A stretch of DNA of 64,000 bases, from assembly GCF_021202945.1 (NCBI RefSeq), contig NZ_JAJOYR010000001.1, positions 2,461,543-2,525,542 on the forward strand, read 5' to 3'. This DNA is from Stenotrophomonas sp. SY1 (GTDB taxonomy: Bacteria; Pseudomonadota; Gammaproteobacteria; Xanthomonadales; Xanthomonadaceae). Of the stretch, positions 1 to 64,000 are shown piece by piece; position 1 is the stretch's first letter; the number at the start of each line of letters is the position of its first letter. The notes beneath the pieces were generated by a model. That model saw nothing but the letters and a program-made list of their open reading frames with translations, was not told the DNA's origin and did no database searches. The position numbers and the translations under genes are program-made.

Positions 1-2
1 GC

Positions 3-1619
3 AAGGCGCAGCTGCTGGCACATCATTTCGATGCCGCCCAGCAATCGCTGGACTGGTTGCAGGCCATGCTCGATGCAGTCGGCGCCGGTGCCGAGCCCGA
101 ACACGCTCCGCCCGCGTTGATCGCACAGTTCGATGTCGGCGCAGCGCCGGTTGCGGCACCAATCAAGGTGGCCCCGGCGGCAAGCGACAGCGCGCTGATC
201 GACGAAGACGAATTCGAAGCACGGCTCGACCAGCTGCACGGCAGCACCGCACCGGGCAGCCAGCCTGCACAGGCAGGCACCGGCAAGGCCGATGATGCGC
301 TGATCAGCGAGGACGAATTCGAGGCCCTGCTCGACCAGTTGCACGGCCAGGCCGCGCCCGGCGCCAGCACCGCGGTTACCGCGCCTGCACCAGTCATTGC
401 CACGCCGGCCCCAGTCCGGCCGGCACCCACAGCGGCGCCCAAACCCGCGGCCGCCAAATCCGGCGAACCCGAACACACCGTCCGCGTGGACACCAAGCGC
501 CTGGACGCGATCGTCAACCTGATCGGCGAACTGGTGCTGTCGCGCAACCGTTTGAAGACCCTGCGCACGCGCCTGAAGGACGAAGAGCTGGACCGCGCCG
601 TCTCTACCCTGGACATCGCCACCGCGCGCCTGCAATCGGCGGTGATGCGTACCCGCATGCAGCCGGTGGGCAAGGTGTTTTCGCGCTTCCCGAAGGTGGC
701 CCGCGACGTGGCCCGCTCCTTGAGCAAGGAAGTGGACCTGGAACTGATCGGCGCCGACACCGAACTGGACCGCAACCTGGTCGAAGCGCTGGCCGATCCT
801 CTGGTTCACCTAGTGCGCAACGCCATCGACCACGGCGTGGAAAAGCCGGAGCTTCGCGAAGCCCAGGGCAAACCACGCATGGGACGGGTGCGCCTGTCCG
901 CGCAGCAGGAAGGCGACTACGTCAGCATCGAGGTGCAGGATGACGGTGCCGGCATCGATCCGGAACGGCTGCGCGCCAAGGCCCGCGAGAAGGGTTTGAT
1001 CGACCCGGAAGCCGCTGCCCGCCTGAGCAGCGAAGAGTGCCTGCACCTGGTGTTTCTGCCGGGCTTCTCGACCAAACAACAGGTCACCGACATCTCCGGC
1101 CGCGGCGTCGGCATGGACGTGGTGCAGTCGCGTATCCGCGAACTCAGCGGGCAGATCCAGATCCAGTCCGAACTGGGCCGTGGCAGCCGCTTCCTGATCC
1201 GTGTGCCGCTGACCCTGGCGATCCTGCCGACCCTGCTGGTACAGGCCGGCGAGGACGTCTACGCGCTGCCGCTGGCGCGCGTGATGGAAGTGCTGCATGC
1301 ACCAGCCACTTCGCTGGGCTGGTTCGACGGCCGTGCGGTCCTCGACCGCAAGACCCACACGCTGGCGCTGGTCGATCTACGCCAGTGGCTGGGGGTCACG
1401 CCGATTCCGACGACGCTGTTGACCATCGTCGTGCTGCAGGTTGGCGAAGCACGCTTTGGTCTGGTTGTTGACCAGGTGCGTGGTCGCGAGGAAGTGGTGA
1501 TCAAACCCTTGCCACGCGCACTGCGCGGCCTGCGCGGCTATGCCGGTGCCACTTTGATCGGTGACGGCCGCATGGCGTTGATTCTGGATGTGGATGGGCT
1601 GCGCGGTGGGCCGGATTGA
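3..1619 (+). CDS. cheA: Chemotaxis histidine kinase CheA (5'-truncated by window edge)
   Basis: C-terminal 538 residues of a CheA kinase. The reading frame is open to the first bases, so the start and the phosphotransfer (P1) region lie outside the window. Visible parts are an acidic Ala/Pro-rich linker, the dimerisation helices (VRVDTKRLDAIVNLIGELV, from about base 484), an ATP-binding core with N box (DPLVHLVRNAIDHG), G1 (DDGAGID) and G2 (GRGVGMDVV), then the CheW-like P5 domain (about 1210-1616). The linker carries two copies of a short motif, LIxEDEFExxLDQLHG (bases 192-242 and 297-347). The kinase autophosphorylates and feeds CheY and CheB under chemoreceptor control at the inner membrane. 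The motC, motD, parC and parP genes follow in the same order as in Pseudomonas chemotaxis clusters. Confidence 0.95.
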   Translation, partial: KAQLLAHHFDAAQQSLDWLQAMLDAVGAGAEPEHAPPALIAQFDVGAAPVAAPIKVAPAASDSALIDEDEFEARLDQLHGSTAPGSQPAQAGTGKADDALISEDEFEALLDQLHGQAAPGASTAVTAPAPVIATPAPVRPAPTAAPKPAAAKSGEPEHTVRVDTKRLDAIVNLIGELVLSRNRLKTLRTRLKDEELDRAVSTLDIATARLQSAVMRTRMQPVGKVFSRFPKVARDVARSLSKEVDLELIGADTELDRNLVEALADPLVHLVRNAIDHGVEKPELREAQGKPRMGRVRLSAQQEGDYVSIEVQDDGAGIDPERLRAKAREKGLIDPEAAARLSSEECLHLVFLPGFSTKQQVTDISGRGVGMDVVQSRIRELSGQIQIQSELGRGSRFLIRVPLTLAILPTLLVQAGEDVYALPLARVMEVLHAPATSLGWFDGRAVLDRKTHTLALVDLRQWLGVTPIPTTLLTIVVLQVGEARFGLVVDQVRGREEVVIKPLPRALRGLRGYAGATLIGDGRMALILDVDGLRGGPD

Positions 1620-1654
1620 GCGTTGCCTGAGCAACAGAAGGAGCATGACATCTC

Positions 1655-1767
1655 CCCTCTCCCGCCTGCGGGAGAGGGTGCCCGGAGGGCGGGTGAGGGC
1701 AGCTTTCAGCTCCATCAAGCAGAACCTCCCCCACCCCAACTCCTCTCCCGCAAGCGGGAGAGGGGCT
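1655..1767. repeat. Pair of palindromic REP-like elements
   Basis: Two near-identical palindromes, CCTCTCCCGCCTGCGGGAGAGG near 1657 and CCTCTCCCGCAAGCGGGAGAGG near 1744, lie in the 270-base gap between cheA and motC. The same CCCTCTCCC/GGGAGAGGG core recurs at 8610-8632. They can form stable hairpins and may damp readthrough between the two genes. No ORF in this gap looks real. Confidence 0.7.
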
Positions 1768-1889
1768 CAAGCGAAAGCCCTGCCCGCCCGCTGGCAAGGG
1801 CTCGAACAACACCTGCTCCCGCAGGCAGGAAAGGGCTTCAGTTCACGCCCTGATTCAAGACCACCGCCACCAGGCCGATATCCAACACC

Positions 1890-2633
1890 ATGGACCGACT
1901 CAGCATCATTGGACTTTTCCTCGCCCTGCTCTCACTGGTGGGTGGCAGCATCCTCAAGGGCGCCGGCCTGTCCTCGCTGTGGTCACCAGCCGCATTCGTG
2001 ATCGTCATCGTCGGTACCGTGGCGGCCATTCTGCTGCACACCTCTCCGGCGGTGTTCAAGCATGCGTTCAAGATCGTGCGTTGGGTCGTCAAGCCGCCGT
2101 CCAGCGATCGTCGCGCGCTGATCCAGCAGATCGTGGACTGGAGCAACATCGCCCGGCGCCAGGGCCTGCTCGGCCTGGAACCGCAGGTGGAAATGCAGGA
2201 CGACCCGTTCATCCGCAAAGGCCTGCAATTGGTCGTCGATGGCGTTGAGCCGGACACCATCCGCCACATGCTGGAGATCGAACTGGGCAGCCAGGAGCAG
2301 CAGGATCTGGCCGCGACCAAGGTGTTCGAAGGCATGGGTATCTATGCGCCCACGCTGGGCATCATCGGCGCGGTGCTGGGCCTGATCGCAGTGATGAAGA
2401 ACCTTGCCGACCCGAGCAAACTCGGCCACGGCATCGCTGCTGCGTTCACCGCCACCATCTACGGCATCGCCTCGGCGAACCTGCTGTTCCTGCCGGTGTC
2501 GGCCAAGCTCAAGGGCGTGATCGCCCACAGCACCCGCGAGCGCGAGATGGTCATCGAGGGCTTGATCGCCATCGCCCAGGGCGAGAACCCGCGCAACATC
2601 GAAAACAGCCTGGCCGGCTTCGTGAATCACTGA
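1890..2633 (+). CDS. motC: Flagellar motor stator protein MotC (MotA family)
   Basis: A 247-residue MotA/ExbB-type inner-membrane protein. Hydrophobic segments lie near residues 5-24 and 29-48, and a second pair near 155-175 and 185-205 flanks the family core (APTLGIIGAVLGLIAVM). In MotA proteins these helices form the ion channel around MotB, and the cytoplasmic loop (about 50-150) touches FliG. It sits 3 bases ahead of motD, its expected partner, downstream of cheA. In Pseudomonas this pair is a second stator set used alongside MotAB. Assignment as MotC rather than MotA rests on the neighbourhood. Confidence 0.9.
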   Translation: MDRLSIIGLFLALLSLVGGSILKGAGLSSLWSPAAFVIVIVGTVAAILLHTSPAVFKHAFKIVRWVVKPPSSDRRALIQQIVDWSNIARRQGLLGLEPQVEMQDDPFIRKGLQLVVDGVEPDTIRHMLEIELGSQEQQDLAATKVFEGMGIYAPTLGIIGAVLGLIAVMKNLADPSKLGHGIAAAFTATIYGIASANLLFLPVSAKLKGVIAHSTREREMVIEGLIAIAQGENPRNIENSLAGFVNH

Positions 2634-2636
2634 ATC

Positions 2637-3578
2637 ATGGCCCGTCGCAAGCGCCACGAAGAACACAGCAACCACGAAGCATGGGCCATCCCCTATGCCG
2701 ACCTGATGACCCTGCTGCTGGCGTTTTTCGTAGTCATGTACGCCATTTCCTCGCTCAACGAAGGCAAGTACCGGGTGATGGCCGATGCGCTGACCACCGC
2801 CTTCGGTGGTGCACCGCGCACCATCAGCCAGGTGAAGGTTGGCAACATGCAGATCCAGGGCGGCGGCCACGATGCCCCGTCGGTAATCCGCGCCCCGAGC
2901 ATGACCGGCGGTGCCGTTGCCGATCCCACCCAGTTGCCATCGATGGCCTCGCACATGCGCATGCCGGTCTCGGCGCACAACCAGGAACAGCTCAAGCGCG
3001 CCGAGCGCCAGTTGAACCAGATTGCCGACCGTCTGAGCACCGCGCTTGCGCCGCTGGTCAAGCAGGGCGTGATCACCGTACGCCGCACCGAACTGTGGCT
3101 GGAAGTGGAGATCAACAGCGACATCCTGTTCAGTACCGGCTCGGCCGCACTGGATAAAGGCGCCCGTGAAACGCTGGGCAAACTGGCCGACGTGCTGCTT
3201 GATGCCCCGAACGGCGTGCGCGTGGAAGGGCACACCGACAACCTGCCCATCGCCACGATGCAGTTCCCCTCCAACTGGGAACTGTCCGCTGGCCGCGCCG
3301 CCAGCGTCGTGCACCTGTTCGCCGACCACGGCGTGCAGCCCGCCAGGCTGGCCATGGTCGGCTATGGCGAGTTCCGCCCGCGCGAAAGCAACGATCTGCC
3401 GGAAGGCCGCAACCGCAACCGGCGCGTGATGGTCATCATCCTTGCCGACTCTGCTGCCGCGGCCGATCTGCCCGACGTCAACGCCACCGCCGCTGCGACC
3501 AGCGTCGATGTCGGCAACCCTCCGGTCACCGCAGCTGCATCCGGCGCGGTACCGGTTGTCATCGAAGGAGTTGAATGA
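2637..3578 (+). CDS. motD: Flagellar motor stator protein MotD (MotB family)
   Basis: A 313-residue MotB-type stator subunit. The short basic cytoplasmic N-terminus is followed by the plug/transmembrane segment PYADLMTLLLAFFVVMYAI, in which Asp22 is the conserved proton-binding residue of the family. An OmpA-like peptidoglycan-binding domain occupies about 155-275 (EGHTDNLPI, NWELSAGRA, NRNRRV). The stop overlaps the parC start (ATGATG), which argues for translational coupling. The C-terminal 35 residues are Ala/Val-rich and probably disordered. Confidence 0.92.
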   Translation: MARRKRHEEHSNHEAWAIPYADLMTLLLAFFVVMYAISSLNEGKYRVMADALTTAFGGAPRTISQVKVGNMQIQGGGHDAPSVIRAPSMTGGAVADPTQLPSMASHMRMPVSAHNQEQLKRAERQLNQIADRLSTALAPLVKQGVITVRRTELWLEVEINSDILFSTGSAALDKGARETLGKLADVLLDAPNGVRVEGHTDNLPIATMQFPSNWELSAGRAASVVHLFADHGVQPARLAMVGYGEFRPRESNDLPEGRNRNRRVMVIILADSAAAADLPDVNATAAATSVDVGNPPVTAAASGAVPVVIEGVE

Positions 3579-4366
3579 TGCGTATCTGGGCCATTGCCAA
3601 CCAGAAAGGTGGCGTCGGCAAGACCACCACCACCCTCTCACTCGGCCGCGGCCTGGCTGCACGCGGGCACAGGGTGCTGCTGATCGACCTGGACCCGCAC
3701 GCCTCGCTCACGCGCGCCTTCAACGTGCCGGTGGAGCCGGTGCCCCAGGGCGTGCAGGAGCTGTTCGCCAACCCGCCGCATGAAATCTCCACGCTCGCCC
3801 TTGGCAGCGATATTCCGGGGCTGGAGTTCCTGTGCGCACAGGCCTCGCTGGCCACGCTGGAACGACGCAGCGCCAGCCAACCCGGCTTGGGCTTGGCCCT
3901 GCAACAGGCGCTCACCCGCCACAACGGCCAGCACGATTACATCCTGCTCGATTGCGCGCCCACGCTGGGCCTGTTGATGATCAACGCATTGGCTGCGGCC
4001 GATCGCCTGATCATCCCCACCCAGGCCGAGCCACTGGCGCTGCACGGCCTTGACGGCATGGTCCGCACCGGCGAGATGGTCGAGCGCTCGCGCAAGCGTG
4101 CGTTGCCGATCTCGGTGCTCCCCACCCTGTTCGACCGCCGCACCCGCGCCGGCAATGACTCGGTGCGCAGCATGCAGGACCGCCACGGTACGCGGGTTTG
4201 GGAAGACGCCATTCCCATCGACACGCGCATCAGTCACGTCTCCAGCCTGACCCAGCCCATCGTCGGTGACGACTACCCCGGCCGCGGCCATGCCGCCTAT
4301 CGTCGTGCCCTGGACTGGCTGCTGGCCGAGGAAGCGCGCCTGCGGTTCGAGCAGGAGGCCGCATGA
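3575..4366 (+). CDS. parC: ParA-family ATPase ParC, chemotaxis array positioning
   Basis: A 263-residue ParA/MinD-type ATPase with the deviant Walker A KGGVGKTTTT at residues 11-20, the switch motif LLIDLDPHASLT, and Walker B (YILLDCAPTLGLL). In Vibrio and Pseudomonas the ParC homologue encoded between motD and parP recruits chemotaxis arrays to the flagellated pole and passes them to daughter cells. It overlaps motD by 4 bases and parP by 4 bases (ATGA), so the genes form one transcript. Plasmid-type partitioning is unlikely because no parB is nearby. Confidence 0.88.
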   Translation: MMRIWAIANQKGGVGKTTTTLSLGRGLAARGHRVLLIDLDPHASLTRAFNVPVEPVPQGVQELFANPPHEISTLALGSDIPGLEFLCAQASLATLERRSASQPGLGLALQQALTRHNGQHDYILLDCAPTLGLLMINALAAADRLIIPTQAEPLALHGLDGMVRTGEMVERSRKRALPISVLPTLFDRRTRAGNDSVRSMQDRHGTRVWEDAIPIDTRISHVSSLTQPIVGDDYPGRGHAAYRRALDWLLAEEARLRFEQEAA

Positions 4367-5253
4367 GCACCGCCGGCGCATTGGACGACTATCTGGACGC
4401 GCTGCTGAGCGAGGCACCGCCAGCTCCGGCTGTCCAGGCAGCAGCACAGCCGATCGCGGCGGCGCGCGTCCAGGTACCGGCGGACAACGCCGAACTGGAA
4501 GCCGCCTTCGAGGCGGCAGTAGCCGCGCGCGAGGCTGCCGAGGCCACACCTGCACCCACCTGGGACGACCTGCCGGACGAGGTGATCTACGAAACCAGCG
4601 CTGCCGAAAGCGCGGCGCTGACGCACACCGACAGCCCGGACCTGCAGGCCGCTTTCGAGGTGGCCGCAGGCGGTGGAGCCGCAGCGGCCAAACCGGCGCC
4701 AGCTCTCCCGAGACTCCCACCCGCCGTTGCCCGCCCCTCCCTCGCTCCAGCCGCACGACCAAGCACCTGGCAGGAACTGCAGGCGCAGGCACAACGCGCC
4801 CAGCACGCGCCGCCGCAACGAAGGGCCAGTGAAAAGAGTTCGCGCTGGCTGCGGCTGCGCTGTGGTCCGCAGGCCTATGCACTGGAACTGTTGAAGGTGC
4901 AGGAAGTGGTACTGCCGGTTCCCCTGCTCGCCCTGCGCGGCACCGATGCATCGATGCTCGGCATCATGAACTTGCGCGGCCAGGTAGTGCCGGTGCTGGA
5001 CCTGTGCCGCCATCTGGACGTTGCCAGCACACCGGAAGACAGCCAGACCCGGATTGTCGTGCTGGAAGAGAACGGCGAGATCCTTGGCCTACGGGTATCG
5101 GCGGTGGAGGATGTTGCCAGCCTCACCGACTCACAGATCGAACCACCGGACACCGCGCGCATCTGCCAGATCTCCAATGAACTGTTCCGGGGCATCGCCC
5201 GTCTCGGCAACCAGCCCATGATCCTGTTGGATGCCTCGCGGTTGCTGGGTTGA
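4363..5253 (+). CDS. parP: ParP-like CheW-domain protein
   Basis: A 296-residue protein with a long, acidic, Ala/Pro-rich N-terminal region (about 1-150, probably disordered) and one CheW-like domain (about 155-296; LRCGPQAYALELLKVQEVV, NLRGQVVPVLDL). The domain layout and position directly after parC match ParP, which in Vibrio joins ParC to the CheA/receptor array. The ordinary CheW is the separate gene at 22001. The family role is known; the assignment here rests on architecture and synteny. Confidence 0.85.
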   Translation: MSTAGALDDYLDALLSEAPPAPAVQAAAQPIAAARVQVPADNAELEAAFEAAVAAREAAEATPAPTWDDLPDEVIYETSAAESAALTHTDSPDLQAAFEVAAGGGAAAAKPAPALPRLPPAVARPSLAPAARPSTWQELQAQAQRAQHAPPQRRASEKSSRWLRLRCGPQAYALELLKVQEVVLPVPLLALRGTDASMLGIMNLRGQVVPVLDLCRHLDVASTPEDSQTRIVVLEENGEILGLRVSAVEDVASLTDSQIEPPDTARICQISNELFRGIARLGNQPMILLDASRLLG

Positions 5254-5276
5254 GCCTACAAAGCGCACCGTTCCTT

Positions 5277-5300
5277 GTAGAAGCGGCCTCGGCCGCGAAG
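5277..5300 (+). repeat. GTAG-type REP element
   Basis: The sequence GTAGAAGCGGCCTCGGCCGC followed by GAAG is a GTAG-headed palindrome (GCGGCC-TC-GGCCGC), 24 bases after parP. The same element recurs at 60761, 60943 (inverted), and in a diverged form at 47534 and 47627. Confidence 0.75.
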
Positions 5301-5347
5301 CATATAGCGCAGTGCCGTTGGCAATCCTGCAACTGCGATCTCAGCCT

Positions 5348-5790
5348 CTTCCCCTTCGCTGCGCGGAAGAGAGGGGGCAAGAAGATCCACCTCCTCCCTT
5401 GCGCATCGCGCAGAGGAGGATTGAGGAGGGGTGCCGTTGCTTCACCGAGCCCCGCCTAGAGCCCCCCCCTCCCCAGCCTTCCCCTTCGCTGCGCGAAAGG
5501 GAGGGAGCAAGCAATCCGCCCCGTCCCTTGCGCATCGCGCAGGGGAGGATTGAGAACGGGTGCCGTTCCTTCACAGAGTCCCGTCCAGAGCACCCCTCCC
5601 CAGCCCTCCCTTTGCTGCGCGAAAGGGAGGGGGCAAGCAGTCGACCTCCTCCCTTGCGCATCGCGCAGGGGAGGATTGAGGAGGGGTGCCGTTGCTTCAC
5701 CGAGCCCCGCCCAAAGCACCCCTCCCCAGCCCTCCCCTTCGCTGCGCGCAAGGGAGGGTGCAAGCAAATCCACCCCCTCCTTTGCGCATC
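5348..5790. repeat. Four-copy direct repeat array, period 126-130 bp
   Basis: The anchor GCTGCGC starts at 5358, 5488, 5614 and 5741, giving spacings of 130, 126 and 127 bases. Each unit holds two palindromes, CCCTTCGCTGCGCGAAAGGG and CCCTTGCGCATCGCGCAGGGG, followed by GAGGATTGAGGAGGGGTGCC and a TTCACCGAGCCCCGCC tail. The last copy is truncated. Apart from the GTAG-type REP element at 5277-5300 and the sigma-28 promoter at 5861, the array is what fills the 664-base gap between parP and the STAS gene. Frames crossing it encode only repetitive low-complexity peptides. Confidence 0.85.
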
Positions 5791-5860
5791 AGGCACCGGG
5801 AAAACGAACGCCCAAAGCGTGAGCCGGTTAACAGTCTCCATGGCATCGCATTACGCGCCC

Positions 5861-5887
5861 TAAAGAAGCCGGCCACAACGCCGCTAT
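5861..5887 (+). promoter_or_regulatory. Sigma-28 (FliA) promoter for STAS-cheY-cheA
   Basis: TAAA (5861-5864), 15 bases, then GCCGCTAT (5880-5887), matching the flagellar sigma-28 consensus TAAA-N15-GCCGATAA with two differences in the -10 box. It lies 31 bases upstream of the STAS gene start. Confidence 0.7.
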
Positions 5888-5917
5888 CTCACCCAGTAAC
5901 GTTTGTCCGGAGCAACG

Positions 5918-6226
5918 ATGAGCACTGTGGCGCTGTCGCAGGATCTCGGTATCGAGTCCACCAGCGAGCTGAAACAGCAACTGGCCCCGCACCTGGCCCA
6001 GGCCGGTGAGCTGCGCGTGGACGCCGGTCAGGTGGCCCGCGTGCATACCGCCGCCATGCAGGTGCTGTGCGCCTTCGTGCTGGCGCGCCAGCAGGCCGGC
6101 CTTGGCACCGTCTTCGACAACGCTACCGACACCTTCCGCGATGCCGCGCGACTGCTCGGCATCCTCCGGCCCCTGGGGCTGGAAGCAACCCCTGACACAA
6201 CGAAATCTGTGGAGAACGCTGCATGA
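5918..6226 (+). CDS. STAS-domain protein (anti-anti-sigma-like)
   Basis: A small STAS-like protein of 102 residues. The ATG at 5918 is preferred over an in-frame TTG at 5903 because GGAG lies 7 bases ahead of it. It has the alternating beta/alpha pattern of the fold, with a central segment LRVDAGQVARVHTAAMQVL. The usual phosphoacceptor position in STAS proteins (DxSxxxD/S) reads here as DAGQVARVHTAA, so the canonical serine is not obvious. It overlaps cheY by 4 bases (ATGA) in a STAS-cheY-cheA unit. Its biochemical role is unknown; an accessory docking or scaffold role is inference. Confidence 0.75.
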   Translation: MSTVALSQDLGIESTSELKQQLAPHLAQAGELRVDAGQVARVHTAAMQVLCAFVLARQQAGLGTVFDNATDTFRDAARLLGILRPLGLEATPDTTKSVENAA

Positions 6227-6588
6227 GCGCACGAATCCTGGTGGTGGACGACTCGGCGTCAATGCGCCAGATGGTCTCTTTCGCCCTCACCTCGGCCGGC
6301 TTTTCGGTTGAAGAAGCCGAAGACGGTGCCGTGGCCCTGGGCCGCGCCAAGGGCCAGCGCTTCAACGCGGTGGTGACCGACGTGAACATGCCGAACATGG
6401 ACGGCATCGCGCTGATCCGCGAGCTGCGCCAGCTGACGGACTACAAGTTCACCCCGCTGCTGATGCTGACCACCGAATCGGCCGCCGACAAGAAGTCCGA
6501 AGGCAAGGCTGCCGGTGCCACCGGCTGGCTGGTCAAGCCGTTCAATCCCGAACAGCTCGTCGCCACCGTCCAGAAAGTCCTGGGCTGA
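6223..6588 (+). CDS. cheY: Response regulator CheY
   Basis: A 121-residue single-domain receiver. The acidic pair Asp9/Asp10 (LVVDDSAS), the phosphoacceptor Asp53 (VTDVNMPNMDG), Thr83/84 (MLTTES) and Lys105 (LVKPFNP) are all present. Phospho-CheY of this type binds the flagellar switch protein FliM to bias rotation. It is coupled to the STAS gene by ATGA overlap and lies 37 bases before the second cheA. Confidence 0.93.
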   Translation: MSARILVVDDSASMRQMVSFALTSAGFSVEEAEDGAVALGRAKGQRFNAVVTDVNMPNMDGIALIRELRQLTDYKFTPLLMLTTESAADKKSEGKAAGATGWLVKPFNPEQLVATVQKVLG

Positions 6589-6625
6589 TACGCCCTACCC
6601 GCCCCAGCAACGGAACCCCGCGCCG

Positions 6626-8599
6626 ATGAGCATGGACCTGCAACGTTTCCACGCCACCTTCTTCGAGGAAAGCCGCGAAGGGCTGGATGCGATGGAGGCT
6701 GGCCTGCTCGCGCTTGAAGACGGCAGCAACGACCCGGAAGTCATCAACTCGGTGTTCCGCGCCGCCCATTCGATCAAGGGCGGCGCCGGCACCTTCGGCT
6801 TCGACGCAATCGCCAGCCTGACCCACGTGCTGGAGACGCTGCTGGACGAGCTGCGCGCCGGCAAGCGCGCCCTGGAAAGCAACGCGGTTGATGCGATGCT
6901 GGCCTCGGTCGACGTGCTGCGTGCATTGCTGCGCGAAGCCGAACACGGCCAGGCGGCTGACCCGGCGGCGGTCAAGGCAGTCACTGATCGACTGCAGGCG
7001 GTGCTGTCCGGTGAAGCGCTGGCAGCGCCCACCGCATCGGCCGCCAAGGTGGACGACATCCCCGACGCATGGCAGATCGGCTTCGTGCCGGCGCCGTCGT
7101 TGTTCATGAGCGGCAATGACCCGCTACGTATCATCCGCGAACTGGAGACGCTGGGTTCGCTGCATGTCGCACCGCGCATGGAGCGCCTGCCCGGCTTCCA
7201 GCAACTGGACCCGCTGGAAGCCTATCTGGCCTGGGATCTTGGCCTGGTCGGCAAGGTGCCCCGCAGCCGCATCGAGGACACCTTTGCCTGGGTGGTGGAC
7301 GACTGCGAACTGGACATCCGTCCGGCCGCACCTCCGAGCCTGGCCGTTGAAACACCGGCACCGGTCGCCGCAGCGCCCGTCGCTGCCAGCGTCGATACCG
7401 GCAAGCCCGCCGCCAACACCGCGCATGAAGCGGAAACCTCCATCCGCGTCAGCGTCGACAAGGTCGATGCACTGATCAACTTGGTCGGCGAGCTGGTCAT
7501 CACCCAGGCCATGCTCAAGCAGGTCTCCGGCGGCCTGGACCCGGTACATGCCGAACGCCTGTTCGCCGGCCTGGACCTGCTCGAACGCAACACCCGCGAC
7601 CTGCAGGAAGCCGTCATCGGCGTGCGCATGCTGCCGGTGGATGCGGTGTTCCGGCGCTTCCCGCGACTGGTCCGCGACCTGTCCAGCCGTCTGGGCAAGC
7701 AGGTGCGTCTGCGCACCGTCGGCGAAGGTACCGAACTGGACAAGGGCCTGATCGAAAAGATCGCTGATCCGCTTGTGCACCTGGTCCGCAACTCCATCGA
7801 CCACGGCCTGGAAATGCCCGACGTCCGCCGCGATGCCGGCAAGGACGAGACCGGCACGATCACGCTGGCCGCGTCGCACCAGGGCGGGCATATCGTCATC
7901 GAGGTCAGCGACGATGGCCGCGGACTGAACCGCGACAAGATCCTGTCCAAGGCCGTCGAGCGCGGCCTGAGCGTGCCGGACAATCCGACCGATGCGCAGG
8001 TCTGGGATCTGATCTTCCAGCCCGGCTTCTCCACCGCCGATGCGGTTACCGACCTGTCCGGGCGTGGCGTCGGCATGGACGTGGTCCGCCGCAACATCCA
8101 GGCGCTGGGCGGCGAAGTGCAGTTGGAAAGCCGCACCGGCCACGGCACACGCGTGCTGATCCGGTTGCCGCTGACCCTGGCCATCCTCGACGGCATGACC
8201 GTTTCGGTGGCGGGCGAAACGCTGATCCTGCCGCTGGCTTATGTGCTTGAGGCGCTGCAGCCGCAGGCCGAGGACATCCGCACCATGGCCGGCGAGGGCC
8301 GCGTGCTGCGCGTGCGCGGCGAGTACCTGCCGATCCTGTCCTTGGGCCAGTACTACGGTTATCCGGACAGCAACCACGCCGACCCGCTGGTGGTGGTGGT
8401 CGAAGGCGATGGCCAGAAGATCGCGCTGGAAGTCGACGAACTGCTCGGCCAGCAGCAGGTGGTGGTCAAGAACATCGAGAACAACTACCGCCGCATCGGC
8501 GGCGTCTCCGGCGCCACCATCCTCGGCGACGGACGTGTCGCGCTGATCGTGGACATCGGCGGCCTGGTCCGTTCGCTGCGTACCCCGCAGGCGGCGTAA
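6626..8599 (+). CDS. cheA: Chemotaxis histidine kinase CheA (second copy, complete)
   Basis: A 657-residue CheA. The start at 6626 (MSMDLQRFHATFFEES) opens the phosphotransfer domain, with the phosphorylatable histidine at residue 48 (AAHSIKGGAG). A P2-like segment follows at about 155-260 (SLHV, YLAWDLGL, FAWVVDDCELDI). Then come dimerisation helices near 275-340, the ATPase core (N box DPLVHLVRNSIDHG near 381; GRGVGMDVV near 478) and the CheW-like regulatory domain (about 515-655). Unlike the kinase at the window start it lacks the LDQLHG linker motifs. Two CheA proteins in one locus imply two arrays or a division of labour. Confidence 0.95.
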   Translation: MSMDLQRFHATFFEESREGLDAMEAGLLALEDGSNDPEVINSVFRAAHSIKGGAGTFGFDAIASLTHVLETLLDELRAGKRALESNAVDAMLASVDVLRALLREAEHGQAADPAAVKAVTDRLQAVLSGEALAAPTASAAKVDDIPDAWQIGFVPAPSLFMSGNDPLRIIRELETLGSLHVAPRMERLPGFQQLDPLEAYLAWDLGLVGKVPRSRIEDTFAWVVDDCELDIRPAAPPSLAVETPAPVAAAPVAASVDTGKPAANTAHEAETSIRVSVDKVDALINLVGELVITQAMLKQVSGGLDPVHAERLFAGLDLLERNTRDLQEAVIGVRMLPVDAVFRRFPRLVRDLSSRLGKQVRLRTVGEGTELDKGLIEKIADPLVHLVRNSIDHGLEMPDVRRDAGKDETGTITLAASHQGGHIVIEVSDDGRGLNRDKILSKAVERGLSVPDNPTDAQVWDLIFQPGFSTADAVTDLSGRGVGMDVVRRNIQALGGEVQLESRTGHGTRVLIRLPLTLAILDGMTVSVAGETLILPLAYVLEALQPQAEDIRTMAGEGRVLRVRGEYLPILSLGQYYGYPDSNHADPLVVVVEGDGQKIALEVDELLGQQQVVVKNIENNYRRIGGVSGATILGDGRVALIVDIGGLVRSLRTPQAA

Positions 8600-9038
8600 A
8601 CACCTTGAGCCCCTCTCCCAACGGGAGAGGGGTTGGCGGGAAGGCAACGCGTCCGCTCCGGCGACAAGCAACGCAGGCAGGGACGAACTCCCACCCAAGC
8701 CCGGCCAAGCCGATCACCGAAGAACGCCGGGAATGCGCCCCGCTCCCTGGCAGTCACCCCATCCGGCAAACGACATGAGTGCCTCAAGCCGTCCTCCTCG
8801 GGAGAAGGGCTGGTAACAGATCACCGCGCCCGTGCTCACCAAGCAGCTCCCCGCGATCACCTGAACGCCGTCAGCAATCGCACTTCACCGCCGATCAAGA
8901 ACCCCAAGGCAGTGCCGATACCGCTGCACGCCGTGGTTTCAGCACCACACGGACACCCCGCTCCTCCCCCTTCAATCGCTACTTCCGCAGGTCCGAAGGA
9001 CCTGTGCGTAGCACGCAATGCCAACGGAGGCATCTGCA
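8600..9038. other. 439-base gap before the first chemoreceptor
   Basis: It begins with a palindrome of the CCCCTCTCCC-AAC-GGGAGAGGGG type (8610-8632), the same family as 1655-1767, probably acting as a terminator for cheA. I see no convincing ORF. Two GCCGATCA boxes (near 8709 and 8889) resemble a sigma-28 -10 element but have no TAAA at the right distance. Confidence 0.5.
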
Positions 9039-11282
9039 ATGAAATGGTTCCAGAACCTGTCGATCACGCGGAAGCTGCTGCTGGCGTTCTGCACCACCGG
9101 TCTGCTGACTTTGCTGTTGGGTTTGTTCTCGGTGTGGCGCATGGACGCTGCCCAGCAGCAGATCCGCCAGGTCAACGAGAACTGGATGCCGGCCGTGCAG
9201 CATCTGGGCGAGATGCGCGCGCAGCTCGGCGAATTCCGCACCTTCGAGCAGGCGCAGCTGGCCTACCAGGGCAATCCCGAACAGCTGGCCGATTATGACA
9301 AGCGCATGGCCGACACGCGCGCGGTGATCGAAGCCGAGGAGAAGGCTTACGACGATATCGACACCGATTACACGGCTGAAGAGAAGGCCTTGTATGAGGC
9401 ACTCAAGCGCCAGCGTGCCGCCTATTTCGAAGCGCACGAGCGCATTGCCGCGGCCATCGCCGCAGATGATTTCGTCACCGCCGCGACCATCTCCAGCACC
9501 GATTCGCGCATGACGCGACGGGCGATGTTCGACCAGCTGAAGAAGCTCTCGCAGTACAACCAGGAACAGCTGGCCAAGGAAACGGCAGCGTCGCGCGAAG
9601 CACACAAGCGTTCGCTGCTGGCCGTGTTCGGCACGTTGGCGCTGGCGCTGGTGCTGGCCTCGCTGCTTGGCTGGGCCATCATCCGCGCGATCATGGCACC
9701 GCTGGGCGAGGCGGTGCGTGTTGCCGATGATGTATCGGCCGGCAAGCTGGACCGCCGCATCAATGCCAGCCGTCGCGATGAAATCGGCATGCTGCTGTCG
9801 TCGATGCAGCGCATGCAGGCCCAGCTGCAGTCGGTGATCACTGCGCAGGGTGAGATGGCCCGTCAACACGATGCCGGCTCGTTGAGCTACCGCATGGACG
9901 AGAGTGCCTTCCCGGGCGACTACGGCCAGATGGTGCGCGCCACCAACGGCCTGGTGGCCAGCAACGTGGCCACCATCAGCAACACGCTGGACATCCTCAA
10001 GCGCTACTCGATCGGCGACATGAGCGTGGACATCGAGCGCCTGCCCGGCGAGAAAGCCGTGATCACCGACACGGTGGACACCATCAAGGCCAACCTGTCG
10101 GCAATCAACACCGAGATCAAGCAGCTGGCCGATGCCGCCGCCGCCGGTGACTTCACCCAGCGCGGTGACCTGGACCGCTACCAGCACGATTTCCGCAGCA
10201 TGGTCGCCGGCCTGAACCACCTGATGGAAACCGCCGACGGCAATCTGGCCAAGGTCTCACAGGTACTGCAGGCCTTGGCCCAAGGCGACCTGACCGTACG
10301 CATGGAAGGCCAGTTCAACGGTGTGTTCGCACAGATGCGCGATGACGCCAACGCCACCGTCGACCAGCTCTCGGGCATCGTCGGCCGCATCCAGAACGCC
10401 GCCTCCAGCATCAACCTGGCCGCCAGCGAGATCGCCACGGGCAACAACGACCTGTCGCGCCGCACCGAGCAGCAGGCCGCCAACCTGGAAGAAACCGCCG
10501 CCTCGATGGAGGAACTGACCTCCACCGTGCGCCAGAACGCCGAACACGCGCGCCAGGCCAACCAGCTCGCCATCGGCGCGCATGGCGTTGCCAGCCAGGG
10601 CGGCGACGTCGTGCAGCAGGTGGTGAGCACGATGAATGGTATCGAGGCCGCCTCGAAGAAGATCGCCGAGATCATTTCTGTCATCGACGGCATCGCCTTC
10701 CAGACCAACATCCTGGCGCTCAACGCCGCAGTGGAAGCGGCCCGTGCCGGTGAACAGGGTCGCGGCTTCGCCGTGGTCGCTTCGGAAGTGCGCACCCTGG
10801 CCCAGCGCTCGGCCGGTGCCGCCAAGGAGATCAAGGGCCTGATCGAGGACTCGGTGGACAAGGTCGGTGAAGGCTCGGTGCTGGTGCACCAGGCCGGCAC
10901 CACGATGGGTGAAATCGTCGCCTCCGTGCAGCGCGTCACCGACATCATGGCCGAGATCTCCGCCGCTTCGCAGGAACAGTCAGCCGGCATCGAACAGGTC
11001 AACCAGACCGTGATGCAGATGGACGAAACCACCCAGCAGAACGCTGCTCTGGTGGAGGAAGCCACCGCCGCAGCACGTGCGATGGAAGATCAGGCACAGC
11101 TGCTCAACGAGGCCGTCGCCGCGTTCCGCGTGGCCTCCGCACCACGCCCGGCCGCCATCGCCAGCCGGCCCAAGGCCGTGACGGCTCCGCTGTCGCCGGC
11201 CGTGCAGCGTCCTGCCCGCGCAGCGGTGCAGCGTCGTGCAGAGCCGATGGTCGCCAACGGTGAGGACTGGCAGGAGTTCTAA
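9039..11282 (+). CDS. Methyl-accepting chemotaxis protein (4-helix-bundle type)
   Basis: A 747-residue chemoreceptor. The start at 9039 is chosen because GGAGG lies 8 bases ahead. Transmembrane helices near residues 11-33 and 191-213 bracket a periplasmic four-helix-bundle sensing domain. A HAMP domain and further HAMP-like repeats follow, then a long cytoplasmic coiled coil whose hairpin tip (about 550-590) carries [20 protein letters not shown] and [16 protein letters not shown], the CheA/CheW contact. The C-terminus is DWQEF, the xWxxF pentapeptide that tethers CheR/CheB. The ligand cannot be read from sequence. Confidence 0.93.
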
Positions 11283-11308
11283 GGCCCCCAGTTGCTGATT
11301 CAAGCCAG

Positions 11309-11336
11309 CGGCCCCGTCTTCCGACGGGGCCGTTTT
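11309..11336 (+). terminator. Rho-independent terminator after first MCP
   Basis: A perfect 10-bp stem CGGCCCCGTC-TTCC-GACGGGGCCG followed by TTTTC, 27 bases after the stop codon. Confidence 0.9.
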
Positions 11337-11521
11337 CATTTCCGTGGGCCAATCCACGCAACCGGGGCTGCGGCCACTCACTCGTAAGAACGACAGCCTC
11401 CCGTCACAGATTTCCGGTCCAAAACGCCAATGTCTCTATTGACTTCGCTGGACGCATCAACCACGTGAGAGGCGCGTGAGCAATCGCGATGAATCATTAA
11501 GAATTTCAGTTGCTGCCCGCC

Positions 11522-11548
11522 TACAGCTGGCCATCCGGACGCCGTTAT
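11522..11548 (+). promoter_or_regulatory. Probable sigma-28 promoter for second MCP
   Basis: TACA (11522-11525), 15 bases, GCCGTTAT (11541-11548). This matches the FliA consensus with one mismatch in the -35 and two in the -10. It is 111 bases before the MCP start. The rest of the 377-base gap (11283-11659) holds the terminator at 11309 and no visible gene. Confidence 0.5.
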
Positions 11549-11659
11549 CCGCTGTAACCCCACTGTTTCATGACAGTGATGTGCACGCATCCGGCGGCGT
11601 CGCGGCAACAGCCACGCGTCCGCCATACCTCAACCAGTAGACGATCCGGAGAGCAAGAG

Positions 11660-13891
11660 ATGGAGTTCTTTCGCAACCTCACCATCGCCCGAAAGCTTGC
11701 GATCGCTTTCACCCTGACGACCGTCGCCACCCTTGCCATGGGCGGGTTCGCCGTGGTCCGTCTCAAGCAGGCCAGCACCCAGCTGGGGGAAGTCAGCAGC
11801 CGCTACATGCCGGCCGTGCAGTACCTGGACCGCATCCGCGCCGACCTGGCTGAAATCCGCATCGCCGAACTCTCGCAGCTCTCGCATCTGGACGACCCGG
11901 CTTTCGTCGCCGAGTACGACCAGCGCATCGCCAACCAGCTGCAGAAGCTGGCCGAACACAGCAAGCAGTACGAAGCCCTGCCAGCCAGCGACGAGCAGAA
12001 GCAGCTCTACGCCGAAATGCAGAAGACCACCAAGGCCTACCTCGACGCGCATGCACTGATGGCCCGTGCCATCGCCGCCGGGGAATCGGCCAACGCCCAG
12101 GCCATTTCCAACGAGCAGTCCCGGGTGGCGCGGCGCGACCTGTTTGAAGACGTCGAGCAGCTCAGCGGTTACGTGGCCACTGCACTGAAGCGTGAAACCG
12201 ACACCGCCGACCGCGTACAGGCCAGCAGCATCACCGCCATCTTCGTGTTCATGCTGGTGCTTGCCGTCACCTCGGCCATGCTGGGCGTGATCATCGTCCG
12301 CTCCATCGTCGGCCCGGTACGCAGTGCGCTGCGCGCGGCTGACGACATCGCCAGTGGCCGGCTGGATGGCAGCGTGGACAGTGCCCGCAAGGACGAAGTC
12401 GGGCAACTGCTGGCTTCGATGCAGCGCATGCAGGAGCAGCTCAAGGCCGTCATCGCCGCACAGGTGGAACTGGCGCGCCAGCACGACCAGGGCCAGATCA
12501 GCTTCCGCATCGATGAGAGCCGCTTCCCGGGCGACTATGGGCGCATGGTGCGTGAGGTCAACACGCTGGTCGCGCAGCACATCGGGGTCAAGATGCGCGC
12601 GGTCGAGGTCATGCGCCATTACGCGCGTGGCGACCTGTCGGTGGACATGGACCGCCTGCCGGGCGAGAAAGCCGCCATCACCGACGCCATGGACAGCACC
12701 AAGGCCAGCCTGTCGGCGATCAACAACGAGATCAAACGCCTGTCCGGCGCCGCCGCCGTCGGTGACTTCAGCCAGCGCGGCGATGTGAGCCGCTTCGAGC
12801 ATGACTTCCGTGACATGGTCAGCGGCCTCAATGCGCTGATGGAAAGCACTGAAGACAACCTGGGCCATCTCTCGCGGCTGCTGCAGGCCATCGCCCAAGG
12901 TGACCTGACCCAGCGCATGGAGGGCGATTTCCATGGCGTGTTCGCACGCATGCGCGACGACGGCAACGCCAGCATCGATCAACTGGCCGCCATCGTTACC
13001 CGCATCCACGCGGCCAGCGGCAGCATTGGCCTGTCGGCCAGTGAGATCGCCACCGGCAACAGCGACCTGTCCCGCCGTACCGAACAACAAGCCGCCAATC
13101 TGGAAGAAACCGCTGCCTCGATGGAAGAGTTGACCTCCACCGTGCGCCAGAACGCCGAGCATGCACGCCAGGCCGACCAGCTCGCACGGGGCGCCGCTGA
13201 CGTGGCCGCCAAGGGTGGCGAGGTGGTCAGCCAGGTGGTCACCACCATGACCTCGATCGAGCAATCCTCCCAGCGCATCGGCGACATCATCAGCGTCATC
13301 GACGGCATCGCCTTCCAGACCAACATCCTGGCGCTCAACGCCGCCGTGGAAGCCGCACGTGCCGGCGACCAGGGCCGCGGCTTCGCCGTGGTGGCCTCGG
13401 AAGTACGCACCCTGGCGCAGCGTTCGGCATCAGCGGCCAAGGAGATCAAGGCACTGATCGACACGTCGGTGGACAAGGTCAGCGAGGGCTCGCAGTTGGT
13501 ACGCAATGCCGGCACGACGATGGACGAGATCGTCACTTCCGTGCAGCGCGTCACCACGATCATGGCCGATATCGCCAGCGCATCGCAGGAGCAGTCCTCC
13601 GGCATCGACCAGGTCAACCAGACCGTGATGCAGATGGACGAAAGCACCCAACAGAACGCTGCATTGGTCGAAGAAGCTTCGGCGGCAGCACGCTCGATGG
13701 AAGACCAGGCACGCCAGTTGAGTGAAGCGGTGGCGCAGTTCCGCCTGGCCGACACGTTGGATGCCTCCCTGGCACGCGCTGTCGCACGGGTCACGCCGCC
13801 AGTCCAGCGGCCACGTCCTGCACTGCGTGCCATCCCCGCCCCGGCAACCCGGACGCCGGTTGCCACCGGGCATGACTGGCAGGAGTTCTGA
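11660..13891 (+). CDS. Methyl-accepting chemotaxis protein (4-helix-bundle type)
   Basis: A 743-residue paralogue of the preceding receptor. The start at 11660 follows GGAGAG at 11648. Transmembrane helices lie near residues 10-33 and about 190-215, with a periplasmic helical sensing domain between them. HAMP-type segments follow, and the conserved signalling tip sits near 547-590 ([20 protein letters not shown]). It ends HDWQEF, so the CheR/CheB tether is present. The cytoplasmic half is nearly identical to that of its neighbours while the periplasmic half differs, as expected when receptors duplicate and then change ligand. Confidence 0.93.
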
Positions 13892-14031
13892 GTTAGGGGA
13901 GAAGCAGGCGGCACGGACGCCGCCTGCGACTTTTCGCCGCGCACGCGCCGGGCGCACGCCAGACAGCGTCCATGGCGAGCACCATGCCGTTCTTCTGCCC
14001 TGACGGCGCCAGGCTCCGGCCGGCGGCCGGC

Positions 14032-14066
<35 letters not shown>

Positions 14067-14117
14067 GTAGCAAGATGCGGATGCTTCGTCGTGAAGGAAG
14101 CCCGGCTTACGTTCGGC

Positions 14118-14144
14118 TAAAGACTCGAAAAACGCGGCCGATAT
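14118..14144 (+). promoter_or_regulatory. Sigma-28 (FliA) promoter for ycgR
   Basis: TAAA (14118-14121), exactly 15 bases, then GCCGATAT (14137-14144). This is a near-perfect FliA promoter, 57 bases upstream of the ycgR ATG and 51 bases downstream of the GGCT tract. Confidence 0.85.
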
Positions 14145-14201
14145 CACAGTTTCAAGCCCTGCAAGGCACTTCTTCGGCCCTGTCTTACTGCTATCGCACC
14201 C

Positions 14202-14972
14202 ATGCCAGACAACGATCCGTTCGCGCCGAGTCCCTCTAACATCGCCGGCAATCTGTACGCCGACGACCGCTACATGGTGCGCAACCGCCATCAGATCCGG
14301 CACCTGCTGCAGGCCATGATCGACCAACGCTCGCCGGTCAGCGTGCATCCGGACGGGCGCGAGCAGTCGTTCCCCAGCGCCATCTTGGAAGTGCACGAGC
14401 AGGGAGTAGTGCTGGATGCCAGTCCGCAACCGGCCATCAATCGCATCGCCGAATCGGCCTCCAGCCTGTTGTGTTTCGGCCAGGTGGACAAGGTCATTGT
14501 GCGTTTCCAGCTGCACGCGCACCGACGCATCGACCGTGACCAGCACCTTGCCTTCCGCTCATCGCTGCCGGAAGAAGTCCATCACCTGCAACGGCGCGAG
14601 TTCTATCGCCTTGAGACACCGGTAGGAGATTCACCGCATTGCCTGCTGCCCGACCCGGCCGGAAGCGAGCCCAGCCGCTGGCGTGTGCAGGACATCAGCG
14701 CCGGCGGCATTGCCCTGATGCTGCCCTCGCCCCAAGGCCTGCTTGCCCTCCAGGCCCGACTGCGCGACTGCGTGCTGCAGATCCCCGACGCTCCACCGAT
14801 CAACACCTCGCTGGTGGTCTGCAACCTGCGCCAGCAGAAGTTGGCCAACAACGTGGAGATGACCCGCGCCGGGCTGCGTTTCGACGACCTGCCACGCGGC
14901 GCCGACACCCTTATCCAGCGCTACATCTTCCGTATCGACCGGCTGCGCAAGGCGCGTGCCAACGGTGAATGA
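14202..14972 (+). CDS. ycgR: PilZ-domain flagellar brake protein YcgR
   Basis: A 256-residue protein with an N-terminal YcgR domain (about 25-125) and a C-terminal PilZ domain (about 128-245). The c-di-GMP binding motifs are visible: RREFYR (the RxxxR element) and DISAGGIAL (the D/NxSxxG element). YcgR proteins bind cyclic di-GMP and slow or bias the flagellar motor. The strong sigma-28 promoter upstream fits co-expression with late flagellar genes. The last 30 bases of this gene are duplicated at 16151-16180. Confidence 0.9.
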   Translation: MPDNDPFAPSPSNIAGNLYADDRYMVRNRHQIRHLLQAMIDQRSPVSVHPDGREQSFPSAILEVHEQGVVLDASPQPAINRIAESASSLLCFGQVDKVIVRFQLHAHRRIDRDQHLAFRSSLPEEVHHLQRREFYRLETPVGDSPHCLLPDPAGSEPSRWRVQDISAGGIALMLPSPQGLLALQARLRDCVLQIPDAPPINTSLVVCNLRQQKLANNVEMTRAGLRFDDLPRGADTLIQRYIFRIDRLRKARANGE

Positions 14973-15660
14973 CAACACGAAGCGAACGCACCTTATCGCG
15001 AGGGCGCGCCGTGCACAGGGTGAAGCGCTCAGCCGCCCAGCGTTGGCGCTGACTGATCCAGCGCCCACAACCAGAATGTATCGCCCCAATCGCTGTTGTC
15101 GATGATGGGGAGCACGTCGCCCTGCTTGAAGTAGCGACGTGTGCCTTGGGCGGGCGAGTACCACCACCCCGTACGCGAACAGGACTCGCCACCGGCCCGC
15201 CGTTCGGGGCGGTGTGCCACCAGTTCACCGGCCGCAATCCGCCGCGCCAGGTCGGCCAGGTCTGCCGGATAGAACTGCATCTCACGATAGCTGCTGTCGT
15301 CGATGCCCAGCACAAAGGTGGTTGCCGCCGCCTCCCAGGCCCAGTAGCCGTAGAACGCGACATCGCCCTCGCCGTGCTGGTCGATGTAAGGCTCACGGCG
15401 ACTGGCGTGGTACCACTCGTCCAGGTAGGTCGCCATCAACGCCGGGCGCTTGTCCGGCTCCGTCGCAAACAACTTGAACAGCTTGCGATACGGCAAGTGA
15501 CGGGTAGCCTTGTCGGGGATCGGCCGGCCCGGCGCCCATGGCGCAACCAACCGCTCAAGCAGACCATCGTGAATGCCGAGGTTGGCATTGACGTAGTCAA
15601 GGATGGCCATCACCCGTGGCATCTGCTCGGCATGGCCGGTAAGAAGACCGAAGCAGACCA
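14943..15660. repeat. Tandem duplication unit, first copy
   Basis: This segment is repeated 1208 bases downstream (16151-16868) at very high identity. It begins inside the ycgR 3' end, crosses the ycgR stop codon, and covers the 3' two-thirds of the immunity gene. Similarity continues at lower identity through the 5' part of the gene to about 16141/17345. Confidence 0.88.
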
Positions 15661-16084
15661 GGCGGAGGGCGACGCACCAGTATTCGTTTTCTTCCAGTGC
15701 GACATGGGGAATGCGGTCCCCGGACGTGTTCTCCGGGGAGTCGTCATAGGCCTTGTCGAACCTCGCATACTCCTCCGCCCACTCAAGGGCATAAGGCCAG
15801 ATCTCTGCCAACTGCTCGACCGGAGCGCCGGCTGAGTACTGCATGCTCATCCAGTCCAGCGTGTTCCAAAGCCTGCGCCGGGTGGACGTCATCAAACCAC
15901 CCTTACGCGCCTTCGCAATGTGCTTCGGCAGGTCCGTGGTGACCAGCGCAATCCCGCCAAGCTTGTCGTCAAAACGTTTCTGATACGTAGCAGGACGCAG
16001 GTACTGCTCACGCCTATTCGTGAATCCTGCCTCAGCAACCTTCCACGACATCCAGTTCTTCCAATCTGGCATTTCGGAATTCAT
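15029..16084 (-). CDS. PoNi-type immunity protein (DUF1910/DUF1911), distal copy
   Basis: A 351-residue cytosolic-type protein with no signal peptide. The N-terminal half matches the DUF1910 style, and the C-terminal half has DUF1911 hallmarks (FYGYWAWEAAATTFVLGIDD, YPADLADLARR). It ends with a 60-residue extension (CSRTGWWYSP, RRYFKQGDVLP). DUF1910/DUF1911 proteins are the known immunity partners of PoNe DNase effectors. It is the intact one of two tandem copies and lies next to a toxin 3' remnant rather than a full toxin, so it probably protects against a relative of the present effector. Confidence 0.85.
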   Translation of the reverse strand: MNSEMPDWKNWMSWKVAEAGFTNRREQYLRPATYQKRFDDKLGGIALVTTDLPKHIAKARKGGLMTSTRRRLWNTLDWMSMQYSAGAPVEQLAEIWPYALEWAEEYARFDKAYDDSPENTSGDRIPHVALEENEYWCVALRLVCFGLLTGHAEQMPRVMAILDYVNANLGIHDGLLERLVAPWAPGRPIPDKATRHLPYRKLFKLFATEPDKRPALMATYLDEWYHASRREPYIDQHGEGDVAFYGYWAWEAAATTFVLGIDDSSYREMQFYPADLADLARRIAAGELVAHRPERRAGGESCSRTGWWYSPAQGTRRYFKQGDVLPIIDNSDWGDTFWLWALDQSAPTLGG

Positions 16085-16093
16085 AAATCTCCA

Positions 16094-16141
16094 CTACTTC
16101 AGAAGAATGGTATTTCGCAGCACAAACTTATGCTTCGACCC
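16094..16141 (-). pseudogene. 3' remnant of a PoNe-like toxin gene
   Basis: About 15 codons ending KHKFVLRNTILLK and a TAG stop, 9 bases before the distal immunity gene. They match the end of the intact effector (TEFVLPNTILLK). The upstream body of the toxin is gone, and the remnant abuts a stray copy of the ycgR tail. Confidence 0.75.
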
Positions 16142-16150
16142 AGTGGCCAC

Positions 16151-16868
16151 CTGCGCAAGGCGCGTGCCAACGGTGAATGACAACACGAAGCAAACGCTCC
16201 TTATCGCGAAGGCGCGCCGTGCACAGGGTGAAGCGCTCAGCCGCCCAGCGTTGGCGCTGACTGATCCAGCGCCCACAGCCAGAATGTGTCGCCCCAATCG
16301 CTGTTGTCGATGATGGGGAGCACGTCGCCCTGCTTGAAGTAGCGGCGTGTGCCTTGGGCGGGTGAGTACCACCACCCCGTACGCGAACAGGACTCGCCAC
16401 CGGCCCGCCGTTCGGTGCGTTGTGCCACCTATTCACCGGCCGCAATCCGCCGCGCCAGATCGGCCAGGTCTGCCGGATAGAATTGCATCTCACGATAGCT
16501 GCTGTCGTCGATGCCCAGCACAAAGGTGGTTGCCGCCGCCTCCCAGGCCCAGTAGCCGTAGAACGCGACATCGCCCTCGCCGTGCTGGTCGATATAAGGC
16601 TCACGGCGACTGGCGTGGTACCACTCGTCCAGGTAGGTCGCCATCAACGCCGGGCGCTTGTCCGGCTCCGCCGCAAACACCTTGAACAGCTTGCGATACG
16701 GCAAGTGACGGGTAGCCTTGTCGGGGATCGGCCGGCCCGGCGCCCACGGCGCAACCAACCGCTCAAGCAGACCATCGTGAATGCCAAGGTTGGCATTGAC
16801 GTAGTCAAGAAAGGCCATCACTCGTGGCATCTGCGCGGCATGGCCGGTAAGAAGACCGAAGCAGACCA
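16151..16868. repeat. Tandem duplication unit, second copy
   Basis: Second copy of 14943-15660. Its first 30 bases (16151-16180) reproduce the end and stop codon of ycgR although no ycgR lies there, which marks the duplication boundary. Confidence 0.88.
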
Positions 16869-17298
16869 AGCGGAGGGCGACTATCCAATAGCTCTCCGTA
16901 ACCAGAGGCGCATGCGGAATACGATCGCCGGAGGTGTTCTCGGGCGAGTCGTCGTACGCCTTGTCGAAACGACCGAACTCCTCTGCCCACTCGAGTGCAT
17001 AAGGCCATATCTCTGCCAACTGCTCGACTGGAGCGCCGGCGGAGTACTGCATGCTCATCCAGTCCAGCGTATCCCAGAGACGGCGACGGGTTGATGTCAT
17101 CAAACCGCCCTTGCGTGCTCTGGCTAAATGCTTTGGAAGATCTGTGGTGACCATTGCGATACCACCAAGATTCGCTCTGAACTGCGAACAATAGGTTTCA
17201 TAGCGTTGATAGGGCTCGCGACGGGAATCGAAGCTATCCGCTGCAACCCGCCAGTTTGCCCAGGCCTTCCAATCGGGGATCTCATTATTCATAGACAT
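16237..17298 (-). pseudogene. PoNi-type immunity gene, proximal copy, amber-interrupted
   Basis: Encodes MSMNNEIPDWKAWANW... with DUF1910/DUF1911 features, starting 3 bases after the effector stop. At 16429-16431 the Leu codon CTG of the other copy is replaced by TAG. This ends the protein at 289 residues, just after the DUF1911 core (ADLARRIAAGE). The remaining 64 codons, including the GWWYSP extension, stay open in the same frame to 16237. It may be a functional truncated immunity protein, a readthrough gene, or a recent pseudogene. The N-terminal 50 residues and the segment near 135-145 differ most from the distal copy and could set specificity. Confidence 0.85.
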
Positions 17299-17301
17299 CG
17301 A

Positions 17302-18726
17302 TCACTTCAACAGAATCGTATTGGGAAGTACAAACTCAGTAGAGATCTGATGACTCCGGACGGACTTTGCGCACCGACCAGAAGTTACGCCTACCGCGTT
17401 CTCGTGTGCGTTGTGATTGGGACCAACGACTGTAATGATGCTCCGATCATAAGGGCATTTCGCTAAGGCACGATTTATCGCACCGTCGTCACCCATATCA
17501 CTTGAAAATCCGATCTTGAAGCTGTTCTGTTCCCACAATTTTATTCTTGGCAAAAGCTCTGTCGAGTTTCCCGGCAGCAACTGCGCCGTATTGATCTTCT
17601 CTGCAATCCACATGTGACTCATCTGCTTCCCCGCCCGAGTTTCTCTAGAGTTCATCGCCCCACGCGCCCGGCCCTCATCCTCCTCACCAAGGTAAGCGTC
17701 GATGCCGTACTCCAATGCTTCGAACACTGCCCTTGCGCTTTCCAGCCGGTGAAACGGCCCGCCAGTCCCCTTGGTGTCGCTGATGCGATAGCCATGCGGT
17801 AGCTGCGTGCCATGCCAAACATGGTCAATTCCTCGATGACCTGGCTGGCGCATCTCGAACAGATTGCCGTTGAAACTCACCTTGCTGCGGCTGCGCTGCC
17901 GTCGTACGAAGTAGTAATCGGCAATATGCTCGCCCGAGACACCAATGCCCGGCCGATTCAACGTGGAGCGTTCGCTCTGGCGCTTGGTGCCGTTGGCAGT
18001 GCCGACAGCCGGCGTCGTGGTGCCGGATGAGGTGCTACGGACGCTGCCAGGTGCTTGTGTCCCAGGTGTTGGAGTTCGCGCTGCGGTGGTGCTGACTCGG
18101 CCCGTTGCGGCGGTGCTCGGCAATGGATCCTGCAGTGCACGCCGGTGCGCCGCCCGCAGTACATCCATCGCCTCGTCTATCTTGGCGACAGCCTGCATGT
18201 TCAGCTCCTTCAGACGCGCCACCAGTTGCTGCACGCCCTGCTGGCCAAGCAGGAAGCCACTGATCCGGTTATCAAGCACGTCAACGATTCCGCTCAGTAT
18301 CTTGCTGACGGCCTGTTTCATCTCCGTGGTGTACTCAGGCCAATCCAGCTTCCGGAACCATGCCTCGACATTCCCCCTGAGGCTGTTCGGCATGCTGTCC
18401 AGAATCCGCCCCATCTTCTTGCCGGAGCGCATCATCATGAAGGCGTTCTTCAGTGCATCACCGATACCGGGAACCACGGCCACCAATGCCAACGACAGCT
18501 GGATCCAGCTCTCCGAACTTGAAGGAGCACGGGTAAGCGCATAGAGGCTGCGCAGAATGTTGTAGGCATCAACGGCCTGCCCGACGAACGGAAGGCAGCC
18601 CAGCACGACGCTTATCACCATCTGCGCAATGGAGTTTCCGCGCCCTTCCACCACCTCCTGCACCCAGGTCAGGATTTCAGCAAGCGTGTCATCCTCGGCC
18701 TTTTTCAGCGCGATGTTGCCGCTCAT
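17302..18726 (-). CDS. Type VI effector with PoNe-like DNase domain
   Basis: A 474-residue putative antibacterial effector. The N-terminal 200 residues are helical with two hydrophobic Gly/Pro stretches (VISVVLGCLPFVGQAVDAY, LALVAVVPGIGDALKNAF). A Thr/Ser/Pro linker spans about 205-250. The C-terminal toxin region has a PD-(D/E)XK-like arrangement (RGIDHVW then RISDTKGTGG) and KQMSHMWIAEKI, matching PoNe DNases. It overlaps vgrG by 4 bases and is followed after 3 bases by a PoNi-type immunity gene, the expected trio. The 3' end (17302-17640) is clearly lower in G+C than the rest, a sign of tip exchange. Confidence 0.82.
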   Translation of the reverse strand: MSGNIALKKAEDDTLAEILTWVQEVVEGRGNSIAQMVISVVLGCLPFVGQAVDAYNILRSLYALTRAPSSSESWIQLSLALVAVVPGIGDALKNAFMMMRSGKKMGRILDSMPNSLRGNVEAWFRKLDWPEYTTEMKQAVSKILSGIVDVLDNRISGFLLGQQGVQQLVARLKELNMQAVAKIDEAMDVLRAAHRRALQDPLPSTAATGRVSTTAARTPTPGTQAPGSVRSTSSGTTTPAVGTANGTKRQSERSTLNRPGIGVSGEHIADYYFVRRQRSRSKVSFNGNLFEMRQPGHRGIDHVWHGTQLPHGYRISDTKGTGGPFHRLESARAVFEALEYGIDAYLGEEDEGRARGAMNSRETRAGKQMSHMWIAEKINTAQLLPGNSTELLPRIKLWEQNSFKIGFSSDMGDDGAINRALAKCPYDRSIITVVGPNHNAHENAVGVTSGRCAKSVRSHQISTEFVLPNTILLK

Positions 18727-21677
18727 GAGCCAGCCCCTTCCGTGTCACCGGCCTCGTCCAGCAGCACCTCGACGTGCTCGCCCGGCGTACCACCTTCCGA
18801 TGGCGAACATGCCACCTCATCGAGGTACGCATAGTCGTTGAGCAGGTCGCCATACTCCGCTTCACCGGAGTAGATCGCCGCGACTTCATCCGGGAAGTAG
18901 TTGTCCTGCATGTACTCGTCTTCTGCCTTGGCGTAGCACTCCAATGCCTGTCGCGCGTCCTCTTCGGAAGTCGGGAGAAAGCCGTAGATCGGATTGGCCG
19001 GACGGCTGGGATAGGCAAACACCTCGCGCTGGTCGTATCCGAAGAAAACCTTCCCTGGGCCCGGCGGGTTGTGAACTGTCGCCTCACCCTTTTCATCCAG
19101 TACGCCTTCAGCGCGGGTGCCGTTCTCAAACAGCACGGAATACGGCGCACCCACTACTGGCTTCAGATCCTTGTAGGCGTACTTGAGCTCCAACGCACGG
19201 GCTGCAAGCCCGAGCGGAAGCGCAAACAGCGGCTGTTCCACCTTGCTCCCCCCTTGGAACGGATGCTCGCTGGCCTTGACCTTGAACTCGCCCGGGCAAC
19301 TGATGGTGATGTTCTCGCCTTCCAGCGTGATCGCGCTGTTGCCGGCTTTCAGGACCACTTTGCTCTGCGCCAGTACGTCGATCCGACAATCGCTGGCAGT
19401 AATGGTCAGAGCCTGCTCACTGAGCAGTTCCAGCTCGCCGTCATGGGCCTGCAAACTCGCTGGGCCGTTGGCGGCTATCAGCCGCAGCGGGCCGTTCTGT
19501 GTGAAGAGCGAAACGTGCCCACCGCTGACGCTGGAGACGGTCTGTCCGGCGCTGATGTGCAGATCCTGTTGCACGGTTATTTCCAGATTGGCGCCTGCAT
19601 AGGCAATCGCGCTGGCCGGGGTGGTCCAGGCGATATGGTGCGGGCCTTCGGCCACCAACAGCGGCTTGGCAAAGCGCTCCACCGCCTCGTCACCGGGGTT
19701 GCGGCCATCGCGCGGTTTGAACGGTGATTGGCCGTTGACGTCGCCCTCATGACGACCATCAGCCTGCGGGTCGATCAGCTCACGCAGCAAGCCGGTGGCC
19801 TGCCACGCCGACAAACCGGGGACTTGTTGTTGTTTCAACAGCGTCTGCATCTGCTCCAGGCGGCCTTCGGCACCCTTGAGCTGGGCAACGACCTCAGCGT
19901 TGTCCATCACCGTAGAGCCTGCATGCTCCTGCGCGCTCGCCGACAACAACACCCCCTGCGCGGCATGCACATTGCCCCAGCCTTGCGTAGCAAGCTCGAA
20001 GCCTTCACCACGCAACGCACCGCGTGCGCTGTTCCGGTGCTCGATCAGGTAGCCCAGCTCCAACCGGCTATCGGCCTGGGAACTGTGCAGACGCGTGCGC
20101 AACTGGCCAGGCGTGTCGTCGATGACCCATTGCTGGGTGCCGCTTCCATCGTGGCTCTGTGTGTGCAGCCCGCTGAGAACACCCGGATGCCGGGCTTGTT
20201 CATCAACGCCACCGCCAAACGGCGGTGCCACATCGCCGTTGTACAACTGCCCGGTGATGCGTGGCTGGTCGATGTCGCCGTGCAGGAACTCCACCAGCAC
20301 CTCGCTGCCGATGCGCGGCAGGAACGCGCTGCCCCAGTTCGGGCCAGCCACCCATTCGGCCACCGGCACCCAACTGCCGCTGGTGTGATCGCCGGGCGCG
20401 TGACCATCGCCGTGCAGGCCGCCGGGGTTGGGCGTGCTGCCGCGCTGCCAGCTGAACTGGATGCGCACCTGATGGTCGCGATTGGGCGTGAGCGCCGCAT
20501 CGGGAATGCCCACCACGCGTGCCGTCTGCGGACCATGCACCGTAGGACGGTCCTGCGGCAGCGCTCGTATCGGAACGCCGGCGCCGGTGGCGATGAAGCG
20601 GCTGCGGTAGCTGCCCCGGTCCCCATCGGCGATCTCCAGCACCTCGGCGATGCCGTGGTCCAGATTGTTGACCGCCACATGTGCGACCGACAGCACCTGG
20701 AACGCCTGCCCGGCATGCTGTGGGTGCTGCGACAAGCGGAAACATGCGCCGGGAATCAGGCCGCGCTCATTGCCGCTGCCACTGAACAGTTGTTGCGGCA
20801 CGCGTAGCGCATCCAGCCGCGCCTGCGCCGCCTCCCGTGCCCAGCGTGGCTGCGCGAAACGACCGGCACGCGGCTGCACGTAGATCTCCAGCGGCGGTAG
20901 CGTCCCGGCATCGGCGCTGCGCTGCGCGCTCACCGCCTTGACCTGCTCGCTGTGCCAGCTGCCAACTGTGCTGGCATTGGGTACGTACTGCTGGTGCTCG
21001 GCGAATACGCTGATGCCGTCGCCGGTTTCGGCCGCCTGTGCGTGATGGAACCGCAGTGTGCCCAGATCCGGCTGCTCCACGCCGGGCTCGAAGATCACCC
21101 ATGTGTGCGCGGCTTCGCCCTCCTGCGCCTGCTCGATGCGCCAGGCCATGCCGGCCTCGGCCAGCAGCCGGGTGATGAAGGCCCAATCGGTTTCCCGGTA
21201 CTGGGTGGTGATCGCGTACCGCGGCAGCTCGCTGTGTACATCAAAGCGATACGCCGCCTGCGGATAGCCATCGAACACCTGCTCGCAGATCTCCCGCACA
21301 TCCAGGTCCTGGAAGATCAGCGCGTTGCGCCGATGCCGCAGCAGCGCCGTCCAAGGTTCCAGCCGCAAACGATAGCGTGCCAGGCCGCCGTCACTGCCAC
21401 GCTGGCCGACCTGCGTACATAGGCCGTGCCATTGCCGCAGCGAGCCATCGGCCAGCCGCAGCTGCAGGGTCAGCGGCTGCTCCAGCCAGGCCGCGTAATC
21501 CAGGAATGCATCGGTGGACAGGCAGTCGATCTGCAGGAGGGAATCACCGCAAACGCTTTCCTGGCCTTCGAAGCGCTCGACCACCAGGTCGTCGTGCGGG
21601 CCGTGCAGGCGGATCAGGCGATCGTAGTGCGTCGGTGCTGCCAGCGTTGCCAGCAGTGCGGAGCTTGGGATGTCCAT
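18723..21677 (-). CDS. vgrG: Type VI secretion spike protein VgrG with transthyretin-like tail
   Basis: A 984-residue VgrG. The gp27-like base is at about 1-370, followed by the gp5 OB-fold region with the family signature (GSEVLVEFLHGDIDQPRI near 470-490). A DUF2345-type beta-helix extension spans about 650-810. The final 150 residues contain a transthyretin-like segment (YSVLFENGTRAEGVLDEKG, PGKVFFGYD) and an acidic end. In other bacteria such VgrG tails bind a cargo effector, and the overlapping downstream gene is the obvious candidate. No other T6SS component is in the window, so the injection machine must be encoded elsewhere. Confidence 0.93.
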   Translation of the reverse strand: MDIPSSALLATLAAPTHYDRLIRLHGPHDDLVVERFEGQESVCGDSLLQIDCLSTDAFLDYAAWLEQPLTLQLRLADGSLRQWHGLCTQVGQRGSDGGLARYRLRLEPWTALLRHRRNALIFQDLDVREICEQVFDGYPQAAYRFDVHSELPRYAITTQYRETDWAFITRLLAEAGMAWRIEQAQEGEAAHTWVIFEPGVEQPDLGTLRFHHAQAAETGDGISVFAEHQQYVPNASTVGSWHSEQVKAVSAQRSADAGTLPPLEIYVQPRAGRFAQPRWAREAAQARLDALRVPQQLFSGSGNERGLIPGACFRLSQHPQHAGQAFQVLSVAHVAVNNLDHGIAEVLEIADGDRGSYRSRFIATGAGVPIRALPQDRPTVHGPQTARVVGIPDAALTPNRDHQVRIQFSWQRGSTPNPGGLHGDGHAPGDHTSGSWVPVAEWVAGPNWGSAFLPRIGSEVLVEFLHGDIDQPRITGQLYNGDVAPPFGGGVDEQARHPGVLSGLHTQSHDGSGTQQWVIDDTPGQLRTRLHSSQADSRLELGYLIEHRNSARGALRGEGFELATQGWGNVHAAQGVLLSASAQEHAGSTVMDNAEVVAQLKGAEGRLEQMQTLLKQQQVPGLSAWQATGLLRELIDPQADGRHEGDVNGQSPFKPRDGRNPGDEAVERFAKPLLVAEGPHHIAWTTPASAIAYAGANLEITVQQDLHISAGQTVSSVSGGHVSLFTQNGPLRLIAANGPASLQAHDGELELLSEQALTITASDCRIDVLAQSKVVLKAGNSAITLEGENITISCPGEFKVKASEHPFQGGSKVEQPLFALPLGLAARALELKYAYKDLKPVVGAPYSVLFENGTRAEGVLDEKGEATVHNPPGPGKVFFGYDQREVFAYPSRPANPIYGFLPTSEEDARQALECYAKAEDEYMQDNYFPDEVAAIYSGEAEYGDLLNDYAYLDEVACSPSEGGTPGEHVEVLLDEAGDTEGAGS

Positions 21678-21924
21678 ATCGACAGGCTCGTGGGAAGGTG
21701 GGCCATGAGGTACGCCGGACGCACTCGGTATCCGCCGTCGATGGCCGCCGGATTATCTGCCCCGGTTGCGCAGCCGACGCAGCGCAGGCAGAACTTTGAG
21801 CACTGTCCGAGGCTCATCGCGTCAAAAATCAGGCGCGATGAACCCGCAACACCTGCGAAAACTTCTTCGTGGTCGTCAACCCAGTTTCCATCCCTCACCC
21901 AACTGCCTGAAATCAGCTCGGCCC

Positions 21925-21951
21925 TAAAGTCCGCCCGGCCTTCGCCGATAC
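21925..21951 (+). promoter_or_regulatory. Sigma-28 (FliA) promoter for cheW
   Basis: TAAA (21925-21928), exactly 15 bases, GCCGATAC (21944-21951), 49 bases before the cheW start. It lies in the 323-base divergent gap between vgrG and cheW. No promoter for vgrG is recognisable there. Confidence 0.85.
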
Positions 21952-22000
21952 CGGTGCAACAACCACCCGCACCGGCGCCATGCCAGGATCAGGAATCGCC

Positions 22001-22492
22001 ATGAACGACACCCGCAGCACGTCCTCCGAAGGTACCGGCGGCGAGTACCTCAGCTTCACGCTCGGCAACGAGCATTACGGCGTGGACATCCTCAAGGTGC
22101 AGGAAATCCGCGGTTATGACGCGGTGACCCGGGTGCCGGACGCACCGGACTACATCAAGGGCGTGATCAACCTGCGCGGCACCATCGTGCCGGTGATCGA
22201 CCTGCGCCTGAAGCTCCGCCTGGAACACGCCCGCTATGACGCCTTCACGGTGATGATCGTGCTCAACGTTGAAGACCGCGTGGTCGGCATCGTGGTCGAT
22301 GGCGTTTCCGACGTGATTCCGCTCAGCGCCGAGCAGATCCGCCCTACCCCCGAGTTCGGTGCCGCCGTGGACACGCGCTTCATCAGCGGCATCGGCACCC
22401 AGGACGATCGCATGCTGATCCTGCTGGATATCGAAACCCTGCTCGACACGGCCGACCTGGGCACCCCGGCCACGGCCGAAGAAGCCGCCTGA
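22001..22492 (+). CDS. cheW: Chemotaxis coupling protein CheW
   Basis: A 163-residue single CheW domain (LSFTLGNEHYGVDILKVQEI, GVINLRGTIVPVIDLRLKL). It couples receptors to CheA at the array. The start at 22001 is chosen because AGGA lies 6 bases upstream; an in-frame ATG at 21980 has no good ribosome site. It has its own FliA promoter and opens the second half of the chemotaxis locus. Confidence 0.95.
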   Translation: MNDTRSTSSEGTGGEYLSFTLGNEHYGVDILKVQEIRGYDAVTRVPDAPDYIKGVINLRGTIVPVIDLRLKLRLEHARYDAFTVMIVLNVEDRVVGIVVDGVSDVIPLSAEQIRPTPEFGAAVDTRFISGIGTQDDRMLILLDIETLLDTADLGTPATAEEAA

Positions 22493-22620
22493 GCCAGCCA
22501 CAAGAGCGCACCACGTCACAGTTCGGTGCCGAGCCCTTCAGGCGCGGCACACCCCGGCCGATAGGGCAGATGCATGCCCGCTCCCCGACGGGCCCCAACA
22601 CGCCATCCCGGAGATACCAG

Positions 22621-23007
22621 ATGTACAAGCACGCTACTGCACTGCTCTCGGCAGCCCTGCTGGCCACCACCGCATTCACCGCCGCTGCCGACACTGCAGA
22701 AATGATCCCGCCGGAAAACGCTGCCCGCTTCGCAGGCAGGGACGGCATGGTCTGCGGCAAGGTCGAGAAGGCCCGCTATGCCGAAGGCTCCGAAGGCCAG
22801 CCCACCTTCCTGCACATGGGCGGCGTGTTCCCGCGCCACACCTTCTCCGCACGCATCGCCGGTGCCAACCGCGGCAAGTTCGGCTTCCCGCTGGAATCGC
22901 TGGAAGGCAAGACCGTGTGCGTGATCGGCAAGATCCAGCGTGATTCCTCGCGCGCGGAAATCGAAGTCAGCTCGCCGGCCAGCCTGAAGCTGGCGAACAT
23001 CAAGTAA
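22621..23007 (+). CDS. Small periplasmic OB-fold-like protein
   Basis: A 128-residue protein with a Sec signal peptide (MYKHATALLSAALLATTAF, cleavage near AAAD). GGAG lies 8 bases before the ATG. The mature part has the pattern CGKVEKARY, GQPTFLHMGGVFPRHTFSA, KTVCVIGKIQ. This resembles the small periplasmic OB-fold proteins related to nuclease-associated OB domains. Nothing in it shows a catalytic site. It lies between cheW and a chemoreceptor on the same strand; whether it serves chemotaxis is unknown. Confidence 0.75.
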   Translation: MYKHATALLSAALLATTAFTAAADTAEMIPPENAARFAGRDGMVCGKVEKARYAEGSEGQPTFLHMGGVFPRHTFSARIAGANRGKFGFPLESLEGKTVCVIGKIQRDSSRAEIEVSSPASLKLANIK

Positions 23008-23019
23008 TCCCGCCAGCCG

Positions 23020-23042
23020 CCACACCGGCTTGTCCGGTGTGG
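23020..23042 (+). terminator. Hairpin after the OB-fold gene
   Basis: A 9-bp perfect stem CCACACCGG-CTTGT-CCGGTGTGG, 13 bases after the stop codon. It has no T-run, so it may be an attenuating structure rather than a full terminator. Confidence 0.5.
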
Positions 23043-23100
23043 TGCGCCGCGCAGCTCGCATTGCGCGGGGCGTGCGGACCGTTATTGGAGATCATGCAAG

Positions 23101-25473
23101 ATGCAGTGGATCAACTCGCTCAAACTGAAGCCGAAGCTGTTGCTCACCTTCGGTGTCGTGCTGTTCGTCATGTTGCTGCAAGGCGTGGTCGCCTACCGCG
23201 GTCTACATGCTCTGGACGATGTCACCACCGACCTGACCAGCAACCGCATGCCCAGCATGCGCACGACCGATGCACTGAGCGGCATGGTCAGCGAGTTCCG
23301 TAACGAGTCCTACCAGAGCCTGGTGCGGGCAAGCGATGAGGTCAAGGCACAGGCCAAGACCCGCGCTGCCGAGCTGCGCAAGAACATCGACACCACCATC
23401 GCCGAGTATCCGAAGCTGATCGACAGCCCGGAACAGAAGAAGGTTTTCGACCGCTTCGTGGGCGAATGGAAGAACGCCCTGGCCTCCTACGATGCCGTCA
23501 ACGAAATGCTGGAGCTGGACCTGCCCGACGACGCCATCGATACCTTCGTCGGCGAGACCCGTACGTTGCACGGCAAGGCCTTCGCATCGCTGCAGACGCT
23601 GTCCAACAACGACAACGCAAACGCCCAGGCATCGGCCAAGCGGGCTGCCGAAACCTATACGTCCTCGGCAATCCTGATCGTCATTGCCGTGCTGGTCGGC
23701 GCCGGTGCCGGTCTGCTGCTGGTATGGCTGTTCGCCCGTTCGCTGGTTGGCTCCATGCGCGGTGCGGTCGGCGTTGCCAACGACGTGGCCAGCGGCAAGC
23801 TCGACGGCCACATCGACGTGACCCGTGCCGACGAAGTGGGCGACCTGCTGCGCGCCATGCAGCGCATGCAGCGCGACCTGCGCGAACGCATCGAACGTGA
23901 CCAGGCCATCGCCGGCGAGAATCTGCGTATCCGTACCGCGTTGGACTACTCCTCCACTGGCGTCTACCTGACCAACGAAGGCCTGGAAATCGTCTACGCC
24001 AACCGCGCCCTCCTCGACACCCTGGCCCAGTACGACCAGGACCTGGCCAGCGAGTTGCCGCATTACGACGCCAGCCTGCCACTGGTCGGTCAGCCGGTCA
24101 CCGCGCTGGAGCACAACGGCCTGGTCGACAACAAGGTCATCGAAGCGCTGGAGAAGAACGGCGTGGTCCGTCGCCAGATGAACTTCGGCAATGCCGAGTT
24201 CGCGCAGGCGATCTCGGTGATCCGCAATGATGACGGCGTACCGGTGGGCCATGTGGTTGAGTGGCGCGACCGCACCATTGAAGCGGCAGTGGAGAAGGAA
24301 GTGGCGCGCGTGATCGACGCCGCCGCCGCCGGCGACCTGAGTGGCCGCATTGCTACCGACGACAAGGAAGGCTTCTTCCTGCAGTTGGCGGCGCAGATCA
24401 ACAGCCTGCTCGATGCCAACGCCAGCAGCCTGGAACAGGTATCGGCACTGCTCTCGGCACTGTCGCGCGGCGACCTGACCGTGCGCATGCAGGGTGAGTA
24501 CCAGGGTGTTTTCGCCACCATGCGTGACGACGCCAATGCCACCGCCGAACAGCTGACCGGTATCGTCAGCCGCATCAAGCAGTCCTCGCTGGCCATCAAC
24601 TCGGCCGCCACCGAGATCGCCAGCGGCAACAACGACCTGTCGCGCCGCACCGAGCAGCAGGCCGCAAACCTGGAAGAAACCGCCGCCTCAATGGAGGAAC
24701 TGACCTCCACCGTGCGCCAGAACGCCGAGTCCGCACGCCAGGCAAACCAGCTGGCCATCGGTGCCGCATCGGTCGCCTCGCAGGGTGGCGAGGTGGTGAG
24801 CCAGGTGGTCACCACCATGAGCGCGATCGAGGTCTCCTCGAAGAAGATTGCCGAAATCATTTCGGTTATTGACGGCATCGCCTTCCAGACCAACATCCTT
24901 GCGCTCAATGCGGCCGTGGAAGCGGCGCGTGCGGGCGAACAGGGGCGTGGCTTTGCCGTGGTCGCCTCTGAAGTACGTACCCTGGCCCAGCGTTCGGCCG
25001 GTGCTGCCAAGGAAATCAAGGGCCTGATCGATGACTCGGTCGGCAAGGTCGCCGACGGCTCGGCACTGGTGAAGAAGGCCGGCAGCACCATGGGCGAAAT
25101 CGTCGCCTCCGTGCAGCGCGTGACCGACATCATGGCCGAGATCTCCGCCGCCTCGCAGGAGCAGAGCGCCGGTATCGAACAGGTCAACCAGACCGTCGTG
25201 CAGATGGACGAAACCACCCAGCAGAATGCCGCATTGGTGGAAGAAGCCACGGCCGCCGCCCGCTCGATGGAAGAACAGGCGGTGCAGCTGAGCAACGTTG
25301 TGTCCGTGTTCCAGCTGGAAGAATCCATCGCTGAAGTGGCCGCCCCGGCCCGCGCCGCGCCTGCGGCCAGGGCACAGGCTGCCGCTCCCGCCAAGGAAGC
25401 GGCGCCACGCCGTCGCGCTGCCAGCAGAACCGCCGTGGCGGAGCTGGCCGACTCGGACTGGCAGGAGTTCTAA
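23101..25473 (+). CDS. Methyl-accepting chemotaxis protein with PAS-like insert
   Basis: A 790-residue receptor. Transmembrane helices lie near 7-28 and 188-212 around a helical periplasmic domain. HAMP follows at about 213-265. A PAS-like cytoplasmic segment (about 275-395; [34 protein letters not shown]) is absent from the other receptors here and could sense an internal or redox signal. The signalling tip is near 590-630, and the protein ends SDWQEF. The Ala/Pro/Arg-rich stretch before the pentapeptide is a flexible tether. Confidence 0.92.
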
Positions 25474-25576
25474 GCCGCCAGCCCATGCAGGAGCGCCTGA
25501 CGCCACGGGGCTCTGCATCAGCAGCCCCCAGTGGCATCTGATGCAGCAACCGCCCCCGCATGGAGCACTCCCTGAA

Positions 25577-25609
25577 CAACCCCGGCCTCGGCCGGGGTTG
25601 TCCTTTTTT
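25577..25609 (+). terminator. Rho-independent terminator after third MCP
   Basis: Stem CAACCCCGGC-CTCG-GCCGGGGTTG followed by TCCTTTTTTG, about 105 bases after the stop. Confidence 0.88.
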
Positions 25610-25633
25610 GCCCCTCTTGTTGTGCTCTTCGCG

Positions 25634-25641
25634 GCCGATAT
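25634..25641 (+). promoter_or_regulatory. Possible sigma-28 -10 element before fourth MCP
   Basis: GCCGATAT matches the FliA -10 box in seven of eight bases and lies 52 bases before the MCP start. The -35 position (TCTT) is poor, so this is a weak call. Confidence 0.35.
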
Positions 25642-25693
25642 CGGAGGTAACCCATCACCTGATCCGCCTTCTACGGCAGCGCCACATACCCCC

Positions 25694-27862
25694 ATGAACC
25701 TCTACCGTCTCTGGTCGAACTACATCAGCAACATCTCCGTCAGGCGCAAGCTCAACCTGCTTACCGCCCTGATCATCATTGGCGTGATCGCCCTGTCGGT
25801 GATCGCCGCACGCATGCAGTACGTGGACCTGTACGAAACCCGCAAGGCGGCATTGCAGGAGCAGGTGGAGCTGAGCTATGGCGTGCTGGACCGCTACGCC
25901 AGGCGCGTGGAGGCCGGCGAGATTGCCCTCGAGGTTGCCCAGCAGCATGCGATCGACAGCCTGCGCGGCATGCGATCGACCAACGACGTCAACTACTTCA
26001 ACATCTACACCACCAACTATGTGGTGTTGATGCACCCGTTCCGCGCCGACCTGGTCGGCAAGGACATGAAGGACTTCCGTGGTGACGACGGCGTGCGCCT
26101 GTACTACGACCAGGTGGAGGCTGCCCGCAAGGGCGGCGGCTACGTGGCCTACACCTGGGCCAAGCCCGGCCACGATGCGCCGGTCGAGAAAGTGGCCTAT
26201 GCGGGCCTTTACACGCCGTGGAACTGGGTCATTTCCAGTGGCGTCTACATGGACGACGTGCAGGCGCAGGCCCTCAGGTTCACCGCCGTCATGACCGCTG
26301 CCGGTGGCGTGCTGGTCGTGCTGGTGCTCGGCCTGAGCTGGATCATCGGCAACCGGATCGTGCTGCCGCTGCGCAATGCCACCGCCGTGGCCGATGCCAT
26401 CGCGCAGGGACGCATGGACAATGCCATCGCCCCGCCAAGCCGCGACGAGACCGGCCAGCTGCTGGGCAGCATGCAGCGCATGCAGGAACAGCTGCGCGCG
26501 GTGATCGGCGCACAGAATGAAATGGCCCGCCAGCACGATGCCGGCATCATCAGCTACCGCATCGATCCCACCGCGTTCCCCGGTGACTACGGGGTGATGG
26601 TGGCCGAGACCAACACCCTGGTCAGCAACCACATCGATGTGAAGATGCAGGTCATCGAGATTGCCAAGCGTTACGCCATCGGCGACCTGACCCCGGACAT
26701 GCCGATGCTGCCCGGTGAGAAGCGCGTCATCACCGAAACCATGGCCGCCATCAAGCAGAACCTGGCTGCCATCAATGGCGAGATCAAGCGCCTGGGTGCA
26801 GCGGCGGCCGCCGGTGACTTCAGCCAGCGCGGAGATGAAGCCCGTTTCGAACATGACTTCCTCGAGATGGTGCGCAGCCTCAACACCATGATGCAGGTCA
26901 GCGATAACAACCTCAGCCAGATCTCCGCTTTGCTTCGCGCTCTGGCCCAGGGCGATCTCACCGTCACCATGCGCGGTGATTTCCAGGGCGTGTTCGCGCG
27001 CATGCGTGACGATGCCAACACCACCATCGCGCAGCTGTCGGGCATCGTTTCGCGCATCCAGCAGGCCGCTGAGAGCATCAACCTAGCCGCCGGCGAGATC
27101 GCGACCGGCAACAACGACCTGTCGCGTCGCACCGAGATGCAGGCTGCCAACCTCGAAGAAACAGCCGCATCCATGGAGGAACTGACCTCCACCGTGCGGC
27201 AGAACGCAGACTCCGCACGCCAAGCCAACCAGTTGGCGATCGGCGCCGGCAGCGTGGCATCGCGCGGCGGCACGGTGGTCAATGAAGTCGTTTCGACCAT
27301 GGGCATGATCGAGCAGTCCTCACGCCGCATTGCCGACATCATCTCGGTGATCGATGGCATTGCCTTCCAGACCAACATCCTTGCCCTGAACGCTGCGGTG
27401 GAAGCTGCACGTGCCGGTGAGCAGGGCCGCGGCTTTGCGGTGGTGGCATCCGAAGTCCGTACCCTGGCCCAACGTTCGGCCGGTGCTGCCAAGGAGATCA
27501 AGACGCTGATCGAAGATTCGGTCGGCAAGGTCTCCGAAGGTTCGCAGCTGGTCCAACAGGCCGGCACCACCATGGGCGAGATCGTGCAGGCCGTGCAGCG
27601 GGTCACCGACATCATGGCGGAGATTTCGGCCGCATCGCAGGAGCAGAGCGCGGGCATCGAGCAGGTCAACCAGACCGTCATGCAGATGGACGAAACCACC
27701 CAGCAGAACGCCGCACTCGTGGAAGAAGCCACGGCCGCCGCACGCTCGCTGGAAGAACAGGCCGGCCTGCTGGACCAGGCCGTGGCCGTGTTCCGGCTTG
27801 AGGACGACGCACCCCTCGCCCCGGCGCGTAGCGCGTCGGCTCCGTTGGCCCTGGCCAGCTGA
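25694..27862 (+). CDS. Methyl-accepting chemotaxis protein with single Cache domain
   Basis: A 722-residue receptor starting at [20 protein letters not shown]. Transmembrane helices lie near 18-38 and 195-220. Between them is an sCache-type periplasmic domain with [18 protein letters not shown] and [20 protein letters not shown], a family that binds small organic acids. HAMP and the standard signalling tip (about 550-590) follow. Unlike the other three receptors it ends SAPLALAS with no DWQEF pentapeptide, so it should depend on neighbours for adaptation by CheR/CheB. It lies 17 bases upstream of cheR. Confidence 0.93.
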
Positions 27863-27879
27863 AGGGCAATCGCATCGAC

Positions 27880-28725
27880 ATGACCATCACCTCCGCCAAC
27901 GAACGGGATTTCGAATTCAACGACCGCGATTTCCAGCGGGTCTGCGACCTGATCTACCGGCGCGTCGGAATCGCGCTGGCACCGGCGAAGCGCGACATGG
28001 TGTACGGGCGCCTGTCCCGTCGCCTGCGCTCGCTGGGCCTGCGCTCGTTCAAGGACTACCTGGACCAGCTGGAAACAGGCGGCGGTGAGGAATGGCAGGC
28101 GTTCACCAACGCCCTGACCACCAACCTCACCTCGTTCTTCCGCGAGCCGCACCACTTCGACAAGCTGCGCGAGGAGCTGCTGCGGCGGCAGAAGGACGCA
28201 CCGCTGAAGCTGTGGTCCTGCGCTGCCTCCACGGGTGAAGAGCCTTATTCCATGGCCATCACCGCCTGTGAAACCTTCGGCACGATGACCCCGCCGGTGC
28301 GCATTCTTGCCACCGACGTGGATACGCAGGTGCTGGCCACCGCTGCTCAGGGCGTCTATGCGATGGAGCGCATCAGCGGGCTGGAAACCGAGCTCAAGCG
28401 TCGCTACTTCCAGCGTGGCACCGGCCCCAACGAGGGCAAGTGCCGCGTCCATCCTGCACTGCGGGCGCTGGTGGAATTCCGGCCGCTCAACCTGCTTGCC
28501 AACCGTTACGACGTCGGTGGTCCCTACGATGCATTGTTCTGCCGCAACGTGATGATCTATTTCGACAAGTCCACCCAGCGCGCCATCCTGTCGCGACTGG
28601 TGGAACACATGGGCGACGATGGCCTGCTGTACACCGGCCATTCCGAGAACTACCTGCACGCCGCCGACCTGATCCAACCCTGCGGGCGCACGCTGTACCG
28701 TCGCGCACGCCGGAGCGCCACATGA
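27880..28725 (+). CDS. cheR: Chemoreceptor methyltransferase CheR
   Basis: A 281-residue SAM-dependent glutamate methyltransferase. The N-terminal helical domain (about 10-90) is followed by the Rossmann-like domain with the SAM site ([15 protein letters not shown]), ATDVDTQVL and [10 protein letters not shown]. It methylates the receptor adaptation helices. Its stop overlaps the cheD start (ATGA), and cheD overlaps cheB, so the three adaptation enzymes are translated together. Confidence 0.95.
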
Positions 28726-29321
28726 AAGCCCCCCAGCAGTACCCCGACGACGTCATGCGTTACCACGACAGTCGTTTCCAGACCACGGCCGCCAAGCTGC
28801 TACCCACCCAATACCTGGTAGTCGACGACGACACGGCACTGACCACCACGTTGGGGTCCTGCGTGGCCGCCTGCATCCGCGATCCGATCCTCGGCATCGG
28901 CGGCATGAACCACTTCCTGCTCCCCGACGGTAATGTCGGCGATGGCGCACCTGCACGCTACGGCAGCTATGCGATGGAACTGCTGATCAACGACCTGCTC
29001 AAGCGCGGCGCCAACCGCAAGCGCCTGGAAGCAAAGGTGTTCGGCGGTGCCAACGTGCTCAAAGGATTCACCAGCAACCCGGTAGGAACGCGCAATGCCG
29101 AGTTCGTGCGCCAGTACCTGCAGGCCGAACATCTCCCCATCGTGGCGGAGGATCTGTGCGGCATTCATCCGCGCAAGATCTGGTTCTTCCCGATCACCGG
29201 TCGCGTCGCCGTGCAGCGCCTGCCGCATGCGCACGATGCCGAAGTCGTCGCTGCCGAAACCGTGGCGCGCGCACGCCTGGCGCGCACGCCGGTCAGCGGT
29301 GGCGTGGAGCTGTTCGAATGA
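28722..29321 (+). CDS. cheD: Chemoreceptor glutamine deamidase CheD
   Basis: A 199-residue CheD. The catalytic Cys (LGSCVAAC) and His (GGMNHFLLP) are present, with the conserved KVFGGANVL and [15 protein letters not shown] segments. It deamidates receptor glutamines to methylatable glutamates. The start at 28722 is fixed by the 4-base overlap with cheR and by the conserved N-terminus. An in-frame upstream extension is cheR shadow sequence. Confidence 0.94.
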
Positions 29322-30373
29322 TGCTGCAAGCCCCTTGCCGGGTCCTGGTGGTCGACGATTCGGCGGTAGTACGCCAGGTGTTGTCGGAAATCCTTGCAGC
29401 CGACCCGGGCATTGAGGTGGTCGGAACAGCAGCCGATCCGCTGCTGGCACGCGAGAAGATCAAACGCCTCAACCCCGACGTGCTCACGCTGGATGTTGAA
29501 ATGCCACGCATGGATGGTCTGGCATTTCTCGAGAACCTGATGCGCCTGCACCCGATGCCGGTGGTGATGGTGTCCTCGTTGACCGAACGCGGTGCAGACA
29601 CCACGTTGCAGGCGCTGGCCCTGGGCGCGGTGGACTTCGTCGCAAAGCCCAAGCTCGACATCGCCCGCGGCCTGGAGAGTTATGCCGCAGAGATACGCAG
29701 CAAGGTGAAGGATGCAGCGCGCTCACGCGTTCGTGCGTCTGTGTCCCGTCCCCGGCAGGTATCCGAACAACCCCTCATCACGCCCCGCCCCGGCTTCCGT
29801 ACCACCGACAAACTGATCGCACTGGGTGCTTCGGCCGGCGGTACCGAAGCACTGCGCACCGTGCTGGAGGCCATGCCCGCCGATGCACCGGCCATCGTCA
29901 TGGCGCAGCACCTGCCGGCAAGTTTCAGCAGCGCCTTTGCCGAACGCCTGGACCGGCATTCGGCGATGTCGGTACGTGAGGCCAGCGATGGCGAGGCGAT
30001 CCTGCCCGGTCATGCCTACCTGCCCGCCGGTGGCCGTCACCTGCGGGTGATCCGCGACGGCGCCCGCTGGCGCTGCCGCATCGACGACAGCGCGCCGGTC
30101 AACCTGCATAAGCCTGCCGTGGATGTTCTGTTTCAGTCGGTTGCGCGCAGTGCCGGCGCAAACGCTATCGGCGCGATCCTCACCGGCATGGGCGAGGACG
30201 GCGCACGCGGCCTGCTGGAAATGAAGCAGGCCGGCGCGGCCACGTTGGCCCAGGACGAGACCAGCAGCGTGGTCTGGGGCATGCCCGGCAGTGCGGTGCG
30301 GTTGGGTGCGGTGGACGATGTGCTGCCCCTGGAAAGGATCGCCGAGCGGCTGCTGTTGCTCGCCCGCAGCTGA
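29318..30373 (+). CDS. cheB: Chemotaxis methylesterase/response regulator CheB
   Basis: A 351-residue CheB. The receiver domain (1-125) has Asp13/14 and phosphoacceptor Asp59 ([12 protein letters not shown]). The methylesterase domain carries the catalytic Ser ([11 protein letters not shown]), His (MAQHLP) and Asp ([10 protein letters not shown]). It removes methyl groups from receptors when phosphorylated by CheA. It is the last gene of the chemotaxis locus and starts by 4-base overlap with cheD. Confidence 0.95.
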
Positions 30374-30425
30374 AAGTTCACGCCGCCCTCGCGGCCGAAC
30401 AGCCTTCAACGCACCGGCTGCATCG

Positions 30426-31181
30426 TCACGCGACAGCAGTGCATTTACTACGGCCCAGTTCGGCGCGTAGCGCCGTCGCCTGCGCAATTGTCGTTTCGAG
30501 CTGAACCGCCAGTTCCCTTACCGCTGCCTCCAGGGCCTGCTGGTCATGCGGGTGTTGCTGGCAGGCCTCCTCCACGCGTTCGCAGGCCCGCACCGACTCA
30601 CCCGCATCCACCATCCGCGCGCCGCCCTTGATGCCGTGTGCCAAGGCCGCCAGTGCCGCAACCTGCGGATCATCCTTCCAGGCCAGCACAGTCACCACGT
30701 CGTGCCGGAAGCTGTCGATCGCCTCGTCCAGGAATACGCAGGCCAGACCATCGTCATCACCGGTCAGCGCCCGGACCATCGCCACCATCGATCCATCCAC
30801 CGTCACGCCAGCAACGCTATCGTTGGCCACCGAGCTACCTTGCAGCGTGGCCAACTGGGACGAAAGCGCCGACAGTGTCAGCGGTTTGAACAAACAGTCA
30901 TCCATCCCGGCATCCAGGCAGCGGACACGCTCCTCCGGTAGTACGTTGGCGGTGTAGCCGATCACGGCACATGGTTTGACACCGCGTGCCTTCTCTTCGT
31001 CACGGATGCAGCGGCTCAACGTGTAGCCATCCATGACCGGCATGCAGCAGTCGGTGATCACCATGTCGAATCCATGCCATTTCCACAGAGCCAGAGCTTC
31101 CTCGCCGTTCTGCGCGCTGACTACCGTCTGACCGAGGAAGGACAGCTGCTCCACCAGCAGGATCCGGTTGGCCGGGCGGTC
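30426..31181 (-). pseudogene. 3' fragment of a hybrid sensor kinase (receiver plus Hpt)
   Basis: About 250 codons. The first recognisable residues are RPANRILLVEQLSFLGQ, which is the middle of a receiver domain; the acidic pair and everything upstream are missing. The phosphoacceptor (VITDCCMPVMDGY), Lys (CLFKPLT) and an Hpt domain with AHGIKGGARMVDAGES follow. This is the C-terminal end of a BvgS/EvgS-like hybrid kinase. At about 31181 homology stops and the sequence becomes the antisense of an ABC exporter. A longer frame continues upstream but encodes only shadow peptide. Confidence 0.8.
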
Positions 31182-31184
31182 ACC

Positions 31185-31625
31185 GGCCTGGATCATGTGG
31201 CCGCGGCGCACCCGCGCGGCATCAACCTGCCCATCGGCGAGATGGGCGAAGGCGTCTCCGGCGGCCAGCGCCAATTGGTGTCGCTGGCCCGCAGCCTGCT
31301 GGCACGCCCGCGCCTGTTGCTGATGGATGAGCCCACCAGCGCTATGGACTCCCAGACCGAGGCGCTGTTCCTGCAGCATCTGCAGCGCGCCACCCAGGGC
31401 CAGACGCTGGTCGTGGTCACCCATCGTCCGTCGCTGCTGGCCCTGGTCGACCGCGTGATCGTCATCGATGCTGGCAAGGTGGTGGCCGATGGTCCGAAGG
31501 CCACGGTGATGGCGGCGCTGCGCGGCAACGAGGCGCAGCCCTTCGCTGCCGGCGAGGAGGCCGCGCAACCTACGCCGACGGCACGTCCCCGCCGTCCTGC
31601 CCTTGCTGCCCGGGAGGCACACTGA
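31185..31625 (+). pseudogene. 3' fragment of a type I secretion ABC exporter (LapB/HlyB family)
   Basis: 146 codons of the nucleotide-binding domain, from GLDHVAAAHPRGINLPIGE through the signature VSGGQRQL, Walker B (LLLMDEPTSAMD) and the H-loop (VVVTHRPSL). The membrane domain and Walker A are absent, so this cannot work alone. Its stop overlaps the downstream adaptor start by one base (TGATG), showing that the original gene headed the secretion operon. Confidence 0.82.
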
Positions 31626-32866
31626 TGGCTGCCTGGTTCAAGCGCAACACTACGCAGGCCAGCATCAGCGCCGCCGATGCCGCCTTCATGAACGACGTGC
31701 AGGAGTCGCTGCTCGCGCAGACCACACCGGGATCGCGCCTGGTCGTGTACATGGTCCTGGCCGTGATCGTCTGCGGCCTGGCCTGGGCGCATTTCGCACG
31801 GGTGGAGGAAATCACCCAGGGCGAGGCAAAAGTGATCTCGCGCAGCCGTGAGCAGGTCATCCAGAGCCTGGAAGGTGGCATCCTGGCCGAGATGTCGGTG
31901 CGCGAAGGCGATATCGTCAATCCCGGCCAGGTACTGCTGAAGATCGACCCCACCCGCGCCAACGCCAGCTACCGCGAAGCACTGAGCAAGGTCATCGCGC
32001 TGAAGGCCACCATCGCCCGCCTGCGCGCCGAAGCCTACGGCCAGCCGCTTGAGTTCGATGCACAGGTACGCGAGTTCCCCGAAGAAGTGGAACAGGAGAC
32101 GCGTGCGTTCAATGCACGTCGCCGTGCCCTGGTCGAAAGCGTCGCATCACTGGAGCGCAGCTATGCGCTGTCCATCCGCGAGATCAACCTGGCCGAGCCG
32201 CTGGCCGCGAAGGGGCTGCTGTCCGATGTCGAACTGCTGCGCATGCGCCGTCAGGCCAACGACATCAAGTCGCAGGTGGTCGAGCGCCAGAACCGCTATC
32301 GCGCCGATGCCAACTCCGAGCTGGTCAAGCTGGAAATGGAGCTCTCCCAGACCAACGAAAACCTGGTGGGTCGCGCCGACGTCGTCGAACGCACCACCAT
32401 CACCGCGCCAGTGCACGGGACGATCAAGAACGTCAGGGTGAACACCATCGGCGGCGTGATCCAACCTGGCGAACACATCCTGGAAATCGTGCCGCTGGAG
32501 GACCAGCTGCTGGTCGAAGGCAAGATCCGGCCCAAGGACGTGGCTTTCCTTCGTCCCGGCCTGCCCGCCACGGTGAAGATCACCGCGTATGACTACGCCA
32601 TCTACGGCGGTCTGACCGGCAAGGTGGAGCACATCAGCCCGGACACACTCAAGGATGACCAGAAAGCCGCAGCTGGCCGCGCCGACGACACGTACTACCG
32701 CGTGCTCGTACTCACCGAGAAAAGTGCCCTGCAGGCCGGTGGCAAGGAGTTGCCGATCATTCCCGGCATGGTCGCCTCGGTTGAGATCCGCACCGGCGAG
32801 AAGAGCGTTCTGGACTATCTGCTCAAGCCCGTACTCAAGGCGCGCGAAGCATTCCGCGAACGCTGA
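31625..32866 (+). CDS. Type I secretion membrane fusion protein (HlyD/LapC family)
   Basis: A 413-residue periplasmic adaptor. One transmembrane helix (about 38-58) is followed by a lipoyl-like half (SLEGGILAEMSVREGDIV), a long coiled coil (about 125-250), the second lipoyl half (APVHGTIKNVRVNTIGGVI) and a beta-barrel region (about 310-390). It would link an ABC exporter to a TolC-type outer channel for adhesin or RTX export. The gene looks intact, although its exporter partner just upstream is truncated. Confidence 0.92.
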   Translation: MAAWFKRNTTQASISAADAAFMNDVQESLLAQTTPGSRLVVYMVLAVIVCGLAWAHFARVEEITQGEAKVISRSREQVIQSLEGGILAEMSVREGDIVNPGQVLLKIDPTRANASYREALSKVIALKATIARLRAEAYGQPLEFDAQVREFPEEVEQETRAFNARRRALVESVASLERSYALSIREINLAEPLAAKGLLSDVELLRMRRQANDIKSQVVERQNRYRADANSELVKLEMELSQTNENLVGRADVVERTTITAPVHGTIKNVRVNTIGGVIQPGEHILEIVPLEDQLLVEGKIRPKDVAFLRPGLPATVKITAYDYAIYGGLTGKVEHISPDTLKDDQKAAAGRADDTYYRVLVLTEKSALQAGGKELPIIPGMVASVEIRTGEKSVLDYLLKPVLKAREAFRER

Positions 32867-32943
32867 ACAAGAGGGAAAAGCTCACTGGCGACTACTCCAT
32901 GGTCAGAACAACGTTGTTTAGTACAAACCAGGCCCGCCATTTC

Positions 32944-33687
32944 TCACGGCAAGGGAGCCCGAGGTTGACGAACTGCCTTCTTCCGCTCCCGAATGAGCAT
33001 GACAACGCCTGGAAAGATATACCCTCGTTCCGACCTTAGACTCCGTGCAGTGGCGGGAAAGTGGTAGGCGACTGCATCCTGCCTCTTTCCCCATACGCGC
33101 TCCTTCAACCAGCCTTCCACAACACTGGAGATGTTTCCTTTAGCCCGCTCGGCACAAGTCGGAGAGATGTAGGGCACAACGAACGTGCATGCAAGCCGAT
33201 GATCCCCTTCATCCAGCAGAAGGTGTCCTGCATCCTTCCAGGCCCCTTTCATTGCCTTACGCACTTGCACACCGCGATCTTTGGATTGATCTCCAATCGG
33301 CTGCCAAGCCTGCTTTGCTTCGAACGCAAAATTGCTACGACCATTGCCAAGGTGCAGGTCGACTCGACCGCTACTAATGGCGCCGCTCTCCACATGCCCT
33401 CTGGGCAGGGATGAATCTCCACCTTCAGCTCGCGCAACACGAACTCTCGCCCGCTTGTCACTGATGAATTCCTCGATAGCCATCCACCGTCCCGATGGCA
33501 CCCTCCACGCAGCCCCCGCCAAGCTGCTAAGCGTCGCGCGCTCGTTGTACCACCACAGCGCGTCTTCTGGCTCACGCCTGCTGTAAGCGCTGAGTATCTC
33601 AATCCACGACTCAGCGACTGGCCTTAACTTACTTGCGAAAGGCTTCGAAGCACCATGAAATCCGATCATCCCACTGATGTCCTTCAT
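32944..33687 (-). CDS. Orphan protein with PD-(D/E)XK-like motif
   Basis: A 247-residue protein I do not recognise. It has no signal peptide or membrane helix. The pattern E72/E73, Asp110 (SGRVDLHLG) and E123-x-K125 (FAFEAKQAWQ) is the spacing of a PD-(D/E)XK nuclease-fold active site, as in many restriction and defence nucleases. The gene and its flanks (about 32870-33770) are visibly lower in G+C than the surroundings. It sits between the HlyD-type adaptor and the adhesin with no obvious partner gene. The nuclease reading is inference. Confidence 0.6.
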   Translation of the reverse strand: MKDISGMIGFHGASKPFASKLRPVAESWIEILSAYSRREPEDALWWYNERATLSSLAGAAWRVPSGRWMAIEEFISDKRARVRVARAEGGDSSLPRGHVESGAISSGRVDLHLGNGRSNFAFEAKQAWQPIGDQSKDRGVQVRKAMKGAWKDAGHLLLDEGDHRLACTFVVPYISPTCAERAKGNISSVVEGWLKERVWGKRQDAVAYHFPATARSLRSERGYIFPGVVMLIRERKKAVRQPRAPLP

Positions 33688-33774
33688 CCCAATCCCGTTC
33701 TTTTTGCATCACTCATTTCGAATCGACCATTTTCTGGCGATTCGTAACCGAAAGTCGATGCCGGAAGTAAAAGA

Positions 33775-33799
33775 AAGCCCCCGGTTTCGCCGGGGGCTT
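33775..33799 (-). terminator. Terminator for the adhesin gene
   Basis: A 10-bp stem AAGCCCCCGG-TTTCG-CCGGGGGCTT followed on the minus strand by TCTTTTAC, 87 bases beyond the adhesin stop. Confidence 0.85.
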
Positions 33800-33885
33800 A
33801 GCTTTTCTATGGTTGCATATCCCCACCGCTATCAGGCAGATCAGAAAACCGACTCATGCAACAGGATGGATCCTGCAAACGTCCG

Positions 33886-36800
33886 TCAGATCAGCGTCAC
33901 CTTCACCAGTTCCTGCACCAGCAGTTCCGCATCCAGGCCGGAGTGCTGGTAGGTGGCATACGACACCCCGTTGACCACCTGTTTGCCGCCCAGCACCCAG
34001 TCACCCAGGTCCTCACCGCCAACACCCAGCAGGTCATCCAGCCGCAGTGCATCGCCGGCATTGCCCTTGACCAACATCTGCTGCCGGGACTCGGCCAGGT
34101 TACCGAACAGCCCGACTTGCCCGTTCTCCAGCACATCCTTCAACGACAATGTCAGCGTGTTGTTGCCGGTACCGGTGATGTCGATGATCTCCACGCCGCT
34201 CAGCTTGCCGGCTGACGTCGCCAGGGTCAGGTTCATCGCCTGGCTGGCGCCCTGCAGCTTGAGCGTGTCCACACCATCGCCACCGTGGATACCCTTGTTG
34301 GCGGTGCTGGCCAGATGGGTGGCTGTCGTATAGCCGAGGGTTATCGTGTCATTCCCCGCGCTGCCGTGGTAGGTATCGGATACCTCGTCCAGCTTGTGCA
34401 CGTCACGCGCATCAGCCACGTGCAAGGCCTCGACCTGGCTGAATGCATCCATGGTCACGCCCTTGCCGCTGGTGATCACTTTGAAGCTCCCCACATCGCC
34501 CCCTTCGGCCCCGTTGTAGGTGAACGCCTTGATGTAACGCCCGGAGCTGAGTGTCCCGGTCAGGGTCTCGCGGTGAATCTGCTTGCCATCCACGCCGTAG
34601 ACCACAACCTGCACACCGCCGCCCGCGTTGTCCACGCCGGAGAAGCGCAGCGAGATCCGGCGCGCCGCGCCGTCCAGCGTGAACAAGGCACCCGCCTCAT
34701 CCCCGCCCGGCGACACCAGCTTCAACCCCGCCAACGTGGCGGTGGTGGAAGCCATCTTGGCAAGCTTGGCCGACCCGAACGTCCCCACGGTGACACCATT
34801 TCCGTCGTACACGTCGTTCACCACGGCGGTCGCGGCCACGTTGAGGGTGTCGGCCAGCGTCTTGCTCGAGAACCCGCCACCGATGACCCGGTAGGCTTCC
34901 GATGCCGGCCCCTTCAGTCCCTGCGAAACGATGCTCGCCACCACGTCGAAGTCGTAGCTCACGCCCTGGCCGGTGGTGGTACCGGTGCGGGTCACGGCAG
35001 TGGGCACCTTGACCAGCACCGCATCGGCGGCGATGTCCTGCGCAGTCAACACCTGCTGGTAAACGGCAATACCCCACTGCACGTGAATCACATCACCCAC
35101 TACCGCCTTGCTGCCAGCCAGCGACACCTGCATGTCCACGCCGTTGTTCGCTTCGGTCGCCGTCAAAACGTCTTCGGCTTCGGCGATGCGCACGATCCGC
35201 GGTGCCTGGACACCATCGGCCAGCGTCACCTGGCGCTCCACGCTTTGGACCTGCATGCCATTGGCACCGACGATGCGGGCCTGGATGTTCCAACCGGATG
35301 CATGCACGGACAGGTCGGTGAAGAACCACCTCCCGTTCTGGACGATGGCATCGCCCCAGCTCTTGCCATTGTCGGTCGAGACCTGGACCTTGGCGCCGGC
35401 AGCCAGTTCGGAGATCACTGTGCCCTGGAGCAGGCGACCGGCACTGCCATCGGCCGTCACGAAGTCAACGGCCGCGCCCGTATCCTTGCCCATCGCATCG
35501 ATCGACAAACCGGAGCGCACCTCCACGCCCTGCTGTACCAGCACCTCGGCGTCGTATGCCGAATGCCGGTACACCGCGTAGGTTGCACCGCCCACCTGCA
35601 CCACGCCGCTCATCTTCCATTCGCCCTGCAACGGGCCGCCGGCAGTGCCGTTGAGCTCCAGCATGTCGCCGGCATTGCCCTTGACCAGCATCTGCACCTT
35701 GCCACCGCTGGTGAACAGATTCCTGCCACCACCGGCCAGCACGTCGGCCAGCGTCATCCTGAGCGTGTTGTTGCCACTGCCGGTGATGTCGATGATCTCG
35801 ATCGAGTCGATCTTCTGCCCGATCTCCCCCAGGTCCAGCACCTGCCTGGCACCGGTCAGCTTCAGCGTGTCGATGCCCTGCCCTGCGGATATCCCGCCGC
35901 TGGTCGTTGCAGCGAGGTGCGCTATGTTGCCCAGGGAGAAGATGTTGTCCTCATCGCCACCGTAGTACGTGCCTTTGGTGCCGCTTATGGTCTGTTGCGA
36001 GAGCGTATTGAGCTTGCCCGGCCCACGGCGCATCTCGAAATTGTCCAGGCCGATCCAGTCGTAGTCACCACAATAGGTTTTAACACCGGGAAGCTTGTAC
36101 CCGGTGCTGACCACCATGTACGAGAACTCCTTACCAGCGGGTGCCTTGAAGGCGGCATTGAGCGTGTTTGGCCAGTCGGCCGACAGCGTGAGCTGTCCGA
36201 CCAAGGCACCATTTGCGCCATAGAAGCGGGCCTGCGCCGATCCGAAGGCGTCCGCCTGCAGATTGGTTACCAGGAACTTCAGCTCCGTCAGCGGACCTTC
36301 CAGAAAGTCGATGCGGCTGGATCCCATCACGCCGATCTTCATGCCACTGGCGATGGCGGGGTCATAGCTGCTGAAGCCATTGACGGCCTGCTTTGACTGC
36401 CAGTGATTGTAATCAAACAGCGAAGTGACGCGGATACCCGCATGGCTGGCACTCTGCCCCGCCATGAGATCCGCCGCTGCGGCACCGCTGAAGTCAACAT
36501 AGTGGTATTCGCCCTGGTCCAGATAACGCGATGCGTTGCCGGCCTTGTCGACAATGGCAGCCATCACATTGCTCTGCGCCAACGAGATGCCTGGATTGAT
36601 CCGTGCGGTACCGGCGGCCGCCTCCTGTGCGGTCAGGACGTAATCATGTCGCAGGCCGCCGGCCACGATGCTGACGATGTCACCTTCGGCGACGTCGGCT
36701 TTGTTGAAGTTGACGCGCACATACGCGCCGTCCGTGGCCACCAGGATCGGCGCATTCGGCACCAGCGTATCGAAGACCACCTCCTTGAACTGGACCTCAC

Positions 36801-37764
36801 CGGCCTTGCCGGCGCTGTTCACCACCTTGGTCTGGATCTCCCAGCTGCCGCTGTGGCTGTTGTTGTCCTGTGCCGCCCACTGGCGGCCATCAACGATGGC
36901 GTCCACCCAGCTGCGGCCACCGTCGGTGGACACCTGCAGGCGCTCACCGGTCAACAAGGGTGCGCTGATGACACCCTGCATCAGGCGCCCTGCACTACCA
37001 TCACTGGTGAGGCGGTCGGTGCCACTCACGCCCCAGTCCTTGCCGATCGCGGTCACCGTTGCGATCTGCTCCGGACCCTGGGTGCCGACCACGACGATGT
37101 ACGTCTCTGAAGTCTCCGAGGGGTTGCCGGCCGGGTCGGTCACCATCACCTCGAACGCGTGCTGCCCGTCCATCAACGGTGTGGTCGGGGTGAACGACCA
37201 GATACCGTCCTTGCCGACCGTGGTCTCGCCGATCACGTTGCCATTGTCGAGGATGGTGACCTTGTCGCCCGGGTCCGCCTTGCCGGTCAGGGTCGGCGTG
37301 TTGTCATCAGTGGTTCCGCCGTGGGCAACCGGGCCGACGTCCGGTCCCTGGTCGTCTGCGACCGCGTCGATTTCCGGCCGTTCCGGTGCGTGCAGATCCA
37401 CGTTGATCAGGTAGACCGGCGAGAACTCGCTGGTGTTGCCATCCGGATCTTCGTGGGTGACGCTGATCTCGTGCGCGCCCTCGGCCAGCGGTCTCACCGG
37501 CACCAGCGACCATTCGCCGCTGGCAGGAATACGCACCCGGCCCAGCAGCAGGTCGTTGTCGTAGACATGCACCAGATCGCCCGGCCGGCCCCGGCCGCTG
37601 ATGGTCGGCCGGCCGTCGTCGGTGTAGCCACCGTGGGCGATGTTCCCCTGCACGCTGCCCACACCATCAACGATGGCGTCGATCACGGGAACCGTATAGG
37701 CGATGCCGCGCGCGGCGGCGTCACGGCTGGCGGCCAAGGGGTCGAGGTTACGGTTGTCGTTCAA
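33886..37764 (-). CDS. Large Ig-like repeat protein with type I secretion-like C-terminus
   Basis: A 1292-residue acidic, nearly Cys-free protein. The start is TTG at 37764, with GGAG upstream. The N-terminus has no Sec signal. Two BapA-type Ig-like repeats occupy about 25-225 (DNTPTLTGKADPGDKVTILD). Then come two copies each of a DGSAGRLxQG module and a module containing IEIIDITGSGNNTL and MLVKGNAGD, the second forming the C-terminus. The end (GNDTITLG, then LLVQELVKVTLI) resembles an RTX/T1SS export signal. It is probably a secreted or surface adhesin exported through the adjacent HlyD-type system. A long open frame on the other strand is codon-bias shadow. Confidence 0.8.
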   Translation of the reverse strand: MNDNRNLDPLAASRDAAARGIAYTVPVIDAIVDGVGSVQGNIAHGGYTDDGRPTISGRGRPGDLVHVYDNDLLLGRVRIPASGEWSLVPVRPLAEGAHEISVTHEDPDGNTSEFSPVYLINVDLHAPERPEIDAVADDQGPDVGPVAHGGTTDDNTPTLTGKADPGDKVTILDNGNVIGETTVGKDGIWSFTPTTPLMDGQHAFEVMVTDPAGNPSETSETYIVVVGTQGPEQIATVTAIGKDWGVSGTDRLTSDGSAGRLMQGVISAPLLTGERLQVSTDGGRSWVDAIVDGRQWAAQDNNSHSGSWEIQTKVVNSAGKAGEVQFKEVVFDTLVPNAPILVATDGAYVRVNFNKADVAEGDIVSIVAGGLRHDYVLTAQEAAAGTARINPGISLAQSNVMAAIVDKAGNASRYLDQGEYHYVDFSGAAAADLMAGQSASHAGIRVTSLFDYNHWQSKQAVNGFSSYDPAIASGMKIGVMGSSRIDFLEGPLTELKFLVTNLQADAFGSAQARFYGANGALVGQLTLSADWPNTLNAAFKAPAGKEFSYMVVSTGYKLPGVKTYCGDYDWIGLDNFEMRRGPGKLNTLSQQTISGTKGTYYGGDEDNIFSLGNIAHLAATTSGGISAGQGIDTLKLTGARQVLDLGEIGQKIDSIEIIDITGSGNNTLRMTLADVLAGGGRNLFTSGGKVQMLVKGNAGDMLELNGTAGGPLQGEWKMSGVVQVGGATYAVYRHSAYDAEVLVQQGVEVRSGLSIDAMGKDTGAAVDFVTADGSAGRLLQGTVISELAAGAKVQVSTDNGKSWGDAIVQNGRWFFTDLSVHASGWNIQARIVGANGMQVQSVERQVTLADGVQAPRIVRIAEAEDVLTATEANNGVDMQVSLAGSKAVVGDVIHVQWGIAVYQQVLTAQDIAADAVLVKVPTAVTRTGTTTGQGVSYDFDVVASIVSQGLKGPASEAYRVIGGGFSSKTLADTLNVAATAVVNDVYDGNGVTVGTFGSAKLAKMASTTATLAGLKLVSPGGDEAGALFTLDGAARRISLRFSGVDNAGGGVQVVVYGVDGKQIHRETLTGTLSSGRYIKAFTYNGAEGGDVGSFKVITSGKGVTMDAFSQVEALHVADARDVHKLDEVSDTYHGSAGNDTITLGYTTATHLASTANKGIHGGDGVDTLKLQGASQAMNLTLATSAGKLSGVEIIDITGTGNNTLTLSLKDVLENGQVGLFGNLAESRQQMLVKGNAGDALRLDDLLGVGGEDLGDWVLGGKQVVNGVSYATYQHSGLDAELLVQELVKVTLI

Positions 37765-38186
37765 TTTCCAGCTCCATCAGGTAGTGAAACCGCCCCGCGC
37801 GGGGCGATGCAGGTCGTTGTTGTCGATGCCACGCCACTGGAGCCGACTCAGGGCTGCCAGACGCCGATTCCATCGCTCACAAGGGAGATCGGAATGCGCT
37901 GTCACGGGATCGTCGTAGGGCGGCACGCTTTCTCACTGCGCGAAGTCATCGCCGTGCGCACCGGTGTTGCGTCAAGCCGGTGACCCGGCCATTCCGGGTT
38001 CGGGGTTTCATCTGAAATCAACGCGTCGCGAAGGCCGGCATTCTGGTGAGCACCCCGGTAGCCGTATATGAGATTCACCTCAAACATCACCTTCCATCCC
38101 GCACTTCCGGCGGTCTGGCGACGGGCAGCAAAAAACCCCCGGCTTGCGCCGGGGGTTTTCTGTTCAACACTTACCGCAGATCAGAC
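37765..38186. other. 422-base gap between adhesin and acnB
   Basis: It holds the perfect palindrome CGCCCCGCGCGGGGCG (37791-37806) in the adhesin leader and the terminator at 38132-38159. No gene is supported, and no promoter for the adhesin is clear. Confidence 0.5.
38132..38159 (-). terminator. Terminator for acnB
   Basis: A 12-bp stem AAAACCCCCGGC-TTGC-GCCGGGGGTTTT, 27 bases beyond the acnB stop. A-rich and T-rich arms make it potentially bidirectional. Confidence 0.88.
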
Positions 38187-40778
38187 TCAGGCGTTGACCG
38201 AATCGGCCACGTCCTTGTAGTCGGCAATCTGGTCGAAGTTCATGTAGCGGTAGATCTCGCTGCCAGCGGCATCGAGCACGCCAACATCGGCCATGTACTC
38301 TTCCTTGGTCGGGATACGACCCAGACGCGAGCAGATCGCGGCCAGTTCGGCCGAACCCAGGTACACGTTGGTGTTACGGCCCAGGCGATTCGGGAAGTTG
38401 CGGGTCGAGGTCGACATCGCGGTGGAGCCTTCGCGGATCTGTGCCTGGTTGCCCATGCACAGCGAGCAGCCCGGCATTTCCATGCGTGCGCCAGCAGCGC
38501 CGAAGGTGCCGTACACGCCTTCCTTGGTCAGCTCGGAGGCATCCATCTTGGTCGGCGGGGCCACCCACAGACGGGTCGGGATGTCACGCTTGCCTTCCAG
38601 CAGCTTCGCAGCAGCACGGAAGTGACCGATGTTGGTCATGCACGAACCGATGAACACTTCGTCGATCTTGGCACCGGCCACTTCAGACAGCGTCTTCACG
38701 TCGTCCGGGTCGTTCGGGCAGGCCACGATCGGCTCGTGGATGTCGGCCAGGTCGATCTCGATGACGGCGGCGTACTCGGCGTCGGCATCCGGCTCCAGCA
38801 GCTGCGGGTCGGCCAACCAGGCTTCCATCTTCTCCACGCGACGGGCCAGCGAACGGGCATCGGCGTAGCCTTCGGCAATCATCCACTTCAGCAGCGTGAT
38901 GTTGCTGTTGAGGTACTCGATGATCGGCTCCTTGTTCAGGCGCACCGAGCAACCGGCGGCCGAACGCTCGGCCGAGGCGTCGGACAGTTCGAACGCCTGC
39001 TCCACCTTCAGGTCCGGCAGACCTTCGATTTCCAGGATGCGGCCGGAGAAGATGTTCTTCTTGCCGGCCTTGGCCACGGTCAGCAGACCGGACTTGATCG
39101 CGTACAGCGGAATCGCGTTGACCAGATCACGCAGGGTCACGCCCGGCTGCATCTTGCCCTTGAAGCGCACCAGCACCGACTCCGGCATGTCCAGCGGCAT
39201 GACGCCGGTGGCAGCGGCGAAGGCGACCAGGCCCGAACCGGCCGGGAACGAGATGCCCACCGGGAAACGGGTGTGCGAGTCACCACCGGTACCGACGGTG
39301 TCCGGCAGCAGCATGCGGTTGAGCCAGCTGTGGATCACGCCGTCGCCCGGGCGCAGCGAGACGCCGCCACGGGTGGAGATGAACTCCGGCAGGGTGTGGT
39401 GGGTCTTCACGTCCACCGGCTTCGGGTAGGCAGCGGTGTGGCAGAACGACTGCATCACCAGGTCGGCCGAGAAGCCCAGGCAGGCCAGGTCCTTCAGCTC
39501 GTCACGGGTCATCGGGCCGGTGGTGTCCTGCGAGCCCACCGAGGTCATCTTCGGTTCGCAGTAGGTGCCCGGGCGCATGCCCTTGCCTTCCGGCAGGCCA
39601 CAGGCGCGGCCAACCATCTTCTGTGCAAGCGAGTAGCCCTTGCCGGTATCGGCCGGCTGCACCGGCAGACGGAACAGGTCGGTCACCGGCAGGCCCAGCG
39701 CTTCACGCGCCTTGGCGGTCAGGCCACGGCCGATGATCAGCGGAATGCGGCCACCGGCACGCACTTCGTCGAACAGAACGTCGCTCTTGACTTGGAACTC
39801 GGCGATCACTTCGCCGTTCTTCAGCGCCTTGCCATCGTACGGACGCAGCTCGACGACATCGCCGTGCTCCATCTTCGACACGTCCAGCTCGATTGGCAGC
39901 GCGCCGGCATCTTCCATGGTGTTGTAGAAGATCGGGGCGATCTTCGAACCCAGGCAGACACCGCCGAAGCGCTTGTTCGGGATGAAGGGGATGTCTTCAC
40001 CGGTGAACCACAGCACCGAGTTGGTGGCGGACTTGCGGCTGGAACCGGTACCGACCACGTCGCCGACGTAGGCAACCAGATTGCCCTTTTCCTTCAGCGA
40101 CAGGATCTCCTGGATCGGGCCTCGCTTGCCGTCTTCTTCCGGCACGAACGGGGCATCCGGACGCTTGTTCTTCAGCATCGCCAGGGCGTGCATCGGGATG
40201 TCCGGGCGGGTGGTGGCGTCCGGTGCCGGCGACAGGTCGTCGGTGTTGGTTTCGCCCGGCACCTTGAACACGGTGATGGTCAGGCTCTGCGGCACTTCCG
40301 GCTTGCTGGTGAACCACTCGGCATCGGCCCAGCTCTGCAGCACGCCCTGTGCATTGGCGTTGCCGGCCTTAACCTTTTCCTGCACGTCGTGGAAGGCATC
40401 AAACACCAGCAGCGTGTGCTTCAGGCCATTGGCGGCGATGGCGCCGACTTCGGCGTCGTCCAGCAGCTGGATCAGCGGGGCGACGTTGTAACCGCCGAGC
40501 ATGGTGCCCAGCAGTTCGGTGGCGCGCTCGCGGCTGATCAGTGCGTTCTTTTCGGTGCCGAAGGCAATGGCGGCCAGGTACGAGGCCTTGACCTTGGCGG
40601 CGTCGTCCACGCCAGCCGGCACGCGGTTGGTGATCAGGTCGAGCAGGAACTCGGCCTCACCCGCCGGTGGGTTCTTCAGCAGCTCGATGACGTCGGCCGT
40701 CTGCTGTGCGGTCAGCGGCAACGGCGGGATGCCAAGCGCGGCGCGCTCAGCTACGTGGTGGCGGTAGGCTTCCAACAT
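38187..40778 (-). CDS. acnB: Aconitate hydratase B
   Basis: An 863-residue aconitase B, the usual length. It starts [20 protein letters not shown] at 40778 with GGGAG upstream; longer in-frame extension is vapBC shadow. The [4Fe-4S] cysteines are in [14 protein letters not shown] and [13 protein letters not shown], with the HEAT-like N-terminal domain at 1-160. It interconverts citrate and isocitrate in the TCA cycle. A second, unrelated aconitase gene (acnA) lies 935 bases away in the opposite orientation, with a toxin-antitoxin pair between them. Confidence 0.97.
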
Positions 40779-40816
40779 GACAACTCCCGGGTGTAACGGT
40801 TTGAGAATGGATGGGC

Positions 40817-41215
40817 TCAGCTTTGCGGCACGATCAGCTTCAGGCCCTTGAAGTAGTCGCGATAAAACGTGTCGTTCCAGGTGATCAGGCCGTCGCACTG
40901 CAGCAGCGCATGTGCGCCGACCATGAAATCGTCGATGCGGCGGGTGTCGCCGCTGCGCTGGCGATGGCGGCGGTGCATCTCGCCGGCACGCAACGCGGAT
41001 TTGGCTTCCAGCGGGCTGAAATGGACGCCCATTTCTTCCAATGCTTCCTGTACTTCGGCGCCACCGCGCAGCGAGGCGCAGACTTCGGCCAAGGTGGTGC
41101 CGCAGACGACCACCCGGCCACCGACAAGCGCCTGCCGCAGGCAGGCCTCCACCGCGTCGGCACGCGGGCCATCGCTGAGCAGTTCGATCAGCACAGGCGA
41201 ATCGACCGCGATCAT
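40817..41215 (-). CDS. vapC: VapC-type toxin (PIN-domain ribonuclease)
   Basis: A 132-residue PIN-domain protein. Likely acidic active-site residues are Asp5 ([10 protein letters not shown]), Glu44 (LAEVCASL), Asp94/95 ([13 protein letters not shown]) and Asp114 (TWNDTFY). VapC toxins cut tRNA or rRNA when free of antitoxin. Its start overlaps the antitoxin gene by 4 bases. The stop is 38 bases before the acnB start, so acnB could be partly co-transcribed with the module. Confidence 0.9.
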
Positions 41216-41445
41216 GCTTCGTCGGCCTCGTCGCGGACGGTGCGCACCGCCTGTTCGGCCGATTCAAAGCCATCCAGCGCGAATTTGCCGCGCGCACGGG
41301 AAATGGCGTCGTCCACGCTCTTGCGCAGGATGATGCGGCTGCCTTCCAGCTCGACCTTCAGCAGCGTGCCCTTGGTCAGGCCCAACGCATCACGTACCGC
41401 CTTGGGCAGGGTGATCTGCCCGCGTTCAGCTACGGTGGCTTCCAT
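41212..41445 (-). CDS. vapB: VapB-type antitoxin (AbrB/SpoVT fold)
   Basis: A 77-residue protein with an N-terminal swapped-hairpin AbrB DNA-binding domain ([19 protein letters not shown]) and an acidic C-terminal tail that would wrap the toxin. The start at 41445 is chosen because GGAGG lies a few bases ahead; an upstream in-frame ATG at 41493 would place the promoter inside the gene. Confidence 0.9.
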
Positions 41446-41458
41446 GGGACCTCCAATG

Positions 41459-41483
41459 AAGTATGCACGAATTATACATACTT
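41459..41483 (-). promoter_or_regulatory. vapBC operator/promoter
   Basis: A perfect inverted repeat AAGTATG-N11-CATACTT centred 26 bases ahead of the vapB start. The spacer contains TATAAT on the minus strand (41471-41476), an ideal -10 box. A VapB-VapC complex bound here would block the promoter. Confidence 0.7.
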
Positions 41484-41713
41484 GCCCGGGCATACCCCAG
41501 CCCGCAGCTGACCGTCCGGGCCAACTCTGACGGCCCTGGAGCCGTTACACGGGCGCAACAAGCCGTTGCCTAAACTGGCGGCCACAGCCCTGCCCCGGCC
41601 GTGAACGCGTGGTCCATACTCGACCTGCATTCACACGGGCCATCGGCCCCGGAAAGCCCGCGCGGCGCCCCATGCACCGCGGCAAGCCATCTGTAAGAAA
41701 GGAGCAATGCCGT

Positions 41714-44476
<2,763 letters not shown>

Positions 44477-44573
44477 CCGACCGTTGATCGGCGGAAGCCC
44501 CGCCCCGCGCAGCACGCGGGGCGTTCCCAGCGGACGCACGGCAGTGCCGTGCAAGCGTCCACTGCTCACCCAC

Positions 44574-44630
44574 AACGGCGGACTGTTGCAGTACGTACTT
44601 CGCCAACTGGCCGCGAAGAAGGCGGCTTGA
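44574..44630 (+). pseudogene. Stray second copy of the acnA 3' end
   Basis: 57 bases encoding [18 protein letters not shown] and a TGA, identical in protein to the end of acnA (44420-44476). Five base differences separate them, every one synonymous (GGC/GGA, CTG/TTG, TTG/CTG, GCC/GCG, GCC/GCT). It looks like the tail of a diverged acnA allele left after recombination. Confidence 0.85.
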
Positions 44631-44661
44631 TCGACTTCTTGGAAGGCTTGATGATTTGATG

Positions 44662-44697
44662 AAAAGAACAACGCCCCTTCTGGGGCGTTGTTCTTTT
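44662..44697 (+). terminator. Rho-independent terminator after acnA region
   Basis: A 16-bp stem (AAAAGAACAACGCCCC, loop TTCT, GGGGCGTTGTTCTTTT) with a terminal T-run. It stands 186 bases after the acnA stop but only 32 after the duplicated tail, so it fits the tail copy better. Confidence 0.88.
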
Positions 44698-44699
44698 TC

Positions 44700-44981
44700 A
44701 CCCCTCCCCAACCCTCCCCTCCGCCTTCGGCGCAAGGGAGGGGGCAGAAGCGACTCGCTGCATCCCGGCCGAGCGCGCGAAACCATCCCTCCACTTGCAC
44801 CGAAGGCGGAGGGGAGGGGGCAGAAGCGATTCGCTGCATCCCGGCCGAGCGCGCAAAACCATCCCTTCACTTGCACCGAAGGCGGAGGGGAGGCGCAGAA
44901 GCGGTTCGCTGCACCCTGGCCGAGCACGCGAAACCACCCCCTCCCTTGCGCCGAAGGCGGAGGGGAGGGTTGGGGAGGGGT
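44700..44981. repeat. 45-bp perfect inverted repeat enclosing three 75-bp direct repeats
   Basis: 44700-44744 is the exact reverse complement of 44937-44981 (outer ends ACCCCTCCCC and GGGGAGGGGT). Between them the anchor GCAGAAGCG recurs at 44744, 44820 and 44895 (period 75-76), each unit containing TCGCTGCAYCCYGGCCGAGC. Frames through it are low-complexity and not credible genes. With the acnA tail copy and terminator it fills the 542-base gap before 45019. Confidence 0.9.
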
Positions 44982-45018
44982 AGCGCTCTTGCTCTTGCCT
45001 ATTGCACTTGCTCTTGCC

Positions 45019-45465
45019 CTACCTTCCCAGCGGCTTCCAACTGGCGCTGTACACCCGCCACTTTCCATCCTCGTAGCGCCAGCCGCTGACCATCTCCTGC
45101 ATGTCACCGCGCTCGGGCATCAATGCCCCCGTGCCACCTACCAGCAGCACATTGAACCGCACCGTCGCAGTACTACCGCCCTCGCCCATCTCCACCGTCA
45201 TCGGCCCGGTCTGCGCGGCGACCTTCTTGTTGAGCAGCAACTGCGCCTTCAGCAGACGCTCGAGTCCAGCCCGGTCCACGCCTTCGTTGCCGATGAACTC
45301 AGCCGACACCGAATCCATGAAGTCATTGGGTTCCCCCACCTCCACCGCATCCTGCATTGCAGCAATCGTCCGCCGCAGCTGCTGCTCGGGTGGCTCCCGA
45401 CCGCAGCCGCCCATGGAAAGCACAATCAGTACACAAAGCGTGCAATTAAGGACTGTTCGGAGCAT
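45019..45465 (-). CDS. Putative lipoprotein
   Basis: A 148-residue protein with a lipoprotein signal (VLIVLSMGGC, Cys at residue 21). The mature part is a mixed alpha/beta domain (QLRRTIAAMQDAVEVGEPND, SGWRYEDGKWRVYSASW) reminiscent of SnoaL/NTF2-like folds. No active site is evident. It would be membrane-anchored in the envelope. It is monocistronic, convergent with acnA and divergent from fadD. Confidence 0.75.
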   Translation of the reverse strand: MLRTVLNCTLCVLIVLSMGGCGREPPEQQLRRTIAAMQDAVEVGEPNDFMDSVSAEFIGNEGVDRAGLERLLKAQLLLNKKVAAQTGPMTVEMGEGGSTATVRFNVLLVGGTGALMPERGDMQEMVSGWRYEDGKWRVYSASWKPLGR

Positions 45466-45571
45466 CTAAATCCCTTCGCCTTTTCAATTCGGAACGGTAT
45501 GCTGGGACAACGGTGCCGGCAGCCGCTGCCGAGCCCGACCACTAGATCACATCCATTTCCTGGAGGGGAAG

Positions 45572-47254
45572 ATGAATCAGGAACGTCCCTGGCTGCAGAG
45601 CTACCCGGCCGGTGTCCCGGCTGAAATCGACGTCAACGAGTTCCGCTCTGTTGCCGCCGTGTTCGATACGTCGGTAGCCAAGTTCCGTGATCGGCCCGCC
45701 TACTCCAATTTCGGCAAGACCATCACCTACGGTGAAGCCGATGCGCTGGTAACCCAGTTCGCCTCCTATCTGCTCGGCGAACTGCAGCTCAAGAAGGGTG
45801 ACCGCGTCGCGGTGATGATGCCCAACTGCCTGCAGTACCCGATCGCCATCTTCGGCATCCTGCGCGCTGGCCTGACGGTGGTGAACGTCAACCCGCTGTA
45901 CACCGCGCGCGAGCTCAAGCACCAGCTGGTCGATGCCGGCGCTGCAGTGCTGCTGGTGGTGGACAACTTCGGCCAGACCGTGCAGCAGGTGATTGCTGAA
46001 ACCCCGGTCAAGCAGGTCATCACCACCGGCCTGGGCGACATGCTCGGCTTCCCCAAGGGCTGCATCGTCAACTTCGTGCTCAAGTACGTGAAGAAGATGG
46101 TGCCCGAGTACAGCCTGCCCGGCGCCGTGCGTTTCAACGACACCCTCAAGCTCGGCAAGCGCCACGCGATGCCGGTGGTGGAAATCGATCACGACGACAT
46201 TGCCTTCCTGCAGTACACCGGCGGCACCACCGGTGTTGCCAAGGGCGCGATGCTGACCCACCGCAACCTGGTCGCGAACATGCAGCAGGCTTCGGCGTGG
46301 ATCAGCGCATCCGGCGTGAAGCCGGGCGAAGAAGTGATCATCACCGCGCTGCCGCTGTACCACATCTTCGCACTGACAGCGAACGGCCTGGTCTTCATGA
46401 AGCTCGGTGGCCTGAACTACCTGATCACCAATCCGCGCGACATGAAGGGCTTCGTCAAGGAGCTCAAGAACAACCGCTTCACCGCCATCACCGGCGTCAA
46501 CACGCTGTTCAATGGCCTGCTCAATACCGAGGGTTTCGACCAGGTTGATTTCTCCAACCTCAAGGTCGCCCTGGGCGGCGGCATGGCGGTACAGCGCGCC
46601 GTGGCTGAGAAGTGGAAGAAGGTCACCGGCGTCACCCTGGTGGAAGCATACGGCCTGACCGAAACCTCGCCGGCAGCCTGCATCAACCCGCTGGATCTTA
46701 AGGACTACAACGGCTCCATCGGCCTGCCGATTCCCTCCACCGATGCCTGCGTCAAGAACGACGACGGCCAGATGGTCGGGACCGGCGAAGTGGGCGAACT
46801 GTGCATCCGTGGCCCGCAGGTGATGAAGGGCTACTGGCACCGCGCCGACGAAACCGAGAAGGTGCTCGATGCCGACGGCTGGCTGCACACCGGCGACATG
46901 GCACGCATGGACGAACAGGGCTTCTTCTACATCGTCGACCGCAAGAAGGACATGATCCTGGTGTCGGGCTTCAACGTGTACCCGAACGAGATCGAGGACG
47001 TCATCGCGATGATGCCCGGCGTGCTGGAAGTTGCCGCCGTTGGCGCTCCGAACGAGAAGTCCGGCGAAGTGGTGAAGGTGGTCATCGTCAAGAAGGATCC
47101 GAACCTCACCGAGGAGCAGGTCAAGGAATTCGCCCGCGCCAACCTCACCGGCTACAAGCACCCACGCATCGTCGAGTTCCGCAAGGAACTGCCGAAGACC
47201 AACGTCGGCAAGATCCTGCGCCGCGAACTGCGTGACTCCAAGCCGGAAGCCTGA
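45572..47254 (+). CDS. fadD: Long-chain fatty acid CoA ligase
   Basis: A 560-residue adenylate-forming enzyme. The P-loop-like AMP-binding motif YTGGTTGVAKGAMLTH is near 214-229, VEAYGLTETSPA near 355, and the C-terminal GWLHTGDMARMDEQG and KILRRELRD. It activates fatty acids to acyl-CoA for beta-oxidation. Length and sequence style match FadD. GGAGG lies 6-10 bases before the ATG. Confidence 0.95.
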   Translation: MNQERPWLQSYPAGVPAEIDVNEFRSVAAVFDTSVAKFRDRPAYSNFGKTITYGEADALVTQFASYLLGELQLKKGDRVAVMMPNCLQYPIAIFGILRAGLTVVNVNPLYTARELKHQLVDAGAAVLLVVDNFGQTVQQVIAETPVKQVITTGLGDMLGFPKGCIVNFVLKYVKKMVPEYSLPGAVRFNDTLKLGKRHAMPVVEIDHDDIAFLQYTGGTTGVAKGAMLTHRNLVANMQQASAWISASGVKPGEEVIITALPLYHIFALTANGLVFMKLGGLNYLITNPRDMKGFVKELKNNRFTAITGVNTLFNGLLNTEGFDQVDFSNLKVALGGGMAVQRAVAEKWKKVTGVTLVEAYGLTETSPAACINPLDLKDYNGSIGLPIPSTDACVKNDDGQMVGTGEVGELCIRGPQVMKGYWHRADETEKVLDADGWLHTGDMARMDEQGFFYIVDRKKDMILVSGFNVYPNEIEDVIAMMPGVLEVAAVGAPNEKSGEVVKVVIVKKDPNLTEEQVKEFARANLTGYKHPRIVEFRKELPKTNVGKILRRELRDSKPEA

Positions 47255-47274
47255 GGCTCAGGTCATTGGATGAC

Positions 47275-47305
47275 AAAAGCCCTCCCCTGACCGGGAGGGC
47301 TTTTT
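47275..47305 (+). terminator. Terminator for fadD
   Basis: Stem AAAAGCCCTCCC-CTGACC-GGGAGGGCTTTT followed by T, 20 bases after the stop. Confidence 0.9.
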
Positions 47306-47367
47306 CATTCTGGCGGTTGCATAGCGGACGTTTGGGCTTCATGCGTCCTGGCATTGTTACTGCGCTG

Positions 47368-47476
47368 TCATTCCCGCGCAGGCGGGAATCGCTCGTTGCT
47401 TTTGCTTTAAGCCGCTGCAATTCCCCTGCCCCCACAAAACAAGAGCCAAGAGCGATTCCCGCCTGTCGGGAATGAC
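47368..47476. repeat. Inverted pair of CATTCCCGC palindromes
   Basis: TCATTCCCGCGCAGGCGGGA at 47368 and its near reverse complement GATTCCCGCCTGTCGGGAATGA near 47455. These are palindromic repeats in opposite orientation, within the 557-base gap between fadD and lysS, which holds no gene I can support. Confidence 0.7.
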
Positions 47477-47533
47477 GACCTGAAAGTACCGCAGGCACGG
47501 CGCCGACTTCGTACGTGGGATGTCAGCAGACCC

Positions 47534-47649
47534 ATAGGAGCGACCTTGGTCGCGAAACTCATGCAACCTGCGGATTCAGAGGCGGGCTGCAACTGCAGTC
47601 ACCCGGGCGGTTCAATCGTTGCCAACTTCGCGACCAAGGTCGGTCCTAC
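47534..47649. repeat. Inverted pair of REP elements (AGGAGCGACC type)
   Basis: ATAGGAGCGACCTTGGTCGC at 47534 and TTCGCGACCAAGGTCGGTCC at 47627 are inverted copies about 70 bases apart, like bipartite REP pairs. They are a diverged version of the GTAGGAGCGGCC element seen at 60761 and 60943. Confidence 0.75.
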
Positions 47650-47762
47650 ATGGCCGCTTCGGGCTGTCCGCAAGAACTGCTCCATCGGCTCGTATGGAAC
47701 ATCAGCCCAGGGCGTCCGCAGATCGGAGGATCGGCGCGCGCATCACACCGAGCGATGCCCAC

Positions 47763-47793
47763 AAAAAAGCCCCGCGACTGCGGGGGGCTTTTA
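47763..47793 (-). terminator. Terminator for lysS
   Basis: Hairpin GCCCCGC-GACT-GCGGGG (with a two-base bulge) flanked by AAAAAA on one side and TTTT on the other, about 20 bases beyond the lysS stop on the minus strand. Confidence 0.75.
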
Positions 47794-47811
47794 GGCTCAC
47801 CTATGGAAACC

Positions 47812-49332
47812 TCAGGCTTCCGGGCGCATGTACGGGAACAGCAGCACGTCGCGGATCGAGGCGCGGCCGGTCAGCATCATCACCAGACGATCGATGCCGA
47901 TGCCAAGGCCGCCGGTCGGTGCCATGCCGTATTCCAGCGCACGGATGTAGTCCGAGTCGTAATGCATGGCTTCATCGTCACCACCTTCCTTGGCTTCCAC
48001 CTGCGCCTGGAAGCGCGCGGCCTGGTCTTCCGGGTCGTTCAACTCGGAGAAGCCGTTGGCGATTTCCTTGCCATTGATGAACAGCTCGAAGCGGTCGGTA
48101 TAACCGGCATCGGTGTCGCTGGCGCGCGCCAGCGGCGAGACTTCCACCGGGTGATCGGTGATGAAGGTCGGCTGGACCAGGGTGTGTTCGACGGTGGCTT
48201 CGAAGATTTCCAGCAGCAGCTTGCCCCAGCCGTAGGACGGCTTGACGCGGATCTTCAAACGCTCGCAATGGCGCAGCAGCGCATCGCGGTCGGTGCAGTC
48301 GGCCAGGCTGATCTCCGGGTTGTAGTGGCGCACCGCCTCATCCATGCGCCAGCGACGGAAGGCCGGGCCCAGGTTGATCTGCACGCCGTCCCATTCCACA
48401 TCGGTGGTGCCCAGCACCTGCTGCGCCACATCGCGGATCACACCCTCGGTCAGGTCCATCACTTCGTTGTACGTGGCGTAGGCCTCGTACAGCTCCATCA
48501 TGGTGAATTCCGGGTTGTGGCGGGTGCTGACGCCTTCGTTGCGGAAGTTGCGGTTGATTTCGTACACGCGCTCCAGGCCACCAACCACCAGGCGCTTGAG
48601 GTACAACTCCGGCGCCACGCGCAGGTAGAGGTCCAGGTCCAGCGCGTTGTGATGCGTGGTGAACGGCTTGGCCGTCGCGCCGCCGGGGATGTAATGCATC
48701 ATCGGCGTTTCGACTTCCAGGAAGTCGCGGTTGTCCAGCCACGCACGCATGGCGCGGATGATGCGCGAGCGCTTGATGAACACCTCGCGCGACTCGGGGG
48801 TCACGATCAGGTCCACGTAGCGCTGGCGGTAGCGCTGCTCGACGTCGGCCAGGCCGTGCCACTTGTCCGGCAACGGGCGCAGCGACTTGGTCAGCAGGCG
48901 GATGCTTTCGGCCTTGACCGACAGCTCACCGGTCTTGGTGCGGGTCAGACCGCCTTCGACGGCGATGATGTCGCCCACGTCCCAGCCCTTGAAGGCGGCG
49001 TAGACGTCACCGAGCACGGTGGCCTGCAGGAACAGCTGGATGCGGCCGGTTTCGTCCTGGATCTGCGCGAAGCTGGCCTTGCCCATGATGCGCTTGGCCA
49101 TCAGGCGGCCGGCCATCTTCACCGTGCGGCCGGATGCTTCCAGCGCTTCGCCGGTCCAGGTTTCGGCATCGGCAAACTCGGCCTGCAACGTGCCGGCAAA
49201 GTCTTCACGACGGAAGTCGTTCGGGTAGGCGATGCCCTGTGCGCGCAGTGCCGTGAGTTTCGCGCGGCGCTCGGCGATGAGGCTGTTCTCGTCGACGGGG
49301 GGCTGCGGCGCTACCGGGGTCTGTTCGTTCAT
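47812..49332 (-). CDS. lysS: Lysine-tRNA ligase (class II)
   Basis: 506 residues from [18 protein letters not shown], close to the usual length. An alternative start at 49347 (MNPNAMNEQ) cannot be excluded, since neither has a strong ribosome site. The OB-fold anticodon-binding domain (about 55-150) is followed by the class II core: motif 2 ([20 protein letters not shown]) and motif 3 ([15 protein letters not shown]). It charges tRNA-Lys. It follows prfB by about 100 bases, the conserved prfB-lysS order of gammaproteobacteria. Confidence 0.96.
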
Positions 49333-49434
49333 GGCATTGGGATTCATTTGGGGGGAGAAAACAGGATGCGGCAGGCGGGGCTTGCCGCACCGTACAACAC
49401 AACAAGGGAGCGGCCCGTGCAGGGCCACTCCGGA

Positions 49435-50560
49435 TTACGCGTCGCTGCGTTTGGCGCCCGCTTCCAGACCGGACTTCAGGCTGGCCTCGATGAATTCATC
49501 CAGGTCGCCGTCCAGCACCTTCTGCGTGTCGGTGCGTTCGATGCCGGTGCGCAGGTCCTTGATACGGCTCTGGTCGAGCACGTAGTTGCGGATCTGGCTG
49601 CCCCAGCCGATGTCGGACTTGGTGGCTTCCAGGGCATCGCGCTCGGTGTTGCGCTTCTGCACTTCCAGCTCATAGAGCTTGGCGGCCAGCATCTTCATCG
49701 CGGTATCGCGGTTCTGGTGCTGGCTGCGGCCGGTCTGGCAGGCGACAACGGTGTTGGTCGGGATGTGCGTGATACGCACCGCCGACTCGGTCTTGTTGAC
49801 GTGCTGACCACCGGCACCGGAGGAGCGGTACACGTCGGTGCGCAGGTCGGCCGGATTGATGTCGATTTCGATGTTGTCATCGACTTCCGGGGACACGAAC
49901 ACCGAGGTGAAGCTGGTGTGGCGACGGTTGTCCGAGTCGAACGGCGACTTGCGCACCAGGCGGTGCACGCCGATCTCGGTCTTCAGCCAGCCGTAGGCGA
50001 ACTCGCCTTCCACCCGGAACGTGGCCGACTTGATGCCGGCAACATCGCCACCGGACACTTCCATCAGCTCGGTCTTCCAGCCGCGCGATTCGCACCAGCG
50101 CAGGTACATGCGCAGCATCATTTCGGCCCAATCCTGGGCTTCGGTGCCACCGGCACCGGCCTGGATGTCGACGAATGCGTTGCAGCTGTCCATCTCGCCG
50201 GAGAACATGCGCTGGAATTCCAGCTTCTCGATGTGCGCCTGGTACTTGTCCAGGTCGGCGATCACCGCCACGGCGGTATCTTCGTCCTGCTCGCTTTCGG
50301 CCAGCTCAAGCAGTTCGGTGGCTTCGGACAAGCCGTCCAGTACATCGGCGATGCCGGTGACGGTCTTGTCGAGCATGGAGCGCTCACGACCCAGGGTCTG
50401 GGCGTACTCCGGGTTGTTCCAGATATCGGGGTTTTCCAGCTCGCGGGTTACTTCTTCGAGACGTTCTTTCTTGACGTCGTAGTCAAAGATACCCCCTGAG
50501 CGAGACCACACGATCGGTCAGATCGGCGATTCGCTGGCGGATGGGATTGAGTTCAATCAT
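49435..50560 (-). CDS. prfB: Peptide chain release factor 2, with programmed +1 frameshift
   Basis: RF2 of 374 residues read in two frames. The first frame starts at 50560 ([19 protein letters not shown]) and reaches CTT TGA at 50488-50483. A +1 slip at CTT continues as GAC TAC GAC in the main frame to 49435. The SPF stop-recognition tripeptide (RKSPFDSDN) and the catalytic GGQ (GAGGQHVNK) are present. It releases peptides at UGA and UAA. Annotated only from an ATG in the second frame, the N-terminus would be lost. Confidence 0.96.
50483..50497 (-). promoter_or_regulatory. prfB programmed frameshift site
   Basis: The minus strand reads AGG GGG TAT CTT TGA C, the classic RF2 autoregulatory site: a Shine-Dalgarno-like AGGGGG, a slippery CTT and an in-frame TGA. 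Scarce RF2 lets the ribosome pause and shift +1. Confidence 0.95.
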
Positions 50561-50728
50561 GGTCGGTCTAGGAAAAGGCAGACAAGCTGGCAATTCTAGC
50601 ATCCGCCGGGAGGCGCAGCTGACGTCAGCAATTGTCACTGAACAGGCGCCGGCTTGTCGGTAGAATCCCCACAGCACCCGCCTTGGCGGGGAACGGAAAC
50701 CCCCTTCGATGACTACAAGGACTCACGC

Positions 50729-51892
50729 TTGAATACTCGCCCCGCCCGCCTGTTCGTGGCTCTTTCGATGACAATCGCGCTTGCAGGCTGCCAAAAGCTG
50801 ACCGGCGCTGCTGCCGACAACACCCCCGAACTGAAAGTCGGCGACACCGTCGCCGGCGAGATCACCTCCACCAGCCGCCTGAACTACAACGACGGCAGCC
50901 GCCACCAGAGCTACAAGGTCACGCTCAAGAGTGGCGAGGCGCTGTCGCTGGAACTGGGCGGCGCGCTCAACGGCCAGCTGGCGGTGTTCGACGGCCAGAG
51001 CATGCTGGCCAAGGCATCGACCGGCAGCTACGAAGGCGAAGGCGACAGCACCTCCACCAGCGGCGTCAGCCTGGCGTTCCGTGCGCCCAAGGACGGCAGC
51101 TTCCTGGTCGCCGTGAACAGTGCCGGCGCCGACAGCTTTGGCCCGTTCAAGCTCAAGACCGCCACCGTGGTGCCCTACGACGGCAAGCCGCTGGCTGCCG
51201 GCAGCCAGGCCATCGACTGGCTGATGAGCAAGAAGCAGGAGTACGCGCTGAAGGTGGACAAGCCGGGCCTGTACTCGATCAAGATGGAGTCCAGCGCGAT
51301 CGACGCCTTCCTGAATCTGAACGGCCGCAACGTGGAGGTCGAGGACGACGACAGCGGCGGCCAGCTCAATGCCCGCATCCAGGCCTATCTGGAACCGGGT
51401 GATTACACGATTGGCGCCTCGTCGATGAACGAAACCACCGGCTCGTTCAAGCTCAGCGTGGCGCTGACCCCGACTGAAGGCAACCTGGTCACCCGCGACG
51501 GCACCGCACTGACCATCGGCCAGACCGCGCCGGCAATGATGGATTCGCGCGGCCGCCGCACCTTCGTACTGAACCTGGAGAGCGCCAAGCTGGTCCAGTT
51601 CGACGCCATTGCCGACGGCTTCGACTCGGTGCTGAAGATCAGCGGACCGGGCGTGGACGCCGAAGACGATGACGGCGGCAACGGCACCAACGCGCAGCTG
51701 ATCCAGTCGTTGAAGCCGGGCCGCTACATCGTGGAGGTGAGGAGCCTCAACGGCCAGGGCGTGTTCGAACTGGAAACCACCGACCTGGGCGGCGACGCGG
51801 CCACACCGGCCAACAGCAACCGCAAGGACGCCGCCAGCGAAGCCGCTGCCGAAGCCGCCAGCGCGAGCGCCGACGCGGCGGTAATCCAGTAA
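50729..51892 (+). CDS. Lipoprotein with PPC-like beta repeats
   Basis: 387 residues from a TTG start (AAGGA upstream). The lipobox SMTIALAGC anchors it at the envelope. The rest is about three repeats of a beta-sandwich domain like bacterial pre-peptidase C-terminal domains, with the recurrent EDDDSGGQLNARIQAYLEPG and EDDDGGNGTNAQLIQSLKPG. The acidic loops could bind calcium. The tail is Ala/Ser-rich. The next gene is a clear paralogue. Function is unknown; surface or periplasmic binding is likely. Confidence 0.75.
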   Translation: MNTRPARLFVALSMTIALAGCQKLTGAAADNTPELKVGDTVAGEITSTSRLNYNDGSRHQSYKVTLKSGEALSLELGGALNGQLAVFDGQSMLAKASTGSYEGEGDSTSTSGVSLAFRAPKDGSFLVAVNSAGADSFGPFKLKTATVVPYDGKPLAAGSQAIDWLMSKKQEYALKVDKPGLYSIKMESSAIDAFLNLNGRNVEVEDDDSGGQLNARIQAYLEPGDYTIGASSMNETTGSFKLSVALTPTEGNLVTRDGTALTIGQTAPAMMDSRGRRTFVLNLESAKLVQFDAIADGFDSVLKISGPGVDAEDDDGGNGTNAQLIQSLKPGRYIVEVRSLNGQGVFELETTDLGGDAATPANSNRKDAASEAAAEAASASADAAVIQ

Positions 51893-52005
51893 TTTTCCGC
51901 CGGCCTCGCCTTCCCGGCAGGCCGGCATACCCGCATCGGGCCACTGCATCCCCCGGTGCAGCGCCCCGAACAACGCAATCTGTTCCCTCCCATAAGGAAA
52001 TTGAA

Positions 52006-53352
52006 GTGAAGCGACTCGCAGCAGGACTGCTGTCCCTGGCCATCGCCGCCGCGGTGAATGCACCCGTTCACGCCGCCGCACCGGCCCGCACCCTCGCCGT
52101 CAACGGCGACGTCTCCGGCGAAATCACCTCTTCCACCCCGGTCAACTTCAGCGATGGCACCCGCAGCCAGCTGTTCTCGCTGCAGCTGGCCGCCGGCCAG
52201 GCGGTCTCGTTGACGCTGCAGGGCGCGCTCAAGGGCTCGCTGTCGGTGTTCCACCGCGACGCACTGGTTGGCCGCACCGAAGCTGACGACAGCGGCACCA
52301 CCACCCTGAGCATCCGCGCCGACAAGGCCGGCCCGTACATGATCGCCGTGAGCGGTGCCGATGCGCGTGCGTTCGGCCCGTTCCAGCTTTCGGCCGACAC
52401 CATCGCCGCCTATGACGGCAAGCCGCTGACCGCTGGCCGCCGCATCACCGATTGGCTGCAGAACGGCGACAAGACCTACACCCTGCAGGTCGACAAGCCG
52501 GGCCTGTACACGATCAACATGGAATCCACCGAGTTCGATTCCCAGATCGCGCTGAGCGGCAACGGCATCAACATGGAAGATGACGACGGCGGCAACCACA
52601 TGAATGCCCGTCTGCTGGCACCGCTGCAGCCGGGCCGCTACACGCTGACCGCCACCGGTTTCAACGAGAGCAGCGGCGCGTTCTACCTGGGCGTGGAGCA
52701 GGCCGACCTGCCCGAAGGCCTGGTGTTCGCCGACGGCACCGCGTTGCCGCTCGACGGCACGGCCAGCGGCTTTGCCAACGCCGAAGACACCCGCAGCTTC
52801 GTGTTCACCCTGCCCGAGCGCCGCCGCGTGCAGTTCGACGCCAGCAGCCGCGACATGGACACCGTGCTGACCGTGCAGGGCGCCGACTTCAGCCTGAGCG
52901 ATGACGACGGCGCCGGCAATGGCACCAACTCGCGTCTGGCCCAGGTGCTCGATGCCGGTGAGTACAACGTGTCGGTGCGTTCGGTGAACGGCCGTGGTGG
53001 CGTGTTCCAGCTGACCACCGCCACCTCGCCGGCACCCGATGGCGCTGCCCGTCCGGAACTGAAGATCGGCCGTGAAGTGCAGGGCCAGCTGCGCCCGGGC
53101 AACCGCGACCTGTACACCCTGGAGATTCCGCGCAAGGGCAAGTACGTCATCAGCATGACCGGCATCGGCGGTCTGGACGGCATGGTCACGCTAATGCGTG
53201 GCGGCGAGGAAGTCGCGCAGCAGGATGACAGCGATTCCAGCCTGGACCCGTCACTGGAAGTGGAACTGGAACCCGGCCGTTACGTGGTCATGGCGCACAG
53301 CTTCGACTCCAGCGCCACCGGCGGTTACCGCCTGCTGGCTCGCCGCAAGTAA
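52006..53352 (+). CDS. Secreted PPC-like beta-repeat protein, paralogue
   Basis: 448 residues from a GTG start with AAGGA 8 bases ahead. It has a Sec signal peptide (MKRLAAGLLSLAIAAAVNA) but no lipobox, so it is likely periplasmic or secreted. It shares repeats with the previous protein (MEDDDGGNHMNARLLAPLQP, SDDDGAGNGTNSRLAQVLDA) and carries one extra C-terminal repeat (about 350-448). Tandem duplication with a change of destination (anchored versus soluble) is visible. The two are 113 bases apart on the same strand. Confidence 0.75.
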   Translation: MKRLAAGLLSLAIAAAVNAPVHAAAPARTLAVNGDVSGEITSSTPVNFSDGTRSQLFSLQLAAGQAVSLTLQGALKGSLSVFHRDALVGRTEADDSGTTTLSIRADKAGPYMIAVSGADARAFGPFQLSADTIAAYDGKPLTAGRRITDWLQNGDKTYTLQVDKPGLYTINMESTEFDSQIALSGNGINMEDDDGGNHMNARLLAPLQPGRYTLTATGFNESSGAFYLGVEQADLPEGLVFADGTALPLDGTASGFANAEDTRSFVFTLPERRRVQFDASSRDMDTVLTVQGADFSLSDDDGAGNGTNSRLAQVLDAGEYNVSVRSVNGRGGVFQLTTATSPAPDGAARPELKIGREVQGQLRPGNRDLYTLEIPRKGKYVISMTGIGGLDGMVTLMRGGEEVAQQDDSDSSLDPSLEVELEPGRYVVMAHSFDSSATGGYRLLARRK

Positions 53353-53376
53353 GCCTTCTGCGGTTGCTACACAAGG

Positions 53377-53407
53377 AAAAGCCGGCCATGTGCCGGCTTT
53401 TCTTTTT
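53377..53407 (+). terminator. Terminator after the PPC-like pair
   Basis: Stem AAAAGCCGGC-CATGT-GCCGGCTTTT followed by CTTTTT, 24 bases past the stop. Confidence 0.92.
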
Positions 53408-53551
53408 GAAACGACAGACGCAGGCGCCGGGATGAAATCCCGAACAACGATTTGCCGATCTGCAGCAACCGGAGAAGGAGAACCCGCGCGTCGCTCACCC
53501 CTTTTCCCCTTTGCTATCAGCGCAGCGATCTGCCTGCGCACAATCAACGTT

Positions 53552-54352
53552 CTATCGGGGATACAGCAATGTAATGGCCAATCGAATACCCCAGTCCGGG
53601 TGGCCGGCTGGCCCTTCCAGATATCCTCTTACCCCACCGGTATAGCTGACCATCTGGCTCCCGATCTTGGAAACCTTGCTGTAGGTCAGATTGGCCGGAA
53701 CCGTCCATTGACCGGCGTGCCAGTCGTAGGTCGACTCGAAGTTGAATGCAAGCGTCTGCCCCTTCCCCAGGCTTCTGGAAACAAATGGCTGGAAGAACGT
53801 CGCGCTGATGTCGACACGCCGACTACCTCCCACGTCCGCCAGGTGATTGACCAGCGAGCCATAGGTCCACGGCCCATCCTGCTTGAGCACCACGAACGTC
53901 GGGCCAATTGCCCAGGTATCAGCACCCAGGTCGTCGGTACCGGTGGGTATCATCGCCGCCGGCCCCACGCCCCAGATCAGGCCGGACGCGGTGGGCGCCT
54001 TCGGTGAGAAGAACACACTCTGCACCGTATCCCCGAGACCGAACTGGTTTCTTCCGGGGACAACATCATGCTGTTCGATGATCGGCAGGATCGTGCGCGA
54101 AATCAGGTTCCAGTCCTCGGAGATGGACACCGGTACAACCGGTTGCACGTTGAGCGTGTTGCGCTCTCCGTTGTCGCCATAGGTCGCATCGTAGTTGTAT
54201 TGGAACGGCACGCTGATCAGCGCCGCCACCGGATTTGACAGCGCTTTCGCCAAGGCATCGGCATCGTGCTGTTTTTCCTGCGCTAGCAGGCTGGCACTCA
54301 GGCCAGTTGCAGCCATCAGCAGAAACAACCGGGCATGCAGAATCCTTCTCAT
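53552..54352 (-). CDS. Outer-membrane beta-barrel protein
   Basis: 266 residues from the ATG at 54352 (GGAGG upstream), with a signal peptide ending near SASLLAQ. The mature part has alternating amphipathic strands and ends in a terminal Tyr-Pro-Arg after LAITLLY. The pattern PVSISEDWNLISRTILPII and FGLGDTVQSVFFSPK is that of the outer-membrane transporter family often annotated with phenol-degradation MetA proteins. Substrate unknown. It follows the amidohydrolase gene on the same strand and may be co-expressed with it. Confidence 0.7.
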   Translation of the reverse strand: MRRILHARLFLLMAATGLSASLLAQEKQHDADALAKALSNPVAALISVPFQYNYDATYGDNGERNTLNVQPVVPVSISEDWNLISRTILPIIEQHDVVPGRNQFGLGDTVQSVFFSPKAPTASGLIWGVGPAAMIPTGTDDLGADTWAIGPTFVVLKQDGPWTYGSLVNHLADVGGSRRVDISATFFQPFVSRSLGKGQTLAFNFESTYDWHAGQWTVPANLTYSKVSKIGSQMVSYTGGVRGYLEGPAGHPDWGIRLAITLLYPR

Positions 54353-54527
54353 GCGGGACCTCCGTCCCTGTTGAAAGCTTCGCCGGCTGCTTGCGGCTGG
54401 CACACGTCCTGCATCCCTTCTTCCGGGGAGCACCCTGCGACGCCCTGAAGATCAGAACTCTGCGCCGCAAGGATGCCCCCCCCGGAACTCATATCAATTC
54501 ATCCAATCTGGAGAAGGACCACTACGC

Positions 54528-56291
54528 TTACTCCCGCTTTGAGACGGTCTTGCCATCCTTGATGGTTTCCAGCACCACAATCTTGTTGATGTTCATCGGC
54601 TCAATGGCGACCGGGTTGTCCGACAGGATGACGAGATCCGCCTGCTTGCCTGCCTTGATCGATCCCTTGTGCTCGTCCTCGCCGAACTCTTCCGCGCTCC
54701 ACAAGGTGATCATCTTCATCGCCTCATACGGCGTTACCCTTTCGCCTTCGCCGACCACCTTGCCGGAACGGGAAACGCGGTTGACCGTCGCCCAGGCCAC
54801 CTGCATCAGGTTTGGCAGCGCCACCGGTGCGTCGGTATGGCTGGTCACGTGCAGGCCGGTATTCATGATCGAGCGCATCGGCGAAATCTGCACAGCCATG
54901 TCATGGCCGACGATCGTGTCGTACCAGTCGCCCCAGTAGAAGGTGTGCATCGGGAACATGGACGGGAAGATGCCGAGCTCCTTGAGCTTGGGAATCTGAT
55001 CGGCGCGAATGAACTGGCCATGCACGAGGATGGTTTCGCCCGGGCGCACACCATGCTTCTTCACGACCGGCTCAAGCGCGGCGATCATCTGGTCGACCGC
55101 GGCATCGCCGTTGGCGTGGATCTTCACCGGCCAGTTGTTGGTATAGGCCTTGTCGATGTAGGACTCGACCTGTTTGGTATCCGGAATCGCCGGATAGCCC
55201 TTGTAATCGGCCTTCTGTCCGTCCGGCGGAACCAGATAGGGGCGCGTACGCCAGGCAGTGCGGCCCTGCGGCGACCCATCAAGCGTGATCTTCAAACCGC
55301 CGAGCCGGTAATGATCGGTGTAGGTTTTGCTGTAGTACTTCTCGACCTGATCCATGCCGGTGTAGTCCTGCCAGCCGATCACATCGATATCGAGCAGTCC
55401 ACGCTTGGCGGCGGACATCAGATCGGCATTGGCATCGCCCATCATCCGTCCTTCGGCTGCGGTCGTGTAACCGTAGCTTTTGGCCAGTTCGATACCACGG
55501 GCAAGGAAGTAATCCTTGTCCTCCTGCTTGCCGGGATTGATGATCTTGAGCACGTTGGGAATGCTGGCCAGCTCTTCAAGCACGCCGCTGGGCGTGCGGC
55601 CATCGGCCTCACGGCGGATCCTGCCACCTTCCGGATCCGGCGTATCGGCGGTAATCCCCACCGCTCTCAGCCCCGCCGTGTTCATAGCGCTGAGATGACC
55701 GGAGATATGCACCGCGAGTACCGGAATTTCGGTGGACACCTTGTCCAGGTCCTCTCGTGTCGGATGACGGCCCAATAGTGCGTCGTCGTAACCGGTACCA
55801 AAGATCCAACCGGTTCGTGCGACATCAGGCCCGCTGCCAAACTCCTTCAGCTTGGCCACGATGTCATCCACCGTGTTGACGGAACCGTCCGGCGGAGCAA
55901 GAAGATTCGCGCCAACGGCCTGGGACCCGAACTGCAGAAAGTGCGCGTGGCCATCGATGAGGCCCGGCATCATGGTCTTTCCGCCGAGGTCAACGGAAAC
56001 CGTTCCCGCCCCCTTCAACTTCTCCGCCTCGGAACGAGTACCGGCAAAGATGATCTTCCCATCATCTACCGCCACGGCTTCCACGTAGGCGGGCTGATCA
56101 CCCTCCATCGTGAGGATGTTCCCTCCGTGATAGATGGCGTCCGCACCGCCCTGCTCTCCTGCCGTCGGCTCAGCAGCGGATGGTTGTGCTCCGGTGTTGT
56201 CGGACGCTGGTGTACAGGCGACGAAGAGCAGCGGCGCAGCCAACAAGCATGCAAAACGCGTCCAATCGTTCAAGACAGGGAGCTTCCTCAT
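54528..56291 (-). CDS. Lipoprotein amidohydrolase (Amidohydro_3 family)
   Basis: 587 residues from MRKLPVLNDW at 56291 (GGAAGG upstream). The lipoprotein signal LLAAPLLFVAC puts it in the envelope. The catalytic part has the metal-binding HxH (LIDGHAHFLQFG), KIHANGDAAVDQMIAAL and HVTSHTDAPVALPN, characteristic of YtcJ-like metal-dependent amidohydrolases. Substrate unknown. The region 53550-56650 is somewhat less G+C-rich than the core genome. Confidence 0.85.
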   Translation of the reverse strand: MRKLPVLNDWTRFACLLAAPLLFVACTPASDNTGAQPSAAEPTAGEQGGADAIYHGGNILTMEGDQPAYVEAVAVDDGKIIFAGTRSEAEKLKGAGTVSVDLGGKTMMPGLIDGHAHFLQFGSQAVGANLLAPPDGSVNTVDDIVAKLKEFGSGPDVARTGWIFGTGYDDALLGRHPTREDLDKVSTEIPVLAVHISGHLSAMNTAGLRAVGITADTPDPEGGRIRREADGRTPSGVLEELASIPNVLKIINPGKQEDKDYFLARGIELAKSYGYTTAAEGRMMGDANADLMSAAKRGLLDIDVIGWQDYTGMDQVEKYYSKTYTDHYRLGGLKITLDGSPQGRTAWRTRPYLVPPDGQKADYKGYPAIPDTKQVESYIDKAYTNNWPVKIHANGDAAVDQMIAALEPVVKKHGVRPGETILVHGQFIRADQIPKLKELGIFPSMFPMHTFYWGDWYDTIVGHDMAVQISPMRSIMNTGLHVTSHTDAPVALPNLMQVAWATVNRVSRSGKVVGEGERVTPYEAMKMITLWSAEEFGEDEHKGSIKAGKQADLVILSDNPVAIEPMNINKIVVLETIKDGKTVSKRE

Positions 56292-56655
56292 ATGTGCTGC
56301 CTTCCGGTGGATGTATGGGTTGCAGACTGCGAGCAATCGATCACTTGCAGAATGTGAAGACGAGCGTCAAATCAATGTGAATTGACAAGCCGGATCATCA
56401 TCCCTGTCAGCGCGTTTCCAGACCCCTGCACGGATCGCTCATGCGCATCCGATTGGTTCTTCCCACTGCGGATTCCATCCATCCCAGGACCCCCGGGCGC
56501 TCGGCATCCGTGTTGACGTTGGATGGCCAACTGCCATAGCTTCACGGCAAGCGGACAGTGGTCGTCGGAAAGGGAAGTCTGCCGAGTTTGAGAAGGCGCC
56601 GGAAACCGTACTGGGGCTTTCAATCACCACAGATCAGATCAATGGGGCTGACCTC
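56292..56655. other. 364-base divergent gap
   Basis: Between the amidohydrolase and the mechanosensitive channel genes. It should hold promoters for both, but I see no box strong enough to name, no repeat and no credible ORF. Confidence 0.4.
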
Positions 56656-58311
56656 GTGTTCATCCAACTGCGCTCCCACAATGGCTGGCGATCCAGGCTG
56701 GCTGCGACATTCGGAATTCTGTTCGGCCTTGCGTTCAATGCATTCGCGCAGGAAGCCCCGCCACCGGACCCCGGGGCTGGAAAGACTGCCACCGTGCAGT
56801 TCTACAACCGGGATATCGTGGAGTTGCGCACCAACTTCCTCGGGCATACACCGGAGCTGCGAGCACGTGCAGCCGAGGCCAACATCAGGCGCGTTGCCGA
56901 CCGCTGGGGCACTCCCAAGGCAAACTTCAAATCGACCACCGAGGGCGAGATCATTCTCCTCGACGGCACCCTCATCACGATACTGACCCCAGGCGACGCC
57001 GACTCCCTGCACGGACAGACATTGCAGACCCTGCGTTCGCAGACCACTGCACGACTGACCGAAGCAGTTGCCGCAGCAAAACGCGACAGAGCACCGCAGC
57101 ATTTCCTGTGGTCCGTCCTCTGGAGCTTTGGTGCTGCGGTGCTGGCAAGCGTCCTGGTGGTCTACATACTGTCGTTTGGAAACAAGGCGCGGGCCTTCCT
57201 GAAACGTCGCATCGCCGGCCGGACATCCACGTCAAAACGAGAGTCGGTGCAGTACCTGCTGATAGTGCTGCGTGCCGTCTCTGACGGAGCTCTGCGGATC
57301 GCAACGGGCTTGACCATCATTCTTGTGCTGGAAGAGTGCGTCCGCTTCATCCTGGGCCGCTTCAGCTTCACCAGCCCGTGGGCAGACGCCATGGGGAGCT
57401 GGATCTTCCACACCCTGGCTACCTGGGGACACGCGGTCGCCTCCGCCATTCCGGGCCTTGTCACGGCTGCTTTCGTGCTGCTGCTCGCACGCTTCGTCGC
57501 CAGGACGGTCAGCATGCTGTTCAACGGCGTTCAGAACGAGAGGTTCCAACTGTTCGGCATCGACAGACAGCTCGCCGAGCCGACACGAAAGCTGGTCGTC
57601 GTGGTGATCTGGCTGTTCGCCATAGCGATGGCCTATCCGTATCTGCCCGGTGCCCAGACCGATGCGTTCAAGGGATTGAGCGTACTGGTGGGTGTCATGG
57701 TGTCACTCGGAGCGTCCGGCATCGTCGGGCAAGCCGCAGGCGGCTTCACAATCCTCTATTCCAGGACGATGTCCGTAGGTGACTTCGTCCGCTGCGGCGA
57801 TGTGGAGGGAACCGTCCTCCAGATTGGTGTATTCACCACGCGCATCCGCACCGTTACCGGCGTGGAGGTGAGTATTCCCAACAACGTCGTTCTGGCTGGC
57901 CAGCTGCACAACTATTCGCGGCACCCCGATGGCCCTGGCATGTGGATGGAGACAGGCGTGACCATTGGATACGACAGCCCATGGCGGCAGGTGCACCGGC
58001 TGCTGCTGGCGGCATCGGCCAAGACCCCCGACGTGCAGAAGGATCCGGCGCCCTATGTACTGCAGACCGCGCTTTCCGACTTCTACACCGAGTATCGCCT
58101 GCGTGTTCGCATTCCCGAGGCATTGGAGCGGGCGCGCATACTGAGCGAGCTTCACGCGAACATCCAGGATGAGTTCAATGCGGCCGGGGTGCAGATCATG
58201 TCGCCGAACTACGAAGCCGATCCCGAACAGCCGAAACTGGTCCCAAGAGAGCACTGGGAGGGAATCTCCGATCCAACGGATGCAGGAGCCACACCTGCCC
58301 AACGGGCGTAG
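56656..58311 (+). CDS. Mechanosensitive channel, MscS family
   Basis: 551 residues from a GTG start with only a weak ribosome site. A signal-like N-terminus (TFGILFGLAFNAFA) and a periplasmic domain precede at least four membrane helices (from about 155). The pore-lining helix and beta domain follow (VSLGASGIVGQAAGGFTIL, SVGDFVRCGDVEGTVLQIG, VEVSIPNNVVL). Such channels release solutes on hypo-osmotic shock. The extended N-terminus makes it a larger MscS variant rather than MscS itself. Confidence 0.9.
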   Translation: MFIQLRSHNGWRSRLAATFGILFGLAFNAFAQEAPPPDPGAGKTATVQFYNRDIVELRTNFLGHTPELRARAAEANIRRVADRWGTPKANFKSTTEGEIILLDGTLITILTPGDADSLHGQTLQTLRSQTTARLTEAVAAAKRDRAPQHFLWSVLWSFGAAVLASVLVVYILSFGNKARAFLKRRIAGRTSTSKRESVQYLLIVLRAVSDGALRIATGLTIILVLEECVRFILGRFSFTSPWADAMGSWIFHTLATWGHAVASAIPGLVTAAFVLLLARFVARTVSMLFNGVQNERFQLFGIDRQLAEPTRKLVVVVIWLFAIAMAYPYLPGAQTDAFKGLSVLVGVMVSLGASGIVGQAAGGFTILYSRTMSVGDFVRCGDVEGTVLQIGVFTTRIRTVTGVEVSIPNNVVLAGQLHNYSRHPDGPGMWMETGVTIGYDSPWRQVHRLLLAASAKTPDVQKDPAPYVLQTALSDFYTEYRLRVRIPEALERARILSELHANIQDEFNAAGVQIMSPNYEADPEQPKLVPREHWEGISDPTDAGATPAQRA

Positions 58312-58508
58312 CCACAATGCGACAGCCGCAACCGTGAGCCGTTGAATTTCGTCGGAGCCGCTGCCCCCAACCCCGAACGACACCCGCTTGCAGCATGGAA
58401 ACCAGCGCCCATTTCCCGCGTCGATACCAAGGATTCAGACCCGCCCGGTCATGCAGAGAACGGTCGATTCACGCCCCGACCAGCACTCAATACTCACCTG
58501 CTCTCACC

Positions 58509-59408
58509 TCACACCACCACCGGCTGGCCTTCCTCCAGCAACACCCGCACTGCTGGCAAATAGCGGCGACTGCAGGGAACCACCTGCCCGTCGTCCATCT
58601 GCAACTGCGCCTCGCCACCGTCCATCGGCTTGATCGATACCAGGTGGCCGAGGTTGATCAACCAGCTGCGATGCACCCGCGCGAAGCACGCCGGGTCCAG
58701 CTTTTCCTCCAGCGCCGCCATGGTGATGCGCAGGGGATAGTCGTGGCCGCGCACGCGCAGGTTGACGTAATTTCCGGCCGCCTGGGCCCATTCGATATCG
58801 GCAGTGGCCACCAGGAAGTCCCGCCCCAGCTTGCGCACCAGCAGCCGCTCTGGGCGCTCCACCGGGTCCAGCGCCGGACCTTCGTCAGGCGCGGCCAGCA
58901 ATTGCACCTCGCCGCGCAGGCGGCGCAACACGAAACGGTAAGCGTGGATGCAGGCCACGATGAGCACGAACGTGCGCACGTCCTTGAGGTACTCGTAGAA
59001 CATCTCGCGCGGCCATGAGCCGACGTCGTAGTGCTCGCCCATCCACCGGTACGCCAGCATGCGCAGCCCGAACATGCCCAGCACATGCACCACCGACATC
59101 GGCACGCTGGCGAGCAGGTACCACGGCAGGCGTCGTCGCCAGGTATCCAGGTGCAGCGGCATGCGCCGGCTGAACCAGACAATGGCGGGCACCAGCACCA
59201 GCAACCACATCAGGCCGCTGGAGAACTCCCAGACCCAGGGCTCCCAGCCCTGTCGCGACGATAGCCCGGCCCGGCGCATGTCCATCCAGCTGGTCAGTGC
59301 ATTGCCGGCGCAGTTGATCGTCACCAGCAGCACCCAGAACAGTATCTCCGCGCTGCGTTGCCATGGCCCGAAGCGCTCCAGCGCATCACGTGCAGGTGTT
59401 CTATCCAT
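58509..59408 (-). CDS. Membrane-anchored LytTR transcriptional regulator
   Basis: A 299-residue protein with four predicted membrane helices (about 20-165) and a C-terminal LytTR DNA-binding domain (about 190-295; ADIEWAQAAGNYVNLRV, RVHRSWLINLGHLVSIKP). There is no receiver domain, so the signal must come through the membrane part. It is divergent from the acyltransferase gene, with only 156 bases between starts, making that gene a plausible target. Confidence 0.85.
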   Translation of the reverse strand: MDRTPARDALERFGPWQRSAEILFWVLLVTINCAGNALTSWMDMRRAGLSSRQGWEPWVWEFSSGLMWLLVLVPAIVWFSRRMPLHLDTWRRRLPWYLLASVPMSVVHVLGMFGLRMLAYRWMGEHYDVGSWPREMFYEYLKDVRTFVLIVACIHAYRFVLRRLRGEVQLLAAPDEGPALDPVERPERLLVRKLGRDFLVATADIEWAQAAGNYVNLRVRGHDYPLRITMAALEEKLDPACFARVHRSWLINLGHLVSIKPMDGGEAQLQMDDGQVVPCSRRYLPAVRVLLEEGQPVVV

Positions 59409-59564
59409 CCGCGCATTCTAGGGGCGCGGGCGGCGAACGCCCCGGCTGTCCATCCCCTTGAAGCCGCCATTCGTCCCTCGGCCGCCACCATCGGCCCCTT
59501 CAACGCCATTTCTCCACACCATTGCGGGCTTGATGAACCGTCCTGTGGAACGGTGGAACCAACG

Positions 59565-60764
59565 ATGCAAAGACGTCACGACCTGGACTGGCTGCGCGTG
59601 ATCGCATTCGCGCTGCTGGTGCTCTATCACGTGGGCATGTACTACGTGAGCTGGGACTGGCATGTAAAAAGTCCGCAGGCGGGCACGGCGCTGGAGCCGT
59701 TCATGCTGCTCACCAGCCCGTGGCGGATGTCGCTGCTGTTCCTGATCTCCGGCGTGGCTACCGCATTCATGCTGCAACGTCCGACGGCGCGCTTCCTGCG
59801 CCGGCGCAGCTGGCAGCTACTGCTGCCGCTGCTGTTCGGCATGCTGGTGATCGTGCCGCCGCAGTCGTACCTCGAAGTGGTCGAGCAACTGCCTGGCGGC
59901 TATGGCGAATCCTACCTGGCCTTCTACGCGCGCTACCTGAGTGCCTATCAAGGCTTCTGCGACAGCGACGGCTGCCTGATCCTGCCCACCTGGAACCACC
60001 TTTGGTTCCTGCCTTATCTGTGGTGCTACACGCTGCTGGCCTGGTTGCTGTGGCGCCTGTTGCCGGCCGCCGGCCTGGCCCGGTTGCGGCAACTGGCAGG
60101 CCGCATCCTGGGCGGTTGGCGCGCGCTGCTCGTCCCGATCGCAATACTGGCGGCCGCCCGCCTGCTGCTGGCCACACGATTCGAGCAGACCCACGCCTTG
60201 ATCGACGACTGGTACAGCCACGCCGAGTACGCAGCGGTGTTCCTGCTCGGCTTTCTTCTGGCTTTCGACGAGCGCTTCTGGGAAAGGCTGCAGCGGTTGC
60301 GCTGGACGTCATTGGTGCTGGCCACCGGCAGCTACGCGGTGCTGATCCACTACTGGTACTTCGCTGGCTACGGCGACGAGCAACCGCTGCCCGAACTACT
60401 GCGCCAGTATCTGCGCGTGGTGTGGGCGATCGACCAATGGTGCGCTACTGCCGCCCTGCTCGGCTTCGCCTACCGCTGGCGCAACGCCGACAGTCCGCTG
60501 CTGCGGTACCTCACGGTCGCCGTGTTCCCGGTCTACATCCTGCATCAGACGGTGATCGTGGTGCTGGCCCATGCGTTGAAGCCGCTGGGCATCCCCGCGA
60601 CGCTGGAGGCGATGCTGTTGATCGCGGCTACCTTCGCACTGTGCTTCGCTGCCTATGCGTTGATCCGCCGCAGTCGTCTGCTGCGACCGCCGTTTGGCCT
60701 GCGCTCGGAATCGGTGCCTAATCCGCCGTTGACCACCACCGCCAGCGAGGCCAGCCAGACGTAG
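59565..60764 (+). CDS. Membrane acyltransferase (acyltransferase_3 / OpgC-like)
   Basis: A 399-residue polytopic protein with about ten hydrophobic segments. The family motif LDWLRVIAFALLVLYHVGMY holds the likely catalytic His, and MSLLFLISGVATAFML is conserved. Such enzymes transfer acyl groups to envelope glycans. The start at 59565 (MQRRHDLDWL) is favoured; longer frames add random sequence. Its TAG stop lies inside the GTAG head of a REP element. Confidence 0.85.
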   Translation: MQRRHDLDWLRVIAFALLVLYHVGMYYVSWDWHVKSPQAGTALEPFMLLTSPWRMSLLFLISGVATAFMLQRPTARFLRRRSWQLLLPLLFGMLVIVPPQSYLEVVEQLPGGYGESYLAFYARYLSAYQGFCDSDGCLILPTWNHLWFLPYLWCYTLLAWLLWRLLPAAGLARLRQLAGRILGGWRALLVPIAILAAARLLLATRFEQTHALIDDWYSHAEYAAVFLLGFLLAFDERFWERLQRLRWTSLVLATGSYAVLIHYWYFAGYGDEQPLPELLRQYLRVVWAIDQWCATAALLGFAYRWRNADSPLLRYLTVAVFPVYILHQTVIVVLAHALKPLGIPATLEAMLLIAATFALCFAAYALIRRSRLLRPPFGLRSESVPNPPLTTTASEASQT

Positions 60765-60967
60765 GAGCGGCCTCGGCCGCGAAGCTATCGCACGTTCAAG
60801 CGGTCGCACCACCTGCCATTGCTGCAAGCCAACTGGTTGGCCGTGCCGAGCATGGCTCGGCACTATCGGGCGTCCTTCAGCAGGAGCGACTGCCGCGAAG
60901 CCACTGCGGTTACGGATGTCAGCATGGCCTGAAGCTGCGGCAGCTTCGCGGCCGAGGCCGCTCCTAC
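60761..60967. repeat. Inverted REP pair with internal REP and hairpin
   Basis: GTAGGAGCGGCCTCGGCCGC at 60761 and its reverse complement ending CTCCTAC at 60967 bracket the whole gap between two convergent genes. Inside are a partial copy (60881-60901, CAGGAGCGACTGCCGCGAAG) and a hairpin GTGCCGAGC-ATG-GCTCGGCAC (60843-60863). The unit probably serves as a bidirectional terminator. Confidence 0.85.
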
Positions 60968-62697
60968 GCCGTTGCGGGCTGACAGTGCTCGATGATCAAC
61001 TGGATGGCCTGGCCACCGCGATAGTCATCGCCGACCAGTCTGTAGGCGATATGCACGCGCGCGCCCGGCTCGGCACCCTTCCATCCGCTGAAATGGATCG
61101 CGTTGATCTTGGCGGAACTGCCGACGGGACGCAGCACGAGCTTCAGATGGCGTTCTTTCAGCACGCGCCATTCCACCACCTCGAACTGGCCATCGAACAG
61201 CGGCTCCGGAAAGCCCTGCCCCCACGGTCCGGCAAGACGCAACGCCTCGGCGTGGCGGAAATCCAGTTCGCCAATGGCAAGCTCGCCATCGCTCAACAAC
61301 TGCTGCTGCAACAGGGCCGGGTCCATGACGGCCAGCACCTGTTGTTCAAACGCAGCTTTGAATGCTTCCAGCTTGGCCAGCGGCAAGCTCAGCCCCGCCG
61401 CCATCGCGTGACCGCCAAACTTCTCCATCAAGCCCGGATGGTTGGCGTTGACCGCCGCCAGCGCATCGCGGATATGGAAGCCCGGAATCGAACGGGCCGA
61501 ACCACGCAACGCTTCACTGCCCGGCTCGGCTGGAGCGAACGCGATCACCGGCCGATGCAGCCTGTCCTTCATCTTCGATGCGACCAACCCGACCACGCCC
61601 GGATGCCACTGCGCATCAAACAGGCAGGCGGCGACAGGGCGCAGCCCGTCATCGGCAAGCAAGGCACGCGACACCGCCAACTCGGCGTCATCGGTCATCA
61701 ACTGCTGCACGGCACGGCGTTCGGCGTTGATCTCTTCCAGCAAGGCGGCGATCTCGCGCGCCTGCGCGGGGTCTTCGGTCAACAACAACTCGATGCCCAG
61801 CGCCATGTCTTCCAGGCGTCCGGCCGCATTGAGGCGCGGCGCCAGGGCAAAACCGATGTCGCTGCCGGTGAGCTTGCCGGCATCGCGGCCACTGGCTTCG
61901 ATCAACGCGCGCAGGCCGACGCAGCCCTTGCCGGCACGCAGCCGACGCAGGCCAGCACCCACCAATGCACGGTTGTTCTCATCCAGTGCGACCAGATCGG
62001 CCACCGTGCCAACGGCCACGAGATCCAGCAGAACCAGCAGGTCCGGCTCGGGTTGTTCGGCAAACACGCCCTGGTCGCGCAGATGCCGGCGCAGCGCCAT
62101 CAGCACGTAGAAAATCACCCCGACACCGGCCAGTGATTTGCTCGGGAACGCATCGCCGTCAACGTTCGGATCGACGATGGCATCGGCCGGCGGCAGCTTC
62201 TCGCCCGGCAGATGGTGGTCGGTCACCAGCACCTGCCAACCCAACGCCTTGGCCGCGTTGACGCCGGCATGACAGGCGATGCCGTGATCCACCGTCACCA
62301 GCAGGTCCGGCTTCAATGCGGCGAGTTCTTCCACCAGCGACGGTGACAGGCCGTAACCATGCACCATGCGATTGGGCACCGCATGCACCACATCGCGCGC
62401 GCCCAGCAGGCGCAGGCCGCGCACGCCGACCGCGCAGGCGGTGGCGCCATCGCAATCGAAATCACCGACGATCAGGATGCGCTTATTGGAAGCAATCGCC
62501 GCAGCCAGCAGCTCGACCGCTGACTGCATGCCGCCCAGCAGTTCAGGCGCGTGCAGCTGACCAAGCTTGGGCTGTGCCTGTGCGGCCGAGCCGGCCCCGC
62601 GCGCGGCGTAGATACGCTGCAGCAATGGCAGGGTCTGCGCATCCCACTGCCCGGCATCGATCACCTCGCGCCGGACAATCTTCAATTGATCACTCAT
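60964..62697 (-). CDS. recJ: Single-stranded-DNA exonuclease RecJ
   Basis: A 577-residue DHH-family 5'-3' exonuclease. Metal-binding motifs are VGDFDCDGATACA, VTVDHGIA and VTDHHLPG, and the DHHA1-type domain has GGHAMAAGLSL. It acts in recombination and mismatch repair. The start at 62697 overlaps the preceding gene by 8 bases. Its TAG stop is part of the GTAG of the adjacent REP element. Confidence 0.95.
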   Translation of the reverse strand: MSDQLKIVRREVIDAGQWDAQTLPLLQRIYAARGAGSAAQAQPKLGQLHAPELLGGMQSAVELLAAAIASNKRILIVGDFDCDGATACAVGVRGLRLLGARDVVHAVPNRMVHGYGLSPSLVEELAALKPDLLVTVDHGIACHAGVNAAKALGWQVLVTDHHLPGEKLPPADAIVDPNVDGDAFPSKSLAGVGVIFYVLMALRRHLRDQGVFAEQPEPDLLVLLDLVAVGTVADLVALDENNRALVGAGLRRLRAGKGCVGLRALIEASGRDAGKLTGSDIGFALAPRLNAAGRLEDMALGIELLLTEDPAQAREIAALLEEINAERRAVQQLMTDDAELAVSRALLADDGLRPVAACLFDAQWHPGVVGLVASKMKDRLHRPVIAFAPAEPGSEALRGSARSIPGFHIRDALAAVNANHPGLMEKFGGHAMAAGLSLPLAKLEAFKAAFEQQVLAVMDPALLQQQLLSDGELAIGELDFRHAEALRLAGPWGQGFPEPLFDGQFEVVEWRVLKERHLKLVLRPVGSSAKINAIHFSGWKGAEPGARVHIAYRLVGDDYRGGQAIQLIIEHCQPATA

Positions 62698-63613
62698 CGC
62701 CGAGGGTCGCCACCGGCTTCTTCCAGAAGCGCCAACGTTGGCCCCGGTCGATGCGGTAATGCGTGCCGTCCTCAAAATCCAGACGCAGCTCTTTCAGTTC
62801 ACCGCGCTGGATCGCATCCAGCAGTGGCAGGATGGCATCGCGGCCGAACTGCTCAAGCGAACGCAGCTGGCGCAGGTCGACCAATGCATCCACGGTCTGC
62901 TCGCCCCCCACTCGCACGCCGGCCATCTTGGCCAGGCCTTGCAGCAGGGCATCACGGCTGCGCACCTGCGCATGCGCGGTGCGTACCGACTCCGGCAACC
63001 GGCCCGCGCCCCAGAACCACAGCGAATTCACCGCGCGTTTGCCCTGCGCGATGCGCTTCTCGTTCCAGGAGTGCTGATGCAGCAGCACCTGCGCTTCGGT
63101 CATCAGGGCGCGCCATTGGCGCCCCGCCTCACCGTCAGGCAGGTGCAGGAAGAGATCATCACCCAGCGCCACGTCAGGGTCGACGAAGGTGGGCAACGGA
63201 GTGTCTTCGGGCAGACGCAGGTACCAGCGCGAAGGCGTGGGTGCATCCAGCTGGAAGCCGAAACCGGCGAACAGGGGCTGCAGCGAAGGCAGCAACACGT
63301 CCACGTCGATCTGGTCCAGGCGCAGGGTTTCGGCCGACGCCATCATCCGCGCGCCCTGCATGTCCGGAACGATGTTGGCCGGATCGGCGCGCAACCACAG
63401 CGCGCCCTCCGCATCGCCGGCATCGGCGTGGCGGCTCAACGCCGCCGCCGACCAGACATCCGGGGCGATACTGAAATGCCGGCGCAGCTGCGCCGACTCA
63501 CCCGCATCGGCGAGGCCGCGCTCGGCGCGGCCCAGCGCGGCGGCCACCTGTGCCGGCAATGCGCCAGCCGGAAAACGGCTGCGCGCAGGCAGCAGCAGCG
63601 TGGCCTTGGCCAT
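62690..63613 (-). CDS. Conserved protein of unknown role (often misnamed phosphoglycerate mutase)
   Basis: A 307-residue soluble protein conserved next to recJ/greA in Xanthomonadaceae. It includes GALWLRADPANIVPDMQGAR, RIAQGKRAVNSLWFWGAGRL and RLDFEDGTHYRIDRGQRWRF. No phosphoglycerate mutase catalytic signature is visible, so that database name should not be trusted. It overlaps recJ by 8 bases and lies 2 bases after greA, pointing to a greA-orf-recJ operon. Confidence 0.8.
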   Translation of the reverse strand: MAKATLLLPARSRFPAGALPAQVAAALGRAERGLADAGESAQLRRHFSIAPDVWSAAALSRHADAGDAEGALWLRADPANIVPDMQGARMMASAETLRLDQIDVDVLLPSLQPLFAGFGFQLDAPTPSRWYLRLPEDTPLPTFVDPDVALGDDLFLHLPDGEAGRQWRALMTEAQVLLHQHSWNEKRIAQGKRAVNSLWFWGAGRLPESVRTAHAQVRSRDALLQGLAKMAGVRVGGEQTVDALVDLRQLRSLEQFGRDAILPLLDAIQRGELKELRLDFEDGTHYRIDRGQRWRFWKKPVATLGDE

Positions 63614-63615
63614 CG

Positions 63616-64000
63616 TCAGTCGAGATATTCGACGCTGACGATTTCGTACTCGCGCAGGCCGGCCGGCGCGTCGATGGCGATGCTGTCGCCTTCGTTCTTG
63701 CCGATCATTGCGCGTGCCACCGGCGAGGAAATGGCGATCAAGCCCAGCTTGATATCCGCTTCCAGGTCACCAACGATCTGGTAACGCTTCTCCTCGTCCG
63801 ATTCCACATCGGCCAACGTCACCGTGGCGCCGAACACCACCTTGCTGCCGGCGTTGAGCTTGCTGATGTCGATGATCTCGGCATGCGACAACTCGCCTTC
63901 CAGCTGCTTGATGCGGCCTTCGATGAAGCCCTGTTCCTCGCGCGCGGCGTGGTACTCGGCGTTCTCCTTCAGGTCGCCGTGCTCGCGTGCTTCGGCGATG
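63616..64000 (-). CDS. greA: Transcription elongation factor GreA (5'-truncated by window edge)
   Basis: The last 127 residues of GreA. The coiled-coil hairpin ([20 protein letters not shown]) and the C-terminal FKBP-like domain ([15 protein letters not shown]) are present. It rescues backtracked RNA polymerase by stimulating transcript cleavage. The frame runs off the window end, so the start is not visible. Confidence 0.95.

Follow-up and report, generated by a model that had tools for sequence, protein, structure and literature searches.

REP elements supply the stop codons of converging acyltransferase and recJ genes in Stenotrophomonas: probable routes to a repeat-owned gene end

When two converging genes both end within the repeats that separate them, the question arises of how those ends came about. 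The repeats may have inserted at the gene ends, they may have replaced the original stops, or a selected rule may place them at stop codons. Such a case is found in the window analysed here, a stretch of 64,000 nucleotides from Stenotrophomonas sp. SY1, in which an acyltransferase gene on the forward strand meets recJ on the reverse strand with a pair of REP elements between them. The acyltransferase open reading frame (ORF) is listed at 59,358–60,764 (+); the Pfam domain Acyl_transf_3 covers its residues 74–433, and the real start probably lies further inside. The recJ gene (60,964–62,697, −), which encodes 577 amino acids from the ATG used, carries the Pfam domains DHH, DHHA1 and RecJ_OB, and its closest named relative is that of Stenotrophomonas sp. 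ATCM1_4, at 91% identity.

A sequence-only reading of the window had proposed that the GTAG heads of the two REPs provide both stop codons, and the ends of the reading frames, at 60,764 (+) and 60,964 (−), bear this out. The left REP, a GTAG head and a stem-loop, occupies 60,761–60,782 (+); its head, at 60,761–60,764, contains the acyltransferase TAG (60,762–60,764). The right REP lies inverted at 60,946–60,967 (−), where its head (60,967–60,964) contains the TAG of recJ (60,966–60,964). Both heads match the REP family with 0 mismatches. The elements lie within the arms of an 88% inverted repeat (60,760–60,801, +, and 60,927–60,968, −) with a spacer of 125 nt. The same reading had the pair filling the gap from end to end, which is correct at both ends of the 199 bp that separate the stops but fails for the inner 125 nt, where at least one more REP-like copy stands in a decayed state (60,879–60,901, +; 74% to the left REP). 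Also between the REPs is an ATAG-headed palindrome, TGCCGAGCCATGCTCGGCA (60,867–60,843, −), which, read by eye, resembles the REPs of the S. maltophilia group.

The core of the family, as seen in the window pair, is a GTAG head followed by GGAGCGGC, a loop and GCCGCGA. The tetranucleotide stands at the 5′ foot of the stem-loop, for which folds show a 5-bp stem and a 4-nt loop. With up to two mismatches, 425 places match in the host genome (218 forward and 207 reverse), compared with nine (5 + 4) for a reversed control, so that there are more than 100 copies. These are mostly extragenic. When same-strand genes were scored, 229 of 252 intact heads had a same-strand gene end in range, and for only five of these heads did the stop lie beyond position +1 (position 0 being the G of the head), with weak scores of 28.7–39.6 and with three of the five in one ORF. 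Many host-genome REPs sit shortly 3′ of genes, and close inverted pairs like that of the window recur elsewhere. The host genome has two Y1_Tnp matches, one of which (C1:2445479-2445796, L392) is flanked on both sides by the same REP family; the other (L391) has no REP copy nearby within four mismatches. By these features of sequence, the window pair belongs to an ordinary REP/RAYT system. Elsewhere in the window, the head of a further REP-like copy (5,277–5,298, +) lies 26 nt past the first base of a TGA stop; two more copies form a degenerate inverted pair (47,534–47,555, +, and 47,649–47,628, −) at 165 and 282 nt from scored same-strand stops. A provisional Pseudomonas REP pattern gave no match in 185 genomes sampled from the class.

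A genome-wide count against chance was one check put forward with the original observation. The host-genome sample comprised 312 distinct heads, 252 with an intact GTAG and 60 without, and genes were called by a codon model trained on 28 window ORFs. For the 229 heads with a gene end in range, the stop begins at +1, within the head itself, in eight cases, and at −8 to 0 in none; a further 17 stops begin at −14 to −9, 11 at −20 to −15, 20 at −30 to −21 and one at +2 to +30. The 48 stops in the 22 positions from −30 to −9 give an expectation of 2.2 per position, which the eight at +1 exceed (Poisson P = 0.0019), while the 60 heads without an intact GTAG had no stop at +1. REP-head stops are therefore commoner than random placement would make them. 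The eight genes are recJ, the acyltransferase gene and those for an MFS transporter, an EptA-like protein, a LacI-type protein, a histidine kinase, a VOC-like protein and a GNAT protein. Two of these labels are our own: Pfam gives Sulfatase for the EptA-like protein and no match for the VOC-like one, which was kept because its orthologues align. One candidate (L237) was dropped as a likely shadow ORF with a low score and no Pfam match, and the GNAT gene (L130), which had been assigned to another frame, was put back by hand, so that the corrected count is again eight.

The same position is occupied in related loci. Among 80 of these, 245 GTAG hairpins include 50 close to a gene end, 23 of them with the stop at +1; 15 were left once eight hits for which another frame scored better over the same stretch had been removed as shadow ORFs. 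The ten ATAG hits at +1 were all shadow ORFs. Raw hits for other head words that can carry a stop at +1 were seven for GTGA, two for GTAA and none for CTAG (0/6) or TTAG (0/6); the zeros of most remaining words provide no control because such words cannot carry a +1 stop. Coincidence, by which REPs are common behind genes and some heads simply fall on stops, would suit the small share of sampled heads concerned (8 of the 252 intact ones) and the many heads that lie 9–30 nt behind stops. Given the excess at +1 in the host genome and the 15 cases left, out of 50 GTAG hairpins, after removal of shadow ORFs, set beside ATAG hits that were shadows throughout, it is a very improbable explanation.

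In a wider set (141 loci, 1482 gene ends), 40 of 142 TAG stops preceded by G have a hairpin immediately behind them, as does one of 71 other TAG stops (Fisher P = 2e-7, although P values from related loci are overstated because orthologues are not independent). The corresponding counts are 6/155 for G-TGA, 35/1010 for other TGA and 5/104 for TAA. Relative to the head, 40 of these stops begin at +1, five at −8 to 0 and 40 at −20 to −9, of which 21 stand at −19 and belong mainly to one orthologous gene. Across the same gene ends, G precedes 142 of 213 TAG stops and 155 of 1165 TGA stops; one guess is that this bias comes from avoidance of CTAG.

The zone just upstream of the heads is conspicuously empty in the host genome, with no stops at −8 to 0 where about 20 would be expected (P = 3e-9). 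This was first read as ribosome avoidance, and it would suit a role in translation control, whereby a hairpin starting at the stop might slow termination and lower or tag the product. Such a role would be analogous to that of E. coli REPs, which, when close to the stop, are reported to stall ribosomes (PMC12306157, in a passage citing Liang et al. 2015). The left flank accounts for most of the empty zone in another way. The base at −1 is T in 63%, C in 33%, G in 3% and A in 1% of the 229 heads, and a preference for pyrimidines extends to about −5; stops at −6 to 0 are mostly barred because the bases they require are rare or impossible in such a flank. This restriction does not reach positions −7 and −8, yet they are empty in the host genome; related loci have three stops at −7. 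In addition, 46-nt RNA folds at the two heads of the window pair are ordinary when compared with shuffles (z = −1.2 and −1.0), and the genes ended by REPs have no evident common function. Translation control is thus an improbable explanation, if slightly less so than coincidence. The pattern of the flank fits a unit that would extend a few bases beyond GTAG. Other REP families, too, often have a characteristic base of their own just before GTAG. TnpA-REP enzymes are reported to cleave at C|T close to the REP, and GTAG is presumed to guide them (PMC8266576).

How the stops came to lie within the heads can be addressed through orthologues, beginning with recJ, whose C-termini in relatives were the other check put forward. 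The protein ends at a common residue in 30 of the 34 loci named Stenotrophomonas, whereas in the window it is two residues longer and ends in PATA, followed by the REP TAG. Two extra residues are also found in L063, with a GTAG hairpin, and in L085 and L086, where no REP was recognised. In L031 the protein is five residues longer: GAA, the sixth codon from the end, replaces the stop of the others, and a REP-like GTAG hairpin follows. The recJ of a Pseudoxanthomonas locus (L088) is nine residues longer and ends in a GTAG hairpin, and in L271 and L324 the gene stops at the usual residue, where a GTAG-headed palindrome stands. Against the Stenotrophomonas majority, then, the window recJ is extended, but Xanthomonas recJ is longer still, ending in PATVTG about two residues past the window's end and without a REP. 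Because this outgroup ends farther on, the end of the window recJ need not be an extension. In many strains of the S. maltophilia group (L037–L040, L042–L049, L090 and L108), recJ is followed directly by another kind of repeat, with core GGGACGGAGGGGAT and inverted copy ATCCCCTCCGT.

When the eight host proteins are compared with most REP-free relatives, five are longer, one (GNAT) is shorter and two are unclear. The kinase is seven residues longer than five of eight orthologues; two others end two and one residues earlier, and one ends at the same residue. In two genomes (G052 and G087) the kinase gene has an intact TGA, with a GTAG REP of the same family 32 and 25 nt downstream, and in a third (G056), where the head reads GTGG, the loop TAA closes the frame. 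The LacI-type protein exceeds by two residues seven of nine orthologues that lack a REP remnant. In three further genomes (G010, G018 and G075) it has the same end, and there the head reads G-, C- and T-TAG, decayed in two of the three while the TAG is retained. The VOC-like protein is 11–12 residues longer than five of six orthologues. The EptA-like protein is five residues longer than the commonest end (7/14), and its G010 copy has a GTAG hairpin of its own three residues earlier. The GNAT protein is 11–12 residues shorter than seven of eight orthologues, and the MFS protein, the end of which is variable, is one residue shorter than six of 12. In L031, the acyltransferase gene stops at a TAG of its own, a GCAG-headed REP follows 12 nt on, and the tail after FGL is three residues shorter, a state that would be consistent with capture.

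Lengths were also tallied by hand over 16 distinct REP-ended cases with a readable end. Ten are longer than their orthologues, namely the host's recJ, LacI-type, kinase, VOC-like and EptA-like genes, the recJ genes of L063 and L088, two more L063 genes and one in L321. Three have the same length (a gene with VIT and DUF2135 domains, one in L048 and the recJ of L271), and three are shorter (the host MFS and GNAT genes and an acyltransferase of the S. maltophilia group). Longer ends thus make up 10 of 16 REP-ended cases and 71 of 751 other ends with a conserved C-terminus (Fisher P = 5e-7), and 9 of 15 if the window recJ is left aside (P = 3e-6), a result that is support and not proof because the two groups were sampled differently. 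The 11 scored copies of the VIT/DUF2135 gene were merged into one case, as were the acyltransferase rows at −1 (L045, L277, L294 and L296). The host-genome cases were added by hand because the 6-bp hairpin rule misses the 5-bp family of the window. The tally leaves out 11 REP-ended genes with a variable C-terminus, and the window acyltransferase, the tail of which is too variable to align, also stands outside it. Among the stops 9–35 nt upstream of a head, there is no bias towards the frame of the REP TAG (22, 20 and 14 of 56).

These comparisons show that several REP-ended proteins pass their usual orthologous end, and that relatives of the kinase gene have the REP behind an intact stop. That original stops were replaced, one of the options first offered, is thereby supported in most readable host-genome cases. 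The longer ends, the kinase relatives with TGA and the absence of frame bias together point to stop loss followed by capture as the commonest route, with gain of a REP at an existing GTAG as a minority route. To this best reading a probability of roughly 0.57 can be attached. REPs would already lie close behind genes, with a TAG in the head. The gene's own stop would then be lost through mutation or small indels, and read-through of a few codons would end at the REP TAG if the frame fits; in another frame, it would end at the loop TAA of GTAA-loop copies. Once captured, the TAG would be retained as the stop of the gene, and the rest of the REP would be free to decay. For the recJ and acyltransferase genes, the order of events is one that we infer. 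GTAA-loop REPs in which the loop gives a TAA stop in the second frame were seen in L369 (the G056 kinase gene) and L113. Capture needs no insertion rule, since upstream stops show no preference for the TAG frame. A selected rule of GTAG placement at stops, as proposed in the sequence-only reading, finds no support in the host genome, where that preference is absent and protein lengths usually differ; nor is there support for frame-biased placement of a selected backup stop.

The minority route, in which the REP is gained at a gene end already reading G-TAG, draws on one gene of the S. maltophilia group, the VIT/DUF2135 gene 3 kb past recJ. Its C-terminus is unchanged: the 11 scored REP-ended copies have the length of all 46–49 REP-free orthologues compared. 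Of the 54 rows of a tree, picked by how the gene ends, 12 carry a REP at the stop and six an empty G-TAG; six more end in some other TAG and 30 in a different stop codon. At least seven changes on well-supported branches are required to explain the REP label, and different REP stem types occur at the one unchanged stop. What separates the tree neighbours L081 and L298 is a 25-bp REP unit, present in L081 exactly at the GTAG stop. In L049 the 25-bp unit has GTAG at both borders, and L291, just outside, is without it. The species pair looks as insertion at an existing GTAG would, and GTAG-directed REP gain may well have occurred there; alternatively, entire alleles may have been exchanged by recombination, or the unit may have been lost between two heads. 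A gapped search for empty sites gave 355 clean indels, 38 of them distinct with a hairpin and nine with GTAG or CTAC at a border, and within it clean indels of a single REP unit occurred at one site only (the pairs L049/L298 and L081/L298). Two earlier empty-site searches had yielded mostly replaced intergenic regions or coding GTAGs. Behind 11,893 (+) in L049, REPs of several families are stacked after one gene, with one block tandemly repeated.

It is therefore worth considering whether REPs are gained at pre-existing GTAGs more generally, a G-TAG stop being such a site and insertions there surviving because the protein stays whole. As the principal explanation this is doubtful, since length is changed at most readable host-genome ends. 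The frequency of hairpins at G-TAG stops relative to other TAG stops agrees with it, but the same excess is expected where the REP supplies the TAG. The VIT/DUF2135 gene, with its differing stem types, its empty G-TAG rows and the 25-bp unit bordered by GTAG, is the example most in its favour; set against this are the whole-allele exchange or loss that may explain those patchy states, and the single clean site in the wider indel search. Other observations speak against capture: insertion into the tail would fit the shorter GNAT protein, and two host-genome genes have a relative with a G-TAG stop and without a recognisable REP (MFS in L348 and EptA-like in L330). The flank is also relevant. T precedes the head in none of the eight host-genome REP-ended cases, whereas about 63% of copies overall have it (Fisher P about 3e-4 on counts rounded from that percentage). 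These cases lack the T-rich left flank, which capture alone fails to explain. Enzymology, as far as the passages of PMC8266576 go, has GTAG as the guide and C|T as the cleavage site. A narrower statement, that some Stenotrophomonas GTAG REPs were gained exactly at a pre-existing GTAG, with a G-TAG stop as a harmless landing site and GTAG as both target and guide, is possible, if still tentative. Insertion at gene ends, also among the options first offered, is accordingly plausible for the VIT/DUF2135 gene, and it does not suit most host-genome ends, which changed length. Stop loss and capture remain the preferred route for the latter.

The window pair is a real, locally neat case of a known REP habit. 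The comparison points to a by-product of REPs that can be measured in proteins, as neighbouring genes gain, lose or shift their last codons. For annotation, it means that some TAG stops in these genomes are repeat-owned. The named filled and empty sites can be used for the question of GTAG as a target, and the spread of REPs is still described as unsettled in the passages drawn on from PMC8266576. For the GTAG REP superfamily, stops supplied by REPs are already in print, in one sentence of Di Nocera et al. 2013 (PMC3733652), a paper that names TAG ‘opal’; the part of it considered here gives neither a chance test nor an orthologue comparison of these stops. Nor did either appear in the literature titles and abstracts searched.

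In its parts, the system resembles those described in passages of PMC2817692 and PMC8266576, where REPs are associated with a tyrosine transposase (RAYT, TnpA-REP, REPtron), as a Y1_Tnp gene is flanked by the same REP family. It also resembles the E. coli REPs that lie within 15 nt behind stops (Liang et al. 2015, as cited in a passage of PMC12306157), in that a hairpin is found near the stop codon. In those E. coli cases, as described there, the REP follows the stop, whereas in Stenotrophomonas the REP head is itself the stop.
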